Of a stretch of DNA of 64,000 nucleotides, positions 1 through 64,000 are shown piece after piece; the stretch's first letter is position 1, and each line of letters opens with the position of its first letter. Below the pieces are notes generated by a model. It made no database searches and was not told where the DNA came from. It saw only the letters and a list, made by a program, of their open reading frames with translations. The stretch is from the NCBI RefSeq assembly GCF_036322705.1, contig NZ_AP027270.1:924501-988500 (forward strand), written 5' to 3'. A program made the position numbers and the translations under genes. The DNA comes from Maricaulis maris (GTDB lineage: Bacteria; Pseudomonadota; Alphaproteobacteria; Caulobacterales; Maricaulaceae).

Positions 1-52
1 TTGAACGCGCCGGCGGCTCAAACCGTACGGCTGATGAAGGGGCAGTAAGAAC

Positions 53-1072
53 GTGATCGAGAAGAACTGGCAAGAACTCATCCGCCCGATGAAGCCGGAA
101 ATCGAGCCGGGGCATGATCCCGCGCGCCAAGCCAAGATTGTCGCCGAGCCGCTGGAGCGTGGCTTCGGCATGACGCTTGGCAATGCGCTTCGTCGTGTGC
201 TCCTGTCTTCGCTTCAGGGCGCAGCAGTGACGAATGTCCACATTGACGGCGTCGTCCACGAGTTTTCGTCGATCGACGGCGTTCGTGAAGACGTCACCGA
301 CATCGTGCTGAATATCAAGCAGATCGCCCTGCGCATGCATGGGGAAGGCCCCAAGCGTGTCGTGCTCAAGAAGTCCGGCCCTGGTATCGTCACCGCTGGT
401 GATATCGAGGAAACCGCAGACGTCGAGATCGTCAATAAGGATCTCGCCCTGTGTACGCTGGACGAGGGTGCGGAGATCCGCATGGAGTTCACCATCAACA
501 CCGGCAAGGGCTATGTCCCGTCCGAGCGTAACCGCCCGGAAGATGCCCCGATCGGCCTGATCGGCGTTGATGCGCTGTACAGCCCGGTCAAGCGCGTGTC
601 GTACAAGGTCGAGAACACCCGTGAGGGACAGGTTCTCGATTATGACAAGCTGACGCTTGAAGTTGAGACAGACGGAACCGTCACCCCGGAAGATTCCGTG
701 GCTTTCGCCGCGCGTATCCTCCAGGATCAGTTCCAGATCTTCATCAACTTCGAGGAAGCTGTCGAGGCGCGTCCGGCCGAGGACGACAAGCCCGAGCTCG
801 ACTTCAACCCGGCGCTGCTGCGCAAGGTCGACGAGCTGGAGCTGTCCGTGCGTTCGGCAAACTGCCTGAAGAACGACAACATCGTCTACATCGGCGACCT
901 GATCCAGAAGTCCGAGGCGGAAATGCTCCGTACCCCGAACTTCGGCCGCAAGTCGCTTAATGAGATCAAGGAAGTTCTCGCCCAGATGGGTCTCCATCTT
1001 GGCATGGAAGCGCCGAATTGGCCGCCGGAGAACATCGAAGATCTCGCCAAACGTTTCGAGGATCACGTCTAG
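53..1072 (+). CDS. rpoA: DNA-directed RNA polymerase subunit alpha
   Basis: The alpha subunit of RNA polymerase; it dimerises to start core assembly and its C-terminal domain contacts UP elements and activators. The 339-residue length is standard. The N-terminal dimerisation domain shows the family hallmark [17 protein letters not shown] near residues 37-53. The C-terminal helix-hairpin-helix domain is seen from about residue 260 ([13 protein letters not shown], then [10 protein letters not shown]). The start is a GTG after an AAGGGGCAG-like ribosome site. It is followed 45 bases later by rplQ, the usual order at the end of the alpha operon. The 52 bases before it do not encode the end of S11. 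Confidence 0.98.
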
Positions 1073-1117
1073 GCAGCCGCCGGGAGGCGCCTGAACCGGA
1101 CCTGAGGAGATAAAGTC

Positions 1118-1540
1118 ATGCGTCACGGCATCGCACACCGCAAGCTTAACCGCACTCATTCGCACCGCAAGGCGATGCTGGCCAATATGGCCGCTTCGCT
1201 GATCGAGCACGAGCAGATCGTCACTACCTTGCCGAAAGCCAAGGAACTGGCCCCGTTCGTCGACAAGCTCATCACGCTCGCCAAGCGCGGCGATGTGCAT
1301 GGTCGTCGTCAAGCCATGTCCAAGGTCCGTAATGAGGGCCAGGTCAAGAAGCTGTTCGACACGCTCGGTGGCCGCTACGCCGAACGGGACGGGGGTTATA
1401 CCCGCGTTCTCAAGGCCGGCTTCCGTCACGGCGACAACGCCCCGATGGCTGTCATCGAACTCGTTGACCGCGATCCGGCCGCCAAGGGCGCCGGTGATCG
1501 GGCCCGGGTCGAAGCAGAGACGGGCATGACGGAGGAGTAA
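1118..1540 (+). CDS. rplQ: 50S ribosomal protein L17
   Basis: A large-subunit ribosomal protein near the exit tunnel. The start [12 protein letters not shown] and the following [22 protein letters not shown] are typical L17, as is the [20 protein letters not shown] segment. At 140 residues it matches alphaproteobacterial L17, which has a short acidic tail beyond the conserved core. A GAGGAGA-type ribosome site precedes the ATG. It is the last gene of the operon: a strong intrinsic terminator starts 25 bases after the stop. Confidence 0.98.
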
Positions 1541-1564
1541 TCCTCTCGTCAGTGAATAGTCATG

Positions 1565-1599
1565 AAAAGGCGGCTTTGCTTCGGCAGGGCCGCCTTTTT
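1565..1599 (+). terminator. Intrinsic terminator after rpoA-rplQ
   Basis: A perfect 10-bp stem (AAAAGGCGGC at 1565-1574 with GCCGCCTTTT at 1589-1598) around a 14-base loop, ending in a T run. It lies just downstream of rplQ and should separate the ribosomal operon from the protease gene. Confidence 0.9.
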
Positions 1600-1629
1600 C
1601 ATGCCCGCAATCCAGTCTATATGGGTCCC

Positions 1630-3033
1630 ATGATCAAACATCTTCTCCTCGCCTGCCTCCTCGCGACTGCGCCAGCGGCCGCCCAGGAGATCGATCTCGC
1701 CGGCGCTGCCGACGACCGGATCATTCCCGAGAGCCGCATGGACATGCAGATGTCCTTTGCGCCGGTTGTCCGGGAGGTCACCCCGGCTGTGGTCAATGTG
1801 TTTTCGCGCCGCGTGGTCGAGAATCAGCACCCGTTCGCCAATGATCCTTTCTTCTCGCGCATGTTCCGCAGCCAGCCGCGGGAGCAGAACTCGCTCGGGT
1901 CCGGCGTCATCGTCGACGCATCCGGGGTCATTGTGACCAATAACCACGTCGTCGCGGGCGCCACCGAGCTGCGGGTTGTGCTGGCGGATCGCCGTGAGTT
2001 CGACGCCGTGATCCTCCTGACCGACGAGGCGACCGACCTTGCGGTACTGCGCGTGGAAACGGATGAGCCGCTGCCGGTCCTGCCGTTCGACCGGTCGGGC
2101 GATATCGAGGTCGGCGATCTGGTACTCGCCATCGGTAATCCTTTCGGCGTCGGTCAGACCGTCACCTCCGGCATTGTCTCGGCATTGGCGCGCACCGATG
2201 TCGGGCAGACCGATTTCGGCTCCTTCATCCAGACCGATGCGGCGATCAATCCGGGTAATTCCGGTGGCGCGCTGGTCGACATGGACGGCGAGCTGGTCGG
2301 CGTCAACACGATGATTTTCTCGCGCTCGGGCGGCTCGAACGGGATCGGCTTTGCCATTCCCGTCGAGATGGTCGCTCGGGTGGTCGATACAGCGATGAAT
2401 GAGGGTGAGCTGATCCGGCCCTGGCTGGGCGCGCGCCTGCAGCCGGTCGACAGCGATATTGCCGACGCCTTTGGCCTCAACCGGCCGCGCGGGGCGCTGG
2501 TCAATGAGATCTACCCGCTGGCGGCTGCCGATGAGGGTGGCCTGATGCAGGGTGATATCGTCCTCTCGATTGATGGCCAGCCGGTCAATAACGAGGCCGG
2601 GGCCCGTTTCCGCCTCGCCACCCGTGCCGCCGGTGATGATGCTGTCTTCACTGTGCTGCGGGATGGCGAGGAGCTGGCGCTCAATGTCGCGGTTCAACCC
2701 GCGCCCGGCATTGCCGATCCGGATCCGTTCGCGGTCGGCGGCCGTAATCCCCTGTCCGGTGCCAACCTGGTGACCCTGTCGCCGGCCTTCAACGAGCGTG
2801 TCGGCCTCGACCCCTTCCAGGGCGGCGTCGTGGTCAGCGCGGTCGGACGCCGCTCGGTCGCCGGACGTTTCGGTTTCCGGCCCGGCGACAAGCTGGTCGA
2901 GCTGATGGGTCAGCCAGTTTATTCGCTCGACGATGTTGCCGACATCCTGACCAGCCATGATGGTGAACAGCTCTGGCCGCTCGTGGTCGAGCGCCGCGGT
3001 CAGCGCTTCGAGACGTCGGTCCGGCTGTACTGA
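1630..3033 (+). CDS. Periplasmic HtrA/Deg-type serine protease with two PDZ domains
   Basis: An envelope quality-control protease of the DegP/DegQ family. Numbering from the ATG at 1630 gives 467 residues with a cleavable signal peptide (MIKHLLLACLLATAPAAA). The trypsin-like triad is visible as His106 (TNNHVV), Asp136 (ATDLAVL) and Ser211 (NPGNSGGAL). Two PDZ-like regions follow, around residues 265-360 and 375-467. An upstream in-frame ATG at 1621 is possible; 1630 gives the best signal peptide. An open frame extends back to 1552, but that part would run through the terminator stem. I cannot tell DegP from DegQ by sequence alone. Confidence 0.93.
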   Translation: MIKHLLLACLLATAPAAAQEIDLAGAADDRIIPESRMDMQMSFAPVVREVTPAVVNVFSRRVVENQHPFANDPFFSRMFRSQPREQNSLGSGVIVDASGVIVTNNHVVAGATELRVVLADRREFDAVILLTDEATDLAVLRVETDEPLPVLPFDRSGDIEVGDLVLAIGNPFGVGQTVTSGIVSALARTDVGQTDFGSFIQTDAAINPGNSGGALVDMDGELVGVNTMIFSRSGGSNGIGFAIPVEMVARVVDTAMNEGELIRPWLGARLQPVDSDIADAFGLNRPRGALVNEIYPLAAADEGGLMQGDIVLSIDGQPVNNEAGARFRLATRAAGDDAVFTVLRDGEELALNVAVQPAPGIADPDPFAVGGRNPLSGANLVTLSPAFNERVGLDPFQGGVVVSAVGRRSVAGRFGFRPGDKLVELMGQPVYSLDDVADILTSHDGEQLWPLVVERRGQRFETSVRLY

Positions 3034-3128
3034 GACCGGTCCATGAGTGTCGCAGGCCTGGCAGACGCGCCGCCATTGATGTGGCGGCTGGTCTTCTGCG
3101 AGGCCGCGAACACGCCTAGGGTCGCGCC

Positions 3129-4436
3129 ATGACAAGCTTGTTTGAAGCCGCCGGCCTTGATGCCGAAGCCCCGCGACCACTCGCCGACCGCTTGCGACCG
3201 CAAACGCTGGCGGACGTCGTCGGGCAGGATCATCTCCTGGCCGGCAAGGGGCCGATTGCCCGCATGCGCGCCCAGGGCCGTCTGGCTTCACTGATCCTGT
3301 GGGGGCCGCCCGGCGTCGGCAAGACCACGATTGCGCGTCTGCTGGCCGAGGATAGCGGGCTCGAGTTCGAGCCGCTTTCGGCTGTGTTCTCGGGCGTTGC
3401 CGATCTCAAGAAGGCATTCGAGCGGGCCCGGGCGCGGCGCCAGCAGGGACGCGGCACACTGCTTTTCGTCGACGAGATCCACCGTTTCAACCGGGCCCAG
3501 CAGGACGGCTTCCTGCCCGTGGTGGAGGAGGGCACCGTGACCCTCGTCGGGGCGACGACCGAGAATCCATCTTTCGAGCTCAATGCCGCGCTCCTGTCGC
3601 GTTGCCAGGTCCTGGTCCTCAAACGGCTCGATGACGAGGGGCTTGAACTCCTGATGCAGCGGGCCGAGGCCGAGGTCGGCCGCGCCTTGCCGCTCGATGC
3701 CGGCGGACGCACGGCCCTGTGCTCGATGGCCGACGGCGACGGCCGCTACATGCTCAACCTGGTCGAGGAAGTCTTCACCTTCGATCCCGGGACGCAAGTC
3801 TCGGCGGATGATCTCGCTGTGCTGCTGAACAAGCGCGCCACCGCCTACGACAGGGACCGGGAGGAGCACTACAATCTCATCTCGGCTCTGCACAAGTCGA
3901 TCCGCGGGTCCGATCCGGATGCCGCACTTTACTGGTTCGCCCGCATGCTCGAAGGCGGCGAGGATCCGCTCTTTCTCGCCCGGCGGCTGGTCCGGATGGC
4001 ATCCGAGGATATCGGTCTCGCCGATCCCACCGGGCTGATGATCGCCAATGAGGCGGCGCGCACCTATGAGCGCCTGGGCTCACCCGAAGGCGAGCTGGCC
4101 CTGGCCCATGCCGTGGTCCATCTTGCGACCGCCGCCAAGTCCAATGCCGTCTACGTCGCCTTCAAGCGGGCCCAGAAGGCCGCGAAAGCAACCGGATCCC
4201 TGATGCCGCCAGCGCACATCCTCAACGCTCCGACCGCCCTCATGAAGGACCAGGGCTATGGCAAGGGCTATCAGTACGATCACGATGTCGCCGGCGGGGT
4301 CTCCGGGCAGGATTATTTCCCCGATGACATGCCTGACCGACCGGTCTTCTACGAGCCACGCGACAGTGGCCGTGAGGCCGCCATCGGCGAGCGCCTGGCG
4401 CGCTGGCGCAAGCTGCGTGACAGCCGTCGCTCATAA
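3129..4436 (+). CDS. rarA: Replication-associated recombination protein A (AAA+ ATPase)
   Basis: RarA/MgsA is a clamp-loader-like AAA+ ATPase acting at stalled replication forks. At 435 residues it has the standard length. It shows DRLRPQTLADVVGQ at the N-terminus, Walker A GPPGVGKT at about residues 59-66 and Walker B LLFVDEIHRF at about 111-120. The C-terminal RarA helical domain carries the typical LHKSIRGSDPDAALYW and the end segment around QGYGKGYQYDHD. It starts 95 bases after the protease gene, a pairing often seen in alphaproteobacteria. Confidence 0.96.
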   Translation: MTSLFEAAGLDAEAPRPLADRLRPQTLADVVGQDHLLAGKGPIARMRAQGRLASLILWGPPGVGKTTIARLLAEDSGLEFEPLSAVFSGVADLKKAFERARARRQQGRGTLLFVDEIHRFNRAQQDGFLPVVEEGTVTLVGATTENPSFELNAALLSRCQVLVLKRLDDEGLELLMQRAEAEVGRALPLDAGGRTALCSMADGDGRYMLNLVEEVFTFDPGTQVSADDLAVLLNKRATAYDRDREEHYNLISALHKSIRGSDPDAALYWFARMLEGGEDPLFLARRLVRMASEDIGLADPTGLMIANEAARTYERLGSPEGELALAHAVVHLATAAKSNAVYVAFKRAQKAAKATGSLMPPAHILNAPTALMKDQGYGKGYQYDHDVAGGVSGQDYFPDDMPDRPVFYEPRDSGREAAIGERLARWRKLRDSRRS

Positions 4437-4503
4437 GCGCGTTCTTGCCAGACGGGACTCGATTGGAAATCCTGCGGTTTCAATAACTCTGGGGGGAGTT
4501 CAC

Positions 4504-4878
4504 ATGAAACCGGAACGCATTCACCTGATCCTTGGCCTCGTCTGGCTGATCGCCGGCATGCTGCTGGGCGAGCATATGGGCCGCTCGGGCGATCACACGC
4601 AGATGCCGACCCATGCCCACATCATGCTGCTGGGCGGTGTCCTGCCGATCCTCTGGGCCATCCTCTATCGCGTCTTCAAGCTCGGCAGTGGCCTTCTGGC
4701 CTGGGCACAGCTGGTGGTCCATCACCTCGCCGCGCTGATCATGATCCCGGCGCTCTACATGCTGTTCGGACAGATCGCCGAAGAGGCCATGCTGGGGCCG
4801 TTGCTGGGTGTCAGTGCGATTCTCGCCATCGTCTCGGTGGCGCTGATGCTGGTGCTGTGCCTGCGGGCGAAAGACTGA
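4504..4878 (+). CDS. Small multi-pass inner-membrane protein of unknown function
   Basis: A 124-residue protein with about four predicted membrane helices. The open frame runs further upstream, but the ATG at 4504 follows a strong GGGGGGAG ribosome site and starts at a sensible first helix (MKPERIHLILGLVWLIAGMLL). The motif THAHIMLLGG, with two histidines at the start of helix 2, and VVHH before helix 3 could bind a metal or heme. I do not recognise a named family. It is convergent with the next gene, 10 bases apart. Confidence 0.75.
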   Translation: MKPERIHLILGLVWLIAGMLLGEHMGRSGDHTQMPTHAHIMLLGGVLPILWAILYRVFKLGSGLLAWAQLVVHHLAALIMIPALYMLFGQIAEEAMLGPLLGVSAILAIVSVALMLVLCLRAKD

Positions 4879-4888
4879 GCCGGCTTGC

Positions 4889-5602
4889 CTACGGGGCGGT
4901 GGTGTCCGGGCTGTCACACGCCTCGCCGCCGACCGCATCGACGTCGAGTGGGTCCAGTCCCAGCGCCGCCCGGCTGTCCGTGAGGGTTTCTGCGCTCTCG
5001 AGCGGCCAGAGTTCGGTCTGGCCGTCCACGCAATGCACCGCGGTCCCGTAGGGCTGCGGCCGGTTCTCCGACAGCGCCAGCGCGTCAGCGCGCTCGGCAT
5101 ACACAGCCCCATCATAGGTACCGCTCAGGGCAATCGGCTCGAGTGCGGCGACCAGGCGGCGTTCGCTGTCCGGATCGCGCTCGGCCATGCGCAGCAGTTC
5201 TTCGCCCAGACGGCGATTCTCTGTCCACAGGATGACAAAGCCCTCCGGATCGATCTGGTCGACCGCCCAGCGCGTGTTGCCGGCTTCGGTCTCGCGGATA
5301 TCATCGGCCAGTGCGGCAAGGATCTCGCCCTGGGCGCCGTCATCAAGGTCATCGCGCGAGATCACCGGCAGGAGAAGTTCGGACAGGTAGCGCTCGCGTG
5401 CCTTGCGGGCCGCCAGCTGGGCGACGGTATCGCCATAGGCAGCCAGACGCCCCTCTATCAGGGCGACCAGGCTGGGGGCATCGGTGACGGGGGCGGGCTC
5501 GACCGTCTGGTCTTCGATTTGAGCGGCCGCGTCGTCCATCCGAAGCGGCAGGTTTGCATCCTGTGCGATCAGCAGGCTGACCAAAATCAATACGGACATC
5601 AC
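4889..5602 (-). CDS. DUF6624-like secreted or periplasmic protein
   Basis: A 237-residue protein with a short hydrophobic N-terminus (MMSVLILVSLLIAQ) that may be a signal peptide. The C-terminal half, with YGTAVHC, a glutamine-rich turn and SRAALGLDPLD, resembles DUF6624, a family of unknown function that ends in a similar 'RRAxLGLxPL' segment. No catalytic residues are known to me. It may start at the first or second Met. The gene runs opposite to its left neighbour and is separated by 194 bases from the small gene to its right. Confidence 0.7.
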   Translation of the reverse strand: MMSVLILVSLLIAQDANLPLRMDDAAAQIEDQTVEPAPVTDAPSLVALIEGRLAAYGDTVAQLAARKARERYLSELLLPVISRDDLDDGAQGEILAALADDIRETEAGNTRWAVDQIDPEGFVILWTENRRLGEELLRMAERDPDSERRLVAALEPIALSGTYDGAVYAERADALALSENRPQPYGTAVHCVDGQTELWPLESAETLTDSRAALGLDPLDVDAVGGEACDSPDTTAP

Positions 5603-5668
5603 GCGACTCCCGAGGCTGGGGTCAGTCTAACGCGCGATGCGGCGTATCCAAGGCATGCAGACAAAACA

Positions 5669-5701
5669 AAAGCGGCAGCCCTTGGGGGAGGCTGCCGCTT
5701 T
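5669..5701 (-). terminator. Intrinsic terminator, minus strand
   Basis: A perfect 12-bp stem (5669-5680 with 5690-5701) around a 9-base loop. Read on the minus strand it is followed by TGTTTTGT, so it most likely ends the transcript of the small gene at 5797-5901. Confidence 0.8.
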
Positions 5702-5796
5702 CGTTGGGGCGGGGACGATCGGGACGGGGGACTGTGAGGCGCGTCGCCGGTCCGGATCGGATGCCGTAGGGAAAAGCCTTGGGGGGAAGACTTGTC

Positions 5797-5901
5797 CTAG
5801 GCGAAAGAGCCGTTGAGCGCGATCGTCATGGCACCAAACACACCGGCCACGAGCAGCACGTTGACGAGTGCCGAGAGGGAGGAGGAAATACGGTTGGTCA
5901 T
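5797..5901 (-). CDS. Small (34-residue) single-helix membrane protein
   Basis: A 34-residue protein beginning MTNRISSSLSALVNV and continuing as one hydrophobic helix to the end. The frame stays open upstream to 5982, but the Met at 5901 has an AAGGACAAG ribosome-site-like stretch in front of it and gives the cleanest product. A strong minus-strand terminator lies about 100 bases downstream, which supports a dedicated short transcript. Function unknown. It might be an envelope micropeptide; it would be missed by length cut-offs. Confidence 0.6.
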   Translation of the reverse strand: MTNRISSSLSALVNVLLVAGVFGAMTIALNGSFA

Positions 5902-6041
5902 TGATCTTGTCCTTGTCATCTTGGCGAACCGGGCCTTCCCTGTTCGCACGTTGCTAAATAAGGACTTAGCGCCGTCACACAATCGTCATTGCACCAAGGC
6001 TCCCTTGCATAAATGCATGGCTATGGCTTTATGAAATGAAT

Positions 6042-6067
6042 TTAAGGATTGGTTAGTGAGGCGTTAA
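6042..6067. promoter_or_regulatory. Three TTAA/TTAG half-sites spaced by 7 bases (CtrA-like)
   Basis: TTAA (6042-6045), 7 bases, TTAG (6053-6056), 7 bases, TTAA (6064-6067). The CtrA cell-cycle regulator of this lineage binds TTAA-N7-TTAA. The array sits between the divergent small membrane protein (5797-5901) and crcB, so either could be controlled. Sequence match only. Confidence 0.4.
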
Positions 6068-6128
6068 TGAACCGGGCCGGAATGCGGGAATGCTTGCCAA
6101 GCCAGTCCGGGGACCCTATCGAGCCGGA

Positions 6129-6512
6129 ATGATCAATTATCTACTCGTTGGCGCCGGTGGGGCGCTCGGAGCCATCTCGCGCTACCAGGTTGGCCGGCTG
6201 ACCTTTCGCTGGTTCGGTCCGGAACAGGTCTGGGGCACGTTCGCGGTCAATCTGGCGGGCGGCCTTCTGATGGGACTTCTGATCGGCTGGCTGGCAGCCA
6301 CGGACCGGGCGGACCAGCAGTATGTCCGCCTGTTTGGCGCGGTCGGCTTCCTCGGCGGTTTCACGACCTTCTCCGCCTTCTCGCTGGAGATGGCCAACAT
6401 GGTCGAGCGCAAGGCCATGCTGCATGCCTTCGGCTATGCGGCCAGCTCGGTTGTCCTTGCCCTGGCCGCCGTGTTTCTCGGATTGTGGATCATGCGGAGG
6501 GCCTTCGCATGA
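6129..6512 (+). CDS. crcB: Fluoride channel CrcB/Fluc
   Basis: A small four-helix channel that exports fluoride as an antiparallel dimer. 127 residues from the ATG at 6129. Family hallmarks are GGALGAISRYQ near the start, WGTFAVNLAGGLLMG in helix 2 and GFLGGFTTFSAFSLE in helix 3, with the conserved phenylalanines and the central Na+ site region. The upstream in-frame ATG at 6090 would add residues not expected in the family. The stop overlaps the rluC start (ATGA), so the two are co-translated. No fluoride riboswitch was recognised upstream. Confidence 0.95.
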   Translation: MINYLLVGAGGALGAISRYQVGRLTFRWFGPEQVWGTFAVNLAGGLLMGLLIGWLAATDRADQQYVRLFGAVGFLGGFTTFSAFSLEMANMVERKAMLHAFGYAASSVVLALAAVFLGLWIMRRAFA

Positions 6513-7501
6513 GCGGTGTCCAGACGATCAAGGTCGAAGCCAGCGAAGACGGCTCCCGTGTCGATCGCTGGTTCAAGCGGCGGTTCCCGCATGTCTCGGC
6601 CATCATGGTCCAGAAGCTGTGCCGCAAGGGACAGATCCGGGTCGATGGCGGCCGGGTGAAGGGCGATAGCCGGGTCCTCGAGGGCCAGGAAATCCGTATC
6701 CCGCCGCTGCCCGAGCCAGGCGAGCGCCCGCCCGCCAACCGCCTGTCCGACGCCGATATCGAGTATGTGAAGTCGCTGGTTATCTATGAGGACAATGAGC
6801 TGATCGCCTTCAACAAGCCCGCTGGCCTGGCGGTACAGGGTGGCTCGAAGACGACACGCCACCTCGATGGCTTGCTGGATGCTTTCGGCGAGGGCCTCGA
6901 CCGGCCACGCCTGGTGCACCGGCTGGACAAGGACACCTCCGGTATCCTGATCGTCGGCAAGGGACCCAAGGCGACCGCGCGGCTCGCCAAGGCCTTCCAG
7001 TCTCACAAGACCCGCAAGACCTATTGGGCGATCGCCATCGGTGTTCCCAAGCCCAAGAAGGGCGAGATCAAGGGTTTCATGCGCAAGGCCGCCTCGGTCG
7101 GCGTCGACAGTGAGCGCGAGACCATGGTCGCCGCCGGTCATGGCGATGACGGTGCCGTGCATGCGCTGACCCGCTACGTGGTCATTGGCGAGGCGGGGCA
7201 GAAGGCGTCCTGGGTGGCGCTGCGTCCGGTCACCGGCCGTACCCACCAGCTGCGCGTCCATCTGGCGGCGATGGGCACCGCCATTCTCGGCGACAAGAAA
7301 TACACCTGTCACCGTCCGGCACCGGAAGATCTCGGCCGTCGCCTCTGCCTGCATGCCCGCCGTCTGGAAATTCCGCGCCCGGGCGGCAAGCCGCTCGTCC
7401 TCAAGGCCGATCTGCCACCGGCGCTGAAGAAGATCTACGACACGCTCGGCTTTTCCATCAAGGAAATCGACGAGACGGATATCGAGGAGGATCTGGCCTG
7501 A
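6509..7501 (+). CDS. rluC: RluC-type 23S rRNA pseudouridine synthase
   Basis: An RluA-family pseudouridine synthase that modifies 23S rRNA. From the ATG at 6509, overlapping the crcB stop by 4 bases, it has 330 residues. An S4 RNA-binding domain covers roughly residues 18-75. The catalytic motif HRLDKDTSGILIVG places the active aspartate at about residue 140, and RPVTGRTHQLRVHLA is the second signature. RluC is the most likely subtype, judged from the S4 domain and the overall layout; RluD is less likely. It pairs with crcB in one transcript. Confidence 0.93.
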   Translation: MSGVQTIKVEASEDGSRVDRWFKRRFPHVSAIMVQKLCRKGQIRVDGGRVKGDSRVLEGQEIRIPPLPEPGERPPANRLSDADIEYVKSLVIYEDNELIAFNKPAGLAVQGGSKTTRHLDGLLDAFGEGLDRPRLVHRLDKDTSGILIVGKGPKATARLAKAFQSHKTRKTYWAIAIGVPKPKKGEIKGFMRKAASVGVDSERETMVAAGHGDDGAVHALTRYVVIGEAGQKASWVALRPVTGRTHQLRVHLAAMGTAILGDKKYTCHRPAPEDLGRRLCLHARRLEIPRPGGKPLVLKADLPPALKKIYDTLGFSIKEIDETDIEEDLA

Positions 7502-7511
7502 TCCGACGGTG

Positions 7512-7835
7512 TCAGCTGTCAGTCCCGGCGGCCTGTTTCGCCTTGAACGCGGCGATCTGTTCGGGTGTAGCCTCGCCCTGATATCGGGCTTTCCATTCCG
7601 CCGGCGGCATGCCGTAGATGCGTTCGCGGGCCTGGTCCCGGGTGACCTCGATGCCGCGTTCCGAGGCCGCTTCCCGCCACCAGTCGCCGAGGCAGTTGCG
7701 GCAAAAGTCCGCGAGCAACATCAGCTCGATATTCTGCACTTCCTTGTGCGCATCAAGATGGGCGACAAGGCGACGGAAGGCCGCGGCATCGAGGGCGGTC
7801 CGTTCGGTCTCGGTGATGTTCTCGGGCAGGGTCAT
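7512..7835 (-). CDS. DUF1244 family protein
   Basis: A 107-residue cytoplasmic protein. The open frame runs to 8063, but the conserved part begins at the Met at 7835. DUF1244 signatures are FRRLVAHLDAHKEVQNIELM, FCRNCLGDW (two cysteines that could bind a metal) and IYGMPPAEWKARYQ. The family is widespread in proteobacteria with no assigned function. It faces rluC convergently with a 10-base gap and is divergent from the HAD gene. Confidence 0.9.
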   Translation of the reverse strand: MTLPENITETERTALDAAAFRRLVAHLDAHKEVQNIELMLLADFCRNCLGDWWREAASERGIEVTRDQARERIYGMPPAEWKARYQGEATPEQIAAFKAKQAAGTDS

Positions 7836-7947
7836 GGCTGAGGCGCTCCGGCGTGTCTGTGACGCATAGCTAGCATGAGGCGGGACGCGCTTGCCAAGCC
7901 TGACGCAGCCGCCTATGTCGCGGCCAAGCAGATCGGAGCCTGTCGGC

Positions 7948-8643
7948 GTGACCACCCCACTCAAACTTGCCATCTGGGATGTCGACGGCACGATCGTCGA
8001 CAGTCGCCAGGTCATCCAGAAAGCCATGGACCGCGCCTTCAAGCGGGCCGGTCTGTGTGGCATTGATTACGACCGCACCCGGACCATCGTCGGCCTGGAG
8101 CTGGGCGAGGCCGTGGCCCGATTGGCACCACCGGACTATCCGGCCGAGAAGGCGGTCCAGCTTGCAACTTTCTACAAGGAAGCCTTCGTCGAACAGCGCG
8201 CCGAGCCCGGTTTCGAGGAGCCGCTTTATGATGGCGTCCGGGACACGATCGAGCGTCTGGTGGAACAGGGCTGGCTGATGGGCGTGGCAACCGGCAAGGC
8301 TCGCCGCGGGCTCGATATCGTTTTCGACCACCATGACATGCACCGCTATTTTGATACCTTCCAGACCGTCGATGGCGGCGCCGGAAAACCCCATCCCCGC
8401 ATGGTGCTCGACGCGATGCGTGAGACCGGGACGGATGCCTTCCAGGCGGTGATGATCGGCGATACCAAATTCGACATGGAAATGGGCCGCAATGCCGGCG
8501 TCCATACGCTCGGGGTCAGCTGGGGTTTCCATACGCTCGACGAGATCGCCGAGGGCGGGGCGCACAGCATCCATCACGACTTCGCCGAACTCGATGCGGC
8601 GCTGGATGACTTCGCTGTCCAGGTTGACGAACAGGCGGCCTAG
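7948..8643 (+). CDS. HAD-family phosphatase (phosphoglycolate phosphatase-like)
   Basis: A haloacid-dehalogenase superfamily hydrolase, subfamily IA. Motif I is IWDVDGTIVDS, with nucleophile Asp11 and acid Asp13 when read from the GTG at 7948. Motif II is ATGKARRGL and motif IV is GDTKFDMEMG. 231 residues. The GTG is preceded by GGAG at a 9-base spacing; an ATG at 7891 is in frame but adds a non-family N-terminus. Substrate is not evident; Gph-like proteins act on 2-phosphoglycolate. It may be followed by the ATP12 gene cluster in the same direction. Confidence 0.88.
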   Translation: MTTPLKLAIWDVDGTIVDSRQVIQKAMDRAFKRAGLCGIDYDRTRTIVGLELGEAVARLAPPDYPAEKAVQLATFYKEAFVEQRAEPGFEEPLYDGVRDTIERLVEQGWLMGVATGKARRGLDIVFDHHDMHRYFDTFQTVDGGAGKPHPRMVLDAMRETGTDAFQAVMIGDTKFDMEMGRNAGVHTLGVSWGFHTLDEIAEGGAHSIHHDFAELDAALDDFAVQVDEQAA

Positions 8644-8682
8644 GAAACCGGGCGCGGGCGCCTGATTGCGCCTTGCTCCTGC

Positions 8683-8726
8683 TACCCCCGGTTGGTAGCT
8701 TTGCGACAAGTCGCGAGTCGGGGGTA
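8683..8726. promoter_or_regulatory. Nested inverted repeat upstream of the 8735 gene
   Basis: Outer arms TACCCCCG (8683-8690) and CGGGGGTA (8719-8726) enclose an inner dyad GCGAC-AA-GTCGC. The structure ends 8 bases before the GTG start at 8735, so it could hide the ribosome site or serve as an operator. Confidence 0.35.
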
Positions 8727-8734
8727 TTTCACGC

Positions 8735-10114
8735 GTGGGTACCAGCTCTGTCAGTGCTGAAACCCGATCCGCAGCGACCGGAAGCGTGTCCCAGGCGGCC
8801 CGTTTCAACGCGCTCAAGGAGCAGCTCGATCAAGCCGTCCAGACCCGCCTGGCCAAGGGTTATTGGGACCCCGGCCGGGACGTCGACGTGTCGGCTCATG
8901 ACGAATTCCTGGCGATTTCCTGGCGCGGCAAGGCGTCCTACTGGGCAGCCCGCGCCTGGGACCGCAAGCTCAAACAACTCGACAAGGTCAGATCGTCTCT
9001 CCCCGAGGGAGCGCGCGTCGATCGCGAGAAGCAGCTGGACGATGCGGCGAAGGATATTCGCGACCGCTTCCAGCATCGGCATGACGGCCCTTATGCGCTG
9101 GAAAGCTTCGTCTTCTTCAAAACCTCCAACATCGCTCCACCGAGCTTGGTTCACATGGCCTCACACTGCGTGGAGGCGTTCCAGCAGGCCCCGCTCCACA
9201 CGCATTTCGTGATCCATCGTTTCCAGGGAGTGGTGGACAAGGGCGAGGCCCTGCGGTTTTGCGCGTTTGAAGCCGAGCGCAAGACCCACCGCGATCCCAC
9301 CGACCTTTGCAAAGGCCTGATCGAGCAGATTTTTCCCAAGGAGGCCCGCGTGTACAAGGACCCACCACCGCCGGGCTGTCCGCTCTGTGTCTTCCTCGCG
9401 GCGCTCGGCATATTGCTGACCCTGATCCTGGTCGGTGTGTTCGCCTATCCCGATAGCCGAAGTGCCGCGCTGGACTGGCTGGGTATTGCCAAGACCGATG
9501 AGCTGGACGGGGTTTCCGACCGGCTCGATGCACTCGAAGCCCGCTATCAGGCGCTGGAGCTGGAAGCGCAGCGGCCCGGATTGGTCGCGTCTTCGGACCC
9601 CGATGTGACATCCGGCACGGCCCTCGATCAGCCCCGTCCCGAGAGTGGCGATAGTGCCGAGGCCCGCGCACAGATCCTCGCCGAGCTGGCCGAGCTGCGC
9701 CAGGCCCTCGCCGACGCTGGTCGGCCGGTGCCGGATCGGGACCTGCCGCTGGGCCTGCCGCCCTGCCTGCCGGTCGTTGCCACAGGATCCCCGCATGGCG
9801 GCGCGCCCGGCTATCTCTATGCGATCTCGCTGGGCCGCGCCGGGATAACGCTTTCAGAGCCGACCGGCGTGCATGCGCTCTCGGCCGAGGACCGCGCTGA
9901 TCCTGATTTCCCGACGACGTTGCCGCAGGCGTCATCGCCGCTTCCGATCCCGGTCTTCGAGGCGCTGGTGGCCCCGGTCTCTGCCCGGGCTGCCGCCGCC
10001 GGCTGTGCGCATTACGTGCTGCTGAGTGAGGATGAGACCGGCGGCTGGGCAGGCTATATCGCCCAGCGAGAGGCGGTCGAGCGGCATTTCTATGTCTATC
10101 GGCCGCGCCCCTAG
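8735..10114 (+). CDS. Uncharacterised single-span membrane protein
   Basis: A 459-residue protein I cannot place in a family. Residues 1-210 form a soluble domain rich in charged helices. One clear membrane helix lies at about 217-238, right after a PPPPGCPLC segment. It is followed by a coiled-coil-like stretch (about 245-335) and a C-terminal globular domain (about 340-459) ending FYVYRPRP. The start is a GTG with no strong ribosome site but a nested inverted repeat just before it. The soluble domain on each side of one helix suggests a membrane-anchored sensor or scaffold; this is inference. Confidence 0.7.
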   Translation: MGTSSVSAETRSAATGSVSQAARFNALKEQLDQAVQTRLAKGYWDPGRDVDVSAHDEFLAISWRGKASYWAARAWDRKLKQLDKVRSSLPEGARVDREKQLDDAAKDIRDRFQHRHDGPYALESFVFFKTSNIAPPSLVHMASHCVEAFQQAPLHTHFVIHRFQGVVDKGEALRFCAFEAERKTHRDPTDLCKGLIEQIFPKEARVYKDPPPPGCPLCVFLAALGILLTLILVGVFAYPDSRSAALDWLGIAKTDELDGVSDRLDALEARYQALELEAQRPGLVASSDPDVTSGTALDQPRPESGDSAEARAQILAELAELRQALADAGRPVPDRDLPLGLPPCLPVVATGSPHGGAPGYLYAISLGRAGITLSEPTGVHALSAEDRADPDFPTTLPQASSPLPIPVFEALVAPVSARAAAAGCAHYVLLSEDETGGWAGYIAQREAVERHFYVYRPRP

Positions 10115-10129
10115 CGACCGAGGCCTGAT

Positions 10130-10891
10130 GTGACCTATGAAACCAAGCCCGGGGTGAAAATCCCGACGCGCGAGAACGCCCTGCCCAAACGCTTCTACGA
10201 GGCGGTGGATGTGGTGGAGCTCGAGGCCGGCTTCGCGGTTCACCTCGATGGACGCCCGGTCAAGTCGCCGGCGCGCCGGGCCCTGACCCTGCCAACCCGG
10301 AATCTGGCCGAGCTTGTCGCTTCCGAGTGGGCGGCCCAGGGCGAGCGCATCGACGCCCCGGCCATGCCGGCCACCCGGCTGTGCTTTGTCGCGATCGATC
10401 TGATCCCGGATGCCCGCGACGCGACCATCGCCGAGGTCACCAAGTATGCAACCACAGACCTGCTCTGCTTCCGGGCTCCCGAGCCGCCTGAACTGACCAT
10501 GTCCCAGGCCGCGGCCTGGGATCCGATCCTGGCCTGGGCGGAGGAGACGCTCGGCGTCCATTTTGCTCCGGCGACTGGTCTGATGCCGATCGACCAGGAT
10601 CCGGTCGCGCTGCAGCGCGTGATGCACCATGCCTCCGGGCTGGACACCTGGCGGCTGACCACACTGGCCCATGTTACCGCGGTGTGCGGGTCGGCGCTGC
10701 TGGGGCTGAGCCTGATCCATGGCCGGATCGATGGCGAGCAGGCCTTTGTGCTCGCGCACATCGATGAGCACTTCCAGATCAGCCAGTGGGGCGAGGATCA
10801 TGAGGCCTCCGAGCGTCTGGCCCGGCTGCGCACCGAGCTCCGGACGATGGGTGAAGTCCTGCGTGCATTGGACGCGGCGCCGGACGCTTGA
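10130..10891 (+). CDS. ATP12-family F1-ATPase assembly chaperone
   Basis: Homologous to mitochondrial ATP12, which holds the F1 alpha subunit during ATP synthase assembly; found in alphaproteobacteria. 253 residues. It shows PKRFYEAVDVVE, LDGRPVKSPARRAL and ASEWAAQGERIDAPAMPATRL, all typical of the family, and later YATTDLLCFRA. The start is a GTG, 15 bases after the preceding stop, so it may be read with the upstream gene. Confidence 0.93.
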   Translation: MTYETKPGVKIPTRENALPKRFYEAVDVVELEAGFAVHLDGRPVKSPARRALTLPTRNLAELVASEWAAQGERIDAPAMPATRLCFVAIDLIPDARDATIAEVTKYATTDLLCFRAPEPPELTMSQAAAWDPILAWAEETLGVHFAPATGLMPIDQDPVALQRVMHHASGLDTWRLTTLAHVTAVCGSALLGLSLIHGRIDGEQAFVLAHIDEHFQISQWGEDHEASERLARLRTELRTMGEVLRALDAAPDA

Positions 10892-10945
10892 TGACCGGTG
10901 TGATGGGTTTATCGTGCCATAACTTGATTTTCGGGAGACTGGACC

Positions 10946-11614
10946 ATGGCTGACACCGCTCCGACCCAGGCTGGCAAGACCGGTCCCGGTGGCCTGCTGG
11001 ACTTTGACGCCTTGCGTCATGCCAATTTGCGCACCGATCCCTACAGCTATTTCGTCGCCGAGGGGGCGCTGACGTCGTCCGAAGCGGCTGAGGTCCGGCG
11101 TGATTACCCGGCGATTGACAAGCCCGGCTATCTGCCATTGTCCAAGCTGGAAGCCAGTGGCGAGTTCCAGCGGCTGATGGAAGACCTCAACTCGGCCGAG
11201 CTGGCCCGGGTCCTGTCTGACAAGTTTGGCGTCGATTTCACCGAAAAGCCGCGCATGATCACCGTGCGCAAGGTGTCCCAGCTCTCCGATGGTCCGATCC
11301 ACAATGACTCGAAGTCGAAGATCCTGACCATGCTGACCTATCTCAATGCCGAGTGGGATGGCACCGGGGCGGGCTGTATCCGGGTCCTCAACGGTCCCAA
11401 GGATTTCGAGGACTTCACCGAGGAAGTGCCGCCGTTGGCCGGCTATGTCTTTGCCTTTCTGCGGTCGGACAATTCCTGGCATGGCCATCTGCCCTTCGAG
11501 GGCGAGCGCTATGTCGTGCAGACGACCTTCCTGACCTCCCAGGAGGAGCTGGACCGCAAGGAAAATCGCGGCGGGCTGCAGTATTTCCTCAAGAAGCTGA
11601 ACCCTTTCCAGTAG
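10946..11614 (+). CDS. 2-oxoglutarate/Fe(II)-dependent oxygenase
   Basis: A 222-residue double-stranded beta-helix oxygenase. The iron-binding facial triad is readable as His119 and Asp121 (IHND) and a distal His at 179 or 181 (SWHGH). The arginine in FEGERYVVQ is well placed to bind 2-oxoglutarate. It resembles bacterial proteins of the prolyl-hydroxylase-like 2OG group. The substrate is unknown. An AGACTGG stretch precedes the ATG. Confidence 0.88.
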   Translation: MADTAPTQAGKTGPGGLLDFDALRHANLRTDPYSYFVAEGALTSSEAAEVRRDYPAIDKPGYLPLSKLEASGEFQRLMEDLNSAELARVLSDKFGVDFTEKPRMITVRKVSQLSDGPIHNDSKSKILTMLTYLNAEWDGTGAGCIRVLNGPKDFEDFTEEVPPLAGYVFAFLRSDNSWHGHLPFEGERYVVQTTFLTSQEELDRKENRGGLQYFLKKLNPFQ

Positions 11615-11661
11615 GGTGAGACTTGCCCATAATCGGGCGATTGATCATCCGGGGGGATAAG

Positions 11662-12210
11662 ATGCGGTTTGGACTTTTGTTGGCGGCAGGACTTTCTGCG
11701 CTTGGAGTACTGGTCTCGGCGCCGGCGTCCGGGCAGGCCTATCAGGCCGGGCTCTATGACGGCCGCGACATTGCGGGATGGGCGTATTCGGAGAACGCTG
11801 CCGGCAATGCGGGCCTGCCGACCTGGCAGGCGGTGATCAATGGTCAGCCCCAATCCATCAATTGCAATATCAGCTTCCTGCCGCTCGAAGGAACGCGGGC
11901 CGAGTGGTCCGCCTATTTCGATAGCGCGACGCCCGCCAGTTTCGCGGCAGAGGTCCGGACGGGGGGCACCGATGTCACGGCGGTCTATCTGACCGAGTCG
12001 ATCCTGTGGCAAGGCCGGCCGGCGCTGCGCAACCTGATGTCGGCCCGTCAGGACGGGACGATTTTCGAATTTCTGATGCTGTCGATCAGTGGCGCGGAAC
12101 AGCTGACCACGATCACCTGCACCGCCGCCCAGGGCGAGTTATTGCCCAATCTGGATCGTTTTTACCGCTTCACCAATGCCATCACGGTCTACACGCGGGC
12201 TCCGGAATAG
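11662..12210 (+). CDS. Secreted protein of unknown function
   Basis: A 182-residue protein with a signal peptide (MRFGLLLAAGLSALGVLVSAPASG) and two cysteines in the mature part. The ATG at 11662 follows GGGGGGATAAG, which decides the start over an upstream TTG. The mature region, starting QAYQAGLYDGRDIAGWAY, is not one I recognise. Likely periplasmic or outer-membrane associated. Its end converges with the GNAT gene, 27 bases away. Confidence 0.75.
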   Translation: MRFGLLLAAGLSALGVLVSAPASGQAYQAGLYDGRDIAGWAYSENAAGNAGLPTWQAVINGQPQSINCNISFLPLEGTRAEWSAYFDSATPASFAAEVRTGGTDVTAVYLTESILWQGRPALRNLMSARQDGTIFEFLMLSISGAEQLTTITCTAAQGELLPNLDRFYRFTNAITVYTRAPE

Positions 12211-12237
12211 GGCGGCGTCGACCGTCGCCCGGCGGCA

Positions 12238-13332
12238 CTAGATCGCGTGGACGGCCGCCCACTTGTCGAGGCGCCGCATGGCCTTTCCGGGCCAGTTGGA
12301 CATGCGTCCGAGCGGGAGCGCCTGTGCATAGCCGTCGATGACCTGGCCCGTCTTGACCATGGCGTGAGCGATGGAGGGGCGCTCCAAATAGCCTGAGACG
12401 ACGCCGAACCCGGCATTGGACAGGCGGCGCTTGAAGTCATAATCGCCCGACCCGAGATGGATCTGGTCGACACCGCGGGCCTCCAGGTAGCGGGCGATTT
12501 CCAGATAAAGGGTCAGGCCCGGTCCGAGCTTGGAAAATTCCGGCCAGTAGACCGGGAACCAATAGTGCAGCACGCGCTCCGAGCGCATGCCGAAATGGGC
12601 CGCCGCGAGCTCGCCATTGATCTCGATGGTCGACAGCATGCCGGCCAGCTCGGGGGTGTCGGTATCGAACAGGTCCTCGATCAGCTCGCGGACCCAGCTG
12701 GCGACGAAGACATCAAGCGCGCCGGTGCGGCGATACTGCTCGCGCTTGGTTTCGATCACGGCGCGGAAGGCTTCCGGGCGACGGTCATCGATCCGGAACA
12801 CGACCTCATCGCCCATCTCGGCCAGCTTGCGCTGGCGGGCGCGGATATTGCGCATCGCCTTGGCATCGTCGCGGGCGCAGTCCTCAAGAAAGCTGTCATA
12901 GCCGCCTGACAGGTCGGAGACCCAGGACATCTCCGGCGCCGCGGCTGCGCGGCGCGCGAAGCTGGCCTGATCGGCGAGGGCGCCATGATAGCTGAAGACC
13001 CCGAAACCTGATCCGGCGAGCGCCGCCTCGATGTCGAGATCGGGCGTTGCGGTGATCAGCCCGTGATGGTCGCACAGCGGGCCGCCGATCGGGCGGGCCA
13101 CGCCGGTCCGGGACATCTGGAGCGGCAGAAAGCCGGCGATTGTGCCGTTTCGGTGCAGGATGGCGATGCGGGTATCGTTGCGACGACGGGCGACGGCCTC
13201 GGTGAAGGCCAGGCTGAAATAGGGCGAGGCCAGTGACGGGTTCTGCGCACGAAAGTCCTGCCAGGCTTGGCGCTCAGACGCACCAATCCCGTCGATCGTC
13301 ACAATATCCGTCCGCACTGCGTCACTGCTCAT
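12238..13332 (-). CDS. GNAT-family acetyltransferase (BioF2-like/FemAB fold)
   Basis: A 364-residue protein of the BioF2-like acetyltransferase group, a tandem-GNAT fold related to FemAB peptidyltransferases and CelD/BcsL proteins. Visible are the N-terminal LASPYFSLAFTEAVARR, a middle basic helix NIRARQRKLAEMG, and the C-terminal GNAT with AAHFGMRSERVLHYWFPVY and IHLGSGDYDFKRRL. The start at 13332 is chosen because upstream residues are not family-like. Such proteins often act on polysaccharides or peptides; the substrate here is unknown. Confidence 0.85.
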   Translation of the reverse strand: MSSDAVRTDIVTIDGIGASERQAWQDFRAQNPSLASPYFSLAFTEAVARRRNDTRIAILHRNGTIAGFLPLQMSRTGVARPIGGPLCDHHGLITATPDLDIEAALAGSGFGVFSYHGALADQASFARRAAAAPEMSWVSDLSGGYDSFLEDCARDDAKAMRNIRARQRKLAEMGDEVVFRIDDRRPEAFRAVIETKREQYRRTGALDVFVASWVRELIEDLFDTDTPELAGMLSTIEINGELAAAHFGMRSERVLHYWFPVYWPEFSKLGPGLTLYLEIARYLEARGVDQIHLGSGDYDFKRRLSNAGFGVVSGYLERPSIAHAMVKTGQVIDGYAQALPLGRMSNWPGKAMRRLDKWAAVHAI

Positions 13333-13480
13333 GCGCCATTCCCCGAGCCGTTTATCGCCCGGTCCGTGCAAGCGGCGCGCCGCTGCGGCCCTGTGACTGG
13401 CGCACCGGCTTGATTGCGCAAGCATTCGCGGGTCTGCTATCTGGCGAATAACAAGAATCCCGACGGGGGAAGGACCTGCG

Positions 13481-15013
<1,533 letters not shown>

Positions 15014-15142
15014 GGGGGCGGTGATACGAGGGCACACCGCATCTGCAGCAAGCGAATTCTTTTCCGGCCTCTCTGGCGTTTTCGACCGCAGCGCGATGAC
15101 GTCCATAATTTGCCGCTGCTCCGGTTGGTCACCAGCTTGTCA

Positions 15143-15221
15143 CCATAATTCGCTTGCCGGGCGTTCGCCGTATCCGCTTCTTGGCTGACAAGCGATCCAT
15201 GGATCAAACGGCGCCTGCGCG
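15143..15221 (-). repeat. Dispersed repeat, copy A
   Basis: Read on the minus strand it shares, in order and spacing, TTTGATCCAT, GCTTGTCAGCCA, CCGGCAAGC and TATGG with the plus-strand sequence at 48101-48174. It is an inverted, diverged copy of the same element, about 33 kb away. Both lie in gaps downstream of carboxylase genes. Confidence 0.65.
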
Positions 15222-15238
15222 ACGATCAAACTCAAATC

Positions 15239-15336
15239 ATTTCTCCCGGGCGAAGACCCGGGACCAACCGAACCCGCCCTGAAGCGCTGAGCCGCCTGTT
15301 GGTCCCGGATAGCGCTGGCGCGCTTCCGGGAAAAAT
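15239..15336. repeat. Long imperfect palindrome (REP/BIME-like)
   Basis: Left arm 15239-15267 (TTTCTCCCGGG, GAAGACCCGGGACCAA) and right arm 15299-15336 (TTGGTCCCGGAT to CTTCCGGGAAAAAT) are reverse complements with smaller hairpins inside each arm. This layout is typical of intergenic palindromic elements. Confidence 0.65.
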
Positions 15337-15428
15337 GAGTGGAGTGCGAGGATAGGAGGGCTGTCGGTACATGCAGCGCAGCTGCGGGTGGATGGGGGAG
15401 CCGCAGACCATCTGACCTCAATGCCCCG

Positions 15429-15524
15429 CCGGCACTGAACCATCTCAACGCGCCGCCCATCCCCATTTCCGACAACCCGATAGACCAGCCGGTGCCTGCG
15501 ATCGATCCGTCGTGACCACCAGGC
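15429..15524 (-). pseudogene. Remnant of a YoeB/RelE-type toxin gene
   Basis: The minus strand encodes a run WWSRRIDRRHRLVYRV followed by VEMVQCRR, which matches the C-terminal half of YoeB-family mRNA interferases (family pattern 'WSRRI..EHRLVYRV' and 'QCR.HY'). The N-terminal half is missing or frame-shifted, the terminal His-Tyr is replaced by other residues, and no YefM-like antitoxin is visible. It sits inside a repeat cluster. It is a dead fragment rather than a working toxin. Confidence 0.6.
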
Positions 15525-15628
15525 TGTCCAGCAGGTAGTTGGTCTTCTGGATGGCCTCCCGTCCCGGAAACCGCAGGCAGTGTTCCATGGTGCGAAGGGG
15601 GGATACGTTTTTGTCGGCGAGATGCTTT

Positions 15629-15735
15629 CCCTCTCCCTTGGGAGAGGGGCAGGGTGAGGGGTAAATCCCGGTATTTCAGGGAGAACCCCCCTCATCCGCC
15701 CCTTCGGGACACCGTCTCCCGAGGGAGACGGAAGG
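15629..15735. repeat. Inverted pair of CCCTCTCCC-type intergenic repeats
   Basis: 15629-15661 reads CCCTCTCCCTTGGGAGAGG then CAGGGTGAGGGG; 15687-15735 is its diverged reverse complement (CCCCCTCATCCGCCCC to GAGGGAGACGGAAGGG). Each half also folds on itself. Repeats with this core are common between genes in alphaproteobacteria. Confidence 0.6.
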
Positions 15736-15948
15736 GCTGCGCAAACGGGATAAAGTGCTCTTTCTTCCCCGCAGGGCGGGACGGTGGCCCGAGGCGCCGC
15801 CTCGGCTCGATGGGGCCGAGCGCAGCGAGGAACACCCGCTGCCGCCTGCGGCGTCACCCCTCCGTCTCGCTGCTCATACGGCGATCCACCTCCCCATGCT
15901 GTGGGGAGGAAACGCGCAGCGCGCCGCGCCTTGCCGTCATCTTCCCGG

Positions 15949-16290
15949 TCACGCGGTCCCGTGTACCCCCAGCATCATCGCCTTGATGTCGCCGCCGGTC
16001 CGGACGCTGAGATAGAGCAGGTAGCCGGACAGAAAGAGGATGCCGCCGAAAAAGGCGACCAGGCCCAGGGCCAGGCCGGGCCCGGTAAAGCCGTGGCGCC
16101 AGGCGGTCCACAGGCCGGACAGGATCAGAAAGCCGAGAAAGTCGAGATTGAACTGGCCGGGCCAGGCCATCGCGGCGATGTCGCCAAAGAAGACCGGCAG
16201 GAGATTGAGGCCGTGCTGGCTGATGGTGATCGCCGTGTAGACCGTGAGGGCAATCAGGAGACCGGCCAGCAGGCCGCGAAAGGCTGTCAT
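15949..16290 (-). CDS. Small membrane protein, partner of the 16287 gene
   Basis: A 113-residue protein with three to four membrane helices, starting MTAFRGLLAGLLIALTVY and containing FFGDIAAMAWPGQFN between helices 1 and 2. The start at 16290 overlaps the stop of the upstream gene by 4 bases (ATGA), so the two are co-translated. I do not recognise the family. Charged residues are few, which suggests a structural or transport-accessory membrane role rather than an enzyme. Confidence 0.75.
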   Translation of the reverse strand: MTAFRGLLAGLLIALTVYTAITISQHGLNLLPVFFGDIAAMAWPGQFNLDFLGFLILSGLWTAWRHGFTGPGLALGLVAFFGGILFLSGYLLYLSVRTGGDIKAMMLGVHGTA

Positions 16291-16742
16291 GGGATCACTC
16301 CGTTCCGGGTTGGCTGGTCGGGCTGCGCCGTCGCCGGCCGCCACAGCGGACCCACGGCGACCAGCAGGACGAGGATGTTGAAGAGCGCGTTGGACGCATT
16401 GCCCGAGGCGATCGAACCGGCGCTGTCGAGGGCGAACCAGGCGATGAGGCCGGTCAGCACGGTCTTGCGCACGCCGTCCGGCGCGGCGTCATGCACCCAG
16501 ACAGACAGGCACCAGATCATCACGCCCCAGCCGATCAGGAAGCCGCCGGTCAGGGCCGAGAGGAAATGGGTGTCGGCGTCGGCAAGGCGCGTTGCCCCAT
16601 CGAGCGGCCAGCTGAGCAGGTCGAGGGTGAAACGCGCCGGTTCGCGTGTCGCGGTCATGCTGCCGAGAAAGAAAACCGGTCCGAAGGCCCCGACCACAAC
16701 GGCGGTGATCTTCAGCCAGAATTTGTGAAAGGCCTGCGTCAT
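16287..16742 (-). CDS. Multi-pass membrane protein of unknown function
   Basis: A 151-residue protein with four probable helices: about 9-29, 61-83, 92-109 and 117-136. It contains the segment MTATREPARFTLDLLSWPLDG in the first loop and ends in a polar tail. The ATG follows GGGGAGCACC. It is first in a two-gene transcript with the 15949-16290 gene. No family is recognised. A 117-base gap separates it from the desaturase on the same strand. Confidence 0.75.
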   Translation of the reverse strand: MTQAFHKFWLKITAVVVGAFGPVFFLGSMTATREPARFTLDLLSWPLDGATRLADADTHFLSALTGGFLIGWGVMIWCLSVWVHDAAPDGVRKTVLTGLIAWFALDSAGSIASGNASNALFNILVLLVAVGPLWRPATAQPDQPTRNGVIP

Positions 16743-16859
16743 GGTGCTCCCCGAAGCGCTGGTCCGAAACCGGGTTGTCCCCAGTATGGCGGCGACGGGG
16801 TGCCAGGCAATTACCTCCGGGATAGGGGGAGGGGGCTTGGTCTGGCGGGTGCCCCCGTC

Positions 16860-17807
16860 TCAGCGAGACTGGACGGCCTTGCCCAGCATCGCCGGATAGC
16901 CGCGGGTGACGCAGGCATAGCCCTCGTAATAGCCGCGCTCGCTCAACAGGCGGTGCAGACGCGGCAGGTTGTAGGGCGGGACGGCCGCGAACATGTGGTG
17001 TTCGAGGTGGAAGTTCACATTGTTCGGCGCGACCAGGAGGCGCTCGAGCACGCTTGCCAGCGTGGTGTGGGTGTTGAGGCGCGGCTCGGTGTCATGTCGG
17101 TTCGCCGCGACGCCGTGCTCGCCGATATTCCGCAGCCGCATGATCGCCGGATAGACGAAGATCCGCGCCGCCCACCACAGCGCATAGGCCCAAACCGCGC
17201 CGACCGCCGCGAGGGCGAGGACCAGCACCAGCTGGAAGACAAGGAAGGGGCGCTTCTGGCCCCAGTCCGGCTTGCGCCAGGCCATGATGAGGTCTCGGAC
17301 CGCGGTCTGGCCGGTCAGGTCGCGCACGAATTTGCGGCGCAGGCTGTCACGGGTCACCGGATAGGCCTTGACGAGACCCTGATCAGGGTCCTGGTCGGTG
17401 CCGGCATGACGGTGATGGTTGAGGTGGTAGTCACGGTAGAGATCGAGCGGCACATCAACCGCCGCGCCACCAATCCAGCGACCGACAAATTCATTGAGAG
17501 CAGGGGTGCGGAACAGCGATTTGTGGGCGCAGTCATGCAGGACGATGGAGAGGGCGAGCTGGCGTCCGGCGATCAGCAGGATGGCGGCCAGCACGGTCAG
17601 CGGATTGGTCCACACGATGGCCAGGGCGAAGGCACCAGTGAGTAGCGCGAGATCGCCGCCCAGCATCAGCGCGCCCTGCCAGTTCGTGGTCCGCGACAGC
17701 TCCCGCAACGCGTCGCGGCTGACACAATCTGACAGCTTGCGCCCTGCGCCCCCGGGGCGCTCGGTCTGCGGGATGGTGGTGCCGCTTTTGGTCGGTGTCG
17801 TCATCAT
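16860..17807 (-). CDS. Fatty acid desaturase family protein
   Basis: A membrane di-iron desaturase/hydroxylase-type enzyme. The three histidine boxes are clear: HDCAH (residues 91-95 from the Met at 17807), HLNHHRH (about 128-134) and HLEHH near the C-terminus. 315 residues with two hydrophobic hairpins. This box spacing fits acyl-lipid desaturases and related ketolases or hydroxylases; the substrate cannot be read from the sequence. Two adjacent Met codons (17807, 17804) are possible starts; a GAGG lies upstream. Confidence 0.88.
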   Translation of the reverse strand: MMTTPTKSGTTIPQTERPGGAGRKLSDCVSRDALRELSRTTNWQGALMLGGDLALLTGAFALAIVWTNPLTVLAAILLIAGRQLALSIVLHDCAHKSLFRTPALNEFVGRWIGGAAVDVPLDLYRDYHLNHHRHAGTDQDPDQGLVKAYPVTRDSLRRKFVRDLTGQTAVRDLIMAWRKPDWGQKRPFLVFQLVLVLALAAVGAVWAYALWWAARIFVYPAIMRLRNIGEHGVAANRHDTEPRLNTHTTLASVLERLLVAPNNVNFHLEHHMFAAVPPYNLPRLHRLLSERGYYEGYACVTRGYPAMLGKAVQSR

Positions 17808-17903
17808 GATTGCCTCGGGCGGATCACCCGCCGGTTTGCTGTGCCCGCCTTCATCGTCGCGCAAAGACCTCGCTGGGGGAAGGGGCCAGGGTGGGGGAAG
17901 GGG

Positions 17904-18767
17904 CTAGCTCGCCGCCTTGCCCCGACCGGCAAAGATCAGTCCGACCACGAAGGTGACCAGCAGGACGCAGCCCAGCGGGTAAAGCGAATGAGCGAGGGCA
18001 TTGCCCTCGGCCATACCGGCCAGCAGGGTCAGGGTGATGACCAGGCGCCCGCCGCGGATGCGGGCCCGGCTGAGCGGTTCCCCGCGGGCATCGCAGACGC
18101 TGGTCGGCGAGGGGCAGAGCAGTGTGGTCAACAGGCCGATGGCGACCAGGCCGCCAATGATGGCCATCAGCGCAGTCGAGGACCCCGGCGTCCACAGCAG
18201 CGCTGCGAAATCGCCTTCCAGCACGATCAACTGCCAGACCGTAAAGGACAGCGCGACGAGCGCCGCGATCAGGGTCAGCGTGCGTGAGCGGTCGAGCTGG
18301 ACATCAATGGCAATGGCGACCGCAGCGACGACGCCGACCAACGCATAGCCCTCCGAGAAGACTGACAGCCCGGCGAGGATCAGTACCATCACCAGGTCGA
18401 GCGGCTTGGCCGGTTGTCCGACCGTGCGGTTGACCGTGCGCGCGGCCATCAGCGCAAAGGCGAGCGTCCAGACGGAGACGGGTAGCCCCATCACCAGCGC
18501 ATAGAGGATGAGCGCACCCGAGGCGAAAGCGGTGAGATTGCGATCCGGGTCAGCTTCCCGACCCAGCGCCCAGACCAGGAAGGCGATGACCATGCCGTCA
18601 AGCCCGGTCAGGATGGCGTTCACAGTGCCGCCTCCCGCCGAGAGCCAGGCATGGATGCCCAGCCCGATACCGATCAGGGGCAGGGCAATCAGGACCGCGA
18701 GATTGGTCGGGTATTTCGCTTCCAGCGGTCTGGCGATCGAGGACAGGCGGTAGACGGCTTTGCTCAT
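17904..18767 (-). CDS. Polytopic membrane protein of unknown function
   Basis: A 287-residue protein made almost entirely of hydrophobic helices (about eight), with conserved-looking charged spots such as ALGREADPDRN and MAARTVNRTVGQPAKPLD in loops. Starts with MSKAVYRLSSIARPLEAKYP, a short cytoplasmic leader. The frame runs open to 18962 but residues upstream of 18767 do not look like protein. It is divergent from the ion channel gene and only about 70 bases apart, so the two probably share a control region. No family recognised. Confidence 0.72.
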   Translation of the reverse strand: MSKAVYRLSSIARPLEAKYPTNLAVLIALPLIGIGLGIHAWLSAGGGTVNAILTGLDGMVIAFLVWALGREADPDRNLTAFASGALILYALVMGLPVSVWTLAFALMAARTVNRTVGQPAKPLDLVMVLILAGLSVFSEGYALVGVVAAVAIAIDVQLDRSRTLTLIAALVALSFTVWQLIVLEGDFAALLWTPGSSTALMAIIGGLVAIGLLTTLLCPSPTSVCDARGEPLSRARIRGGRLVITLTLLAGMAEGNALAHSLYPLGCVLLVTFVVGLIFAGRGKAAS

Positions 18768-18835
18768 TGATCGATTCCTCTTTGCACCGGACACTAAGCC
18801 GAATCGCGGATATCGCCAGCCTTGGGGAAGAGTGG

Positions 18836-19348
18836 ATGACCGTAGCCCTGCTTGTTTCGACCGGGATGGCCGTCTGGACCGTGCTGGTTCACATGATCGG
18901 TCTCGGCACCCTGCTGGCCTTGGCGCGACTGCGGACCTCGCGCATCGACCCGCACGGATCAATCCCGCGCCAGGCGCTCTTCATCCTGCTGATCGTACTG
19001 GGCCTGTTCGTTGTGCACGCGATCGAGATCTGGAGCTTTGCCCTGCTTTATCTTGGCGTCGGCGCCTTTTCGGATCTCGAGACCGCGCTCTATTTCTCGA
19101 CCTCGACCTTCACCACGCTGGGCTATGGCGATGTGGTGATTGCCAGCGAATGGCGCCTGGTCTCGGCGATGGAGGGCTTCACCGGCTTTCTGATGATTGG
19201 CTGGTCGACCGCTTTCCTGGTCTCGATTGTCGGCAAGCTGCGCGCCCTTGAAGCCGACTGGCTGGACCGTCCCCGGGCCGATGACAGGGCTGGCGACAGG
19301 GCTGGCGACTGGGCCGGGGACAAAGTCGACGGGCGGGGCGACGACTGA
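18836..19348 (+). CDS. Two-helix potassium-channel-like protein
   Basis: A pore-domain ion channel of the KcsA/Ion_trans_2 type. From the ATG at 18836 (ribosome site GGGGAAGAG) it has 170 residues: an N-terminal helix, a second helix at about residues 45-65, a pore helix with the selectivity filter TTLGYGDV (about 94-101), and an inner helix with a glycine-rich hinge (GFTGFLMIGW). The C-terminal tail repeats DRAGDRAGDWAGDK, from short tandem DNA repeats at 19283-19325. An upstream TTG start (18767) is possible. Confidence 0.85.
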   Translation: MTVALLVSTGMAVWTVLVHMIGLGTLLALARLRTSRIDPHGSIPRQALFILLIVLGLFVVHAIEIWSFALLYLGVGAFSDLETALYFSTSTFTTLGYGDVVIASEWRLVSAMEGFTGFLMIGWSTAFLVSIVGKLRALEADWLDRPRADDRAGDRAGDWAGDKVDGRGDD

Positions 19349-19444
19349 GGCGAGCCGCCGCGGCCGCTTGCCGCCTGCGCACAAGCCACGCTAAACCCGT
19401 GACAACCGTGCGGTATCCACCCGCACCCGGATCAAGGGGCCAGC

Positions 19445-21454
19445 ATGTTCAAGAAGATCCTGATCGCCAATCGCGGCGAGATCGCGGTACGCGTCATCAA
19501 GACCTGCCGCCGTCTCGGCATCGCCACTGTCGCGGTCTACTCCGAGGCTGACGCCGACAGTCTTGCCGTCGAAATGGCGGACGAGGCCGTCTTCATCGGG
19601 CCGCCGGCGCCGGGCGAGAGCTATCTCGTGCTCGACAAGATCCTCGACGCGGTCAAGCAGACCGGTGCCGATGCGGTGCATCCCGGCTTCGGCTTCCTGT
19701 CGGAAAATCCGGCCCTGCCCAAGGCGCTCGAGAAGGCGGGGGTCGGCTGGATCGGCCCGAATATCCACGCCATCGACGCGATGGGCGACAAGATCCGCTC
19801 CAAGCAGCTTGCCGCCAAGGCCGGTGTCTCCACCATCCCCGGTGCCGACGGCGAGATCGCCGATGCCGATACCGCGCTCGCAGCTGCCAAGGCGATCGGC
19901 TACCCGGTCATGCTCAAGGCCTCGGCCGGTGGTGGCGGCAAGGGCATGCGGATCGCGCGCAATGATGGCGAGGTCAAGGAAGGCTTCAAGGCGGCCCGCA
20001 ACGAGGCCAAGTCGTCCTTCGGCGATGACCGGATCCTGATCGAGAAATTCATCGAGGAGCCGCGTCATATCGAGATCCAGGTGATGGGCGACAAGCACGG
20101 CCACGTCATCCATCTCAATGAACGCGAATGCTCGATCCAGCGCCGCAACCAGAAAGTCCTGGAAGAGGCTCCGTCGCCCTTCCTCGACAAGAAGACCCGT
20201 GAGGCGATGGGCGCGCAGGCCGTGTCGCTGGCCGCTGCGGTCGACTATGACAGCGCCGGCACGGTCGAGTTCATCGTCGACAAGGACAAGAATTTCTACT
20301 TCCTCGAGATGAATACCCGCCTGCAGGTCGAACATCCGGTCACCGAGCTGACTACCGATGTCGACCTTGTCGAGCTGATGATCCGCTCCGCCTTCGGCGA
20401 GAAGCTGGGCATCAGCCAGCGCGATGTGCCGATCAAGGGCTGGGCGGTCGAGGCACGGCTTTACGCCGAGGATCCTTATCGTGGCTTCCTGCCTTCGATC
20501 GGTCGTCTCAAGCGCTTCCAGGAACCGGCCGAGGGCAAGCTCGGCCAGGGTACGCTGCGCATTGATGCCGGTGTTCGCGAAGGCGACGAGATCTCGCTCT
20601 TCTATGATCCGATGATCGCCAAGGTAATCGGCTACGGCAAGGATCGCGAGACCGCGATCGACACGCTCGCCGCGGCGCTGGACCGGCTCCATGTCGAAGG
20701 CCTGCAGTCCAACGCGCCCTTCCTATCGGCCGTGCTCGACGAGGCCGATTTCCGGGCCGGTCGCATTCATACCGGCTATATTGCCGAGCATTATCCCGAG
20801 GGCTTCCACGGCACGGCGCCGCGCGAGGAACAGCTGGTCGCGATGACCTGCGCTGCCGCTTTTGTGCACGAGACCTTCGTGCGCCGCGCGGCGCAGATCG
20901 AGGGCCGCATGCGCCCGGCCAGCGAGCCGGATATCCGCGAATGGGTGGTTCTGCTCGACAAGCGCCGCATCCCGGTCGAGATCGAGATGACCGGTCCCGG
21001 TCGCGCCTCACTCTGGGCCCCGTCGCTGGCCTCGGAAAGGCTCGAGATCGAAACCGCCTGGCGCGCCGGGCAGCACCTGTTCGAAGCGACCATCAATGGC
21101 GACACCATTGCCCTTGAGTTCGCGGACCGCACCGAAGGCTACCAGCTGCGCCATCGCGGTTTCTCGGCGACGGCCCTGGTCTGCACGGCCCGCGCCGCCG
21201 AGCTGCATGCCCTTCTCCCGGAGAAGGAAAAGCCGGACATGGCCAAGCTGGTCGTATCGCCGATGCCGGGCCTTGTGGTCTCGCTCGAGGTCGAGGTTGG
21301 CCAAACCGTCAAGACCGGCGAGCCGTTGGTGATCGTCGAGGCGATGAAAATGGAAAACGTGCTGCGCGCAGAGACCGACGGAACGATCAAGACCATCACG
21401 GTCGAACCCGGCGCCTCGGTTGCGGCCGATGAGCTCCTGGTGGAGTTCGAATAG
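19445..21454 (+). CDS. pccA: Propionyl-CoA carboxylase biotin-carrying subunit alpha
   Basis: The alpha subunit carries biotin carboxylase and biotin carboxyl carrier domains and partners with pccB (13.5 kb). 669 residues. Biotin carboxylase signatures are MFKKILIANRGEIAVRVI, the ATP-grasp loop KASAGGGGKGMR and EMNTRLQVEHPVTE. The PCC-type linker (BT) domain follows residue 450. The biotinyl-lysine is in EAMKMEN near residue 635, in a C-terminal lipoyl-like domain. PCC rather than MCC is chosen from similarity of the N-terminal half and from its pairing with pccB. Confidence 0.95.
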   Translation: MFKKILIANRGEIAVRVIKTCRRLGIATVAVYSEADADSLAVEMADEAVFIGPPAPGESYLVLDKILDAVKQTGADAVHPGFGFLSENPALPKALEKAGVGWIGPNIHAIDAMGDKIRSKQLAAKAGVSTIPGADGEIADADTALAAAKAIGYPVMLKASAGGGGKGMRIARNDGEVKEGFKAARNEAKSSFGDDRILIEKFIEEPRHIEIQVMGDKHGHVIHLNERECSIQRRNQKVLEEAPSPFLDKKTREAMGAQAVSLAAAVDYDSAGTVEFIVDKDKNFYFLEMNTRLQVEHPVTELTTDVDLVELMIRSAFGEKLGISQRDVPIKGWAVEARLYAEDPYRGFLPSIGRLKRFQEPAEGKLGQGTLRIDAGVREGDEISLFYDPMIAKVIGYGKDRETAIDTLAAALDRLHVEGLQSNAPFLSAVLDEADFRAGRIHTGYIAEHYPEGFHGTAPREEQLVAMTCAAAFVHETFVRRAAQIEGRMRPASEPDIREWVVLLDKRRIPVEIEMTGPGRASLWAPSLASERLEIETAWRAGQHLFEATINGDTIALEFADRTEGYQLRHRGFSATALVCTARAAELHALLPEKEKPDMAKLVVSPMPGLVVSLEVEVGQTVKTGEPLVIVEAMKMENVLRAETDGTIKTITVEPGASVAADELLVEFE

Positions 21455-21489
21455 CGCGAGACCGTTTGACCCTTGAAAGGGGACCCCGG

Positions 21490-22068
21490 ATGGACTGGCA
21501 GTTTCTCCTGTTCAACCCCAACGGCCGGATCGGACCGCGGGATTACTGGATTGGTGTCGCGATCATCATCGGCGGGAATTTGCTGGCCGACGTTCTTCCC
21601 GTTCTTGGCGGGCTGCTCTGGCTGCTGCTGATCTGGGTCGGACTGTGTGTCTATGGCAAGCGCCTGCACGACGCCGGCCGCAGCGCAGCGCTGCATGCGA
21701 TCCCGTGGGCCGTCAATTTCGTCATCATGGTGCTGGCCCTGATGATGCTCGGTGGCGCCATTCTGACCGCCATCATGAATGGCCGCGAGATCGGCCTTGG
21801 TCTGCTCCTGTCGGCCGGCGGCGGCCTGCTCTCGCTGGGGGCGCTGAGTGTGTTGGTGTGGGCCGGCTATACACTCTGGCTTGGCCTAGCGCTGGGCGAT
21901 GCGGGTGACAATGCCTACGGACCGGGGCCCGCCCTCGACGGCGCGGCTGTGGTCCACGATCCGGATCCGCATGGCGTATCAGACGCGCCGGCGAATCCGC
22001 CGGCCGACCCGACAAATCCCGTCAACACGGATACGGCTACAGACACGGATACGGGCACGGCCCGTTAG
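21490..22068 (+). CDS. DUF805 membrane protein 1
   Basis: A 192-residue four-helix membrane protein. The DUF805 hallmarks are the start (FLLFNPNGRIGPRDYWIG), which matches the family 'GRxxRxxYW' motif, and YGKRLHDAGRSA in the cytoplasmic loop. The C-terminal tail after about residue 155 is hydrophilic and rich in Asp, Pro and Thr, ending in DTDTGTAR. It is the first of three related genes in a row. It begins 36 bases after pccA. Function of the family is unknown. Confidence 0.85.
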   Translation: MDWQFLLFNPNGRIGPRDYWIGVAIIIGGNLLADVLPVLGGLLWLLLIWVGLCVYGKRLHDAGRSAALHAIPWAVNFVIMVLALMMLGGAILTAIMNGREIGLGLLLSAGGGLLSLGALSVLVWAGYTLWLGLALGDAGDNAYGPGPALDGAAVVHDPDPHGVSDAPANPPADPTNPVNTDTATDTDTGTAR

Positions 22069-22157
22069 GCCTGTTTCGTGTATGGGGCGAAATCCACATG
22101 GTGAATTCGCGGAATCCGCGTACCCTGTCAGCGCACATGACAGGGAGGGCCAACGCT

Positions 22158-22610
22158 ATGTCGCTCAATGATTTCATTCTGCAACCCGCTGATGCCCAGC
22201 GGGTCCTGTTCGGATCCGCCGGAAAACTGGGGCCGAAGGCCTTCGCCCAGGGTCTGATCGCCATTGTTGTGGTCAATCTGCTGATCCAGTTCCTGACCCT
22301 TGTTCCGGGGCTTGGCCTGATTTTCGGGCTGATCGGGATCGTGGTCGGTCTGGCCTCGATCTACGCCTGGGTCTGTATTTATTCCAAGCGCTTCCATGAT
22401 GCCGGCAAGTCCGGCTGGATGACGGTTGCCGCCATTTTCGGGGTGATTGTTGTCGCGCTCATCGTCAGCGCTGTCCTGATGCCGGTTTTCGGGGTCAGCC
22501 TGACCGCCAATGCCGGAATGATTGGCGGCACACCGGGCAGTGTGATGGCATCCAATCTCTCAAGCCTGATCGCCAATGCGGCGATCGGCTATTTCGTCTA
22601 CCGGCTCTAG
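22158..22610 (+). CDS. DUF805-like membrane protein 2
   Basis: A 150-residue protein with three to four helices and the DUF805 motif YSKRFHDAGKSGW. Its N-terminus (MSLNDFILQPADAQRVLFGSAG) lacks the usual aromatic GRxxRxxYW segment and instead has a longer polar leader. AGGGAGG lies 10 bases before the ATG. The open frame extends to 22098 but without family residues. A paralogue of the flanking genes. Confidence 0.82.
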   Translation: MSLNDFILQPADAQRVLFGSAGKLGPKAFAQGLIAIVVVNLLIQFLTLVPGLGLIFGLIGIVVGLASIYAWVCIYSKRFHDAGKSGWMTVAAIFGVIVVALIVSAVLMPVFGVSLTANAGMIGGTPGSVMASNLSSLIANAAIGYFVYRL

Positions 22611-22674
22611 GCCAGCTGATGCCACAACACGCCGGACGCGGGACACGTTCGGTTCGAATCCTGCTTGAATGTGG

Positions 22675-22702
22675 CCGGTTCCCGGGTAGATACGGGGGCC
22701 GG
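22675..22702 (+). terminator. Possible weak terminator between two DUF805-like genes
   Basis: A 10-bp stem with two G-T pairs (CCGGTTCCCG with CGGGGGCCGG) and an 8-base loop, followed by CCCGTTT. The T-run is short, so it may be a pause or an attenuator rather than a full stop. Confidence 0.3.
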
Positions 22703-22785
22703 CCCGTTTATGCCCGCTGTTTGTGCCTGCTTTTTGTAACCGCCGCTTGATCCAAGACCATCCCCTTGCCGACAGGAAGATTTTG

Positions 22786-23322
22786 ATGAATCCGCTTGCC
22801 TTGCTCCTCCCGAACCACCGCGCGTCCGTCTCCGCTTTCGTGCTCGGGATTGTCATCCTGTTGGTGGTGGACGCTGTCCGGCTGTCCGTCGGGACCGGAC
22901 CGGTACCGGGCCTGATTCCGCTGTTCGCGGTCTGGTTTGTCTGCTTCTCGCTGTTCGCCAACCGCCGCCGCCATGCCGGTCGCAGCATCGGTCTCGCTTT
23001 CCTGCCGGTGGTTCTGGCCATCGTGGCCAAGGGGATTGGCGCCATGGTGGGAGCGGGGATCGGCACCTATGAAGCCATGCTGACCTACGCGACCGAGCAG
23101 GGCGTGGCCGTTGATGACCAGGCCGAGATGACGGCAGCGCTGCAGGACCCTGGCTTTCAGACAGCCTTCCAGGACTGGCTGCAGGGCGATCTGGCCCGTA
23201 CCCAGGCGCTGATTGACGCAACGACCTGGCCGTCCTTCATCGCCTTCTGGGTTGTCCTTGGTGTTTTCGCGATCTGGTTTTCGACCATGCACCGCAATGG
23301 CTCGGCCGCGCCTCAGTCCTGA
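22786..23322 (+). CDS. DUF805-related membrane protein 3
   Basis: A 178-residue protein with four helices, most similar in layout to the two preceding genes; the family loop appears as a degenerate [12 protein letters not shown] polar stretch between helices 3 and 4 ([21 protein letters not shown]) is unique to it. The Met at 22786 is preceded by GGAAGA. Its 3' end overlaps the convergent lipB end by 10 bases. The DUF805 assignment is from the motif and neighbourhood, so it is less sure than for gene 1. Confidence 0.75.
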
Positions 23323-24005
23323 GGCGGCCCCGCGTCCAGGACCGGTGCGTCGGCCCGGCTGACCGGTCCGAAGGCGTCGGTCCAGGCGATGTGCAGGGCG
23401 GTGTCGAAATCGTCCATGCTGACCGTGTGGCCCAGATCCGCCAGTGAGGTGACACCGTAGAGCGGGTTGGAAATCCCGCATGGCGTTATGCCGCTGAAAT
23501 GGCTCAGATCCGGATCGACATTGAAGGCGATGCCGTGAAAGGACACCCAGCGTCGCAGGCGCACGCCGATGGCGGCGATCTTGTCCTCATGGCCGTTGGC
23601 GCGATTGACCCAGACCCCGACCCGCCCGTCGCGAATGCCGGCCTCGATGCCGAATTGCGCCGCGGCACCGATCAGCCAGGCCTCCAGTGACTGGATGAAT
23701 TTGCGCACATCGCGACCACGCCGGGTCAGGTCGAGCATGACATACGCCACGCGCTGTCCCGGCCCGTGATAGGTGTATTCGCCGCCGCGACCGGTCTCGT
23801 AGACCGGAAAGCGGTCCGGCGCCAAAAGATCATCCGGCTTGGCGCTGGTGCCGGCCGTGTAGAGCGGCGGGTGCTCCAGCAGCCAGACCAGCTCGTCGGC
23901 CTCGCCGGCGGCAATCGCGGCTGCCCGGGCTTCCATGAAGGCGAGGGCGGGCGCGTAGGGCGTCAGACCGGGCGAAACCGCCCATTCGATGTTTTGCGAT
24001 GTCAT
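23313..24005 (-). CDS. lipB: Octanoyltransferase (lipoate biosynthesis)
   Basis: LipB moves octanoyl groups from acyl carrier protein to lipoyl domains, the first step of lipoate synthesis. 230 residues from the Met at 24005. Signatures: [12 protein letters not shown] (about residues 73-84), the active-site lysine in [11 protein letters not shown] (Lys142) and the nucleophilic cysteine in ITPCGIS (Cys176). It is divergent from the FliN-like gene, and its 3' end overlaps the DUF805-like gene by 10 bases. Confidence 0.95.
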
Positions 24006-24087
24006 ATCTTCAGGTCTTAACGCTGCGGAAACCGTATTGGCCAAACATCAGGCTCGCGGTGATGTTCCGCAAGTCCTGGAGTGCGAC

Positions 24088-24336
24088 GTGAGTCAGATCA
24101 GTTCGGTGGAAGTGGAAATCTCTGTCCTGTTGGGCCGGTCGAAGATGCCGATCCAGCAATTCCTCCGCATGGGACGCGGGGCGGTGATCCCGCTCGATTC
24201 GGGCGAGGACGACCAGGTGTGGATCCTCGCCAACAATCATCCCATCGCCCGCGGCGACGTCGTCATACAGGGCGACCGCATTGCCGTGTCCATTACCGGA
24301 CCCGCCGACGCCAACGAATTCTTCGCAGCTGCATAA
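24088..24336 (+). CDS. FliN/SpoA-domain protein (flagellar motor switch-like)
   Basis: An 82-residue protein consisting of one SpoA domain: VEVEISVLLGRSKMPIQQFL, AVIPLDSGEDDQVWILANN and IARGDVVIQGDRIAVSIT match the C-terminal core of FliN. FliN forms the lower C-ring of the flagellar motor switch. A GTG start at 24088 follows GGAG at a 6-base spacing; a Met at 23989 in frame would run through the lipB promoter. The gene stands alone, with lipB and a tRNA as neighbours rather than other flagellar genes. Confidence 0.85.
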   Translation: MSQISSVEVEISVLLGRSKMPIQQFLRMGRGAVIPLDSGEDDQVWILANNHPIARGDVVIQGDRIAVSITGPADANEFFAAA

Positions 24337-24399
24337 AGGGTTGCATAAACCTCTTCACAAGGTGCGGGGATGTTGCTATCTCCCGCGCCTCCATGACGT

Positions 24400-24486
24400 G
24401 CGGTCGTGGCGGAATTGGTAGACGCGCAGCGTTGAGGTCGCTGTGGGGTAAAACCCGTGGAAGTTCGAGTCTTCTCGACCGCACCA
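24400..24486 (+). tRNA. tRNA-Leu (anticodon GAG)
   Basis: An 87-base tRNA with the acceptor stem GCGGTCG/CGACCGC, a long variable arm (class II), the anticodon arm CAGCG-TTGAGGT-CGCTG giving anticodon GAG, a T-arm GTTCGAGTC, and an encoded CCA end. It decodes CTC and CTT leucine codons. Confidence 0.96.
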
Positions 24487-24505
24487 TGTCTCTCCTCAAG
24501 AGACA
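24487..24505 (+). terminator. Hairpin directly after tRNA-Leu
   Basis: A 7-bp perfect stem TGTCTCT/AGAGACA around CCTCA starts at the base after the encoded CCA. There is no T-run, so it may act in 3' processing or as a weak terminator. Confidence 0.4.
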
Positions 24506-24542
24506 CAATCCCCCGGAAATGATTGTCAGCCTGACACAGGGC

Positions 24543-25472
24543 TTAGCTGTCGTCGGCCTCGGAAGCTGGCGCGAGCACAGTGACCCTGTAGGCCGCTGAC
24601 ACGCAGGCAATGCTGACCAGCGAATAGGCGACCAGCAACAGGTTCACCGGCACCTCCTCCAGCGCGATACCCAGCCAGAACAGTGACGTGCCGATATCGT
24701 CAGGCAGGTCTGCAGGCGTGGTCGGAAGTTCGGCGGCAAGCCTCAGCATCAGCGCGTCGGCTCCGATCACCAGCGGAATGATCAGGGCGATCGAGGCCAG
24801 CGCGACCAGCCACAGGCTCACACTCAGTCCCAGCGAGACCGGAGCGGCGCGTCGCAAGGCGGTGCCGAACCAGTCCCGTCCGCCCAGCACGCTGGAGGGA
24901 TAGATGAAGGACAAGCGGGCATACAGCGTGCTCAGCCAGATCGCCGCGACCCCGGACGCCAGCCCGGCCATCAGTCTCGGCGCCGCGCCGGTCAGCCCGG
25001 CGAGGTTTGCCAGCGCGATGCCGAGGGCGGCAAGGACGAAGACGGTCCCGACGGTGACGATCAGGCTCAGGCCAAGCGCGAGCGAGCGCACCAGGATGCG
25101 CCAGAAGCCGGTTTCCGGCATGTCAATTCCGACGGCCCGGGCGGGACGCTCCAGCATGATCCTGTGGCCGATGAAGATCAGGGCCGCGGCCATCCCCGTC
25201 TCAAGGAAACGGGTGGCGCTACCGGTCAGGGCATAAAACACGGTCATGCTGGTATAGGCGAGGGCAAAGCCGAGCCAGAGCAGGCTCAAGGCGCCGGCGC
25301 GCCGGGCCAGGGTGTCGACGGCAAGGCGCAGCACGGCGCCGCAGGTGATGCGGGGCTCGCGCGCGCCCAGCTGCGTGCTGCCCAGTATGAGGAGGACGAG
25401 CAGTGCGAGGGCACCGCCGATCGCGAGACCGATCAGAACCGGCAGGTTTTCTTCGCCTGTGATCGAGAACAT
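24543..25472 (-). CDS. Polytopic membrane protein of unknown function
   Basis: A 309-residue protein with about seven membrane helices and no charged motif that marks a known transporter. From the Met at 25472 (MFSITGEENLPVLIGLAIGG), which has GGGGG upstream, the first helix follows at residue 10. Segments such as MLERPARAVGIDMPETGFWRIL and YPSSVLGGRDWF are loop regions on alternate sides. It is divergent from mgtE with a 154-base gap and converges with tRNA-Leu. No family is recognised. Confidence 0.7.
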   Translation of the reverse strand: MFSITGEENLPVLIGLAIGGALALLVLLILGSTQLGAREPRITCGAVLRLAVDTLARRAGALSLLWLGFALAYTSMTVFYALTGSATRFLETGMAAALIFIGHRIMLERPARAVGIDMPETGFWRILVRSLALGLSLIVTVGTVFVLAALGIALANLAGLTGAAPRLMAGLASGVAAIWLSTLYARLSFIYPSSVLGGRDWFGTALRRAAPVSLGLSVSLWLVALASIALIIPLVIGADALMLRLAAELPTTPADLPDDIGTSLFWLGIALEEVPVNLLLVAYSLVSIACVSAAYRVTVLAPASEADDS

Positions 25473-25626
25473 GCCAGCCCCCACTTCCCCTGATAACCGT
25501 CTTAAAGCGTCGCTGATTCAGGTCAATGCGATTGAGGTTGTCCGGCGTCACGGGTAAGACTGGGGCAACAGGGTGTTCGCGTTTCCGGCCAGCGTCGCTC
25601 TTGATCACACCCCCAGGGAGGCATGG

Positions 25627-27018
25627 ATGGGCGAAGCCGCTTTCGAAGACGACGTCCAACTCGATTCGCCCTCCCGGGCGGATACCGATGCGGGGTTCGT
25701 GACCAGTCTGCGGCAGGCGATCGCCGACGGTGATGGTGACCTGGTCCGGCGCATGGTGGCGCCGCTGCACGAGGCCGATATCGCCGACGTGCTGGAGCAG
25801 TTGTCCGCCAACCAGCAGGGCTTCCTCGCCGAACTGGCGCCCGACATCTTCACCGGTGAGGTCCTCGCCGAGCTGGAGCCGGACGCCCGCGAAGTCGTCA
25901 TGGAGTATCTGGATACCGCGCATCTGGCTGCGGCGATTCAGGAACTTGATTCGGACGATGCGACGGAAGTCGTCGAGGAGATGGACGAGGAGACGCGCGC
26001 CGCCGTCCTCGCCGAGATTTCCGACAGTGAGCGCGAGGCGGTCGAGCAGAGCCTTGCCTTCGAGGACGAGACCGCCGGTCGTCTTATGCAGCGCGAATTC
26101 GTTGCGGCGCCGGAATTCTGGTCAGTCGGTCACGCGCTCGACCATATGCGCTCCACGGGCGAGGACCTGCCCGACAAGTTCCACGATCTCTTTGTCATCG
26201 ACACCGGCTTTCGGCCGGTCGGCGAAATACCGGTCTGCCGTCTCTTGAGCGCACGCCGCGATGTTGCCCTGACCGATCTCATGGAGCCGCCGCGTATTCT
26301 CGTGGAACCGGAGACCGACCAGGAGGAGGTCGCCTACCTCTTCCGGAAGTATCACCTGGTCTCCGCGCCTGTGGTTGATTCGGCCGGTCGTCTGACCGGT
26401 ATGCTGACGCTGGATGACATCGTCCACGTCATCCAGGACGAGAACAAGGAAGACATGCTCGCGCTCGCCGGCGTCAACGATGCCGGCCTGGCCGATACGG
26501 TCTATCGCTCGGTGCGCTCGCGGGCGCCCTGGCTGCTGGTCAATCTGGGCACCGCGATCCTCGCCTCCGGCGTGATTGCCCTGTTCGAGGGCGCGATCTC
26601 GCAGATCGTGGCGCTCGCCGTACTGATGCCGATCGTGGCCTCGATGGGCGGCAATGCCGGCACCCAGTCGCTCGCCGTTGCGGTCCGTTCGATCGCCGAG
26701 CGTGACCTGACCGCCGCCAATACCGTGCGGGTGGTCTGGCGCGAACTCGCGACCGGCATGGTCAACGGCCTTATCTTTGCCGTGGTCATGGCCTTGGTTA
26801 CACTGGCCTGGTTCCAGGACTGGCGGCTCGCCGCCGTGATTGCGCTCGCCATGGTGCTGAACCTCGCCTGTGCGGGCTTGTCGGGTATCCTGATCCCGCT
26901 GGGCATGGTGCGGGCCGGGGCGGACCCGGCGGTGGCGTCGTCGGTCTTTGTGACCACGGTGACCGATGTCGTCGGATTCCTGGCTTTCCTGGGACTGGCG
27001 ACACTCGTCCTGTTGTGA
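25627..27018 (+). CDS. mgtE: Magnesium transporter MgtE
   Basis: A Mg2+ channel gated by cytoplasmic Mg2+. 463 residues. It has the N-domain of short helical repeats (ADIADVLEQL, ELEPDAREVVMEYL), two CBS domains (about residues 145-265) and a five-helix pore domain with PIVASMGGNAGTQSLAV and VTDVVGFLAFLGLATL. The Asp in the pore motif and the acidic interdomain Mg2+ sites are present. Start at 25627 with GGGAGG a few bases upstream; an earlier in-frame Met at 25573 lacks a ribosome site. Confidence 0.95.
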   Translation: MGEAAFEDDVQLDSPSRADTDAGFVTSLRQAIADGDGDLVRRMVAPLHEADIADVLEQLSANQQGFLAELAPDIFTGEVLAELEPDAREVVMEYLDTAHLAAAIQELDSDDATEVVEEMDEETRAAVLAEISDSEREAVEQSLAFEDETAGRLMQREFVAAPEFWSVGHALDHMRSTGEDLPDKFHDLFVIDTGFRPVGEIPVCRLLSARRDVALTDLMEPPRILVEPETDQEEVAYLFRKYHLVSAPVVDSAGRLTGMLTLDDIVHVIQDENKEDMLALAGVNDAGLADTVYRSVRSRAPWLLVNLGTAILASGVIALFEGAISQIVALAVLMPIVASMGGNAGTQSLAVAVRSIAERDLTAANTVRVVWRELATGMVNGLIFAVVMALVTLAWFQDWRLAAVIALAMVLNLACAGLSGILIPLGMVRAGADPAVASSVFVTTVTDVVGFLAFLGLATLVLL

Positions 27019-27067
27019 TGATATCCGCGCCGGGGTCGCCAATCCCCGGCTAGTGAATGGTGAAGCT

Positions 27068-28012
27068 GTGCGTTTTTCTGTCCTGTTCCTGAGCCTGCTG
27101 GCTTTCCTGGGCTCACCGGCCGCCGGTCAGGGGGTCTGGGAGGCGGCGGCCCGTCTCGACGCGTCGCGGGCCGGCCTCGGCGTCGTCATCCATGATGGGC
27201 GTATCTATGCAGCCGGCGGTTCCGGTCTGACCGATCCGCGCGATGAATTCGAAAGCTATGACGCCGCGCTTGACCGCTGGTTCCCGGAAACCCCGCTGCC
27301 GCGCGGTCTGGAACGCTTTGGCATGACGGCGATCAATGACCGCATCTATGCCGCCGGCGGCTATGCCCGTGGCGAGGACGGTGTCGCCCCAAGTGCCGCT
27401 GTCTGGTCCTGGTCCTTCGCCGGCAATATCTGGCAGAGCGAAGCGGCCATGCCGGCGGCAAAGGCCGACCTCGCCCTGGTGGCGGTCGGCTCCTCACTCT
27501 ACGCCTTTGGCGGCCTGACCGATGATGCCAGCGTGTTCGTGTTCGATCCCGAGGCACGCAGTTGGGAGACCATCGAGGCGCCGGCCGGCGTAACCCGGCG
27601 CGGCATGTCCGCGGCCGAGCTCGACGGCGTGGTCTATCTCGCCGGAGGCCGGCTGGACACAGAGACCGTGATCCGGGTCGATATCTATGATCCCGAGACG
27701 GACGCCTGGTCACGTGGGCCCGATCTGCCGGCGCCGCGGTCCGGCGCCGCCATTGCCGTCCTGGACGGGCGTATCCATCTGCTCGGCGGCCGTGGCGCCG
27801 ATGCCCGCGAAACCCTGCAAACGCATCTGTCCTGGCAGCCGGGCGAAGCGGCCTGGCGCGAGGAGGCGATGTTGCCGGCCCCGCGCACCGGCGGCGGCGC
27901 GGCGGTCTTGAACCAGCAAATCTATCTGATCGGTGGCGGTTCCGGCGGCGGTTTTCTGGCCCCGTTCACGGCGCTCGACACGACGGATGTTTTTGATCCG
28001 GCGAGCGAATAG
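27068..28012 (+). CDS. Secreted kelch-repeat protein
   Basis: A 314-residue exported protein with a signal peptide (MRFSVLFLSLLAFLGSPAAG) and a likely six-bladed beta-propeller. Kelch units carry the pattern 'DGRIYAAGG', 'NDRIYAAGGYA', 'GSSLYAFGG', 'DGVVYLAGG', 'DGRIHLLGG' and 'NQQIYLIGG', each ending in paired glycines, followed by a W/Y strand about 30 residues later. Starts with GTG; another GTG lies 15 bases upstream. Kelch propellers usually bind proteins or sugars; partner unknown. Follows mgtE by 49 bases. Confidence 0.85.
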   Translation: MRFSVLFLSLLAFLGSPAAGQGVWEAAARLDASRAGLGVVIHDGRIYAAGGSGLTDPRDEFESYDAALDRWFPETPLPRGLERFGMTAINDRIYAAGGYARGEDGVAPSAAVWSWSFAGNIWQSEAAMPAAKADLALVAVGSSLYAFGGLTDDASVFVFDPEARSWETIEAPAGVTRRGMSAAELDGVVYLAGGRLDTETVIRVDIYDPETDAWSRGPDLPAPRSGAAIAVLDGRIHLLGGRGADARETLQTHLSWQPGEAAWREEAMLPAPRTGGGAAVLNQQIYLIGGGSGGGFLAPFTALDTTDVFDPASE

Positions 28013-28078
28013 GGTCCCGGCGTCAGGCTTGCAGGGGGGAGGGCACGAACTGGCACGCCGTCCCGAAACGGAACACGC

Positions 28079-30007
28079 ATGAAATCGCGAATGAACACTT
28101 CTCCGGCTGCCCGCGACCTGATCAAGCGGTTTGAGCCCTTCAGAGCGGACGCCCAGCAGGACGAGACGGGCCGCTGGGTCGTCGGCTATGGTCACCGAGC
28201 TGCCGCCAAGGCCGGTGTCCGTGTCACCGAGGACGAAGCGGCGTTGCTGCTCATCTATGATGTGATGCGCGCCGAGGAAGTGGTCGATGACAGCATTACC
28301 GGACCCCTGTCCCGCGGGCAGCGCGATGCCCTGACCTCCTTTGTCCACGATATCGGCGTTGACCGCTTCCGCGGCTCCGACGTGGCCCGCTACCTGTTCG
28401 AGGGCCGTGCCCGCGCCGCCGGCGAGGCGCTCGCGGCTTATGGCGACGGAATATCCGCGCGGCGCGAGGCCGAAAGCCGGCTCTTTCTCGACGCCCTTAT
28501 GCCCGCCGAGCCCGGCAAGGCCCACAAGTCCGAACCGGTCGAGCTGGTCATCAAGATCGAACACCCGAGTGAGGAACGTATCCTGGAAGGCGCAGTCGCC
28601 GGTGAGGACGCGCCGTCGCCGCAAGCCTATTCCGACGATCTGCCGCCACCGCCGCCGCCGCCCGATGCCAGCCTGGCGCGTCGCCGCGAGGCGGAAGACG
28701 AGATTGCCCGCATCCTGGCTGCCGTCGAGGCCCTGCCTCCGGAAGTCCGTCAGGAGATTGGTGATGCCGGAATGGCACCGGTTGCCGATGCGGTTTCCGA
28801 CATGCGCGGTGATCCGATCGAGGGGGCCTGGCAGGCCGTCGACGAGGACGTGCTGCAGCCCGAGACCCCCGCCGAAGAACCCGCCGACCCGGCCGTCGAA
28901 ACCGTGGCTGCGGACGATCTTGAAGACGGTGTTGAGGCCGCTGCCGACGAGGCCGCCGCTGCCGATGCCGCTGCCGATGCCGATGCCGATCCGGACGCCG
29001 CCGCCGACCGCGTGATCGCGCGCATGGCAGAGCAGATCGAGGCCGGGCAGATCGAAGCCGATCAGGGCGAGGCCGTGGCGGAGGTGGTTGCCGTTGATCC
29101 GGCCCTGGTCGCCCCGGCGCCGCTTGAAGTCCCGGCTGAACCAACGCCGCGTACCGCTCCACCAGCGATCGGCGCCTTTGACCTGCCGGACGGCATGGGG
29201 CTCGGCTTTGTTCTTACCGGCGGCGCGCCGGCGCCGGTGGCCGAGCCGGCCCCACGCCCCGAGCTGCCCGAACACTATTCCCTTGCCCTGCCGACCGGTA
29301 TGGGGCTTGGCTATGCCCTGACCCGGGTCATGGAAGGCAGTTTCCGCGTCGCACCGGAACCGGTCGAGCCGGAACAGGTCGCGGCCGATGACGTGGCCGC
29401 GCCGGAAATCGAGCCCGCGCCCCGGACCGAACCGGACGCCGAGGTGATCGAGCCGGAAGCGCAGCCCGACCCGGAGGCTCTGATCGCAGACGCCGAGGTT
29501 GAGACTGAAGCTGAAGCCGCTACCGATGCGCCCGCGGACCCGATTAATGACGGCATGCCGCCGCACCCCGCAGAAACGCCGGCCGAAGCCAGTGGCGCTG
29601 TGGGCGAGGTGGCCGGAGAGCCGGTCGTCGGCGAGCACGCGGCCGAGCATGTCGCTCTCGACGATCTCGAAGATGATCCGATGATGGCCGGTCATGACCC
29701 GATGGCCGATGAGGACGATGAATTCTCACCCCGTGACCTCGCCGCGGACGTGCACGAGATCGATGACCGCAATGTCTCGAAATCCGATGATGGACTGTGG
29801 ACGTTCACGGCGGTCCTGGTCGCGGGCCTGTTCCTGGCCGGCTTTGGCAGCGTGCTCGCTGCGTCGGAGTGGGACTACATCATGGCCCAGCGCGAAATGA
29901 CGCTGAACTTCGGCATGGCGCTCGCTGGATTTTTCCTCGTCATCGTTGCCGGATGGCAGCTGGCTTCGATTTGGCTGTCCAAGTTGAAACAAAAGGCCGG
30001 CAACTAG
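28079..30007 (+). CDS. spmX: SpmX-like polar muramidase with long acidic linker
   Basis: SpmX in Caulobacter marks the stalked pole and recruits the kinase DivJ; in Asticcacaulis it places the stalk. This homologue has the same three parts: a GH24 muramidase domain (about residues 8-145; Glu19 of RFEPF and Asp28 match the lysozyme Glu and Asp, but the Thr three residues before the GYGH motif is Val34), a long disordered linker rich in Pro and acidic residues (about 146-570, starting near a run of seven prolines), and two C-terminal membrane helices (about 574-597 and 611-633). At 642 residues it is far longer than the roughly 430 I recall for Caulobacter SpmX; the linker accounts for the difference. 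The linker repeats DGMGLGFVLT/TGMGLGYALT. Assignment by architecture. Confidence 0.82.
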   Translation: MKSRMNTSPAARDLIKRFEPFRADAQQDETGRWVVGYGHRAAAKAGVRVTEDEAALLLIYDVMRAEEVVDDSITGPLSRGQRDALTSFVHDIGVDRFRGSDVARYLFEGRARAAGEALAAYGDGISARREAESRLFLDALMPAEPGKAHKSEPVELVIKIEHPSEERILEGAVAGEDAPSPQAYSDDLPPPPPPPDASLARRREAEDEIARILAAVEALPPEVRQEIGDAGMAPVADAVSDMRGDPIEGAWQAVDEDVLQPETPAEEPADPAVETVAADDLEDGVEAAADEAAAADAAADADADPDAAADRVIARMAEQIEAGQIEADQGEAVAEVVAVDPALVAPAPLEVPAEPTPRTAPPAIGAFDLPDGMGLGFVLTGGAPAPVAEPAPRPELPEHYSLALPTGMGLGYALTRVMEGSFRVAPEPVEPEQVAADDVAAPEIEPAPRTEPDAEVIEPEAQPDPEALIADAEVETEAEAATDAPADPINDGMPPHPAETPAEASGAVGEVAGEPVVGEHAAEHVALDDLEDDPMMAGHDPMADEDDEFSPRDLAADVHEIDDRNVSKSDDGLWTFTAVLVAGLFLAGFGSVLAASEWDYIMAQREMTLNFGMALAGFFLVIVAGWQLASIWLSKLKQKAGN

Positions 30008-30085
30008 CTGTTTTGGCGCCAATCTGTTCCACGGCCCGCACGCGTCTCTCTTGACCCGGTCGCGGGCCGTGTTACATCGCGCGGC

Positions 30086-31258
30086 ATGATACCGAACCAA
30101 TATCCCTCGCTTGATTTCAACCTCGGTGACACGGCCGAAATGATCCGTGACACCGTCCGTTCCTTTGCCGCTGACGAGATCGCGCCGCGTGCCGCCGAGA
30201 TCGACAAGAGCGACGTCTTCCCTGCCGACCTGTGGCAGAAGATGGGCGAGCTCGGTCTGCTGGGCATCACGGTCGGCGAAGAGGATGGCGGCACCGGGCT
30301 GGGCTATCTCGAGCATGTCATCGCGATGGAGGAAATCTCCCGCGCCTCGGCATCGGTCGGCCTGTCCTACGGCGCCCACTCCAACCTCTGCGTCAACCAG
30401 CTGCGCCGCTGGGGCAATGCCGAGCAGAAGTCGAAATACCTGCCCAAGCTGATCTCCGGCGAGCATGTCGGTTCGTTGGCCATGTCCGAGCCGGGCGCCG
30501 GGTCGGACGTCGTGTCGATGAAGCTCAAGGCCGAGCGCAAAGGCGACCATTTCGTCCTCAACGGTTCGAAAATGTGGATCACCAATGCGCCCGCCGCCAA
30601 CACGCTGATCGTCTACGCCAAGACCGATACCAGTGCCGGATCGCGCGGGATTTCCGCCTTCCTGATCGAGCGCGGCATGAAAGGCTTCTCGGTTGCCCAG
30701 AAGCTCGACAAGCTCGGCATGCGCGGTTCGGAGACCGGTGAACTCGTCTTCGAGGACTGCGAAGTCCCGGTCGAGAACATGATGGGTGAGGAGGGCAAGG
30801 GCGTCGAGATCCTGATGTCCGGCCTCGACTATGAGCGCGCTGTTCTGGCCTCCGGGCCGGTCGGTATCATGCAGGCCTGCATGGACGTCGTGATGCCTTA
30901 TATCCGCGAGCGCAAGCAGTTCGGCAAATCGATCGGCGAGTTCCAGCTGGTCCAGGGCAAGCTGGCCGACATGTATGTTCGCATGAATGCCACCCGCGCC
31001 TATGTCTATGCCGTGGCCCAGGCCTGCGACCGTGGCCAGACCACCCGCAAGGATGCCGCCGGCGCCATTCTCTACGCCGCCGAGGGCGCGACGCAGATGG
31101 CGCTGGATGCGATCCAGCTGCTGGGCGGCAATGGCTATATCAATGAATATCCGACAGGGCGCTTGCTGCGCGATGCCAAGCTCTACGAGATCGGGGCCGG
31201 CACGAGCGAGATCCGCCGCTGGCTGATTGGCCGCGAACTGTTCGACGAGACGAATTGA
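30086..31258 (+). CDS. ivd: Isovaleryl-CoA dehydrogenase
   Basis: A flavin acyl-CoA dehydrogenase that oxidises isovaleryl-CoA to 3-methylcrotonyl-CoA in leucine breakdown. 390 residues. SEPGAGSDV, the FAD/substrate segment [16 protein letters not shown], and [34 protein letters not shown] fit IVD closely. The catalytic base is Glu250 in [13 protein letters not shown], the IVD-specific position. The ivd enzyme normally heads a liu cluster; the other members (mccB, liuC, mccA) are 9.5 kb downstream on the same strand. Confidence 0.95.
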
Positions 31259-31285
31259 TCTGCCCTCAGCCGGCATGACATACAT

Positions 31286-31319
31286 AAGGCCCTGCCTCTG
31301 ACCGAGACAGGGCCTTTTT
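31286..31319 (+). terminator. Intrinsic terminator after ivd
   Basis: A 9-bp stem AAGGCCCTG (31286-31294) and CAGGGCCTT (31308-31316) with a 13-base loop and five Ts. It ends the ivd transcript before the lysozyme-related block. Confidence 0.88.
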
Positions 31320-31370
31320 CATGACGACAGGCAGGCAAGCTGCTAGCGTGTCAGCTAGGAGGTACGGTCC

Positions 31371-31871
31371 GTGAAGTCCGTCTCAGCACTAACAGTTGGC
31401 GCGATTTTGTTGCTCGGATGCTCGTCGGAGCCATCAAGCGCCCAGCCCGGCGCGATGGACCGCTTGTCGGCCTACGATACGATTGATGTCTGCCTCTATC
31501 GCGAGACGACACCAACCGGTCGCCAAACCTGTATCGGTGAATACCAGGCGGCCTGTGAGCGCTTGTCGCCGAACGGCGATACGACGGCCGGCTTGCTGCA
31601 ATGTGCGGCGGAAGAATACGAAGCCTGGGATCGTTGGCTCAGTGACGCCTATCGCGATCTGCGCGAGGGCCTGCCCGAGCCGTCTGTGGCGCAACTGCGT
31701 GAGGCCCAGCGCAGCTGGATGGCGCATCGCGATCTCGACTGCGAGTTTATGGCCGGCCTTTACGCCGGTGGATCGCTGGAAAACGTCGAGCGTGCCACCT
31801 GCCAGGTCCGAAAGACCGCCGAGCGAGCAATCGAATTCATGCGCTGGGAAACGGCCTATCCAACCGACTGA
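31371..31871 (+). CDS. LprI/DUF1311-family lipoprotein (lysozyme inhibitor-like)
   Basis: A 166-residue lipoprotein with lipobox LLLGC (Cys17). The mature part has the cysteine-rich LprI N-terminal fold: a Cys near CIGEYQAACE, then LLQCAAEEYEAWDRWLSDAYRDL, REAQRSWMAHRDLDCEFM and RATCQVRKTAERAIEFM. This family (PF07007) includes LprI, reported to inhibit lysozyme in mycobacteria. A GTG start follows GGAGG at 31358. It converges with the caspase/lysozyme operon, whose last gene starts 15 bases away on the opposite strand. Confidence 0.85.
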   Translation: MKSVSALTVGAILLLGCSSEPSSAQPGAMDRLSAYDTIDVCLYRETTPTGRQTCIGEYQAACERLSPNGDTTAGLLQCAAEEYEAWDRWLSDAYRDLREGLPEPSVAQLREAQRSWMAHRDLDCEFMAGLYAGGSLENVERATCQVRKTAERAIEFMRWETAYPTD

Positions 31872-31886
31872 GATCGCCCGTCTCTG

Positions 31887-32912
31887 TCAGAGGGGCGGAG
31901 GCAGGATAAGACCGCCAGCCCGCCACAGGGCGCTCGGGCCGCGATCAATTGGCAAGCTGCTGGTCGGTCCGAATGACCGGTCGTAAATCTCGGCAAGGTT
32001 TCCTGCAGCCTGTATTGCGCGAACCGCCCAATCTGACTCCAGTCCTAGCGAAGCGCCAGAAGAGTTCAAACGTTCCAATTGAGACTGCCAGGCGGCTCCG
32101 CCGGCCGTTCTCATTTCTGCTGCCGTCACGCCGAGATCCTCTGCCGTGGCCAGGACGTAGAAGGTCCAGCGAACGATGTCTGTCCAGTGGTCATCACCTT
32201 GTCGGGTCCCGATCGACAGAGGCGAATAGGCCAAGCGTCCTCCGATGAGGCGATGTTCGCCCGGTTCCGGCAGCGAGATCTGGAGTGCGCGCAAGGCGGC
32301 CTGGCCATCGGCGATCCCGACGCAGCGGCCTTCGAGATAGGCCTGGCGATATTGTTCGGCACTCCCGAGAGGCAGAGTATTGATGATCGCGTTTGAGGCG
32401 GTCGCTAGGTCGTTGATGATTACTTCCGACGGTCCGCCCGCGATGACGCACACAGTGCGATCATTGAGCATGGCCAGGTCAGTTATCCCGCTGTCGGACG
32501 GGACCATCACCATTTCCTCGTCAACGAAGAAAGGTCCGACGAACTGAACAGCTTCCGCCGTGTCACGTGTGAACGTCCATGTCGTATTGCGCAGAATGAC
32601 ATCGATCGTGCCGGAACGCAGGGCGGTGAAGCGATTGCCTGCGGTCACCGGGACAAACTCCGTCGCGGTCGGATCGCCGAGCGTTGCCGCTGCAATGGCG
32701 CGACAGAGGTCCGCGGTCATTCCGACCCACTCACCCGACGCATCGGCCATCGACATGCCCAGTTGCCCCGGATTTACGCCACACCGCAGATAGCCGCGCT
32801 CCTGGACGGCGGACAGCGTGTCGCGCTGGGCAGCCGCGTTGCCGGACAGGCCAGCCGCAGTCAGGATTGCGGATACGAGCGCCAAGGCGAGCAGGCGAAC
32901 AGTAGAGTGCAT
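31887..32912 (-). CDS. AapJ-like amino-acid-binding protein, copy 2
   Basis: A periplasmic solute-binding protein related to AapJ/BztA, the binding component of general L-amino-acid ABC transporters. 341 residues from the Met at 32912, with a signal peptide (LLALALVSAILTAAG). It has RGYLRCGVNPGQLGMS, DLCRAIAAATLGDP, RFTALRSGTIDVILRNTTWTFTRD and SLGLESDWAVRAIQAAGN, the family landmarks. It is the second of a tandem pair with the next gene. There is no ABC permease or ATPase in this window, so it may be a lone sensor. Confidence 0.88.
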   Translation of the reverse strand: MHSTVRLLALALVSAILTAAGLSGNAAAQRDTLSAVQERGYLRCGVNPGQLGMSMADASGEWVGMTADLCRAIAAATLGDPTATEFVPVTAGNRFTALRSGTIDVILRNTTWTFTRDTAEAVQFVGPFFVDEEMVMVPSDSGITDLAMLNDRTVCVIAGGPSEVIINDLATASNAIINTLPLGSAEQYRQAYLEGRCVGIADGQAALRALQISLPEPGEHRLIGGRLAYSPLSIGTRQGDDHWTDIVRWTFYVLATAEDLGVTAAEMRTAGGAAWQSQLERLNSSGASLGLESDWAVRAIQAAGNLAEIYDRSFGPTSSLPIDRGPSALWRAGGLILPPPL

Positions 32913-32923
32913 GGCCGGGATCC

Positions 32924-33979
32924 TCATTCGAACGGGGCTGAAAAAATCATGCCGCCATTCTGCCAAAGGGCGCTACGCCCTCGTTCGATCGGCAACGCGC
33001 TTTCGGGGCCAAAGGAGCGCTCGTAGATCTCGCCGAGATTTCCGACAGCCTGGATGGCGCGAAGGGCCCAGTTCGCCTCAAGACCCAGCAAGGCCCCGGA
33101 GCCACCTTCGGGACTGATCATGCGTCGGATAATGGGGTGCCGGGACTCAACGGAGAGACGCTGCGCATTGGTCTGTGTGACATTGAGGAGTTCGGCGGTT
33201 GCAAGCGCGTTGAATGTCCATTGAACGATGTCGTCCCACCGGTCATCGCCGTGACGGACTGCCAGCGAAAGGGGCGACAAGGCCAGTTGTTCGTCCAGGA
33301 TGCGGTGGCTGTCCGGGTCTATCTGTGCGGCGCGCAAGGCTTCCAGGCCTGCCTTGCCATCGGTCACGCCAATGCAGCGACCCGATTCATAGGCACGCGC
33401 ATAGTCTTCGGTCCCGGTGACCGGGACGAACTCGATCTCAATGCCGAGCTGTGCCTGATAATTGCGCAGGACTGTTTCGGTCAAACTTCCGGTCACGGCG
33501 CAGATGGGTTGTCCGTCCAGTTCGGCGACTGTTGTGAAGCCGGTGCTAGCGCGGACGAGCAGGCTTTCTACCTCAATAAAATAGGGGCCGATAAAATCGA
33601 CGCCTTGCGTGGTGTCGCGCGAAAAGGTCCAGGTTGTTGTGCGGCTGAGCACGTCGATTTCACCGGACTGCAAGGCGGTGAAGCGGGTCCGCGCTGTTAC
33701 CGGCACAAACTCGATGGCGTTCGGATCGCCCAAGGTTGCCGCCGCAATGGCACGACAAAGATCAATGCCCATCCCTTCCCAGAGGCCTCGCGCATTCTGG
33801 CGGGCCATCCCTGTCTGCGACGGGTTGACGCCGCAGCGCAAAGTGCCGCGCTCATGCACCACGGCCAGCGTCTCGGACTGGATGGCTGAGGTATCCTGGG
33901 CATAGCTCGCCGCTGAAAGGCTGCAAGCCAGCGTGATGAGAATCGAGCGTCCGATATCGGTGAGGCTGAACCGGGTCAT
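32924..33979 (-). CDS. AapJ-like amino-acid-binding protein, copy 1
   Basis: A 351-residue binding protein with a signal peptide (MTRFSLTDIGRSILITLACSLSAASYA) and the same fold as its downstream neighbour: RGTLRCGVNPSQTGMA, LCRAIAAATLGDP, LQSGEIDVLSRTTTWTFSRD. Its start overlaps the stop of the caspase/lysozyme gene by 4 bases (ATGA), so it is translationally coupled to it. Amino-acid ligands are presumed from the family; the ligand site residues were not worked out. Confidence 0.88.
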   Translation of the reverse strand: MTRFSLTDIGRSILITLACSLSAASYAQDTSAIQSETLAVVHERGTLRCGVNPSQTGMARQNARGLWEGMGIDLCRAIAAATLGDPNAIEFVPVTARTRFTALQSGEIDVLSRTTTWTFSRDTTQGVDFIGPYFIEVESLLVRASTGFTTVAELDGQPICAVTGSLTETVLRNYQAQLGIEIEFVPVTGTEDYARAYESGRCIGVTDGKAGLEALRAAQIDPDSHRILDEQLALSPLSLAVRHGDDRWDDIVQWTFNALATAELLNVTQTNAQRLSVESRHPIIRRMISPEGGSGALLGLEANWALRAIQAVGNLGEIYERSFGPESALPIERGRSALWQNGGMIFSAPFE

Positions 33980-36738
33980 GATCTGAATCCCATGGTGAAC
34001 AGTGCGGCGGCACTGGCGCGAATTTCGCTCAGGTTTTCAAGGCGCTGCCCTGCCATCCCGGTTTGGCTTTCATCCCAATAGCCGATTGCTGCCAGCGCGG
34101 CCTGGGTGTTGCCCTGATTGACATAGGTCATGACGGGCGTACGTGCGAAGCGCTGTTCGCCCATCGTATAAGCCAGAATGGTCAAAGCCTCGATCTGGAG
34201 CGGTTCCAGCGGCTGGGAGAGTTGATTGCTGACCCGGGCCCTGACATTCGCGAGGTCGGCCTGAAGCTGTTCCCGTGCAGCCTCCTCGTCCATGCGGTTG
34301 GGCGTGCCGTTCAACGGCATGACTGAGCCATATCCGATCATGCCCCGGTCCTCGTCGATCTCCACACGCTGGGTCAAAAGTGGAACGTTGGCCGCAATCA
34401 CGCTTTCCGCAATATCGGTGTCCGGAGAGAGGTTGAACAGGGCGCGTTCGGCGTGGCGCCGACGATCCAAACCGCGCACGATGGTCAACTCACCATTGAT
34501 GCGGGCCTGGTTCCAGGCCAGGAATTGGTCGGCCGCGCCCGCCATGTCTCCCTCATTGAGCGCACTGACAAGTGTGCTCTCGGCGACGCGATTGCGCCCT
34601 ACATTGTAGGACAGAGAGAGTATGGCCGCTTGCTGATTGGGTGAGAGCTCCGCTTCAATAGCCGGTTCCAGCTCGCGCCAGTCAGTTTCGACATAGTCCT
34701 CAAGATACCTCATTGCCTGATCAGTCGTGATGTGCAGGCCCGGGCCAATGTCCGGACCGGTCGTGCCAAATCCGATCGTCCAGACGCCGACAATGTCCTG
34801 GTAGGCGTCCAGTTCAAGGCCTTCAAACATTCGAATGAAGTAGGCGGCATTTCGTAATCCGCTCGCTGCCGAGAATGCTTGGGCGACCTCGGCGCTTGGC
34901 GCGGCGACAGATTCGGCCTGCGGACGCGAGGCGGCAACAAGTTCGGCAACTGTCGCATCGGGCGCAATCTCAATGCCCTGCTCCTCCAGCGCGCGAGAAA
35001 GCCGGATCTCATGGAGACGGTCTCGCGCGGCGCCCTGCGTGACCGCAAGGAAAAGGGCTGTTTCATAAGCGCGCCGACGGAGCAGCTGCTCGTCATGGAT
35101 AATGCGTCCGGCTTCTATGCGGAATGACGAGAAGGCGAGTTCGCGAGCCACGGCGTAGACATTACCATCACCAAGGCGTCGACAAATCGCCGATCTGGAA
35201 AATGTTTCAACGGATATCGAGACCGCGAAGGAGGCCAGCGCTTCCATCTGGTTTGCGTTGAGAGGTGTAGGCGAGCAATCCGCCACGGCGGAGCGCGCTC
35301 GGTTGAGGGCGGTGTCCAGCTGAACGCCAGGTTCAAGGTCTGCGTCCACGCCGGTCCGGGGGAAGGCCGCGACAATTGCGCCTGCGCCATGGCCGCGTGT
35401 GGGCAATTCAAACAAGGCTCGCTCGATGATGCGGCGTCGCATTATCGAGAGGCTGTCATGGCGTTGACCGGCCGATGCGTCCGCAAGTCGCTCGATGGCA
35501 TCCGGCAAATCAGCGAACTCGCCGGTTTCCAGAGCCTGGTCAATGCCGGCGGCGTGCAGTCGATTGCTTGAGGTCGAGCTAGTCACAGACAGGATGGCGG
35601 CCTTCTGCCAGTCGTCGAGTGTCGACGCGCGTGATTGCTCAAGCACGCGACGCCAGGCCTCAAGCCGTTCGACTTCAAGCGCATTATCCGTGAGGAGAAC
35701 GCGGCCTGCCCGCGACGCAGGAAATGTATCGTCGATATTCAGGACCGTGAGGGTTGCGACTGTGTCACTCACTGCACGCACGCTGCGTGTTTCTGACCCG
35801 ACAAGTGAGGAAACAGAGGCGCGTGTCGCCACCCGACGCGAGTTCTCGCGTGTCAAAAGACTCCGTTCCGCTTCGTCGAGCCGAGAAAGGAGGCTGTTCG
35901 AACCGAGTGTTCCAACAAGCGGACCCGCGCTATCAATGTCTTGCCCGAAGCGAATGGACAAATGCTGACGGTCATTGGTTTCTTCGGCGACAATAACACT
36001 CGCTTGGTAGGCAACCCGGATAATGTCGGAATAGGGCGTGCGTAGCGTGTCGGCAAAGGCCTGCGCGAGCGCGGAAATGTGCGGGCCGTCACCGGTCGGG
36101 CTTGTTTCCCCCAGAATATTGCCGGCATCCGGAATCAGGCTTCCCGGAGTCGCAGCGAAGATCTGCATCTCGTTGTGGTCGAGGACCTCGTCTGCGAGCG
36201 CCATGTCCAGAACGGGGGTCGGGCCTTCGAGCAAAGGTCCGGGCAAAGTCCGATCAAGCATGATGAGTTTGATCCGGGGCTCTCTGTCGGCAGGCGGGCG
36301 AAAACTCCCGGCCAGTCGTACCAATTGGCTATCGACGGCGTCCGGGCCCCATGCTTCTGCGTCAACGGGAATGAGGAAATTCTCGCCATTGACCTGTGCC
36401 ACATGCCCTGAGTGATAGAACACGGCAACGCCGCCTGCATTCATCTGGGCTTCAAATACACGCATATACTGGACGGTTTGCGCCCAGTTCAGATTGTGCA
36501 GCGCGCCGCCGCCAATAAGCGTGAAGCCCTGTCTGCGCAAGGCATCGGCCACAAGTTCCGCATCTTCTTCAGCACCCTCGAGGCGCGTGAAGTTCCTGTA
36601 GGCGGCATTTCCGATGACGAGCGCGACACGTTCTTCGACAGCGGGTGGATAGACGTCGGCCGTCTGCCCGCCGGGTTGGCAAGCCGAGAGGGCGGTCAGA
36701 ATCGCCGCCAAGAAAATGAGCCGAAGCAGGCCCGTCAT
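33976..36738 (-). CDS. Lipoprotein with degenerate caspase domain and four lysozyme-like units
   Basis: A 920-residue lipoprotein (lipobox LSAC, Cys20). Residues about 36-240 form a C14 caspase-like fold: EERVALVIGNAAYRN, FYHSGHVAQVNGENFLIPVDA (His112 in the catalytic His place). The strand that normally ends LDACR reads LDRTL, putting Thr164 where the catalytic Cys should be. Four GH24 lysozyme-like units follow: lobe repeats at about 377-444 and 493-563, one full lysozyme (633-768) with Glu639, Asp648 and Thr654 at T4-lysozyme spacing, and a degenerate full copy (about 786-914). Start at 36738 after GAGG. First gene of an operon with two amino-acid-binding proteins. Function unknown: an envelope murein sensor or lysozyme is possible. 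Confidence 0.85.
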   Translation of the reverse strand: MTGLLRLIFLAAILTALSACQPGGQTADVYPPAVEERVALVIGNAAYRNFTRLEGAEEDAELVADALRRQGFTLIGGGALHNLNWAQTVQYMRVFEAQMNAGGVAVFYHSGHVAQVNGENFLIPVDAEAWGPDAVDSQLVRLAGSFRPPADREPRIKLIMLDRTLPGPLLEGPTPVLDMALADEVLDHNEMQIFAATPGSLIPDAGNILGETSPTGDGPHISALAQAFADTLRTPYSDIIRVAYQASVIVAEETNDRQHLSIRFGQDIDSAGPLVGTLGSNSLLSRLDEAERSLLTRENSRRVATRASVSSLVGSETRSVRAVSDTVATLTVLNIDDTFPASRAGRVLLTDNALEVERLEAWRRVLEQSRASTLDDWQKAAILSVTSSTSSNRLHAAGIDQALETGEFADLPDAIERLADASAGQRHDSLSIMRRRIIERALFELPTRGHGAGAIVAAFPRTGVDADLEPGVQLDTALNRARSAVADCSPTPLNANQMEALASFAVSISVETFSRSAICRRLGDGNVYAVARELAFSSFRIEAGRIIHDEQLLRRRAYETALFLAVTQGAARDRLHEIRLSRALEEQGIEIAPDATVAELVAASRPQAESVAAPSAEVAQAFSAASGLRNAAYFIRMFEGLELDAYQDIVGVWTIGFGTTGPDIGPGLHITTDQAMRYLEDYVETDWRELEPAIEAELSPNQQAAILSLSYNVGRNRVAESTLVSALNEGDMAGAADQFLAWNQARINGELTIVRGLDRRRHAERALFNLSPDTDIAESVIAANVPLLTQRVEIDEDRGMIGYGSVMPLNGTPNRMDEEAAREQLQADLANVRARVSNQLSQPLEPLQIEALTILAYTMGEQRFARTPVMTYVNQGNTQAALAAIGYWDESQTGMAGQRLENLSEIRASAAALFTMGFRS

Positions 36739-36925
36739 CTTGCACCTCAAAATCACTGTCCAGAACGCAACATCAGTTTCGAAAACGCAATTATCGTGCC
36801 AAGCCATGAGAATGACATTAGATTCCCCGTACACGGGATTGGAAACCTGTCCGCTTGAGGCGGAGCAGCGTGCATGCCCGGTGGCTGAGTGCTAGCCTGA
36901 TGTTGAAATAGCCGGAGCGAAGGCA

Positions 36926-37150
36926 ATGAAATTTTTGGCAGACCTGTTCAAACCATTGTTGACCCTTCTGGTGACAATCGTCGGGCTTGGTTTCGTTGCG
37001 TCCGTTTTGTCGCCGCAAGTGGATGCGCTCATCGAGTCCTGGGTGCCTGCCTGGGCAGCGGTCGATCCCGCCGAGCAGGTCGTGCGGGGCTGGTTGGGTC
37101 TGGACGAAGCGGCGGAACCGTCCTGGTGGCATTTCTGGGGGCGTGACTAG
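36926..37150 (+). CDS. Small membrane protein of unknown function
   Basis: A 74-residue protein with one membrane helix (FKPLLTLLVTIVGLGFVASVL) near the N-terminus and a tryptophan-rich end (PSWWHFWGRD). A GAAGG lies 5 bases before the ATG. It is divergent from the caspase/lysozyme lipoprotein gene and its stop overlaps the patatin gene by 4 bases on the other strand. No family recognised; gene status rests on the ribosome site and the protein-like composition. Confidence 0.6.
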   Translation: MKFLADLFKPLLTLLVTIVGLGFVASVLSPQVDALIESWVPAWAAVDPAEQVVRGWLGLDEAAEPSWWHFWGRD

Positions 37151-38889
37151 CCGGCCGCTTTCAGGCCCAGCGTGACCCGCATCTCGTCGTCTATGCCGGC
37201 CAGCATGCCCTGGGCAGCTTCATAACCGGCGTCGCGCACTTCCTCGAAACGGTCCCAGGACCGGATATCGACCGAGGTTTCTGGCAGGATCAGCAGATCG
37301 GCCGCCTCGCGCCCGATATCGCGGTGATCGGCGACCCCGATCGTGGCCGCCCGCATCAGGAGCGAGGCGATCGGGGGCGGTGATTTCAGGCCGTGCTTGC
37401 GGACCCACTCGATAAAGCCCGGGGGGTTTTCGAAATCGGCGGGATTGAGGCCCTGGGCCCGCGTCACATCGACGCCAACCACAGCACCACGATGAAAGGC
37501 GCGCATCTCGCGGGCCGGGAAATTGGTGAAGACGGCCCCGTCGACCAGGATCTGGCCATTGACCACCACCGGCGGCAACAGGCCGGGAATGGCGATCGAG
37601 GCGCGCAGGGCATGGCGCAGCGTGCCGGAGCGATGGACTTGCGGCCGACCACTGGCGAGGTTTGAGGACAGGCAGAAATAGGGGCGCACCATCTCCGCGA
37701 TCTCGACATCGCCGAAATGTTCTTCGAGGCGCGCATCGACCTTCTCACCCTTGGCTAGGGAGACCACCGGCAGGGTCCAGTCATCAAGCGGGTTGGACTC
37801 GACAAAGGCCTTGCGAATGCGCCGTTCCAGCTCGTCATCGGACCAGTCGAGCGCGACCCCGGCCGCAATGATGGCGCCCATCGAGGCGCCGCCGACGAAA
37901 TCAAACGGCACGCCCGCTTCGCGCAAGGCCCGGATGGCGCCCATATGGGCATAGGCCCGGGCGCCACCGCCCGACACAACGAGCCCCACCGAACGCCCCG
38001 ACAGCGTGCGTGCGAGCCGGGCGGTGTCGGCGACATGATGATCCTGCCGCCAGTGAAAGACGCGGGCCGCGTCCGCCGCATTGGCCCAGTCCTGGGGCCG
38101 CGAGGCTGCCGTCACCCCGCCGGGGTGCAAGAGGACGACATCGAGTAGTTTCAGTCGCATGGCCGGCGAGGGGTCGTCCGGGAGAAGCGGGGTCGAGGGC
38201 CGCGCATCGGCGCGGGCGAACAGCCACATCCGGTCAGCCCGGCCCATCGCCCGGCGGGCCCAGTTCGGATTGGAGAAGCGCGCGGTCAGCAGGACCACCT
38301 CATGCTTGGCTTCCAGCGCATCGAGCTTCTGGCCGCTCCAGTCGGCACAGTTCTCGTCTGCGATGGCGCAACTGACACCCATCCCGGTCAGGGTCGCGGA
38401 CAATTCCTTGGCGCGATAGTCGAGATCAATCGTCGGCGAGGTACTGATCAGGGCGAAGACCTTGGGCTCCGAGCCCGAGGCGCGCCGCGGCCCGCGCAGC
38501 CGCGTCAGCATCATGCGCGACAATTCCCGCATCAGGCCGGCATGCTTGTTGGTAAGGCGCTCGAAGCTGGCCTTGGGCAGGCGGACGAGCTCGCTGTCGC
38601 GCAGGGCGTAGACGCTGGCCGAGTGCGGGGTCTCGTCGAGCATCGACATCTCGCCGACCGGCTCGCCGGTCCGGATATAGCCGATCAGGTCCGGTCGTCC
38701 CAGCGCGCCATTGCGGAAGGCAGCCAGCGCGCCGGAGCGGACCAGATAGATGGCGTCGGCGTCATCGCCTTCGCGGAAGAGAAGTTTGCCCGCCGGCAGG
38801 CAGAACCACTCGACTTCGTGCTCGACAGCGTCGAGGACCGATTTCTCGACCCGGTTGAGAAAGGGCAGGAAGGAGAGGTTGAGAGGCAT
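37147..38889 (-). CDS. Patatin-like phospholipase with N-terminal cNMP-binding domain
   Basis: A 580-residue protein of the NTE/RssA-like architecture. A cyclic-nucleotide-binding domain covers residues about 5-125 (KLLFREGDDADAIYLVRSG, GEPVGEMSMLD). The patatin domain starts with GGGARAYAHMG (about 307-317), has the nucleophile Ser336 in GGASMGA and the catalytic Asp450 in VDGAVFTN. Members hydrolyse lysophospholipids. A linker of about 170 residues lies between the domains, as in bacterial NTE-like proteins. No ligand for the cNMP domain is evident. Confidence 0.92.
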   Translation of the reverse strand: MPLNLSFLPFLNRVEKSVLDAVEHEVEWFCLPAGKLLFREGDDADAIYLVRSGALAAFRNGALGRPDLIGYIRTGEPVGEMSMLDETPHSASVYALRDSELVRLPKASFERLTNKHAGLMRELSRMMLTRLRGPRRASGSEPKVFALISTSPTIDLDYRAKELSATLTGMGVSCAIADENCADWSGQKLDALEAKHEVVLLTARFSNPNWARRAMGRADRMWLFARADARPSTPLLPDDPSPAMRLKLLDVVLLHPGGVTAASRPQDWANAADAARVFHWRQDHHVADTARLARTLSGRSVGLVVSGGGARAYAHMGAIRALREAGVPFDFVGGASMGAIIAAGVALDWSDDELERRIRKAFVESNPLDDWTLPVVSLAKGEKVDARLEEHFGDVEIAEMVRPYFCLSSNLASGRPQVHRSGTLRHALRASIAIPGLLPPVVVNGQILVDGAVFTNFPAREMRAFHRGAVVGVDVTRAQGLNPADFENPPGFIEWVRKHGLKSPPPIASLLMRAATIGVADHRDIGREAADLLILPETSVDIRSWDRFEEVRDAGYEAAQGMLAGIDDEMRVTLGLKAAG

Positions 38890-39005
38890 GGGAACCGCCA
38901 GCGGCTTGAATCGGCTTCCACTCTAGGGCCGCGCCGGTCGGTTATGAAGAGGGATGAGCGTGCGGTGTGATCCCGCGCCTCAGCGCGGAGGATCGGACGC
39001 CAGGC

Positions 39006-39641
39006 TCAGAAGCGCCGCCGCAGGACCAGATGGCCGACCGGGCGAACCGAGCGCGACTGGGTCTCGCCGACCGCGTCGCCGGCGAGGTCATCCATATCGT
39101 CCAGCAGGGTCGCCTGGGTCCCGGTGTCGGGATCGAACAGGACCAGGCGGTCTTCGCTGGTGTCGCGGAAATAGGCGCCACCTTCCATGGTGATGCTCCA
39201 GGCATCGATGGTCCGCACCGTGATGCCGGCGCCGAAATAGCGCGTCAGGGCGTCGATACTGGAGTGTTTGAGCTCTTCGGAGAGCTCGGCATGGGGAAAG
39301 GCCGCCCAGGCGGGGCCTTCCGCCTGCCGCATCCAGGCCGGGACCGAACGGTCGCCACGCTGCGTCACGGTGCCGGCCGACAGATAGAACTCATCGCCGA
39401 ACGGATAGATGTCCACCTGGCCCGACAGGGCAGCAATATCGGACGTGTCGGAGCGTCCGAATTCCAGCAGAACCGGGGTGTTCGAAGTCTGCACGGTGTT
39501 AACCCGCCAGCGCATGGGCATGGCGCTGTCAGCTTCGGTGATTCCCGCGATCCAGGCCGCCGAATCATTCGGCTGCCGGGCTTCCGCCTCTGTGGCCACA
39601 ATCGTAAAAAGCGTTGCAGTAACAAGACTTTGCAGGCGCAT
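39006..39641 (-). CDS. Probable outer-membrane or exported protein
   Basis: A 211-residue protein with a signal peptide (MRLQSLVTATLFTIVATEAEA) and a C-terminus ending in a beta-strand with terminal Phe (GHLVLRRRF), which is an outer-membrane barrel signature. The Met at 39641 follows GGAGG; the earlier in-frame Met at 39671 is less likely. The mature part alternates hydrophobic and polar residues as in beta-strands. Family not recognised. It is 30 bases downstream of the DUF5694 gene and may share its transcript. Confidence 0.7.
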   Translation of the reverse strand: MRLQSLVTATLFTIVATEAEARQPNDSAAWIAGITEADSAMPMRWRVNTVQTSNTPVLLEFGRSDTSDIAALSGQVDIYPFGDEFYLSAGTVTQRGDRSVPAWMRQAEGPAWAAFPHAELSEELKHSSIDALTRYFGAGITVRTIDAWSITMEGGAYFRDTSEDRLVLFDPDTGTQATLLDDMDDLAGDAVGETQSRSVRPVGHLVLRRRF

Positions 39642-39670
39642 AAACACCTCCGACCCTAATCGAACCAACA

Positions 39671-40690
39671 TTACCGCAAAGCGGCTTCAGTCCCCACAAG
39701 GGTGCGAGCGAGTCCTGAATCATGTCTTAACCGGTGTCGCGCGTCATTAAGAATTACGACCGGCGTTTCGATCCGCCAACCATACGCGCTCCGCACCTCA
39801 AAACCAAGATAATCGCGGCCCGGGCCATACGGTCCGGATGACCTGTGCTTGGGCATGACACCGACCAGCTGCTCGGTCCCGAGATAATCGAGCGAATCCA
39901 CCCAGACCAGATTGGGGGCCTCGTCGACGAACTGGTCCAGCAAGGCCTTGTGCCCGGCCCCGTAGAGCACCAGCACGCGTTCGCCGGGTTCCGCAATCCG
40001 CGCGACATTGGCGAAGATTTCCAGATTGCGGCCCCACCAGCGGGTCATCTCGCGAGCGCCCGCGGGGTCGTCGATGCCGCCCATCTGGGCCAGGAGGAGG
40101 TAGAGATTGTGATACTCCTTGGTCTCGGCGGAGTTTTCCGTAATCAGGCGCTCGAGAATGCTGCGATCGAGCGAATCCATTGCGGACATATAGGTCTGAA
40201 CCTCGCCGATATATTGCTCCCACTGCCCCAGCAGGCGTGTCTGGCCGGCGGCATTGGCGGCCGACATCATGGCCTCGAAATCCATGCCGCCCTGGGAATC
40301 CACCGCGTACAGGCGCTCATGCCCGAGGCGGGCAGCGAGCCGCATGCCTATCTGCTGGCGTTCATTCACGCCCAGCTCACGCTCGCCCGCGAGGAACTCC
40401 GCGTAGCGGGCGTTGAAGGCGACTTCGTGCTCCGGCATGAGCTCGACCGCGATGCGGGTGGGCGCAAAGGCTTCCAGCCGGTCCAGAACGTCTGCAATTT
40501 CGGCCTGGCGTGTCGGTGCGAGGAAGTCGTCCACCTCCGGATTGATCATGTCCTGGCCACCGCCGGTGAAGTGAAAGGTGCCCAGCACCATGACCTGCCC
40601 TTGAGGCAGCGTATCCGCGTCCTGGGCCTGGCTGGCCGGCGCGAGGCAGACGACGATGGCGAGGCTGATGGCTGTCACGATTGCGCGCAT
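39671..40690 (-). CDS. DUF5694-type secreted protein (TraB-like)
   Basis: A 339-residue exported protein with a signal peptide (MRAIVTAISLAIVVCLAPASQAQ). It has VMVLGTFHFTG, RIAVELMPEH and VLVLYGAGHKALLDQFV, a layout shared by DUF5694 and the wider TraB/ChaN-like group, where the first GT-H and the last GAGH likely bind a metal. Function unknown. The stop overlaps the start of the longer reading of the next gene but not its preferred start. It is divergent from mccB. Confidence 0.82.
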   Translation of the reverse strand: MRAIVTAISLAIVVCLAPASQAQDADTLPQGQVMVLGTFHFTGGGQDMINPEVDDFLAPTRQAEIADVLDRLEAFAPTRIAVELMPEHEVAFNARYAEFLAGERELGVNERQQIGMRLAARLGHERLYAVDSQGGMDFEAMMSAANAAGQTRLLGQWEQYIGEVQTYMSAMDSLDRSILERLITENSAETKEYHNLYLLLAQMGGIDDPAGAREMTRWWGRNLEIFANVARIAEPGERVLVLYGAGHKALLDQFVDEAPNLVWVDSLDYLGTEQLVGVMPKHRSSGPYGPGRDYLGFEVRSAYGWRIETPVVILNDARHRLRHDSGLARTLVGTEAALR

Positions 40691-40820
40691 GATTTTCTCC
40701 CCTGCATGTGCATTCAGGGCATCAGGATGCGACCAGAGCGTGATCTGGATGCATGATTGTTTGCCTTCAACGCAGTCTGCGGGTTAATCAGCCAGCACGA
40801 TTGCAGCTATCGGGGCCTCC

Positions 40821-42428
40821 ATGACCAAGCTCGTTTCCGCGCTCGACACGACCGGCGCCGCGTTTCAGGAAAATGCGGCCGCGATGGATGATCTGGTCGC
40901 TGACCTGCAGGTCCGCACTGCGGCCGCTGCAGTCGGCGGATCCGAACGCTCGCGCGAGAAACACCTGTCCCGCGGCAAGCTTTTGCCGCGCGAGCGGGTC
41001 GAACGCCTGCTCGATCCCGGCTCGCCCTTCCTCGAGATCGGCGCCCTGGCGGCGAACGGCATGTATGAGGGCAATGTCCACGGCGCCGGCATGATTGCCG
41101 GTATCGGGCGTGTTTCCGGGCGAGAGGTGATGGTTGTCTGCAATGATCCGACGATCAAGGGCGGCGCCTACTACCCGATGACGGTGAAGAAGCATTTGCG
41201 GGCGCAGGAAATCGCCATGCAGAACCGGCTGCCCTGCGTCTATCTGGTTGATAGCGGTGGCGCCAACCTGCCGCACCAGGCCGAGGTCTTTCCCGACCGC
41301 GACCATTTCGGCCGTATCTTCTACAACCAGGCCAACATGTCGGCCGAGGGCATTCCCCAGATTGCCGTGGTGATGGGTTCGTGCACGGCCGGCGGCGCCT
41401 ATGTGCCGGCGATGTCGGACGAGACCGTCATCGTGCGCAAGCAAGGCACCATCTTTCTCGCCGGTCCGCCGCTGGTGAAGGCGGCCACGGGCGAGGTTAT
41501 TTCGGCCGAAGATCTCGGCGGTGCCGATGTCCACGCCCGCGTCTCCGGCGTGGCCGATCATTATGCTGCCAATGACGAGCACGCCCTGCACACCGCCCGC
41601 CGGATCGTGGGGACGCTGAACACGGTCAAGCGGGTCGACCTCGATCTCACCGACCCGCGCGAGCCGGCCTATGATCCCGAAGAGCTGGGCGGCGTTGTCC
41701 CGGCTGATATCCGCGCACCCTATGATGTTCGCGAAGTGATCGCGCGTCTGGTCGACGGCTCCGAGTTCGACGAATTCAAGAAACTCTATGGCGAGACCCT
41801 GGTGACCGGCTTTGCGCGCCTCTACGGCATGCCGGTCGGTATCATTGCCAATAACGGCATCCTGTTCTCGGAGAGTGCCCAGAAAGGTGCCCACTTCATC
41901 GAGCTGTGCGCCCAGCGCGGCATCCCGCTGGTCTTCCTGCAAAACATCACCGGCTTCATGGTCGGCTCGAAATACGAGGCTGGCGGCATCGCCAAGGACG
42001 GTGCCAAACTGGTCACCGCGGTCTCGACTTATCGCGGTCCGAAATTCACCGTTATCATTGGCGGCTCCTATGGCGCCGGCAATTACGGCATGTGCGGCCG
42101 CGCCTATTCCCCGCGCTTCCTCTTCATGTGGCCCAATGCCCGCATTTCGGTGATGGGCGGCGAGCAGGCGGCCGCGGTGCTGGCGACCGTCAAGCGCGAC
42201 GGCATGGAAGCCCGCGGCGAGGACTGGTCGCTGGAAGAGGAAGCCGCCTTCAAGGCGCCGGTACGCGAGGCCTATGAGGCCGAAGGTAATCCTTATTTCT
42301 CGACCGCGCGGATGTGGGATGACGGGATCATCGCCCCGGCCGACACGCGCCGCGTGCTGGGCCTGTCCCTGTCCGCCGCCCTCAACGCCCCGATCGAGAA
42401 GACGAAGTTCGGCATTTTCCGGATGTAG
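40821..42428 (+). CDS. mccB: Methylcrotonyl-CoA carboxylase carboxyltransferase subunit
   Basis: The non-biotin subunit that carboxylates 3-methylcrotonyl-CoA to 3-methylglutaconyl-CoA in leucine breakdown (also called LiuB). 535 residues, longer than PCC beta. Hallmarks of the MCC type are [20 protein letters not shown], the segment [29 protein letters not shown], and [20 protein letters not shown]. It continues the leucine pathway after ivd and pairs with mccA at 46 kb. Confidence 0.96.
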
Positions 42429-42490
42429 ACGACCGGCCGGCGATCCGATCGGCCGATGCCAGCGTAGATTCTCCCAGAAGGAGAACATCC

Positions 42491-43132
42491 ATGGCCCTGG
42501 CCCGATTGTCTGCGCTCGCCCTGTCTGTCATTACCCTGGGCATGAGTGCTCCAGCCCAGGCGGCCGACGAGCCGCCACATACCGTCGTCATGCGCGATGG
42601 CGCCATCGAGATACGGGACTATGCGCCCCAGATCGCGGCCGAGGTCGAGGTTGACGGTTCCATGTCGCGAGCCGGCAATTCGGGCTTTCGCCCGCTCGCG
42701 GGCTATATCTTCGGCGGCAATACCGCGCGCGACGGTGAGGGCTCTTCGGAAATCGCCATGACAACCCCGGTGACCCAGACCCGGTCGCAGGAGATCGCCA
42801 TGACGTCGCCGGTGACCCAGTCCATGCAAACGGGTGGCAGCTGGCGCGTGGCCTTTATCATGCCGACGGAATGGACCATGGAGACCCTGCCGGTCCCCAA
42901 CGACCCGCGGGTTACGCTGACCGAGATTCCGGCACGACGGATGGCGGTCATTCGCTTCTCCGGTGGTCCGTCAGACGCGCGCTTTGCCGAGAAGGCCGAC
43001 GAGCTCACCGCCTATCTGGCCGAGCATGGTCACGAAATGCTGGGTGCGCCCGTCTATGCCCGCTACGACCCGCCCTGGGTCCCGACCCCGTTCCGTCGCA
43101 ATGAAGTGATGATCGAGATCGCTTCGGACTAA
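42491..43132 (+). CDS. SOUL-family heme-binding-like protein
   Basis: A 213-residue exported protein with a signal peptide (MALARLSALALSVITLGMSAPAQA). The SOUL fold is shown by MRDGAIEIRDYAPQIAAEVEV, FRPLAGYIFGGN, the pair SSEIAMTTPVTQ and QEIAMTSPVTQ, and VYARYDPPWVPTPFRRNEVMIEI. SOUL proteins bind heme or related tetrapyrroles loosely; a heme ligand His is not obvious. AGAAGGAGA precedes the ATG. It sits between mccB and the rest of the liu genes. Confidence 0.92.
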   Translation: MALARLSALALSVITLGMSAPAQAADEPPHTVVMRDGAIEIRDYAPQIAAEVEVDGSMSRAGNSGFRPLAGYIFGGNTARDGEGSSEIAMTTPVTQTRSQEIAMTSPVTQSMQTGGSWRVAFIMPTEWTMETLPVPNDPRVTLTEIPARRMAVIRFSGGPSDARFAEKADELTAYLAEHGHEMLGAPVYARYDPPWVPTPFRRNEVMIEIASD

Positions 43133-43306
43133 GTGCCAGGCCGGCTGTGGCTGCTGTCCGATCTCAGACCCAGCTGTCGCCGATGCGCTTGCCCGGGCTG
43201 CGCGGGATTCGCTCGGGGCGCCGGGGTGACAAATCGGTAATTCCGTTCAATGCTCTTGCCCTGTAGCGACACTGCCATCCCAGTGAAGGGGCGGCGAGGG
43301 GGTGGT

Positions 43307-43627
43307 ATGCCGGAATTTGTGGAACAATTTCTCAGCTTTGCCCGCGAGGGGTTCGCTGAGGTCAATGCGCTGCTCGGCCTGATCATTGCGGCCGTTTCAA
43401 CCCTTTTGCTGCGGCAATGGACCCGTTTGCCGTTCATGGCGGCCGGTGCCACCATCGCGCATCTGGTCATCGAGTGGATCGCGCCGGTGGTGGCCGAGGT
43501 TGGCGGGTTCAGCCTGCCGCCGCTGCTGGAGGCGCATTTCTGGCGCGAGGCGGCCGTGCTTTTTGTGGGCTATTTCGTCGTGATCGGAATTCTCTTCGCG
43601 ATCAAGCGTGTGGTCACAAAAAGTTAA
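43307..43627 (+). CDS. Small membrane protein, paralogue A
   Basis: A 106-residue protein with three membrane helices. The ATG at 43307 follows GAGGGGGTG. The middle helix carries a histidine (ATIAHLVIEWIAP), followed by a short loop and a last helix ending GYFVVIGILFAIKRVV. The next gene (43749) has the same plan: IIHIIVDVVMP and GYFVAIIILSIIKGLV at matching positions. Function unknown. Confidence 0.72.
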   Translation: MPEFVEQFLSFAREGFAEVNALLGLIIAAVSTLLLRQWTRLPFMAAGATIAHLVIEWIAPVVAEVGGFSLPPLLEAHFWREAAVLFVGYFVVIGILFAIKRVVTKS

Positions 43628-43748
43628 TAAAACTCGCCTCTGAGGAGAACCCGCTTTTCAAAGTGAAAAATTAAAGAGATCGTTAACACCGTGCACCTGT
43701 CTTGGGGTAAGCTAGGGGCAGCGTTTTTTGGCGGAAGGGGACCGCATA

Positions 43749-44141
43749 ATGGAATTTATCGATCAGATCATGGGCTATATCCAGCCCGCTATTGATTTCT
43801 TCATGCCGGGCCTGCTGGCGAATGCGGGTGACGGCACGGTCGTGAACTGGATGCCGCTGGGTATCCAGATGGGCGTTATTGCGCTTGTTTTGGCGCTTCT
43901 CATGCGTGAATTCGGGGCCATCCTGATCTTCACCGTGGTCGGCGTGATCATTCACATCATCGTCGATGTGGTGATGCCGATGGTGCGCGGCGGTGGTGCC
44001 GGCGATTTCGACATCATGGCGTTCGGTCAGCTGTTCACACAGACACCCTATCAGCTCTATCTCGGCGCGCTGGCGATCGGCTATTTCGTGGCCATCATCA
44101 TCCTGTCGATTATCAAGGGCCTGGTCTTCCGCGGCGACTGA
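43749..44141 (+). CDS. Small membrane protein, paralogue B
   Basis: A 130-residue protein with three helices, related to the previous gene by the conserved histidine-containing helix (VIIHIIVDVVMPMV) and last helix (GYFVAIIILSIIKG), with a longer periplasmic-type loop (GGGAGDFDIMAFGQLFTQTPYQ). The ATG at 43749 has AAGGGG at 43736. The 121-base gap before it contains TTAA-8-TTAAC, which is one base off a CtrA site. An intrinsic terminator follows. Confidence 0.72.
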   Translation: MEFIDQIMGYIQPAIDFFMPGLLANAGDGTVVNWMPLGIQMGVIALVLALLMREFGAILIFTVVGVIIHIIVDVVMPMVRGGGAGDFDIMAFGQLFTQTPYQLYLGALAIGYFVAIIILSIIKGLVFRGD

Positions 44142-44203
44142 CCGCGGCGAGGGACTGATACCCGTCCGGAACCGTTTGGGGCGGGGCCGGGCCGGAGGAA
44201 TTG

Positions 44204-44237
44204 CGGGCTGCCGGGATACCGGCGGCCCGTTTTCTTT
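44204..44237 (+). terminator. Intrinsic terminator after the small membrane gene pair
   Basis: An 11-bp stem with one T-G pair (44204-44214 with 44219-44229), a four-base GATA loop and TTTTCTTT. Confidence 0.8.
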
Positions 44238-44377
44238 GCGCCTCTGCGACCGGCATCGGTCGGCGCTTCGCCGGTGCCGGGTTGCGACGAGAATGACCTC
44301 CCGACTTGTTGCTGCCGCCCGAGAGGACTAAGCCTAGGGGATTGAATTCATGTGTTCGCGACCCCGTGGAGACCGCC

Positions 44378-45172
44378 ATGTCCGATGCCCCCGTCCTGCT
44401 TGATGTCAGCCCGGCCGGTGTGGCCGTGGTCACGCTCAACCGTCCCGACAAGCACAATGCCTTCAATGCCGAGGTGATCGCCCAGCTGTCCGACACGTTC
44501 GAGACCCTGCGCGCCAATGGCGATGAGGTCCGGATCGTCTTCCTGCGTGGCAATGGCGGCAGCTTTTCGGCGGGCGCCGATCTCGACTGGATGAAGGCGG
44601 CGGCGCATTACACCGAGGCCGACAATGAAGAGGATGCGATGGCGCTCGCCACCATGCTCAAGCGGCTCTACGACCTGCCGCAACTCACCGTCGCCCTGGT
44701 CCAGGGCGCGGCGATGGGCGGCGGTGCCGGCCTGCTGGCCGCCTGCGATGTCGGGATTGTCATGAAGGACGCCAAGATCCGCTTCTCCGAAGTCCGCCTC
44801 GGCCTGACCCCGGCGACCATCTCGCCCTTCGTCATCCGCGCCATCGGCCCGCGCTGGGCGCGCGCCCTGTTTGCCTCGGGTGAAGGCTTTGATGGTACCT
44901 TCGCGCACCAGATCGGTCTCGCCCAATATGTCGTCGAGAATGAGGACGAGATGGCACTGATGGAAGAACATCTCGCCAAGCTGGCTTTTTCGGCAGCGCC
45001 GGGCGCCGTCGCCGATGCCAAGAAGCTGGTCGATGATGTGACCGATCAGGAGATCAATCACGGTCTCGCCGTCCATACCGCCAAGGCGATCGCCCGCCGC
45101 CGCGCCTCGGATGAGGGCAAGGAAGGTCTCAGCGCCTTCCTGGAGCGCCGCAAGCCGAGCTGGGCGGAGTAG
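44378..45172 (+). CDS. liuC: Methylglutaconyl-CoA hydratase / enoyl-CoA hydratase
   Basis: A crotonase-fold hydratase that, by context, adds water to 3-methylglutaconyl-CoA in leucine breakdown. 264 residues from the Met at 44378. Signatures: VVTLNRPDKHNAFNAEV, SFSAGADLDWMK (oxyanion hole glycine), QGAAMGGGAGLLAACDVGIV and FSEVRLGLTPATISPFV with the glutamate at the hydratase position. Located between mccB and mccA, as in liu clusters. Generic enoyl-CoA hydratase cannot be excluded. Confidence 0.9.
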   Translation: MSDAPVLLDVSPAGVAVVTLNRPDKHNAFNAEVIAQLSDTFETLRANGDEVRIVFLRGNGGSFSAGADLDWMKAAAHYTEADNEEDAMALATMLKRLYDLPQLTVALVQGAAMGGGAGLLAACDVGIVMKDAKIRFSEVRLGLTPATISPFVIRAIGPRWARALFASGEGFDGTFAHQIGLAQYVVENEDEMALMEEHLAKLAFSAAPGAVADAKKLVDDVTDQEINHGLAVHTAKAIARRRASDEGKEGLSAFLERRKPSWAE

Positions 45173-45178
45173 GGGCGT

Positions 45179-46054
45179 CTGACCGGGAGAGCCGATCCGC
45201 GCGCCTGGCTGCACGCCCGGCGCGCCGCGCTGCGGGCCTGGTGGGTCCGCGGGCCGTGGACACTGGCGGTTTTCGAGTTTGTCAGCTTCGGCATCAAGCA
45301 AGCCTGGGCCTGCCTGTTCGGTGGGCTGATGCTGGCCATGCTGGTCGCGACCTGGCTCTGGTATCCCGAGACCGCCCCGCTGGCGCGCTATGACGCGATC
45401 ACCCTGTTTGCCATCCTGATCCAGGTCGCCCTGCTGGTCACCCGGCTGGAGACGTTGGAAGAGGCGCGGGTGATTGCCGTCTTCCATGTTGTCGGCACGG
45501 TGATGGAAATCTTCAAGACGGCGGCCGGCAGCTGGGTCTATCCCGAGGAGAGCCTGCTGCGCATTGCCGGCGTGCCGCTGTTCTCCGGCTTCATGTATGC
45601 GGCGGTCGGATCCTACATCGCGCGGGTCTGGCGCATCTTCGATTTCCGATTCGACCGCTTTCCGAATCTATGGCTGCAATTCGCTTTGGCGACAGCGGTT
45701 TATATCAATTTCTTCACGCATCATTTCGGGCCCGATATCCGGCTTTTCCTGTTCGTCGCGACCGCTTTCATCTATGGCCGCTGTGTGATCTGGTTCCGGC
45801 CCGACGAGGCCTACCGGCCGATGCCGCTGGTGGTTGGTTTCGGACTGGTCGCGCTGTTCATCTGGTTCGCCGAGAATCTGGGCACCCTGGCCCGTGCCTG
45901 GTCCTATCCGGGGCAGGAGGCGGACTGGCACATGGTGTCGCTGGCCAAGCTGGGCAGCTGGTACCTTCTGATGATCATCAGTTTCGTCCTCGTGGCCGCT
46001 GTGCAATACCGACGCAAAGACCCATCACGGGACGACACCAGACCACGGGGATGA
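45179..46054 (+). CDS. DUF817 membrane protein
   Basis: A polytopic membrane protein of family DUF817 (about eight helices). Recognised from the segments FGIKQAWACLFGGLML, EIFKTAAGSWVYPEESLLRIAGVPLFSGFMYA and IARVWRIFDFRFDRFP. The first ATG in frame is at 45329, but the conserved FGIKQAWACLFGG precedes it with no stop back to the liuC stop at 45170. The only usable start is a CTG at 45179, next to GGAGTAGG. That gives 291 residues, closer to the family length than 241. The start is inference; the minimum gene is 45329-46054. Confidence 0.75.
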   Translation: MTGRADPRAWLHARRAALRAWWVRGPWTLAVFEFVSFGIKQAWACLFGGLMLAMLVATWLWYPETAPLARYDAITLFAILIQVALLVTRLETLEEARVIAVFHVVGTVMEIFKTAAGSWVYPEESLLRIAGVPLFSGFMYAAVGSYIARVWRIFDFRFDRFPNLWLQFALATAVYINFFTHHFGPDIRLFLFVATAFIYGRCVIWFRPDEAYRPMPLVVGFGLVALFIWFAENLGTLARAWSYPGQEADWHMVSLAKLGSWYLLMIISFVLVAAVQYRRKDPSRDDTRPRG

Positions 46055-46061
46055 CAGGCTC

Positions 46062-48068
46062 ATGATCAAGACCCTTCTGATCGCCAATCGCGGCGAGATT
46101 GCCCGCCGCGTGATGCGGACCGCCAAGCGGATGGGGATCCGTACCGTTGCCGTCTATTCCGAGGCGGACGCCGAAGCGCCCCATGTCCGCGAGGCCGATG
46201 AGGCGATCCTGCTCGGCCCGGCCCCGGCCTCGGAGAGCTACCTCCTGGCCGACAAGATCATCGAGGCCGCCATCGTCACCGGCGCCGATGCCATCCACCC
46301 GGGCTATGGCTTCCTGTCCGAGAGTGCGGGCTTCGCGGAAGCCTGTGCCAAGAACAACATCATCTTCGTTGGTCCGTCCCCCGAGGCGATCCGGGCCATG
46401 GGTCTCAAGGACCAGGCCAAGGCGCTGATGGAAAAGGCCGGTGTGCCGGTCACGCCGGGCTATCACGGTGAAAACCAGGAGCCGGCCCATCTCGCCGCCG
46501 AGGCCGGGCGGATCGGTTATCCGGTCCTGATCAAGGCGGTCGCCGGCGGCGGCGGCAAGGGCATGCGCAAGGTCGAGGCCGCCGAGGACTTCCTCGCCGC
46601 GCTCGATAGCTGCAAGCGCGAGAGCTCGAAAAGCTTTGGCGATGACCGCGTTCTGATCGAGAAATTCATCACCAATCCGCGCCATATCGAGGTCCAGGTC
46701 TTTGGCGACAGCCGCGGCCGCGTGATCCACCTCTATGAGCGTGACTGCTCGCTGCAGCGGCGTCACCAGAAAGTGATCGAGGAGGCCCCGGCGCCGGGCA
46801 TGACGCCGAATGTCCGCCAGGCCATGTGCTCTGCCGCGATCAATGCCGCCCGGGCCGTGAATTATGTCGGCGCCGGCACGGTGGAGTTCATCGTCGACGG
46901 ATCCGGCGCCCTGCGCGAGGACGGCTTCTTCTTCATGGAGATGAATACCCGCCTGCAGGTCGAACATCCAGTCACCGAAATGGTCACAGGCCTCGACCTC
47001 GTCGAGCTTCAGCTCAAGGTCGCCGCCGGGGGTTCCGTGCCGGAGCAGGACACGATCCGGCTCTCGGGTTATGCCATGGAAGCGCGCCTCTATGCCGAGG
47101 ACCCGGTTGCCGGCTTCCTGCCCTCGACCGGCCCACTGGAGCGCCTCGAATTCCCTGAGACCGCCGCCGGTCGCCGGGTCGATACCGGGGTCGAGGAGGG
47201 CGGCGAGGTCTCGCTCTTCTACGATCCGATGATCGCCAAGCTGATCGCCCGCGGCGAAAGCCGCCTCGAAGCGGCGCACGCGCTCGCGGAGATGATCGAC
47301 GATCTCATCGTCTATCCGGTGCGCACCAATGCCGCTTTCCTGCGTCGCACAGTGCTGCACGAGGACTTCCTCGCCGCGCGCCTGTCGACCGGCTTCATCG
47401 AGGCCAATATCGACGCGCTGGTCCCGGCCGCCGTCAATCCGGCCGATGCCGCCTTTGCCGTGCTTGGCGCGCTCGACCTGCGTCCGGTCCTGGGCGGTAG
47501 CCTCGACCCGTTCGAGGCGGCCGATGGCTGGCGTCTCAACGCCTCGCCGCGTCTCGAGCATCGTTTTGTGGTGGGCGAGGAGACGTTCACCACTGCGCTT
47601 GGCCGGGGTCCGCGCAGCCTCACCGTCACGGCGCTCGGGCAGACAGCCGAGCTGCGCGCCCTGTCGCTGGAGAATCTCGACCAGGGCTATAGCTTCACCG
47701 CCCACGTCAATGGCGAGGTGGTCAGCGCGGTCTGCGAAGCGCTCGAGGCCGGCATGCTGGTCTCCTGTCAGGGACGGTCGACCCTGTTTGCCTATGACAA
47801 TCCGGAAGCCGCCGCCGATGCGCTGGAAGCCGGCGACGTGATCAAGGCGCCGATGCCGGGCAAGGTTCTGGCCGTGCACGTGAAGGCTGGCGACAGCGTG
47901 ACCAAGGGTCAGGCCCTGGTCGTGCTGGAAGCCATGAAAATGGAACACGCGCTGGCCGCACCGCGCGACGGGGTGATTGGCGAGCTGACCGTCGAGACGG
48001 GCGGTCAGGTGGCTGAAGGCGATGTACTGGTCGCGCTGGAGGCGCTGGACGAGGTGGTGGCGGCCTGA
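46062..48068 (+). CDS. mccA: Methylcrotonyl-CoA carboxylase biotin-carrying subunit
   Basis: The biotin carboxylase/carrier subunit of MCC, partner of mccB. 668 residues. It begins MIKTLLIANRGEIARRVMRTAKRMG; the ATP-grasp loop is KAVAGGGGKGMRKVE, and EMNTRLQVEHPVTEMV is intact. The biotinylated lysine is in EAMKMEH near residue 627. MCC is preferred over PCC because of its place with ivd, mccB and liuC, and because pccA is already assigned to the 19.4 kb gene. 8 bases separate it from DUF817. Confidence 0.95.
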   Translation: MIKTLLIANRGEIARRVMRTAKRMGIRTVAVYSEADAEAPHVREADEAILLGPAPASESYLLADKIIEAAIVTGADAIHPGYGFLSESAGFAEACAKNNIIFVGPSPEAIRAMGLKDQAKALMEKAGVPVTPGYHGENQEPAHLAAEAGRIGYPVLIKAVAGGGGKGMRKVEAAEDFLAALDSCKRESSKSFGDDRVLIEKFITNPRHIEVQVFGDSRGRVIHLYERDCSLQRRHQKVIEEAPAPGMTPNVRQAMCSAAINAARAVNYVGAGTVEFIVDGSGALREDGFFFMEMNTRLQVEHPVTEMVTGLDLVELQLKVAAGGSVPEQDTIRLSGYAMEARLYAEDPVAGFLPSTGPLERLEFPETAAGRRVDTGVEEGGEVSLFYDPMIAKLIARGESRLEAAHALAEMIDDLIVYPVRTNAAFLRRTVLHEDFLAARLSTGFIEANIDALVPAAVNPADAAFAVLGALDLRPVLGGSLDPFEAADGWRLNASPRLEHRFVVGEETFTTALGRGPRSLTVTALGQTAELRALSLENLDQGYSFTAHVNGEVVSAVCEALEAGMLVSCQGRSTLFAYDNPEAAADALEAGDVIKAPMPGKVLAVHVKAGDSVTKGQALVVLEAMKMEHALAAPRDGVIGELTVETGGQVAEGDVLVALEALDEVVAA

Positions 48069-48100
48069 GTGACACGATCCAGGGCGCCCCGTTGAGATAG

Positions 48101-48174
48101 CGCGCGAGCGCTTTGATCCATTGTTGGCTTGTCAGCCAGCGGGCCGTATCGGGCTCCCGGCAAGCCAGGTATGG
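48101..48174 (+). repeat. Dispersed repeat, copy B
   Basis: Shares TTTGATCCAT, GCTTGTCAGCCA, CCGGCAAGC and TATGG in the same order and near-identical spacing with the minus strand of 15143-15221. Lies 33 bases after mccA. Confidence 0.65.
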
Positions 48175-48299
48175 ACGGGTCCGGCCGTTGGCCGACGTCG
48201 TGACACGCTGTCATGACAAGACAGCCCCACTTATCCCCCCACACGCGAACCCGGCACATCTCTTGCTCCTTCACGGGAGACATCACGGGAGATGGATCA

Positions 48300-49253
48300 A
48301 TGCGTGACACCTATATGGATCAGTTCAGGTCGACCTGGTCGGATGATGCGAAGCGCAAGTTTCGCCACCAGCCGGTGACCGTTCGCCATAACTATCATGA
48401 ACATCACGCCTTTTCCGACGTGGCCCTGGCCGCTCTGATCGAGCGTCACCCGCGTGACATGATCGATTTCTGCACCATGGGCGATGATGCGACCGACCAT
48501 GACAGCTGGCGGGCTGGTGATCCGGGCGCGCTGTCCGGGCTGGAGCTGATCGAGGCCGTTCGCAAGGGCAAGCTGTGGATCAATCTGCGACATGCCATGG
48601 ACCAGGATCCCGAATATCGCCCGATCTATGACGCCATGCTGGCCGACATGAAGAAGGCCGACCCGTCCTTCCGGCCGCTGGTTGCCGAGGCCGGTATCCT
48701 GATCTCCTCGCCATCGGCCCAGGTCTTCCTGCACTCGGACGTCTCCGAGACCATGCTGTGGCACATGCGCGGCGTGAAACGCTTCCGCACCTATCCGCCC
48801 AAGCTGCCCTATCTCAACACCGATGATGTCGAGGCCGTGCTGCATCATGACAAGACCGAGGACATCCCGTTTGACCCGGCGTGGGACAAGGATGCCTTCA
48901 CCGTCGACCTGCATCCCGGCATGGCCGCCAACTGGCCGCTTCATGCGCCGCACCGGATCGAGAACCAGTCGGGCGTGAATGTCTCGGTGCCGTTCGAGAT
49001 CTCGACGCCGCAATCCCGGCTGCAGAATTCGGTGCTTTTCGCGAATGGCGTCCTGCGTCGCCAGTTCGGCTATGTGCCCAAGGAGACCCGGACGGATGGC
49101 CTTGGTGCCCTGATGAAGCGGGCCCTCAGCTTTGCCATCAAACTCAAGATCCGCCTGTTTGGCGAGACCGCGCGCCCGATGCCGAAGTCGGAACGCACGT
49201 TTGACATCGACCCTGATGCGCCGGACGGTTTCATCAATCGCCAGGCGGCCTGA
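48300..49253 (+). CDS. Cupin-like/JmjC-type oxygenase family protein
   Basis: A 317-residue protein with a cupin fold. FLHSDVSETMLWHMRGVKRFRTYPP gives an HxD iron pair at about His145 and Asp147, and HAPHRIEN supplies a downstream His (215 or 218). This order fits JmjC-like Fe(II)/2-oxoglutarate oxygenases, which in bacteria often hydroxylate amino acids or proteins. It ends INRQAA. A GGGAGATGG lies at the ATG at 48300; the in-frame upstream Met is unlikely. Substrate unknown. Confidence 0.82.
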   Translation: MRDTYMDQFRSTWSDDAKRKFRHQPVTVRHNYHEHHAFSDVALAALIERHPRDMIDFCTMGDDATDHDSWRAGDPGALSGLELIEAVRKGKLWINLRHAMDQDPEYRPIYDAMLADMKKADPSFRPLVAEAGILISSPSAQVFLHSDVSETMLWHMRGVKRFRTYPPKLPYLNTDDVEAVLHHDKTEDIPFDPAWDKDAFTVDLHPGMAANWPLHAPHRIENQSGVNVSVPFEISTPQSRLQNSVLFANGVLRRQFGYVPKETRTDGLGALMKRALSFAIKLKIRLFGETARPMPKSERTFDIDPDAPDGFINRQAA

Positions 49254-49265
49254 CGGCGCTGCCGG

Positions 49266-49727
49266 CTAGCCGGTTTGCGTCTCGCTGTGGCCTGTCGCGG
49301 GCCGCGGCGTTCGCAGCGCCGGGTAGCGCACGAACAGGTAAAGCGCGGCCGCTTCCAATGCCAGGGTGATGTAGCCTGTGGGCAAGGTGAAGTAGGCGTT
49401 GGTGAGGATGCTCACCCAGCTGACAAGGTGGACCGCTGTGGCCAGCACGAAGCAGGCCGCCGCACCCTGCGGCGCTCGAAACAACAGGATCACGGTCAGG
49501 ATCAGCAACGGGATCCGGATGAAGGGCGCGACGAGCGAGACGGTCGGCGTGTTGGCGAGCAGATTCTGGCCATCGCGGCCAAAGGCATTGAATTCCGGCA
49601 GGCCGAGCCGGTGCAGCCCTATCTGACCGACGAAGAAGAGCGGCACCAGGAGAAGCAGCCCGCACAGGATAATCAGTGTGGTGCGGGCAATACGGGCCGG
49701 ATCTTTTGTCGCTGAACGGGGCATCAC
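49266..49727 (-). CDS. Four-helix membrane protein of unknown function
   Basis: A 153-residue protein with helices at about 15-35, 64-84, 92-108 and 116-133. The first loop contains LHRLGLPEFNAFGRDGQNLLANTP. It may start at either of two adjacent Met codons. It is convergent with the cupin gene and divergent from the DUF1489 gene. No family recognised. Confidence 0.7.
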   Translation of the reverse strand: MMPRSATKDPARIARTTLIILCGLLLLVPLFFVGQIGLHRLGLPEFNAFGRDGQNLLANTPTVSLVAPFIRIPLLILTVILLFRAPQGAAACFVLATAVHLVSWVSILTNAYFTLPTGYITLALEAAALYLFVRYPALRTPRPATGHSETQTG

Positions 49728-49819
49728 CGCAGTAAGGCGGTCGCGCGCCGCGCTGTCCAGCGAAAGCGCCCGGCGGACGGGCTTTGACCCTGGCCCGGAG
49801 TCGCCCTAACTGCTGGGCC

Positions 49820-50257
49820 ATGACTATTCACATCGTCAAACTCTGCGTTGGTGTTTCCTCGGTCGAGGAACTGGAAGCCTATCGCGACCGCGAAATGGCG
49901 GCGCGCCGGGCGGCCGGTGAGCCGGAGGTGGCGATGCATGTGACGCGCATGTTCCCCGCCCGCAAGGACGAGGTCGAGGCCGGTGGATCGCTCTACTGGG
50001 TGATGGGCGGCGCGATCCAGTGCCGGTCCGAGATCATTTCGCTGGAACAGGTGACCGGCGGTGACGGGATCAAGCGGTGTGCCATCCTGATGTCGCCCGA
50101 GATCATCCGTACCGCCAACGCGCCACGTCGGCCCTTCCAGGGCTGGCGCTATCTCAAGCCCGAGGATGCCCCGCGCGATATTGGTGGTGGCGGTGAGGGC
50201 GGCGACGGGCTTCCGGGCGAGCTGCGGGCGAAATTGCTGGAGCTGGGCGCCTGGTAG
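49820..50257 (+). CDS. DUF1489 family protein
   Basis: A 145-residue soluble protein typical of alphaproteobacteria. Hallmarks are the start TIHIVKLCVGVSSVEELEAY, VTRMFPARKDEV, GGSLYWVMGG and the CxxRSEI-like segment, then RPFQGWRYL. Function unknown. The Met at 49820 is favoured over an in-frame TTG at 49784. It converges with the membrane protein gene at 50267. Confidence 0.9.
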   Translation: MTIHIVKLCVGVSSVEELEAYRDREMAARRAAGEPEVAMHVTRMFPARKDEVEAGGSLYWVMGGAIQCRSEIISLEQVTGGDGIKRCAILMSPEIIRTANAPRRPFQGWRYLKPEDAPRDIGGGGEGGDGLPGELRAKLLELGAW

Positions 50258-50266
50258 GATGCCGCC

Positions 50267-50695
50267 CTAACGGCGTGCCTGGCGCTGGCTCAGTCGCAAA
50301 ATCAACAACAGGTCAACAACTTCGATCGCGATGACCAGCAACGCGATGGGGGCGTCATAGACGGGATTGGTGGTCAGTCTGATCCACAGCGCAAAGTGCA
50401 ACATGATCGCGGCGCCGAGCGAGACGGCACTGATCGCGCGCCGCGTGCAGAGCAGGGCAAAGGTCAGGGCGAAGGCGCTGGTCGCGGCGAAAAACAGGAC
50501 CAGATCGATGGCCTGTGTATATCGGATAACATCACGCAGGCTGACGCCGAACATCTGACTGGTCGAGTCGGTCAACAGGACGGCAAGCACGCCAATCGTC
50601 CATATCCCCATATAGGCCACTATCAGCCCGGTCAGCCCCAAGGCGATCCAGTAGGTGAGGGACGGGCGATCAAGTCTGGCCGATAGCAGGCGCAT
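50267..50695 (-). CDS. Four-helix membrane protein of unknown function
   Basis: A 142-residue integral membrane protein starting MRLLSARLDRPSLTYWIALG, with a loop SQMFGVSLRDVIRYTQ between helices 1 and 2. It is 15 bases downstream of the glutamine cyclotransferase gene on the same strand, so likely in its transcript. No family recognised. Confidence 0.7.
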   Translation of the reverse strand: MRLLSARLDRPSLTYWIALGLTGLIVAYMGIWTIGVLAVLLTDSTSQMFGVSLRDVIRYTQAIDLVLFFAATSAFALTFALLCTRRAISAVSLGAAIMLHFALWIRLTTNPVYDAPIALLVIAIEVVDLLLILRLSQRQARR

Positions 50696-50710
50696 GTGGG
50701 TTCTCGCGGT

Positions 50711-51484
50711 CTAGTCGTCACTGGCATCCGGCAAGCGGATTTCGAACAGGGCGGGCCACAGCTTTCCGGTGACGTAGATCTGACCGGTCTCGGCATTCCA
50801 GGCGATACCGTTGGCGACCGCGTCGCGGCGGCCGTCGACTTCCGGCGGAATGATGGCGGTAAGGTCGATCATGGCGTCGACCACGCCGGTCTGTGGATCA
50901 ATCCGGACGATGGAGCGGGTCTCCCAGATATTCGCCCAGATCATGCCGTCGATCCATTCCAGCTCGTTCAGCCGCCGTACCGCGCGTCCATTGAGCGTCA
51001 CATTGATCGAGTGATCGAGCGTCATCGTTTCCGGATCGAGGAAGCGCAGCTCCGGCGTGCCGTCGGAAAGGATGAGGTGAGTGCCGTCATGGGTCAGGCC
51101 CCAGCCTTCGCCGGGATAGCTGAAAGTGTCGATTTGCTCGAAGGTTTCGGCATCGAAGATGAAGCCGCGCTCGGAGACCCAGCTGAGCATGAAGATCTCG
51201 TCGCCGATCCGGGTCGAGCCCTCGCCGAAGATCGGCGGCGCGATGGCGGTGCTTTGCTGGACCAGACCGGTCTCCAGATCGACCCGCCGCAGGCTCGACT
51301 GACCGACCCGTCCGGTGCTCTCGTAGAGCTCGCCGTCATGGATGAAAAGGCCCTGGGTGAAGGCGTTGGCGTCATGCGGGTAGCGGGCCACGACTTCCGG
51401 CCGGATGATCTCCGGCGCCTGAGCGCAGGCGACGAGTGGCAGACCGCCCCACAGGGCTAAGGCAAGAAGGGTGCGGGCGAACAT
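50711..51484 (-). CDS. Glutaminyl-peptide cyclotransferase (plant/bacterial type)
   Basis: A five-bladed propeller enzyme that converts N-terminal glutamine to pyroglutamate, exported to the periplasm. 257 residues with a signal peptide ending in VACAQA. Family marks are YPHDANAFTQGLFIHDGELYESTGRVGQSSLRRVD, GEGWGLTHDG and LNELEWIDGMIWANIWETRSIVRID. The active-site residues of this type are carried by the ELEW/NIW region. Its role here is unclear; it shares a transcript with the small membrane protein downstream. Confidence 0.92.
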   Translation of the reverse strand: MFARTLLALALWGGLPLVACAQAPEIIRPEVVARYPHDANAFTQGLFIHDGELYESTGRVGQSSLRRVDLETGLVQQSTAIAPPIFGEGSTRIGDEIFMLSWVSERGFIFDAETFEQIDTFSYPGEGWGLTHDGTHLILSDGTPELRFLDPETMTLDHSINVTLNGRAVRRLNELEWIDGMIWANIWETRSIVRIDPQTGVVDAMIDLTAIIPPEVDGRRDAVANGIAWNAETGQIYVTGKLWPALFEIRLPDASDD

Positions 51485-51537
51485 GAGGCGGGTCTCCCCC
51501 CGGTAATGACTGGCTGCCAGCGAAGCCGGCTGCGGCG

Positions 51538-52404
51538 TCAGGCTGGCGGTTTGGCTGCCCGATTGTCAATCAGGCGAGTTGAACCCAACCTGACTGCTGC
51601 AAGGACACGTGCCGGCTGCGTGATCGGTCCGTCTCCGGGTTCGGCCAACGTCGCGGCGCAGCGCGCTTCGATATAGTCGACGCTGTCGAAGGTCTCGCTG
51701 GCGGCGGTGTATGCGATCTCGCGCGCCGCCTTGTGGCCGGTGCCCGCTTCCAGTGCCGCGGCAAACTCCTTGAGGATCACGTTGAGCTGCCCGGCCCGGC
51801 GGCGCTGGTCGGCATCGAGATAGGCGTTGCGCGAGGACAGGGCGAGCCCGTCGCGGTCGCGCCCGGTTTCGCCGGCCAGGATCTCGACCGGGATATCCAG
51901 GTCCTTAACCAGCTGCCGGATGACCAGCAATTGCTGGTAATCCTTCTCGCCGAAGAAGGCCATGTCGGGCCGGACCTGGTTGAAGAGCTTGGCGACCACG
52001 GTCGCCACGCCGTCGAAGAAGTGCGGGCGGGCGGCCGATTCGAGGCCGAGCGCCGGACCCTTCAGGGTGACGCCTGCGGAATATCCTTCGGGATACATGA
52101 TCTCCGGGGTCGGCAGGTAGATCAGGTCGCATTTGGCATCGGTCAGCTTCTCCGCATCATCCATCAGCGTGCGCGGATAAGCGTCGAGGTCTTCGCCCGG
52201 CGCGAACTGCTTGGGATTGACGAAGATGCTGGTGACCACGCGGTCACACTGCGCCTTGGCCAGCCGGACGAGCGAGATGTGACCGTCATGCAGGGCGCCC
52301 ATGGTCGGCACGAAGCCGACGCTCAGCCGGTCATCGCGCCAGCTGCGCACCCGCGTGCGCAGGGCGGAGATGGTGGTGGCATGCGGTATTTGCTGCGTGA
52401 TCAT
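51538..52404 (-). CDS. panC: Pantothenate synthetase
   Basis: Joins pantoate and beta-alanine with ATP to make pantothenate (vitamin B5). 288 residues. PTMGALHDGHISLV carries the HxGH nucleotide motif, FVNPKQFAPGEDLDAYPR binds substrate, and GRDRDGLALSSRN supplies the KMSKS-like loop. It is divergent from the SPOR lipoprotein/mipZ cluster with an 85-base gap. The start at 52404 has no clear ribosome site. Confidence 0.95.
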   Translation of the reverse strand: MITQQIPHATTISALRTRVRSWRDDRLSVGFVPTMGALHDGHISLVRLAKAQCDRVVTSIFVNPKQFAPGEDLDAYPRTLMDDAEKLTDAKCDLIYLPTPEIMYPEGYSAGVTLKGPALGLESAARPHFFDGVATVVAKLFNQVRPDMAFFGEKDYQQLLVIRQLVKDLDIPVEILAGETGRDRDGLALSSRNAYLDADQRRRAGQLNVILKEFAAALEAGTGHKAAREIAYTAASETFDSVDYIEARCAATLAEPGDGPITQPARVLAAVRLGSTRLIDNRAAKPPA

Positions 52405-52489
52405 GAAGGGGTCCACAAAACCGGTCGCTTGGGGATTATCATAAGCGATGATAGAGGCAAGCGATGGGAATTCGTCTATAGATAATGAC

Positions 52490-53110
52490 ATGAAACGACT
52501 GATTGTTTTTCTAGCAGCCCTGAGCGTCGCCGGATGCGCGACGCCCTCTGCGCCGCAAACCGCCGCGACCATCGAGCGCGAGGCCGCCATCGCCCCGACG
52601 CGGAACGCCCAGTTGGCCGACGCGGTATCCCGGGAGCTGGCCCATCTCGCCCGCTTCGACCCCGAGGCGGTTGACGGTGTTTCGCCGGAGCTGCGGGCGC
52701 TGGCTGATGCGATCATGGCGCTCAACGCGCCGGACGAGACGCCGACAGTGCCCGATGTCCGGCCTGCGATTGCCGCAGACCTACCGCCGCCCCCTGCGGA
52801 CATGGTCGATGCGCCAAGTCTGCGGCACGCTGTCCATCTGGCTTCCTATCGCGGCGTCGAGACCGCCCGCGAGGGCTGGGGCGAACTGGTCAGCGCGCAT
52901 GGCGATCTCCTCGGCAGCCTCGACGCGCGTCTCAGCGAAGTCGAAATTGCCGGGCAGGGGCGCTATCTGAGACTCAAGGCCGGACCGTTCGATACCGCCG
53001 ACGAGGCCCGCACTGTCTGTCGGGCCTTGATTGCGACCGGTGAGTACTGTGCCGTGGTTGACTTCTCCGGTCGGCGCATGGCGGATATGGCCTCGGCTGC
53101 GAGCGACTAG
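52490..53110 (+). CDS. SPOR-domain lipoprotein
   Basis: A 206-residue lipoprotein with lipobox VAGC (Cys16). A proline-rich linker (about 80-100) leads to a SPOR domain (about 108-190) with AVHLASYRGVETAREGWGEL and RYLRLKAGPFDTADEARTVCRALIA, a pattern that binds denuded peptidoglycan at division sites. It lies directly before mipZ, so a divisome role is plausible (inference). Confidence 0.85.
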   Translation: MKRLIVFLAALSVAGCATPSAPQTAATIEREAAIAPTRNAQLADAVSRELAHLARFDPEAVDGVSPELRALADAIMALNAPDETPTVPDVRPAIAADLPPPPADMVDAPSLRHAVHLASYRGVETAREGWGELVSAHGDLLGSLDARLSEVEIAGQGRYLRLKAGPFDTADEARTVCRALIATGEYCAVVDFSGRRMADMASAASD

Positions 53111-53167
53111 AATCGCTATCTGTGCGCAGGGATCTGGCGTGTAGGATACGTGGCCTGGATTTGAGGC

Positions 53168-54058
53168 ATGATGACAAGTCAGACCGGTTTTCGTTTGCCT
53201 GCACGACCGCTGGGTCGGGTCCGCGAGGGTGTCCGCGCGGCGCATATCATTGTCGTCGGCAATGAAAAGGGCGGTGCGGGAAAATCCACGGTCGCCATGC
53301 ATCTCGCGGTCGCCCTCCTTCGGATGGGAAAGACCGTCGGGGCGATCGATCTGGATCTGCGCCAGCGCAGTTTTGGTCGCTATCTGTCGAACCGTCAGCG
53401 CTGGTGCGAGCGTCATGGCCTGTCGCTGCCGCGGCCGGAGGAAGTCATTCTCACGCCGAGCGCCCAGCGTGATCTCGATCTGATCGAAGCCGAGGAAACC
53501 GAGCGTTTCTCCGAGGCGCTGACCCGGCTCAAGACCAATTGCGACTTTATCATCATCGACGCGCCGGGCGCCGATACGCTGTACTCGCGGCTCGCTCATT
53601 CCAGCGCCGATACGGTGATCACGCCGGTCAATGACAGTTTTGTCGATTTCGACCTGCTCGCCGAGATTGACCCCGAGACCTATCAGGTCGGCAAGCCCAG
53701 TGTGTATTCAGAAATGCTGTGGGAGTGCCGCAAGCGCAAGGCCCAGCTGGAGAAACGCTCGATCGACTGGGTCGTGATGCGGAACCGGATTTCCATGCTC
53801 GATGCGCGCAACAAGCGCCGCGTCGGCGAGGGGCTGAAAATGCTCTCGCAGCGGATCGGCTTCCGGCTTGCGCCGGGCTTTGCCGAACGGGTCATCTATC
53901 GCGAACTCTTCCCGCTGGGACTGACCCTGCTCGACCTGACCGAAAACGGGTCGAGCGTGACCTTTACCATGAGCCATGTTGCGGCCCGTCAGGAGCTGCG
54001 TGACCTGTTGATCGTGCTCAAATTGCCCGGACTGCAGGGCGAGGCCATCCCGTTCTGA
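53168..54058 (+). CDS. mipZ: Division-plane positioning ATPase MipZ
   Basis: A ParA-family ATPase that forms bipolar gradients and inhibits FtsZ away from mid-cell in Caulobacter. 296 residues. The deviant Walker A VGNEKGGAGKST (about 30-41), DLDLRQRSFGRYL, the switch IIDAPGADT, NDSFVDFDLLAEIDP and RVIYRELFPLGLTLLDL are all MipZ-type. It has about 25 extra N-terminal residues before the family's usual start; a later in-frame start was not seen. Followed without gap by a J-domain gene (TGATG). Confidence 0.95.
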   Translation: MMTSQTGFRLPARPLGRVREGVRAAHIIVVGNEKGGAGKSTVAMHLAVALLRMGKTVGAIDLDLRQRSFGRYLSNRQRWCERHGLSLPRPEEVILTPSAQRDLDLIEAEETERFSEALTRLKTNCDFIIIDAPGADTLYSRLAHSSADTVITPVNDSFVDFDLLAEIDPETYQVGKPSVYSEMLWECRKRKAQLEKRSIDWVVMRNRISMLDARNKRRVGEGLKMLSQRIGFRLAPGFAERVIYRELFPLGLTLLDLTENGSSVTFTMSHVAARQELRDLLIVLKLPGLQGEAIPF

Positions 54059-54543
54059 TGGCTCCTATCGCGCTTGGAACCCTGGCCCTGTTGGCCCTGC
54101 TGGGAGCGGCCTGGTGGTTTTCGCGGCAGAAGACCGCCAAGGCGGCGCGGCTGGTCCGTGTCCTGCTCGGCGGCGGGGCGCTGCTGGCGGGTGCGATCAT
54201 CTCGCTGCGCGGCGGGATCATTCTCGGCGGACCGATCGGACTGTTCGGTCTCGGCATGCTCGGCGAGGTCCTGCGGGGCGGTCGCCCGGGCTCTGGCCGT
54301 GACGGCCAGTCCGGGGCATCGGGACAGGGACGGTCGGGTCGCTCGGGGATGACCAGCGGAATGAGCCTTGCGGAGGCGCGCGAGATTCTCGGGGTCGACG
54401 AGAACGCTGATCGTGAAGCGATACGTGACGCGCATCGACGCCTGATGAAAAAGCTCCATCCCGATACCGGTGAGGGATCGGCAGCCCTTGCCCGTCAGGT
54501 CCAGGAGGCCCGCGACCTGCTGCTCCATCACCTCGGATCCTGA
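54058..54543 (+). CDS. Membrane-anchored J-domain protein
   Basis: A 161-residue protein with one or two N-terminal helices, a Gly/Ser-rich linker (about 80-100), and a C-terminal J-domain (about 104-158) with SLAEAREILGVDEN, HRRLMKKLHPD and the HPD motif at about residues 137-139. This layout resembles Pam18/TIM14 co-chaperones. The start codon overlaps the mipZ stop. It probably works with DnaK at the membrane. Confidence 0.88.
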   Translation: MAPIALGTLALLALLGAAWWFSRQKTAKAARLVRVLLGGGALLAGAIISLRGGIILGGPIGLFGLGMLGEVLRGGRPGSGRDGQSGASGQGRSGRSGMTSGMSLAEAREILGVDENADREAIRDAHRRLMKKLHPDTGEGSAALARQVQEARDLLLHHLGS

Positions 54544-54611
54544 TCGGAAATAACCCAAGGTTGTGTTTTCGCAATTTTTGCCCTAGCTTCGATTTGGCAA
54601 GGGAGGCAGAG

Positions 54612-54833
54612 GTGTCGCGAAACAGCAGGCCCGGTCATGATCTGTTCGGTCATCCGTTGCCCGGCGTTCGGCCCCTGACCGCTGACTCCGATCGCCTGTC
54701 ACTGGCCTTGCGCCGCCTCAGCGAGGACGCTTTCCATCAAGGCTATGGACAGAGTGCGTGCCTGATCGAACTGGCCGCCAATTACGTCGAGATGGAGGCC
54801 TCCCGGCTCGATCAGCTCTGGCGCCGACGCTGA
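54612..54833 (+). CDS. Small hypothetical protein
   Basis: A 73-residue soluble protein, GTG start at 54612 with GGGAGG in front. It contains GHPLPGVRPLTADSDRLSLALRRLSEDAFHQG and ends LDQLWRRR. The frame runs back to 54561. Its last 22 bases overlap the dprA end on the opposite strand. No family recognised. Confidence 0.55.
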   Translation: MSRNSRPGHDLFGHPLPGVRPLTADSDRLSLALRRLSEDAFHQGYGQSACLIELAANYVEMEASRLDQLWRRR

Positions 54834-56020
54834 ACAAGGCCGCCCGGCAGTGTTGCGATCTCGCCGCTCATCTCCAGCTCCATCAGCATGGCCTGAACCT
54901 CGCCGACCGGAAGCTGCGCCGCCCGGGCGAGTTCATCACCGGAGACCGGGGCGGGCGACAGCAGGGCCCGCAGCCGCTCAAGTGGCGCGAGGGACGGCGA
55001 GTCTCCGCCGTCTGCGATTGGCTCACTGTCCGGTTCGGCGGCAGCGGCGTCGAGCGCGTCCTCAAGCGCGCCATCGGGTCCGTCATCGTCGAACAGGTTG
55101 CCCGGTACTTCGGGCTCGATGTCCTGGACCTGCCAGCCCGGCGCTGCAGGTGGACGGGCTTGCGAGAGGATGGCGAGGACATCGTCGACGCTCTCGATCA
55201 GGTGGGCGCCATCGCGCAGGAGCTGGTTGGAACCGCGGGCGCGCGGGTCGAGCGGTGAGCCGGGCACCGCCATCACCTCGCGGCCCTGCTCCCCGGCATA
55301 GCGGGCGGTGATCAGCGAGCCGGACCGCAGTGCGGCTTCGACCACCAGCGTGCCAAGCGCCAGACCGGATATGAGCCGGTTTCGACGCGGGAAATCCCGC
55401 GCCGTGGGCGTTCGTCCCAGTGGCATTTCCGACAGAAGGAGGCCGGTCTCACCAATGCGTTCGTGCAGGGCGGCGTGCTCGGGTGGATAGATATGATCGA
55501 TCCCGCCAGCGAGAACCGCAATCGTCCCGCTCTCGATCGCACCGGCATGGGCGGCCCCGTCTATGCCGCGGGCCAGGCCGGAGATGATGACGAGGTCTTC
55601 GCGGCCCAGCCCGTGTGCCAGCTCGCGGGCAAAGCGCAGCCCGACGGCCGAGGCGTTGCGGGCTCCGACCAGGGCGCAGCCCGGGCGCTTCAGCAGCGAC
55701 AGGTCTCCGCGCACGATGATCGCCGGTGGTGGACCGGGGATGGCGGCGAGCAGGGCCGGGTAGACGGGGTCAAGGCCGGTAATAAGGCGGGCACCGGCGC
55801 GCTCGATCTGGTCGAGCTCGGCTTCGATGCGGTCCGGGCCGGGGATATCCAGTCGGCGGTGACCGGCGGCACGGGCGCGGGCCGGCAGGTCGCCGAGGGC
55901 CGTTTCGGCGTCCCCATAGCGGGCAATGGCGCGGGCAAAGCCAGTCGCGCCCAGTCCGCTTGTCCGCGCGAGGCGCAGCCACATCACCCGTTCGGTGTGG
56001 CTGGGCCCCGCCTCTGTCAT
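54812..56020 (-). CDS. dprA: DNA-processing protein A
   Basis: DprA/Smf protects incoming single-stranded DNA and loads RecA in transformation. 402 residues. The Rossmann core carries CALVGARNASAVGLRFARELAHGL, IISGLARGIDGAAHAGAI and DFPRRNRLISGLALGTLVVEA. The N-terminal SAM-like helices and a C-terminal DML1-type winged helix (about 345-400) are present. Between them is an acidic linker (about 300-335) that is not in all members. It overlaps plsY by 4 bases. Confidence 0.94.
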   Translation of the reverse strand: MTEAGPSHTERVMWLRLARTSGLGATGFARAIARYGDAETALGDLPARARAAGHRRLDIPGPDRIEAELDQIERAGARLITGLDPVYPALLAAIPGPPPAIIVRGDLSLLKRPGCALVGARNASAVGLRFARELAHGLGREDLVIISGLARGIDGAAHAGAIESGTIAVLAGGIDHIYPPEHAALHERIGETGLLLSEMPLGRTPTARDFPRRNRLISGLALGTLVVEAALRSGSLITARYAGEQGREVMAVPGSPLDPRARGSNQLLRDGAHLIESVDDVLAILSQARPPAAPGWQVQDIEPEVPGNLFDDDGPDGALEDALDAAAAEPDSEPIADGGDSPSLAPLERLRALLSPAPVSGDELARAAQLPVGEVQAMLMELEMSGEIATLPGGLVQRRRQS

Positions 56021-56667
56021 GAGGCGGGCGTGTCCGGCTCGTCAGCGTCCTGATCACCATCGGTACCGGCCGCGTCCTTCTTGCCACCGATGCGCGGCTC
56101 CTCGCCCTTGAGCAGGCGGCTGATATTGGCGCGGTGGAGCCAGTAGATCAGCACGGTCAGCACGCCGGCCATCAGGGCAACGTCCGCCCGCCCCCACAGA
56201 TAGGCGGCAAAAGGCGCCGCCATCGCGGCGGCCAGGGCAGCGAGAGAGGAAATCCGGAAAATGGCAGCCATGATCAGCCAGGTCGCTATAACCGCGAGGC
56301 CGACCGGCCAGAACACGACCAGCATGGTGCCGACAAAGGTCGCGACACCCTTGCCACCCTTGAAGCCGAGCCAGACCGGGAAGCAATGGCCGGCAAAGGC
56401 GAAGCCGCCGGCAACAAGGCCGGCCGTGGTACCGAAGAAATAGCCGAAGGCGGCGGCCGCGATGCCGGCCTTGCCGGCGTCAAGGATGAGGGTCAGGGCC
56501 GCGAGGTCCTTGCGGCCGGTACGCAGCACATTGGTGGCGCCGATATTGCCCGAGCCGATGGCGCGTATATCGCCCAGCCCGGCCATGCGGGTCAGCACCA
56601 GTCCGAAAGGGATGGAGCCGAAGAGATAGCCACCGGCGGCGGAGAGCGCGATCAGAAGAGCGGTCAT
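56017..56667 (-). CDS. plsY: Glycerol-3-phosphate acyltransferase PlsY
   Basis: The membrane enzyme that acylates glycerol-3-phosphate with acyl-phosphate, starting phospholipid synthesis. 216 residues, with the family's GGYLFGSIPFGLVL, DIRAIGSGNIGATNVLRTG (acyl-phosphate loop) and AFAGHCFPVWLGFKGGKGVATFVG (third motif). It is followed by dprA with a 4-base overlap and preceded by pyrC by 12 bases. Confidence 0.96.
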   Translation of the reverse strand: MTALLIALSAAGGYLFGSIPFGLVLTRMAGLGDIRAIGSGNIGATNVLRTGRKDLAALTLILDAGKAGIAAAAFGYFFGTTAGLVAGGFAFAGHCFPVWLGFKGGKGVATFVGTMLVVFWPVGLAVIATWLIMAAIFRISSLAALAAAMAAPFAAYLWGRADVALMAGVLTVLIYWLHRANISRLLKGEEPRIGGKKDAAGTDGDQDADEPDTPAS

Positions 56668-56679
56668 GTCAATCTACAC

Positions 56680-57957
56680 CTAAGAGTTGTATAATGTGTC
56701 CCCGGCGACGATGGTTTGCAAGACCCGTCCCTGGAAACGGCGTCCGGCCCAGGCCGAATTACCGCGCGCCGAGGCAAAGCCATCGGGCTGACAGACCCAC
56801 GGCTTGTCGCCGTCGATGAGAATGAGATCAGCCGGCGCACCGACCCGGATCCGGCCCTGCGGCAAACCGAGAATATCGGCCGGACCGCTGGTCATCACAC
56901 GCAGCGCGTCAAGCAGCGACAGTTCGCCGTCATGCACCAGGCCGAGCATCGCGCCGAGCATGGTTTCGAGGCTCAGGGTTCCGGCGATGGCCAGCGCAAA
57001 GGGTTCGCCCTTGTCATCGAACGGGGTCGGGCGATGATCCGAGACGATGGCATCGATTTCACCGGCGGCGACCGCTTCGACCAGTGCCAGCCGGTCGGCT
57101 TCGCTGCGCAGCGGGGGATCCATGCGGAAGGCACTGTCGAGCCCGCCGGCATCGACTTCGTTGAGCGTCAGGTGGGCCACCGCCACGGTCGCGGCGATCT
57201 CGAGATCGCGGCTGCGCACATGGCGCAGCGCGTCGAGACCGGCGGCGGTCGACAGGCGGTCGATCATCAGCTTTCCGCCGGACAGCTCGGCCAGCGCCGC
57301 GTCGCGCTCGATGGCGATGCGTTCGGAGACCGCCGGTTCCGCCGGGATGCCGACCCGGGCTGACCAGTCGCTTTCCAGTGCCACGGTGCCGGCCGACAGG
57401 TGGGCATCGGCCGGGCGACAGGCCAGCCAGATATCGAACTGGCTGCTGTAGGACAAAAGGCGCCGCATCAGCCGCGTATCGGCGATCGGTCGGTCGCCCT
57501 GTCCGGCATAGACGGCACCGCCGCGCACCATCAGGCCGATCTCGGCCATCTGCTCGCCGGCGAGGGCCTGGGTTGCGCCACAGGCTGACAGGACCCGGAC
57601 GCTGCGCTGGCTGAGCCCGCGCGACATGCCGGCAAAGCCATCTGCCTTGTCCAGCGGGCTGCGGGAATTGGGCGCCAGCACGATGGTGCCGAAACCACCG
57701 CTCATCGCTGCGGCACACAGCGTGTCCAGCGTCTCGCCATCCGGGGTCAGGGCCGGTTCCTTGGCGCAGCGCAGGTCGATCAGGGCCGGGGCGAGGATGC
57801 AGCCCTTGGCATCGATCACCGTCTCTGCCGCCTCGAGATCGAGATCGCCGCCCATCTGGGCGATCACGCCGTCCTCGACCAGGACACCACCGGGACCGTC
57901 ATGGCCGGAGGCCGGGTCGACGAGGCGGGCATTGATGATGGCGAGGCTGGTGCTCAT
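56680..57957 (-). CDS. pyrC: Dihydroorotase-like protein lacking the HxH metal motif
   Basis: A PyrC-family amidohydrolase, 425 residues, overlapping pyrB by 4 bases. The family start NARLVDPASG is followed by ALIDLRCAKEPALT, where active dihydroorotases have HxH (as in 'DMHVHLREPG'); the two metal histidines are absent. A VSDHRPTPFDDKGEP segment remains in the C-terminal half. Such degenerate copies are known as partners of aspartate transcarbamoylase that keep its assembly in some bacteria. Whether another active dihydroorotase exists elsewhere cannot be seen. Confidence 0.9.
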   Translation of the reverse strand: MSTSLAIINARLVDPASGHDGPGGVLVEDGVIAQMGGDLDLEAAETVIDAKGCILAPALIDLRCAKEPALTPDGETLDTLCAAAMSGGFGTIVLAPNSRSPLDKADGFAGMSRGLSQRSVRVLSACGATQALAGEQMAEIGLMVRGGAVYAGQGDRPIADTRLMRRLLSYSSQFDIWLACRPADAHLSAGTVALESDWSARVGIPAEPAVSERIAIERDAALAELSGGKLMIDRLSTAAGLDALRHVRSRDLEIAATVAVAHLTLNEVDAGGLDSAFRMDPPLRSEADRLALVEAVAAGEIDAIVSDHRPTPFDDKGEPFALAIAGTLSLETMLGAMLGLVHDGELSLLDALRVMTSGPADILGLPQGRIRVGAPADLILIDGDKPWVCQPDGFASARGNSAWAGRRFQGRVLQTIVAGDTLYNS

Positions 57958-58916
57958 GCCGCGGCCTCCTTGCGGATATTCGCGCCGATCAGTTCGAGGA
58001 TCGCCATGCGCACCGCGACGCCGCTCTCGACCTGGTCGAGGATGACGCTAATCTCGGGATCATCGGCCAGCTTGGTGTGGATCTCGATGCCGCGATTCAT
58101 CGGGCCGGGGTGCATCACCAGGACATCGGGCGAGGCCACTTCGAGACGCTCATGGGTAAGACCGAAGAGATGGAAGAACTCGCGCTCGGAGGGCACGAAA
58201 CCGCCGGTCATGCGTTCGCGTTGCTGGCGCAGCGCCATGACGGCATCGCAGCCCTTCAGCGCCTCGTCGAGATCGTGGAAGACATCGCAGCCCCACTGGT
58301 CGACATCGGAGGGCAAGAGGGTCGGCGGGGCGCACAGGCGGATCTCGGCGCCGAGAATGTTCAGGAGGCCGATATTCGAGCGCGCCACGCGCGAATGCAG
58401 GATATCGCCGACAATCAGGATGCGGCGACCGCCGACCGAGCCCCAGCGCTGGGACAGGGTGAAGCTGTCGAGCAGGGCCTGGGTCGGGTGTTCATGCATG
58501 CCGTCACCGGCATTGACGACCGACAGCCCGGTGCGGTCAGCGAGGAATTGCGGTGCGCCGGTGGCCGGGTGTCGGACCACCATGATGTCCGGCTTCATTG
58601 CCGCCAGTGTCCGCGCCGTGTCCGACAGGCTTTCGCCCTTGGACGCTGACGAGCTGGCGACCGCGAAATTCACCACATCGGCCCCGAGCCGCTTGCCGGC
58701 CATCTCGAACGACCCTTGCGTCCGTGTCGAGGCTTCGAAGAAGAGGTTGAGCACGGTCAGCCCGCGCAGCACGTCGGTGCGCTTGTCCGGCGTCCGGTTG
58801 ACCGCCAGGTGATGCGCCGCGCGCTCGAAGATGATCTGGATATCAACGGGGTTGAGGTCGGCCACCGAAACAAGGTGGCGGTGGGGGAAGTCGTAGGAAA
58901 ATTCCGCGCGGCTCAT
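57954..58916 (-). CDS. pyrB: Aspartate carbamoyltransferase catalytic subunit
   Basis: Joins carbamoyl phosphate and aspartate, step 2 of pyrimidine synthesis. 320 residues from the Met at 58916. FFEASTRTQGSFEMA (the STRT carbamoyl-phosphate motif), MVVRHPATG, HEHPTQALLDSFTL and MHPGPMNRGIEI are all present. No regulatory pyrI follows; instead it is coupled to the inactive-looking pyrC. An earlier in-frame Met is not used because it lies in a region with no protein-like composition. Confidence 0.97.
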   Translation of the reverse strand: MSRAEFSYDFPHRHLVSVADLNPVDIQIIFERAAHHLAVNRTPDKRTDVLRGLTVLNLFFEASTRTQGSFEMAGKRLGADVVNFAVASSSASKGESLSDTARTLAAMKPDIMVVRHPATGAPQFLADRTGLSVVNAGDGMHEHPTQALLDSFTLSQRWGSVGGRRILIVGDILHSRVARSNIGLLNILGAEIRLCAPPTLLPSDVDQWGCDVFHDLDEALKGCDAVMALRQQRERMTGGFVPSEREFFHLFGLTHERLEVASPDVLVMHPGPMNRGIEIHTKLADDPEISVILDQVESGVAVRMAILELIGANIRKEAAA

Positions 58917-59173
58917 CCCGTCTCCTGGGTCGCCAAGGGCACACAGATACGTCCTGCGGCGGTATAGGGGGAGTTGGGGGCGGGAGCAAGGGAGGGGGCC
59001 GGTGTTGCAGGAGGCGCCTTGGCGCCCACCCGGCCATGCATCACTTGTCGGGATGTCGCCGCAGGTCGTTTCGGATTTCCATGGCCTCCTTCTTCGCCGT
59101 AAATCGGCGTAGCACGGTCGCAGGGATTGATTGGCCCTTGACCTGCGCGCCGGGCTTTCGTCTCGTTCACACC

Positions 59174-60142
59174 ATGAAGATTCACACACTGGCGCTGGGC
59201 GCCCTGATCCTCGCCGCTGAAGCGCCTGTCTCTGCGCAAGTCGACACGGAAGCCGCGAGCTGCTCTGTCGAACTTGTCGTTCTCGGCGTAGGCCAGGATG
59301 GCGGTGCGCCGCAGCTGGGCAATAGCGCCGATCCGGCCTGGGAGGACCCGTCGCTGCGGCGGCTGGCGACCTCGGTCGCGATCGTCGATCGGGAGCGCGG
59401 CGAGCGTGTCCTGTTCGAGGCGACGCCGGACATTCGCGAACAGCTCTGGCGGCTCGACCAGGTGATGCCGGTCGAGGCCCGCCCCGGACTGGACGGGGTT
59501 TTCCTGACCCATGGTCATATCGGCCATTACACCGGTCTGATGTTCTTCGGCCATGAAAGCATGGGCGCGCGTGATGTACCGGTCTATGCCATGCCCTCCA
59601 TGTCGGCCTTCCTGTTTGCCAATGGGCCGTGGGACCAGCTGGTCCGCTACGACAATATCGAGCTGGAAGACCTGCGTGCCGGCGTGCCGGTCGAGTTTGG
59701 CGGGTTCCGCGTCACCGCCTTCGAGGTCCCGCACCGTCAGGAATATACCGAGGTCGTCGGCTATCACATCGCCGGACCGGACCGCTCGGCGCTCTTCCTG
59801 CCGGATATCGACAGCTGGGAAGAGTGGGACACATGGGAGGATGGCGCGGCGATGCGGATCGAGGATCTCATCGCCACGGTGGATGTCGCCTATCTCGACG
59901 CGACCTTCTTCGCCAATGGCGAGATACCCGGTCGCGATATGTCCGGCTTCCCGCATCCCTTCATCACGCATTCGATGGAGCGCTTCGCCGACCTGCCGGC
60001 CGGCGAGCGGGCCAAGATCCGCTTCATCCATTTCAACCACACCAATCTCGTGCGCTTTCCCGATGCGCCGGAGCGGGATGTGGTCGAGTCGGCCGGGTTC
60101 AACCTGGCGGATGAAGGGGAGCGGTATTGTCTGGGGGATTAG
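59174..60142 (+). CDS. Secreted metallo-beta-lactamase-fold hydrolase (PqqB-like)
   Basis: A 322-residue exported protein with a signal peptide (MKIHTLALGALILAAEAPVSAQ). The beginning VVLGVGQDGGAPQLGN resembles the PqqB start. FLTHGHIGHYTGLM carries a metal motif (HxHxxH), and VGYHI, FLPDID and DVAYLDATFFAN give further ligands. It resembles PqqB rather than class B lactamases, but no PQQ genes are nearby, so its substrate is unknown. The longer frame from 59036 is not supported by a ribosome site. Confidence 0.85.
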   Translation: MKIHTLALGALILAAEAPVSAQVDTEAASCSVELVVLGVGQDGGAPQLGNSADPAWEDPSLRRLATSVAIVDRERGERVLFEATPDIREQLWRLDQVMPVEARPGLDGVFLTHGHIGHYTGLMFFGHESMGARDVPVYAMPSMSAFLFANGPWDQLVRYDNIELEDLRAGVPVEFGGFRVTAFEVPHRQEYTEVVGYHIAGPDRSALFLPDIDSWEEWDTWEDGAAMRIEDLIATVDVAYLDATFFANGEIPGRDMSGFPHPFITHSMERFADLPAGERAKIRFIHFNHTNLVRFPDAPERDVVESAGFNLADEGERYCLGD

Positions 60143-60157
60143 ATTACCCGCTCATCG

Positions 60158-60231
60158 TCATGCCGGCGAAGTTCGGGTTGAGCCTGGCTTGGCGGTATGA
60201 TCTGGGCCCTGACCTTCGGCCGGGATGACAA
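60158..60231. repeat. REP-like inverted repeat
   Basis: CGTCATGCCGGCGAAG near 60158-60173 and CTTCGGCCGGGATGACA near 60215-60231 are reverse complements, with about 40 bases between. A typical intergenic palindrome, at the edge of a decayed region. Confidence 0.55.
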
Positions 60232-60256
60232 TCTGCTTGTCTGCGCGGCGAAGGGC

Positions 60257-60373
60257 TCAGCCCAACAACCAAAGTAAGAACGGGATGGTGATGAAGACCG
60301 AGCGGGGCAGAAGCCGCGGGCGGGCCTTCATGGCGGTGAAGTTAAGTCCGGCGCCGACGGCTAGCGGTATCTG
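60257..60373 (-). pseudogene. Internally deleted remnant of an AEC transporter gene
   Basis: The minus strand encodes VGAGLNFTAMKARPRLL then SVFI fused directly to TIPFLLWLLG and a stop. The intact AEC gene next door has the same two segments (VGAGLNFTAMRARPRLL and VTIPFWLWLLG) but about 70 residues apart. So this is a copy that lost the middle and the N-terminal part. It overlaps the 3' end of the Tat-repeat pseudogene. Confidence 0.7.
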
Positions 60374-60795
60374 TGGGTGCTCTGACGTCTCGGGAGCACT
60401 TCTGTATCCGTTGTTGGGGCTTCGATCGGGCCGTCCGGTTTAGCCGGGCGCTGGGCTGTCGGTCCGCGCCCTTGACCGGCCGGATCTGCCGTCGCACCAC
60501 TGTCCTGGTCGGAAATGCCCTGTGCGCCAGCGCCGCCTGATCCACGGCCATTACCGACAGGATCAGCGGAGCCACCGCTGTCATTATCGGTCAGGCCGGA
60601 GCCGCCTGCGCGCGCGCCGCCGCTGCGTCCATACCCGGCCCGATCCGCATAGGCCCCGCCATCGGAGTCCTAAACGCCGGTATAGGTTTGGGCTGTCGCT
60701 TCACCGCTGATCAGTGCGCCGGTGCCCACCGCCAATACGCTGCCGGTCACCCGCATCAGAAACGAGCGCCTAGAGAGTGCACCTTTGTAAGCCAT
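60361..60795 (-). pseudogene. Tat-signal repeat protein interrupted by an amber codon
   Basis: The frame from the Met at 60795 (GGGGGAATGGC in front) reads a twin-arginine signal, SRRSFLMRV, then GALISGEATAQ and, after residue 41, an in-frame TAG (60670-60672). The same frame continues without another stop to 60361, giving three units: SDGGAYADRAGYGRSG, TDNDSGGSADPVGNGRG and SDQDSGATADPAGQGRG. The full length would be about 144 residues. Either a pseudogene or a sequencing error; suppression is possible but less likely. Confidence 0.6.
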
Positions 60796-60903
60796 GCCAT
60801 TCCCCCAAAACCCGGCTCGTCGGAGCAAGCCCGGCCCTTATTCCTAGTTCGATCGGGCGAAACCGGCAAGCGGCGCCTGTCCGGACGCCTTGGGCAGGGC
60901 TGC

Positions 60904-61818
60904 CTAGCCCAAAAGCCACAGCCAGAACGGAATGGTCACGAAGCTGAACAGCGCGCTGGCGGTGATGTCGCCGGCGGAATAGGGCGCGTCGCCGCCCATC
61001 TCCTTGGCCAGAACATAGGCCGAGGCCGCGCCCGGTGAGGCCCCGGTCAGGAGGAGGATGGTCAGCGGGATGCCCTCAATGCCCAGCGCCGTGCCGATGC
61101 CGTAGAAAACCAGCGGCCCGATCATCAGCTTGATGAAGACCGACAGGCCCAGAAGGCGCGGACGGGCGCGCATGGCAGTGAAGTTGAGACCGGCCCCGAC
61201 CGAGAGCAGGATGAGCGGCAGGGCGGCCTGCCCGATCAGGTCGACTGTGTCGGTCAGCATCACGGGCAGATGGATGCCGCCCAGATTGACAATGCCGCCG
61301 GCGGCCGAACCCAGGATCAGCGGGTTGGTCAGGATACGATAGATGATCGAGCGCCAGTGTGGGGCCGCGCCATCGCCCCACACCGCCAGGGCCGCCACGC
61401 ACTCCATGTTCACCAGCGGGATCGAGGCGACCATGATCAGCGCCACCAGGATCTCGCCCTCCTCGCCGAACAGGGCGATGCCGAGGGCCAGGATCAGCAG
61501 GCCGTTCCAGCGACAGGTCGCCTGGAACAGGCTGGTATAGGTCGGGTTCGGGATTTTCAGCAGCGGCTTGATGGCCAGTGTGATCGCCGCCATTCCGAGA
61601 AAGCCCAGCACGGCCGCGCCGATGAAGCTGCCGAGCTGGATGTTCGACAGGTCGGCATGGCTGATCGACGAGAAGAGCAGGGCCGGGGACAGGCCCAGAT
61701 AGGCCAGCCGCGAGATCGGCGCCCAGCTGTTTTCCGGCAGCAGGTGCGAGCGGCGCAGGAGCCAGCCGACAAAGATCACCCCGAAGACCGGGATCAGGGC
61801 CGAGATGATCAAATTCAT
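60904..61818 (-). CDS. AEC-family transporter (auxin efflux carrier-like)
   Basis: A 304-residue membrane transporter with about ten helices. It shows MNLIISALIPVFGVIFVGWLLRR, WAPISRLAYLGLSPALLFSSI and a second half with LILLSVGAGLNFTAMRARPRLLG. AEC members export or import organic anions such as malate; the substrate is unknown here. The Met overlaps the stop of ruvX by 4 bases. A truncated relative lies 0.5 kb further on. Confidence 0.9.
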   Translation of the reverse strand: MNLIISALIPVFGVIFVGWLLRRSHLLPENSWAPISRLAYLGLSPALLFSSISHADLSNIQLGSFIGAAVLGFLGMAAITLAIKPLLKIPNPTYTSLFQATCRWNGLLILALGIALFGEEGEILVALIMVASIPLVNMECVAALAVWGDGAAPHWRSIIYRILTNPLILGSAAGGIVNLGGIHLPVMLTDTVDLIGQAALPLILLSVGAGLNFTAMRARPRLLGLSVFIKLMIGPLVFYGIGTALGIEGIPLTILLLTGASPGAASAYVLAKEMGGDAPYSAGDITASALFSFVTIPFWLWLLG

Positions 61819-62270
61819 GGGCGCAGCATCTCCAGCCGATCGAGGGCGCTTTGCAGGATGTTGGCGGCGGCGTGGGCGTCGATGATTTCCTTGCGCTTGT
61901 CCCGGCGCACACCGACCGCGATCAGCTTTTCCTCGGCCTCGAAGGTCGAGAGGCGTTCGTCCTGGAAGACGATGGGCAGATCGCGCAGCCGCATCAGATT
62001 GCGGGCCATGGCGCGGACCGACTGGACGCGCGGACCTTCCGACCCGTCCATATTGACCGGCAGGCCCATCACGATGGCGGTGGCCTGGCGCTCCTCCAGC
62101 AGCGCGAAGATGCGCTCCGCGTCGGCGGTGAATTTGGTGCGCTTGATGGTCTCCACCGGGGTCGACAGGCCGCGCGAGGCGCCGCAGGCGGCCACGCCAA
62201 TGGTCTTGGTGCCCGGGTCAAGGGCAATCAGGGGCCCGTCGGGCAGGTCTTCCAGCGTCACAATCGGCAT
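61815..62270 (-). CDS. ruvX: Putative pre-16S rRNA nuclease / Holliday junction resolvase-like (YqgF)
   Basis: A 151-residue RNase H-fold nuclease of the YqgF/RuvX family, tied to 16S rRNA 5' processing and to recombination. LIALDPGTKTIGVAACG holds the first catalytic Asp, VMGLPVNMDGSEGPR is the second motif, and FQDERLSTFEAEEKL contains the conserved DER-ST element. The last catalytic Asp lies in the C-terminal helix (IIDAHAAANIL). It is divergent from gatC by 100 bases. Confidence 0.93.
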   Translation of the reverse strand: MPIVTLEDLPDGPLIALDPGTKTIGVAACGASRGLSTPVETIKRTKFTADAERIFALLEERQATAIVMGLPVNMDGSEGPRVQSVRAMARNLMRLRDLPIVFQDERLSTFEAEEKLIAVGVRRDKRKEIIDAHAAANILQSALDRLEMLRP

Positions 62271-62370
62271 GTTTGCGGGATGCGCTTTGCACGCGCCACC
62301 GTCAAGCTTTCTTGCACCTGCGAAAACCGGTTGGTACTCAGACGACTTCGACTATCCGGAGTGATTTCCC

Positions 62371-62658
62371 ATGTCCGTCACTGCTGATGATGTGCGGCGC
62401 ATTGCGCGCCTCGCCTGTCTTGCCGAACCGACCGATCGCATCGACACGCTGGTCGGTGAACTCAACGGCATTCTGAGCTGGATTGAACAGCTCAACGAGG
62501 TCGATGTCGAAGGCGTCGACGCCATGACGACCCCGGTGAAATTCCCGCTGCCGCAGCGCGAGGACGTGGTCACCGACGGCAATTGCCGCGACAAGGTCCT
62601 CGCCAATGCGCCAAGCTCCGACGAAGGCTTCTTCGTTGTTCCCAAGTCGGTGGAGTAG
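62371..62658 (+). CDS. gatC: Glutamyl-tRNA(Gln)/Asp-tRNA(Asn) amidotransferase subunit C
   Basis: The small subunit that stabilises the GatCAB complex. 95 residues, full family length. It has MSVTADDVRRIARLACL, ELNGILSWIEQLNEVDVEGVDAM and the C-terminal RDKVLANAPSSDEGFFVVPKSVE. It is followed 3 bases after the stop by gatA. Confidence 0.96.
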   Translation: MSVTADDVRRIARLACLAEPTDRIDTLVGELNGILSWIEQLNEVDVEGVDAMTTPVKFPLPQREDVVTDGNCRDKVLANAPSSDEGFFVVPKSVE

Positions 62659-62661
62659 GTC

Positions 62662-64000
62662 ATGAGCGAGCTTTTCAAACTCACCCTGTCCGACATCACC
62701 GCCAAGCTGAAGGCGCGTGAGGTGTCCGCGGTCGAACTGGCGACGGAAGGCCTTGCCCTGTGCCAGGCGGCCCAGCCGAAGCTGAATGCCTTCACGGCCT
62801 TTGATGCCGACAAGACGCTGGCCATGGCCAAGGCGTCGGACGAGAAGCTTGCGCGTGGCGAGGGCGGTCTCATCGAGGGCGCACCGCTGGCGATCAAGGA
62901 TCTGTTCGCGGTCGAAGGCGTCGATACGGCGGCCTCCTCGAACATCCTTAAAGGCTTCAAGCCGACTTACGAATCGAGCGTCACCGCCAAGCTCTGGGAA
63001 AATGGCGGCGTTTTCCTGTGCAAGACCTCGATGGATGAGTTCGCCATGGGCTCGTCGAACGAGACGGCGAATACCGGCCCGGTCAACAATCCCTGGAAAG
63101 GCCCGAACGGCGAAATGTTGACGCCGGGCGGCTCTTCGGGCGGGTCCGCGGCGGCGGTGGCAGCCGATCTCTGCTTTGGTGCCACCGGCACCGATACCGG
63201 CGGTTCGATCCGCCAGCCGGCCGCCTTCACCGGGACGGTCGGCGTGAAGGCCACCTATGGCCGCACCTCGCGCTGGGGCACGGTGGCTTTTGCCTCCTCG
63301 CTCGACCATCCCGGCCCCTTTGCCAAGACGGTGAAAGACTCGGCCCTGATGCTGCAGGCCATGTCCGGGCACGACCCCAAGGACTCGACCTCGCTGCCCA
63401 ATGACGTGCCGGACTTTGTCGCGGCAGTCGGCGGTTCTGTGAAGGGGCTGCGCATCGGCGTGCCGAAGGAATACCGCGTTGACGGCATGCCCGGCGAGAT
63501 CGACGAGGTCTGGCAAAAGGGCATTGACTGGCTCAAGGCGGCCGGTTGCGAGATCGTCGACATCTCCCTGCCGCACACGAAATACGCCCTGCCGGCTTAT
63601 TACATCGTCGCGCCGGCGGAAGCGTCCTCCAACCTCGCCCGCTATGACGGCATGCGCTATGGCAATCGCGTGGAGGGGGAGAACCTCAATGCGACCTATG
63701 AGAACACGCGCGGCGCCGGTTTCGGCCATGAGGTCCAGCGCCGGATCATGATCGGCACCTATGTGCTCTCGGCCGGCTATTACGACGCTTACTACCTGCG
63801 GGCCCAGAAAGTGCGCACGCGCATCCTGCAGGATTTCGAACAGGCGTTTGAAAAAGTCGATGCCGTTCTGACCCCGTCGGCCCCGTCCGCCGCCTTTGCG
63901 CTGGGGTCCAAGTCGGACGATCCGATCGCCATGTATCTCAATGACGTCTTCACCGTGACCGCCAACCTGGCCGGCCTGCCGGCCATGTCGGTCCCGGCCG
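62662..64000 (+). CDS. gatA: GatCAB amidotransferase subunit A, partial at window end
   Basis: GatA releases ammonia from glutamine for the amidation of mischarged tRNA. The gene is cut by the window end after 446 codons; the start is the ATG at 62662. The amidase triad is visible: the Lys in LAIKDLF, the Ser in [11 protein letters not shown] (cis-Ser) and the nucleophilic Ser in [42 protein letters not shown] matches GatA. The reading frame is open to the edge with no stop. Confidence 0.95.

Follow-up and report, generated by a model that had tools for sequence, protein, structure and literature searches.

Domain architecture of the fusion protein

What does a bacterium do with a caspase fold that has lost its catalytic cysteine and is chained to lysozyme-like units behind a lipid anchor? 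Such a gene lies in the 64,000-nucleotide stretch of Maricaulis maris DNA analysed here (the window), and an earlier note had read its product as a lipoprotein, possibly a murein-anchored sensor whose inactive caspase binds rather than cuts. To our knowledge, little is known about how pseudo-caspases work.

The domain architecture of the fusion protein is well supported. Its open reading frame runs on the minus strand from 36738 to 33976 and encodes 920 aa plus stop, with start and coordinates confirmed. The following features were assigned:

36679..36738, minus strand: signal peptide with lipobox LSAC, lipid-anchor Cys20 and Gln at +2 (sequence, by eye)
35959..36639, minus strand: caspase-fold (p20) domain, residues 34-260, without the catalytic Cys (Pfam, structure model, Foldseek)
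36403..36405, minus strand: retained catalytic-type His112 in VFYHSGH (alignment, ortholog invariance)
36247..36249, minus strand: Thr164 in place of the catalytic Cys, LDRTLPGP aligned with LDACRNNP (alignment)
35737..35904, minus strand: long predicted helix, residues 279-334, from the caspase domain to the lysozyme units (structure model, residues 253-308 of the model, the first of them at low confidence)
35398..35664, minus strand: GH24-like unit 1, residues 359-447, C-lobe only, degenerate (HMM iE 2.7e-5, weak)
35035..35313, minus strand: GH24-like unit 2, residues 476-568, C-lobe only, degenerate (HMM iE 2e-13)
34429..34842, minus strand: GH24 unit 3, residues 633-770, complete, with E639, D648 and T654 (HMM iE 7.8e-45, Pfam)
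33994..34338, minus strand: GH24-like unit 4, residues 801-915, triad lost (HMM iE 2.1e-14, profile 28-142/150)

The protein has the mark of a bacterial lipoprotein, as the earlier note held: the LSAC-Q lipobox, judged by eye, follows a signal peptide and ends at C20, which is invariant in 6/6 orthologs. By the +2 rule we take Gln at this position to predict outer-membrane sorting, and the protein is probably located there. A letter-by-letter check confirmed the positions of H112, T164, E639, D648 and T654 and found three Cys residues (20, 488 and 519), none of them in the caspase domain. Profile searches recover both Peptidase_C14 (2.5e-11) and Phage_lysozyme (1.6e-58, with three stretches passing alone). 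The structure prediction of the whole protein that the earlier note had proposed was successful only in part: the full-length model, with 5 orthologs in the alignment, is poor (mean pLDDT 42.7) and was used neither for folds nor for domain packing; for residues 27-335, modelled separately, a caspase fold is predicted.

A caspase fold without its cysteine

The claim of a caspase-like beginning is borne out. The PF00656 match (44.1 bits against a cut-off of 21.4) has its best stretch at residues 37-129, covering positions 2-102 of the 233 in the profile. The model of residues 27-335, built from a deeper alignment with caspase homologs from viral contigs, reaches a mean pLDDT of 78.1 and a pTM of 0.72, with model loops 166-178 and 197-205 unsure, and its top Foldseek match is MALT1 (2.5e-12, prob 1.00). 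It includes residues 36-240, where the earlier note had placed the caspase fold, and residues 21-487 contain no Cys that could take over at the active site. His112 lines up with GH in 17 caspase homologs taken from viral contigs, Thr164 stands where the Cys belongs, and both are invariant in 6/6 orthologs, whose caspase domains form one side of a branch in the caspase tree (100/99 in the group table). The domain thus has the p20 fold of Peptidase C14 and orthocaspases and lacks the His-Cys dyad of active members; as a p20 domain without an intact dyad in a conserved lineage, it fits the pseudo-orthocaspases. On their other mark, the lack of a p10 domain, the observations that bear are the profile match confined to positions 2-102 and the two unsure model loops. 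The dead-site segments form invariant runs of 11 and 9 residues (the latter, residues 161-169, holding Thr164) that are among the longest fully invariant runs, which suggests a non-cutting, putatively binding role for the pseudo-caspase.

One complete lysozyme unit among four

A GH24 HMM built from 30 sequences and applied to nine proteins finds four units in the fusion protein (P0001), three clear and one weak, in agreement with the earlier count. The weak one, unit 1, gives iE values between 8e-5 and 0.25 across the four orthologs that were scanned with this HMM, and in a search of 1117 frames it was found at an iE of 0.0036 in the fusion protein, with none listed for the other five orthologs. 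Unit 2 holds C488 and C519, a pair invariant in 6/6 orthologs and a possible disulfide, and unit 4 is without the triad-bearing start. Only unit 3 combines the GH24 fold with a Glu-Asp-Thr triad at the spacing of T4 lysozyme (9 and 6), as the earlier note had seen, and this triad is invariant in 6/6 orthologs; units 1, 2 and 4 fail in this respect.

Unit 3 matches PDB lysozymes, down to 3.8e-26, and is 37-49% identical to phage lysozymes among the 20 matches listed of 1973 phage records matched. In the GH24 tree it falls with endolysin-type lysozymes, apart from the SpmX type (split 100/100), by which we reject an SpmX origin of the catalytic unit; the whole protein scores 121.8 bits against a curated SpmX cut-off of 700. 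Because it has the full triad and groups with endolysins, unit 3 is more likely a working muramidase than a mere anchor. The phrase "murein-anchored sensor" therefore understates unit 3.

Two coupled binding-protein genes

Downstream, the fusion gene is coupled to two further genes:

32924..33979, minus strand: periplasmic substrate-binding protein SBP1, 351 aa (PF00497, 8.3e-15)
31887..32927, minus strand: periplasmic substrate-binding protein SBP2, about 346 aa (PF00497, 1.8e-16)

SBP1, which also matches TIGR01096 (7.3e-37, below cut-off), overlaps the fusion gene by a 4-bp ATGA read at the junction, and the ATG of SBP2, from which its length is counted, overlaps the SBP1 stop in the same way; by these two overlaps the fusion gene, SBP1 and SBP2 form a three-gene unit. 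In 137 family genomes, SBP1 relatives with at least 49% identity occur solely in the 6 with the Maricaulis-type fusion, one of which (G004) has one SBP gene, not two; 32 other family genomes have one relative at 34-40% identity. Within the window, SBP1 and SBP2 have as nearest neighbours the fusion gene, LprI, an acyl-CoA dehydrogenase and a CRP-patatin gene; ABC permease and ATPase genes are absent among them, and a more distant permease is possible.

LprI (31371-31871), of a "lysozyme inhibitor" family, was considered as the cognate partner and rejected, being kept in 12/12 non-carriers examined and not found (1e-8) beside 2/6 carriers. From gene order and co-occurrence, the candidate partner of the dead caspase is more plausibly the pair of coupled SBP genes, which the earlier note did not name. 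The upstream neighbour of the fusion gene combines a cyclic-nucleotide-binding domain with a patatin phospholipase and is also present in 12/12 non-carriers examined; its NCBIfam scores for CBASS (26.3 bits of 200) and anti-phage phospholipase (13.7 of 400) are far under cut-off. None of the remaining Pfam-named neighbours is a defence gene.

Distribution, selection and related fusions

Six full-length orthologs were found (5 in Maricaulis, 1 in another genus of the family), all with His and Thr, and in 6/6 assemblies the frame is open over its full length. Of the 19 genomes of the genus, 14 lack the gene, one of them with a completeness of just 69%, so the protein does not serve a core function of the wall. 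The cassette occupies one chromosomal place in two genera, between identical flanking genes in 6/6 carriers, and the site is closed in 12/12 non-carriers examined of the 14. Values of dN/dS, which are rough because dS is high (pS 0.43-0.76 in mature regions), are 0.083 and 0.064 for the caspase part in two pairs, indicating purifying selection comparable to that on the lysozyme units, 0.03-0.20 in mature regions where computable, and 0.42 and 0.62 in the fast-evolving signal peptide. Carriage of the fusion by phages or plasmids was rejected, as 50,697 phage and 72,556 plasmid records include none that spans 80% of it in one place; among the 20 matches listed for each, the GH24 part was matched, and in one plasmid match the caspase part. 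Weak extra matches in the genus were dismissed as further fusions, being the SpmX-like gene at the loci examined. In the window that gene lies 4 kb off (28079-30007), and it is likewise placed in 16/19 genus genomes, those whose locus was examined.

The combination of domains, for which the earlier note knew no counterpart, is not confined to this gene. A second, membrane-anchored family, in 7 genomes, joins GH24 units to a caspase-like domain without Cys at the active-site motif in 7/7, with ETRG, ETEG, ETQG or ETKG in place of DACR, and in one further genome GH24 is fused to a caspase that is intact (L103). The catalytic Cys is kept in 29/29 other caspase domains of the set, L103 included, all picked by a pattern demanding the His motif, not Cys; the intact-caspase list has 18 entries with L103. 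Among the 137 family genomes, 6 carry the first family, 6 the second and none both. No SBP gene is present at the 5 second-family loci examined, where the fusion gene is followed by a small membrane protein whose sole holin match is not significant (0.92). These counts are lower bounds because the scans of order, class and phylum scored the two best candidates per genome and fetched long frames in part. The fetched long GH24 frames (e.g. L026, L029, L145 and L146) have no caspase domain. In the 1117-frame search the caspase HMM included the fusions, whose E-values there arise by construction.

The caspase and GH24 trees, both with long-branch warnings from the programs, are compatible with one origin or several. 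The caspase tree places both Cys-less families together at 64/84, and at 52/74 with L103 added; the first family with L103 alone gives a p-AU of 0.165. In the best GH24 tree a non-fused row (L132) falls among both families; holding the two together raises the likelihood by 4.35 (p-AU 0.626), and with L103 included as well it drops by 8.75, a grouping that is not rejected (p-AU 0.289). The GH24 unit of L103 groups with endolysins of its own genus (99/86).

Comparison with known systems

Pseudo-orthocaspases and caspase-amidase fusions are already in print. The former make up 18.9% of orthocaspases in Alphaproteobacteria and likewise have a p20 domain without the His-Cys dyad, in variants tied to domain architectures (2019, PMC6426788). 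That report gives YS, YA, FS, QC and HA as common dyads in Rhizobiales and TPR, trypsin-like, DUF4384 or no identifiable domains as partners, whereas here the dyad is His-Thr (ETxG for DACR in the second family), the partner is GH24 and the hosts are Maricaulis and relatives; its main text contains "lysozyme" 0 times. Metacaspase-Amidase_2 fusions (4 sequences) also place a caspase fold and a peptidoglycan hydrolase in one chain, and 11 metacaspases with a putative peptidoglycan-binding domain likewise join a caspase to wall binding (PMC3501461). These fusions, discussed there as possible death proteins, carry an amidase rather than GH24, and that main text, too, has "lysozyme" 0 times. Among the matches listed from open-licence PMC, none is a caspase-lysozyme fusion. 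SpmX shares the GH24-type fold, in an N-terminal lysozyme domain with C-terminal transmembrane tethers, unlike unit 3, which lies outside its side of the tree. Its lysozyme-like domain serves oligomerisation and partner binding and keeps the catalytic Glu, yet no lysozyme activity was detected (PMC5347347), so an intact triad is no proof of activity.

Proposed role and alternative explanations

From these data we infer muramidase activity, its control by degenerate modules and an SBP input, and tentatively read the fusion protein, at a probability of about 0.4, as an outer-membrane-anchored periplasmic muramidase regulated by a pseudo-caspase and broken lysozyme modules, with the SBPs providing ligand input. 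The lipid-anchored N-terminal pseudo-caspase would no longer cut and would instead bind a partner or peptide, and the long helix would relay its state to the lysozyme tail. There, unit 3 alone would cleave peptidoglycan, and units 1, 2 and 4, their catalytic residues lost, would serve as regulatory or docking modules. SBP1 and SBP2 would most likely be the signal source, in a form loaded with an amino acid or cell-wall peptide, and by engaging the pseudo-caspase or the tail a loaded SBP would turn local wall cleavage on or off.

Parts of this scheme have parallels elsewhere. The regulatory domain of MltF is of the family-3 binding-protein type. MltF, likewise a glycan-cutting wall enzyme, is activated when this domain engages wall-derived muropeptides (PMC10746161); it is a transglycosylase with the sensor in its own chain, whereas the SBPs here are separate genes linked by operon and co-occurrence only. 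In PrgK of pCF10, an active muramidase shares its chain with a CHAP domain and a degenerate LytM domain that restrain it, a restraint reported to be lost on Gram-negative walls (PMC11323569); PrgK is Gram-positive and is described with LytM and CHAP and no mention of a caspase.

The earlier note's sensor view, extended on the model of SpmX to a wall-bound sensor or scaffold whose repurposed lysozyme folds cut nothing and bind peptidoglycan or proteins, with partners recruited by the pseudo-caspase, is conceivable, if somewhat unlikely. The loss of the triad in three of four units and the precedent of SpmX, a lysozyme-like domain without detected activity (PMC5347347), speak for it; unit 3, however, falls with the endolysin-type enzymes and apart from SpmX in the tree, keeps its E-D-T in 6/6 orthologs and resembles the listed phage lysozymes. 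An endolysin-type catalytic unit would also suit a controlled autolysin for programmed lysis, freed upon damage sensed by the envelope or by the pseudo-caspase, as would the proposal of caspase-amidase fusions as possible death proteins (PMC3501461), the patchy distribution often seen in accessory genes and the small membrane protein after the second family, which could be holin-like. We nevertheless consider this clearly unlikely: the cassette of the Maricaulis gene holds SBPs, with no coupled gene for a small membrane protein found, a dead caspase offers no proteolytic trigger, and both purifying selection and the chromosomal position shared by two genera suggest a gene in steady use.

A protein of anti-phage defence or interbacterial conflict, with the caspase as sensor and the lysozyme as effector, is improbable. 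The sporadic occurrence of both families, the service of other caspase-fold proteins in defence and the CRP-patatin gene upstream, with its matches far under cut-off, would fit such a role, but in a PADLOC scan of the fusion protein alone the caspase model matched only at E 0.0088, the patatin gene is shared with non-carriers, the other Pfam-named neighbours are not defence genes, and the fusion protein is predicted to be exported. A caspase domain that is still proteolytic, using Thr164 as its nucleophile, seems very improbable despite the joint invariance of His112 and Thr164, since the second family has ETxG motifs against DACR and we know of no internal Thr nucleophile in a caspase fold. 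Least credible is a decaying or chimeric gene: three degenerate lysozyme units, the degenerate protease site and the signal-peptide dN/dS point that way, and the full-length frames and low mature-region dN/dS largely refute it.

Significance

The regulated muramidase that we favour can be extended to a more specific and rather unlikely scheme, in which the caspase fold was made a non-proteolytic allosteric relay at least once, perhaps in each of two lineages that differ in anchor and input genes, and loaded SBPs docking on the pseudo-caspase gate an endolysin-type muramidase checked by its own broken copies. If true, the fusion would amount to a ligand-gated lysozyme with a dead caspase at its base. 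Here a dead caspase is chained to an output that is simply assayed, a muramidase, and stands in an operon with SBPs, which are open to simple ligand assays; the role of a bacterial dead caspase thereby becomes directly testable, with the intact-caspase fusion L103 as a natural comparison. The arrangement suggests that in these bacteria the caspase fold has been reused for the control of cell-wall cutting and not for protein cutting.

Architecture of the fusion protein and its caspase site

The fusion gene of Maricaulis maris is an ORF of 920 codons on the minus strand (window 36738-33976). Its product begins with a signal peptide ending at LSAC-Q; apart from the cysteine of that motif, the mature protein contains cysteines at positions 488 and 519 only. 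Pfam assigned Peptidase_C14 to residues 37-129 (2.5e-11) and Phage_lysozyme to three stretches (1.6e-58). Among PDB sequences, matches reach 3.8e-26 for GH24 lysozymes and 9e-5 for the paracaspase MALT1. Modeling the whole protein in AlphaFold together with five orthologs gave a poor result (mean pLDDT 42.7). Residues 27-335, modeled from a 22-row alignment that added four orthologs and 17 viral-contig caspase homologs, gave a mean pLDDT of 78.1 and a pTM of 0.72, with values <50 at residues 166-178, 197-205, and 277-284 and a long predicted helix at residues 279-334. In a Foldseek comparison of this model with the PDB, ranks 1-30 were MALT1 (first 2.5e-12), followed among the 50 matches listed by caspases, a metacaspase, and further MALT1.

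The catalytic nucleophile of the caspase has been lost. In the 22-row alignment, H112 (YHSGH) aligned to the catalytic His and T164 (LDRTLPGP) to the catalytic Cys (LDACRNNP); both are invariant in 6/6 orthologs, as are the runs GGVAVFYHSGH (11 residues) and LDRTLPGPL (9 residues). Among the 42 caspase domains of the tree set, picked by a pattern requiring the His motif only, the Cys motif is present in 29/29 rows outside the two fusion families described here and in 0/13 rows inside them. The dN/dS values of the caspase part (0.083 and 0.064 in two ortholog pairs) and of the four lysozyme units (0.03-0.20 in the same pairs) are rough owing to high dS, with residues 261-345 saturated in one pair. 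The site thus lacks its nucleophile and is still constrained, which suggests a binding role.

Lysozyme units

An HMM made from 30 GH24 domains found four units in the fusion protein. Only unit 3 (residues 633-770) is a complete one; it bears E639, D648, and T654 at spacing 9 and 6. Units 1 and 2 have the C-lobe only, unit 1 being a weak match, and unit 4 begins past the triad. In a GH24 tree of 65 rows, the catalytic unit lies among endolysin-type lysozymes, four of which are phage enzymes, and is separated from the side with SpmX-like proteins by a 100/100 split. An SpmX-like lysozyme protein is encoded 4 kb from the fusion gene (window 28079-30007, plus strand; Phage_lysozyme 5.2e-21); it scores 92.2 bits against NCBIfam SpmX, under the cut-off of 700, and its gene occupies the same place in 16/16 genus loci examined.

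Gene cassette and chromosomal place

The fusion gene is coupled to two SBP_bac_3 genes (Pfam) whose products have signal peptides by eye. ATGA overlaps link its stop to the start of SBP1 and the SBP1 stop to an ATG of SBP2; no permease gene adjoins the pair. In 6/6 carriers (the window and five loci), a CRP-patatin gene and an acyl-CoA dehydrogenase gene flank the fusion and SBP genes; one carrier (G004, locus L100) has one SBP gene. In 12/12 loci examined from the 14 non-carrier Maricaulis, the CRP-patatin and LprI genes stand face to face, their matched ends 12-295 bases apart. Among 137 family genomes, SBP1 relatives at ≥49% identity occur in the 6 carriers only, and 32 other genomes have one relative each at 34-40% (1e-30). 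Since a carrier from another genus (G217) has identical synteny, differential loss appears likelier than recent arrival.

Two neighboring genes also occur in non-carriers. The LprI-family ("lysozyme inhibitor") protein (window 31371-31871, plus strand) is convergent with it; its gene is present in 12/12 non-carriers examined and 4/6 carriers and is thus not tied to the fusion. The CRP-patatin gene (window 37147-38889, minus strand) encodes a cyclic-nucleotide-binding domain and a patatin phospholipase in one protein, which matches CBASS and anti-phage phospholipases weakly, with scores under the cut-offs. It lies upstream of the cassette in 6/6 carriers (1.9 kb off in G004) and is also found in 12/12 non-carriers examined.

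Distribution and a second fusion family

Full-length orthologs of the Maricaulis-type fusion (first family) occur in 5/19 genus genomes and 6/137 family genomes. A search of 398 genomes of the order revealed a second family, present in 6/137 family genomes and never together with the first. The class scan (385 genomes) added one member (G720, locus L115), the fusion being found in 1/40 genomes of that organism's own family, and the phylum scan (398 genomes) gave no additional fusion among the matches listed. Both domains co-occur in 14 of 1117 distinct frames from 310 loci (6 first family, 7 second family, and L103); these fusion counts are lower bounds.

Members of the second family combine a hydrophobic stretch at the N-terminus with a caspase-like domain and a pair of GH24 units. 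The caspase-like domain has GH in 7/7 and ETRG, ETEG, ETQG, or ETKG at the DACR position. Glu-Asp-Thr is present in the first GH24 unit of 6/6 aligned members, and the second unit is degenerate by eye. Pfam C14 matched 1/4 scanned members, at 21.3 bits against a cut-off of 21.4, so the caspase assignment rests mainly on alignment.

A small membrane protein gene lies 3' of the second-family fusion at 6/7 loci:

Small membrane protein genes beside second-family fusions
L095:10300-10638, small membrane protein
L096:9144-9482, small membrane protein
L097:10472-10825, small membrane protein
L098:10475-10837, small membrane protein
L099:10410-10733, small membrane protein
L171 near 3450, small membrane protein (the sixth, read in this locus)

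The product is 107-120 aa in the five measured, with a 4-bp overlap with the fusion in 4/5, and has the motif WTPxxFxxGLLY. At L144 (G720), the next called gene after the fusion is on the opposite strand. The small protein had no significant match in Pfam or PHROG; it may resemble the membrane parts of sensor kinases and could be an input partner of the second-family fusion.

A further fusion is encoded by the frame L103:1817-3862 (minus strand; genome G110), in which a caspase whose YFSGH/IDACRNDP is intact (Pfam 3.7e-28) precedes or accompanies two GH24 units, one degenerate and the other complete. Among the 62 genomes of that family it is the sole full-length match, and in the tree its GH24 domain falls with endolysins from the same genus (99/86), so the fusion may have arisen independently. 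Caspase homologs are also found on 34 contigs of a viral collection (L177-L210), with LDACR intact in several.

Relation to known systems and proposed function

Inactive and fused caspases are known already. The excerpts of PMC6426788 put pseudo-orthocaspases at 18.9% of alphaproteobacterial orthocaspases, seemingly confined to three orders other than this one, and those of PMC3501461 describe caspase-amidase fusions. Neither a fusion of caspase to GH24 nor the SBP cassette appeared among the matches listed and the excerpts examined from the open-licence PMC literature.

The domains, the lost nucleophile, the intact triad of unit 3, the constraint, and the gene coupling are direct observations. 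In the favored reading, the fusion protein is probably a regulated wall-cutting enzyme; it is predicted to reside in the outer membrane, and unit 3 is a putative active lysozyme. In a rival reading the protein might instead serve as a scaffold, for which SpmX offers a precedent in the excerpted account (PMC5347347). Under regulated wall-cutting, the broken lysozyme units would restrain the active one, a step for which PrgK is a precedent (excerpts of PMC11323569), and SBP1 and SBP2 would supply the input; for ligand gating of a wall enzyme, the excerpted MltF study (PMC10746161) provides a precedent.
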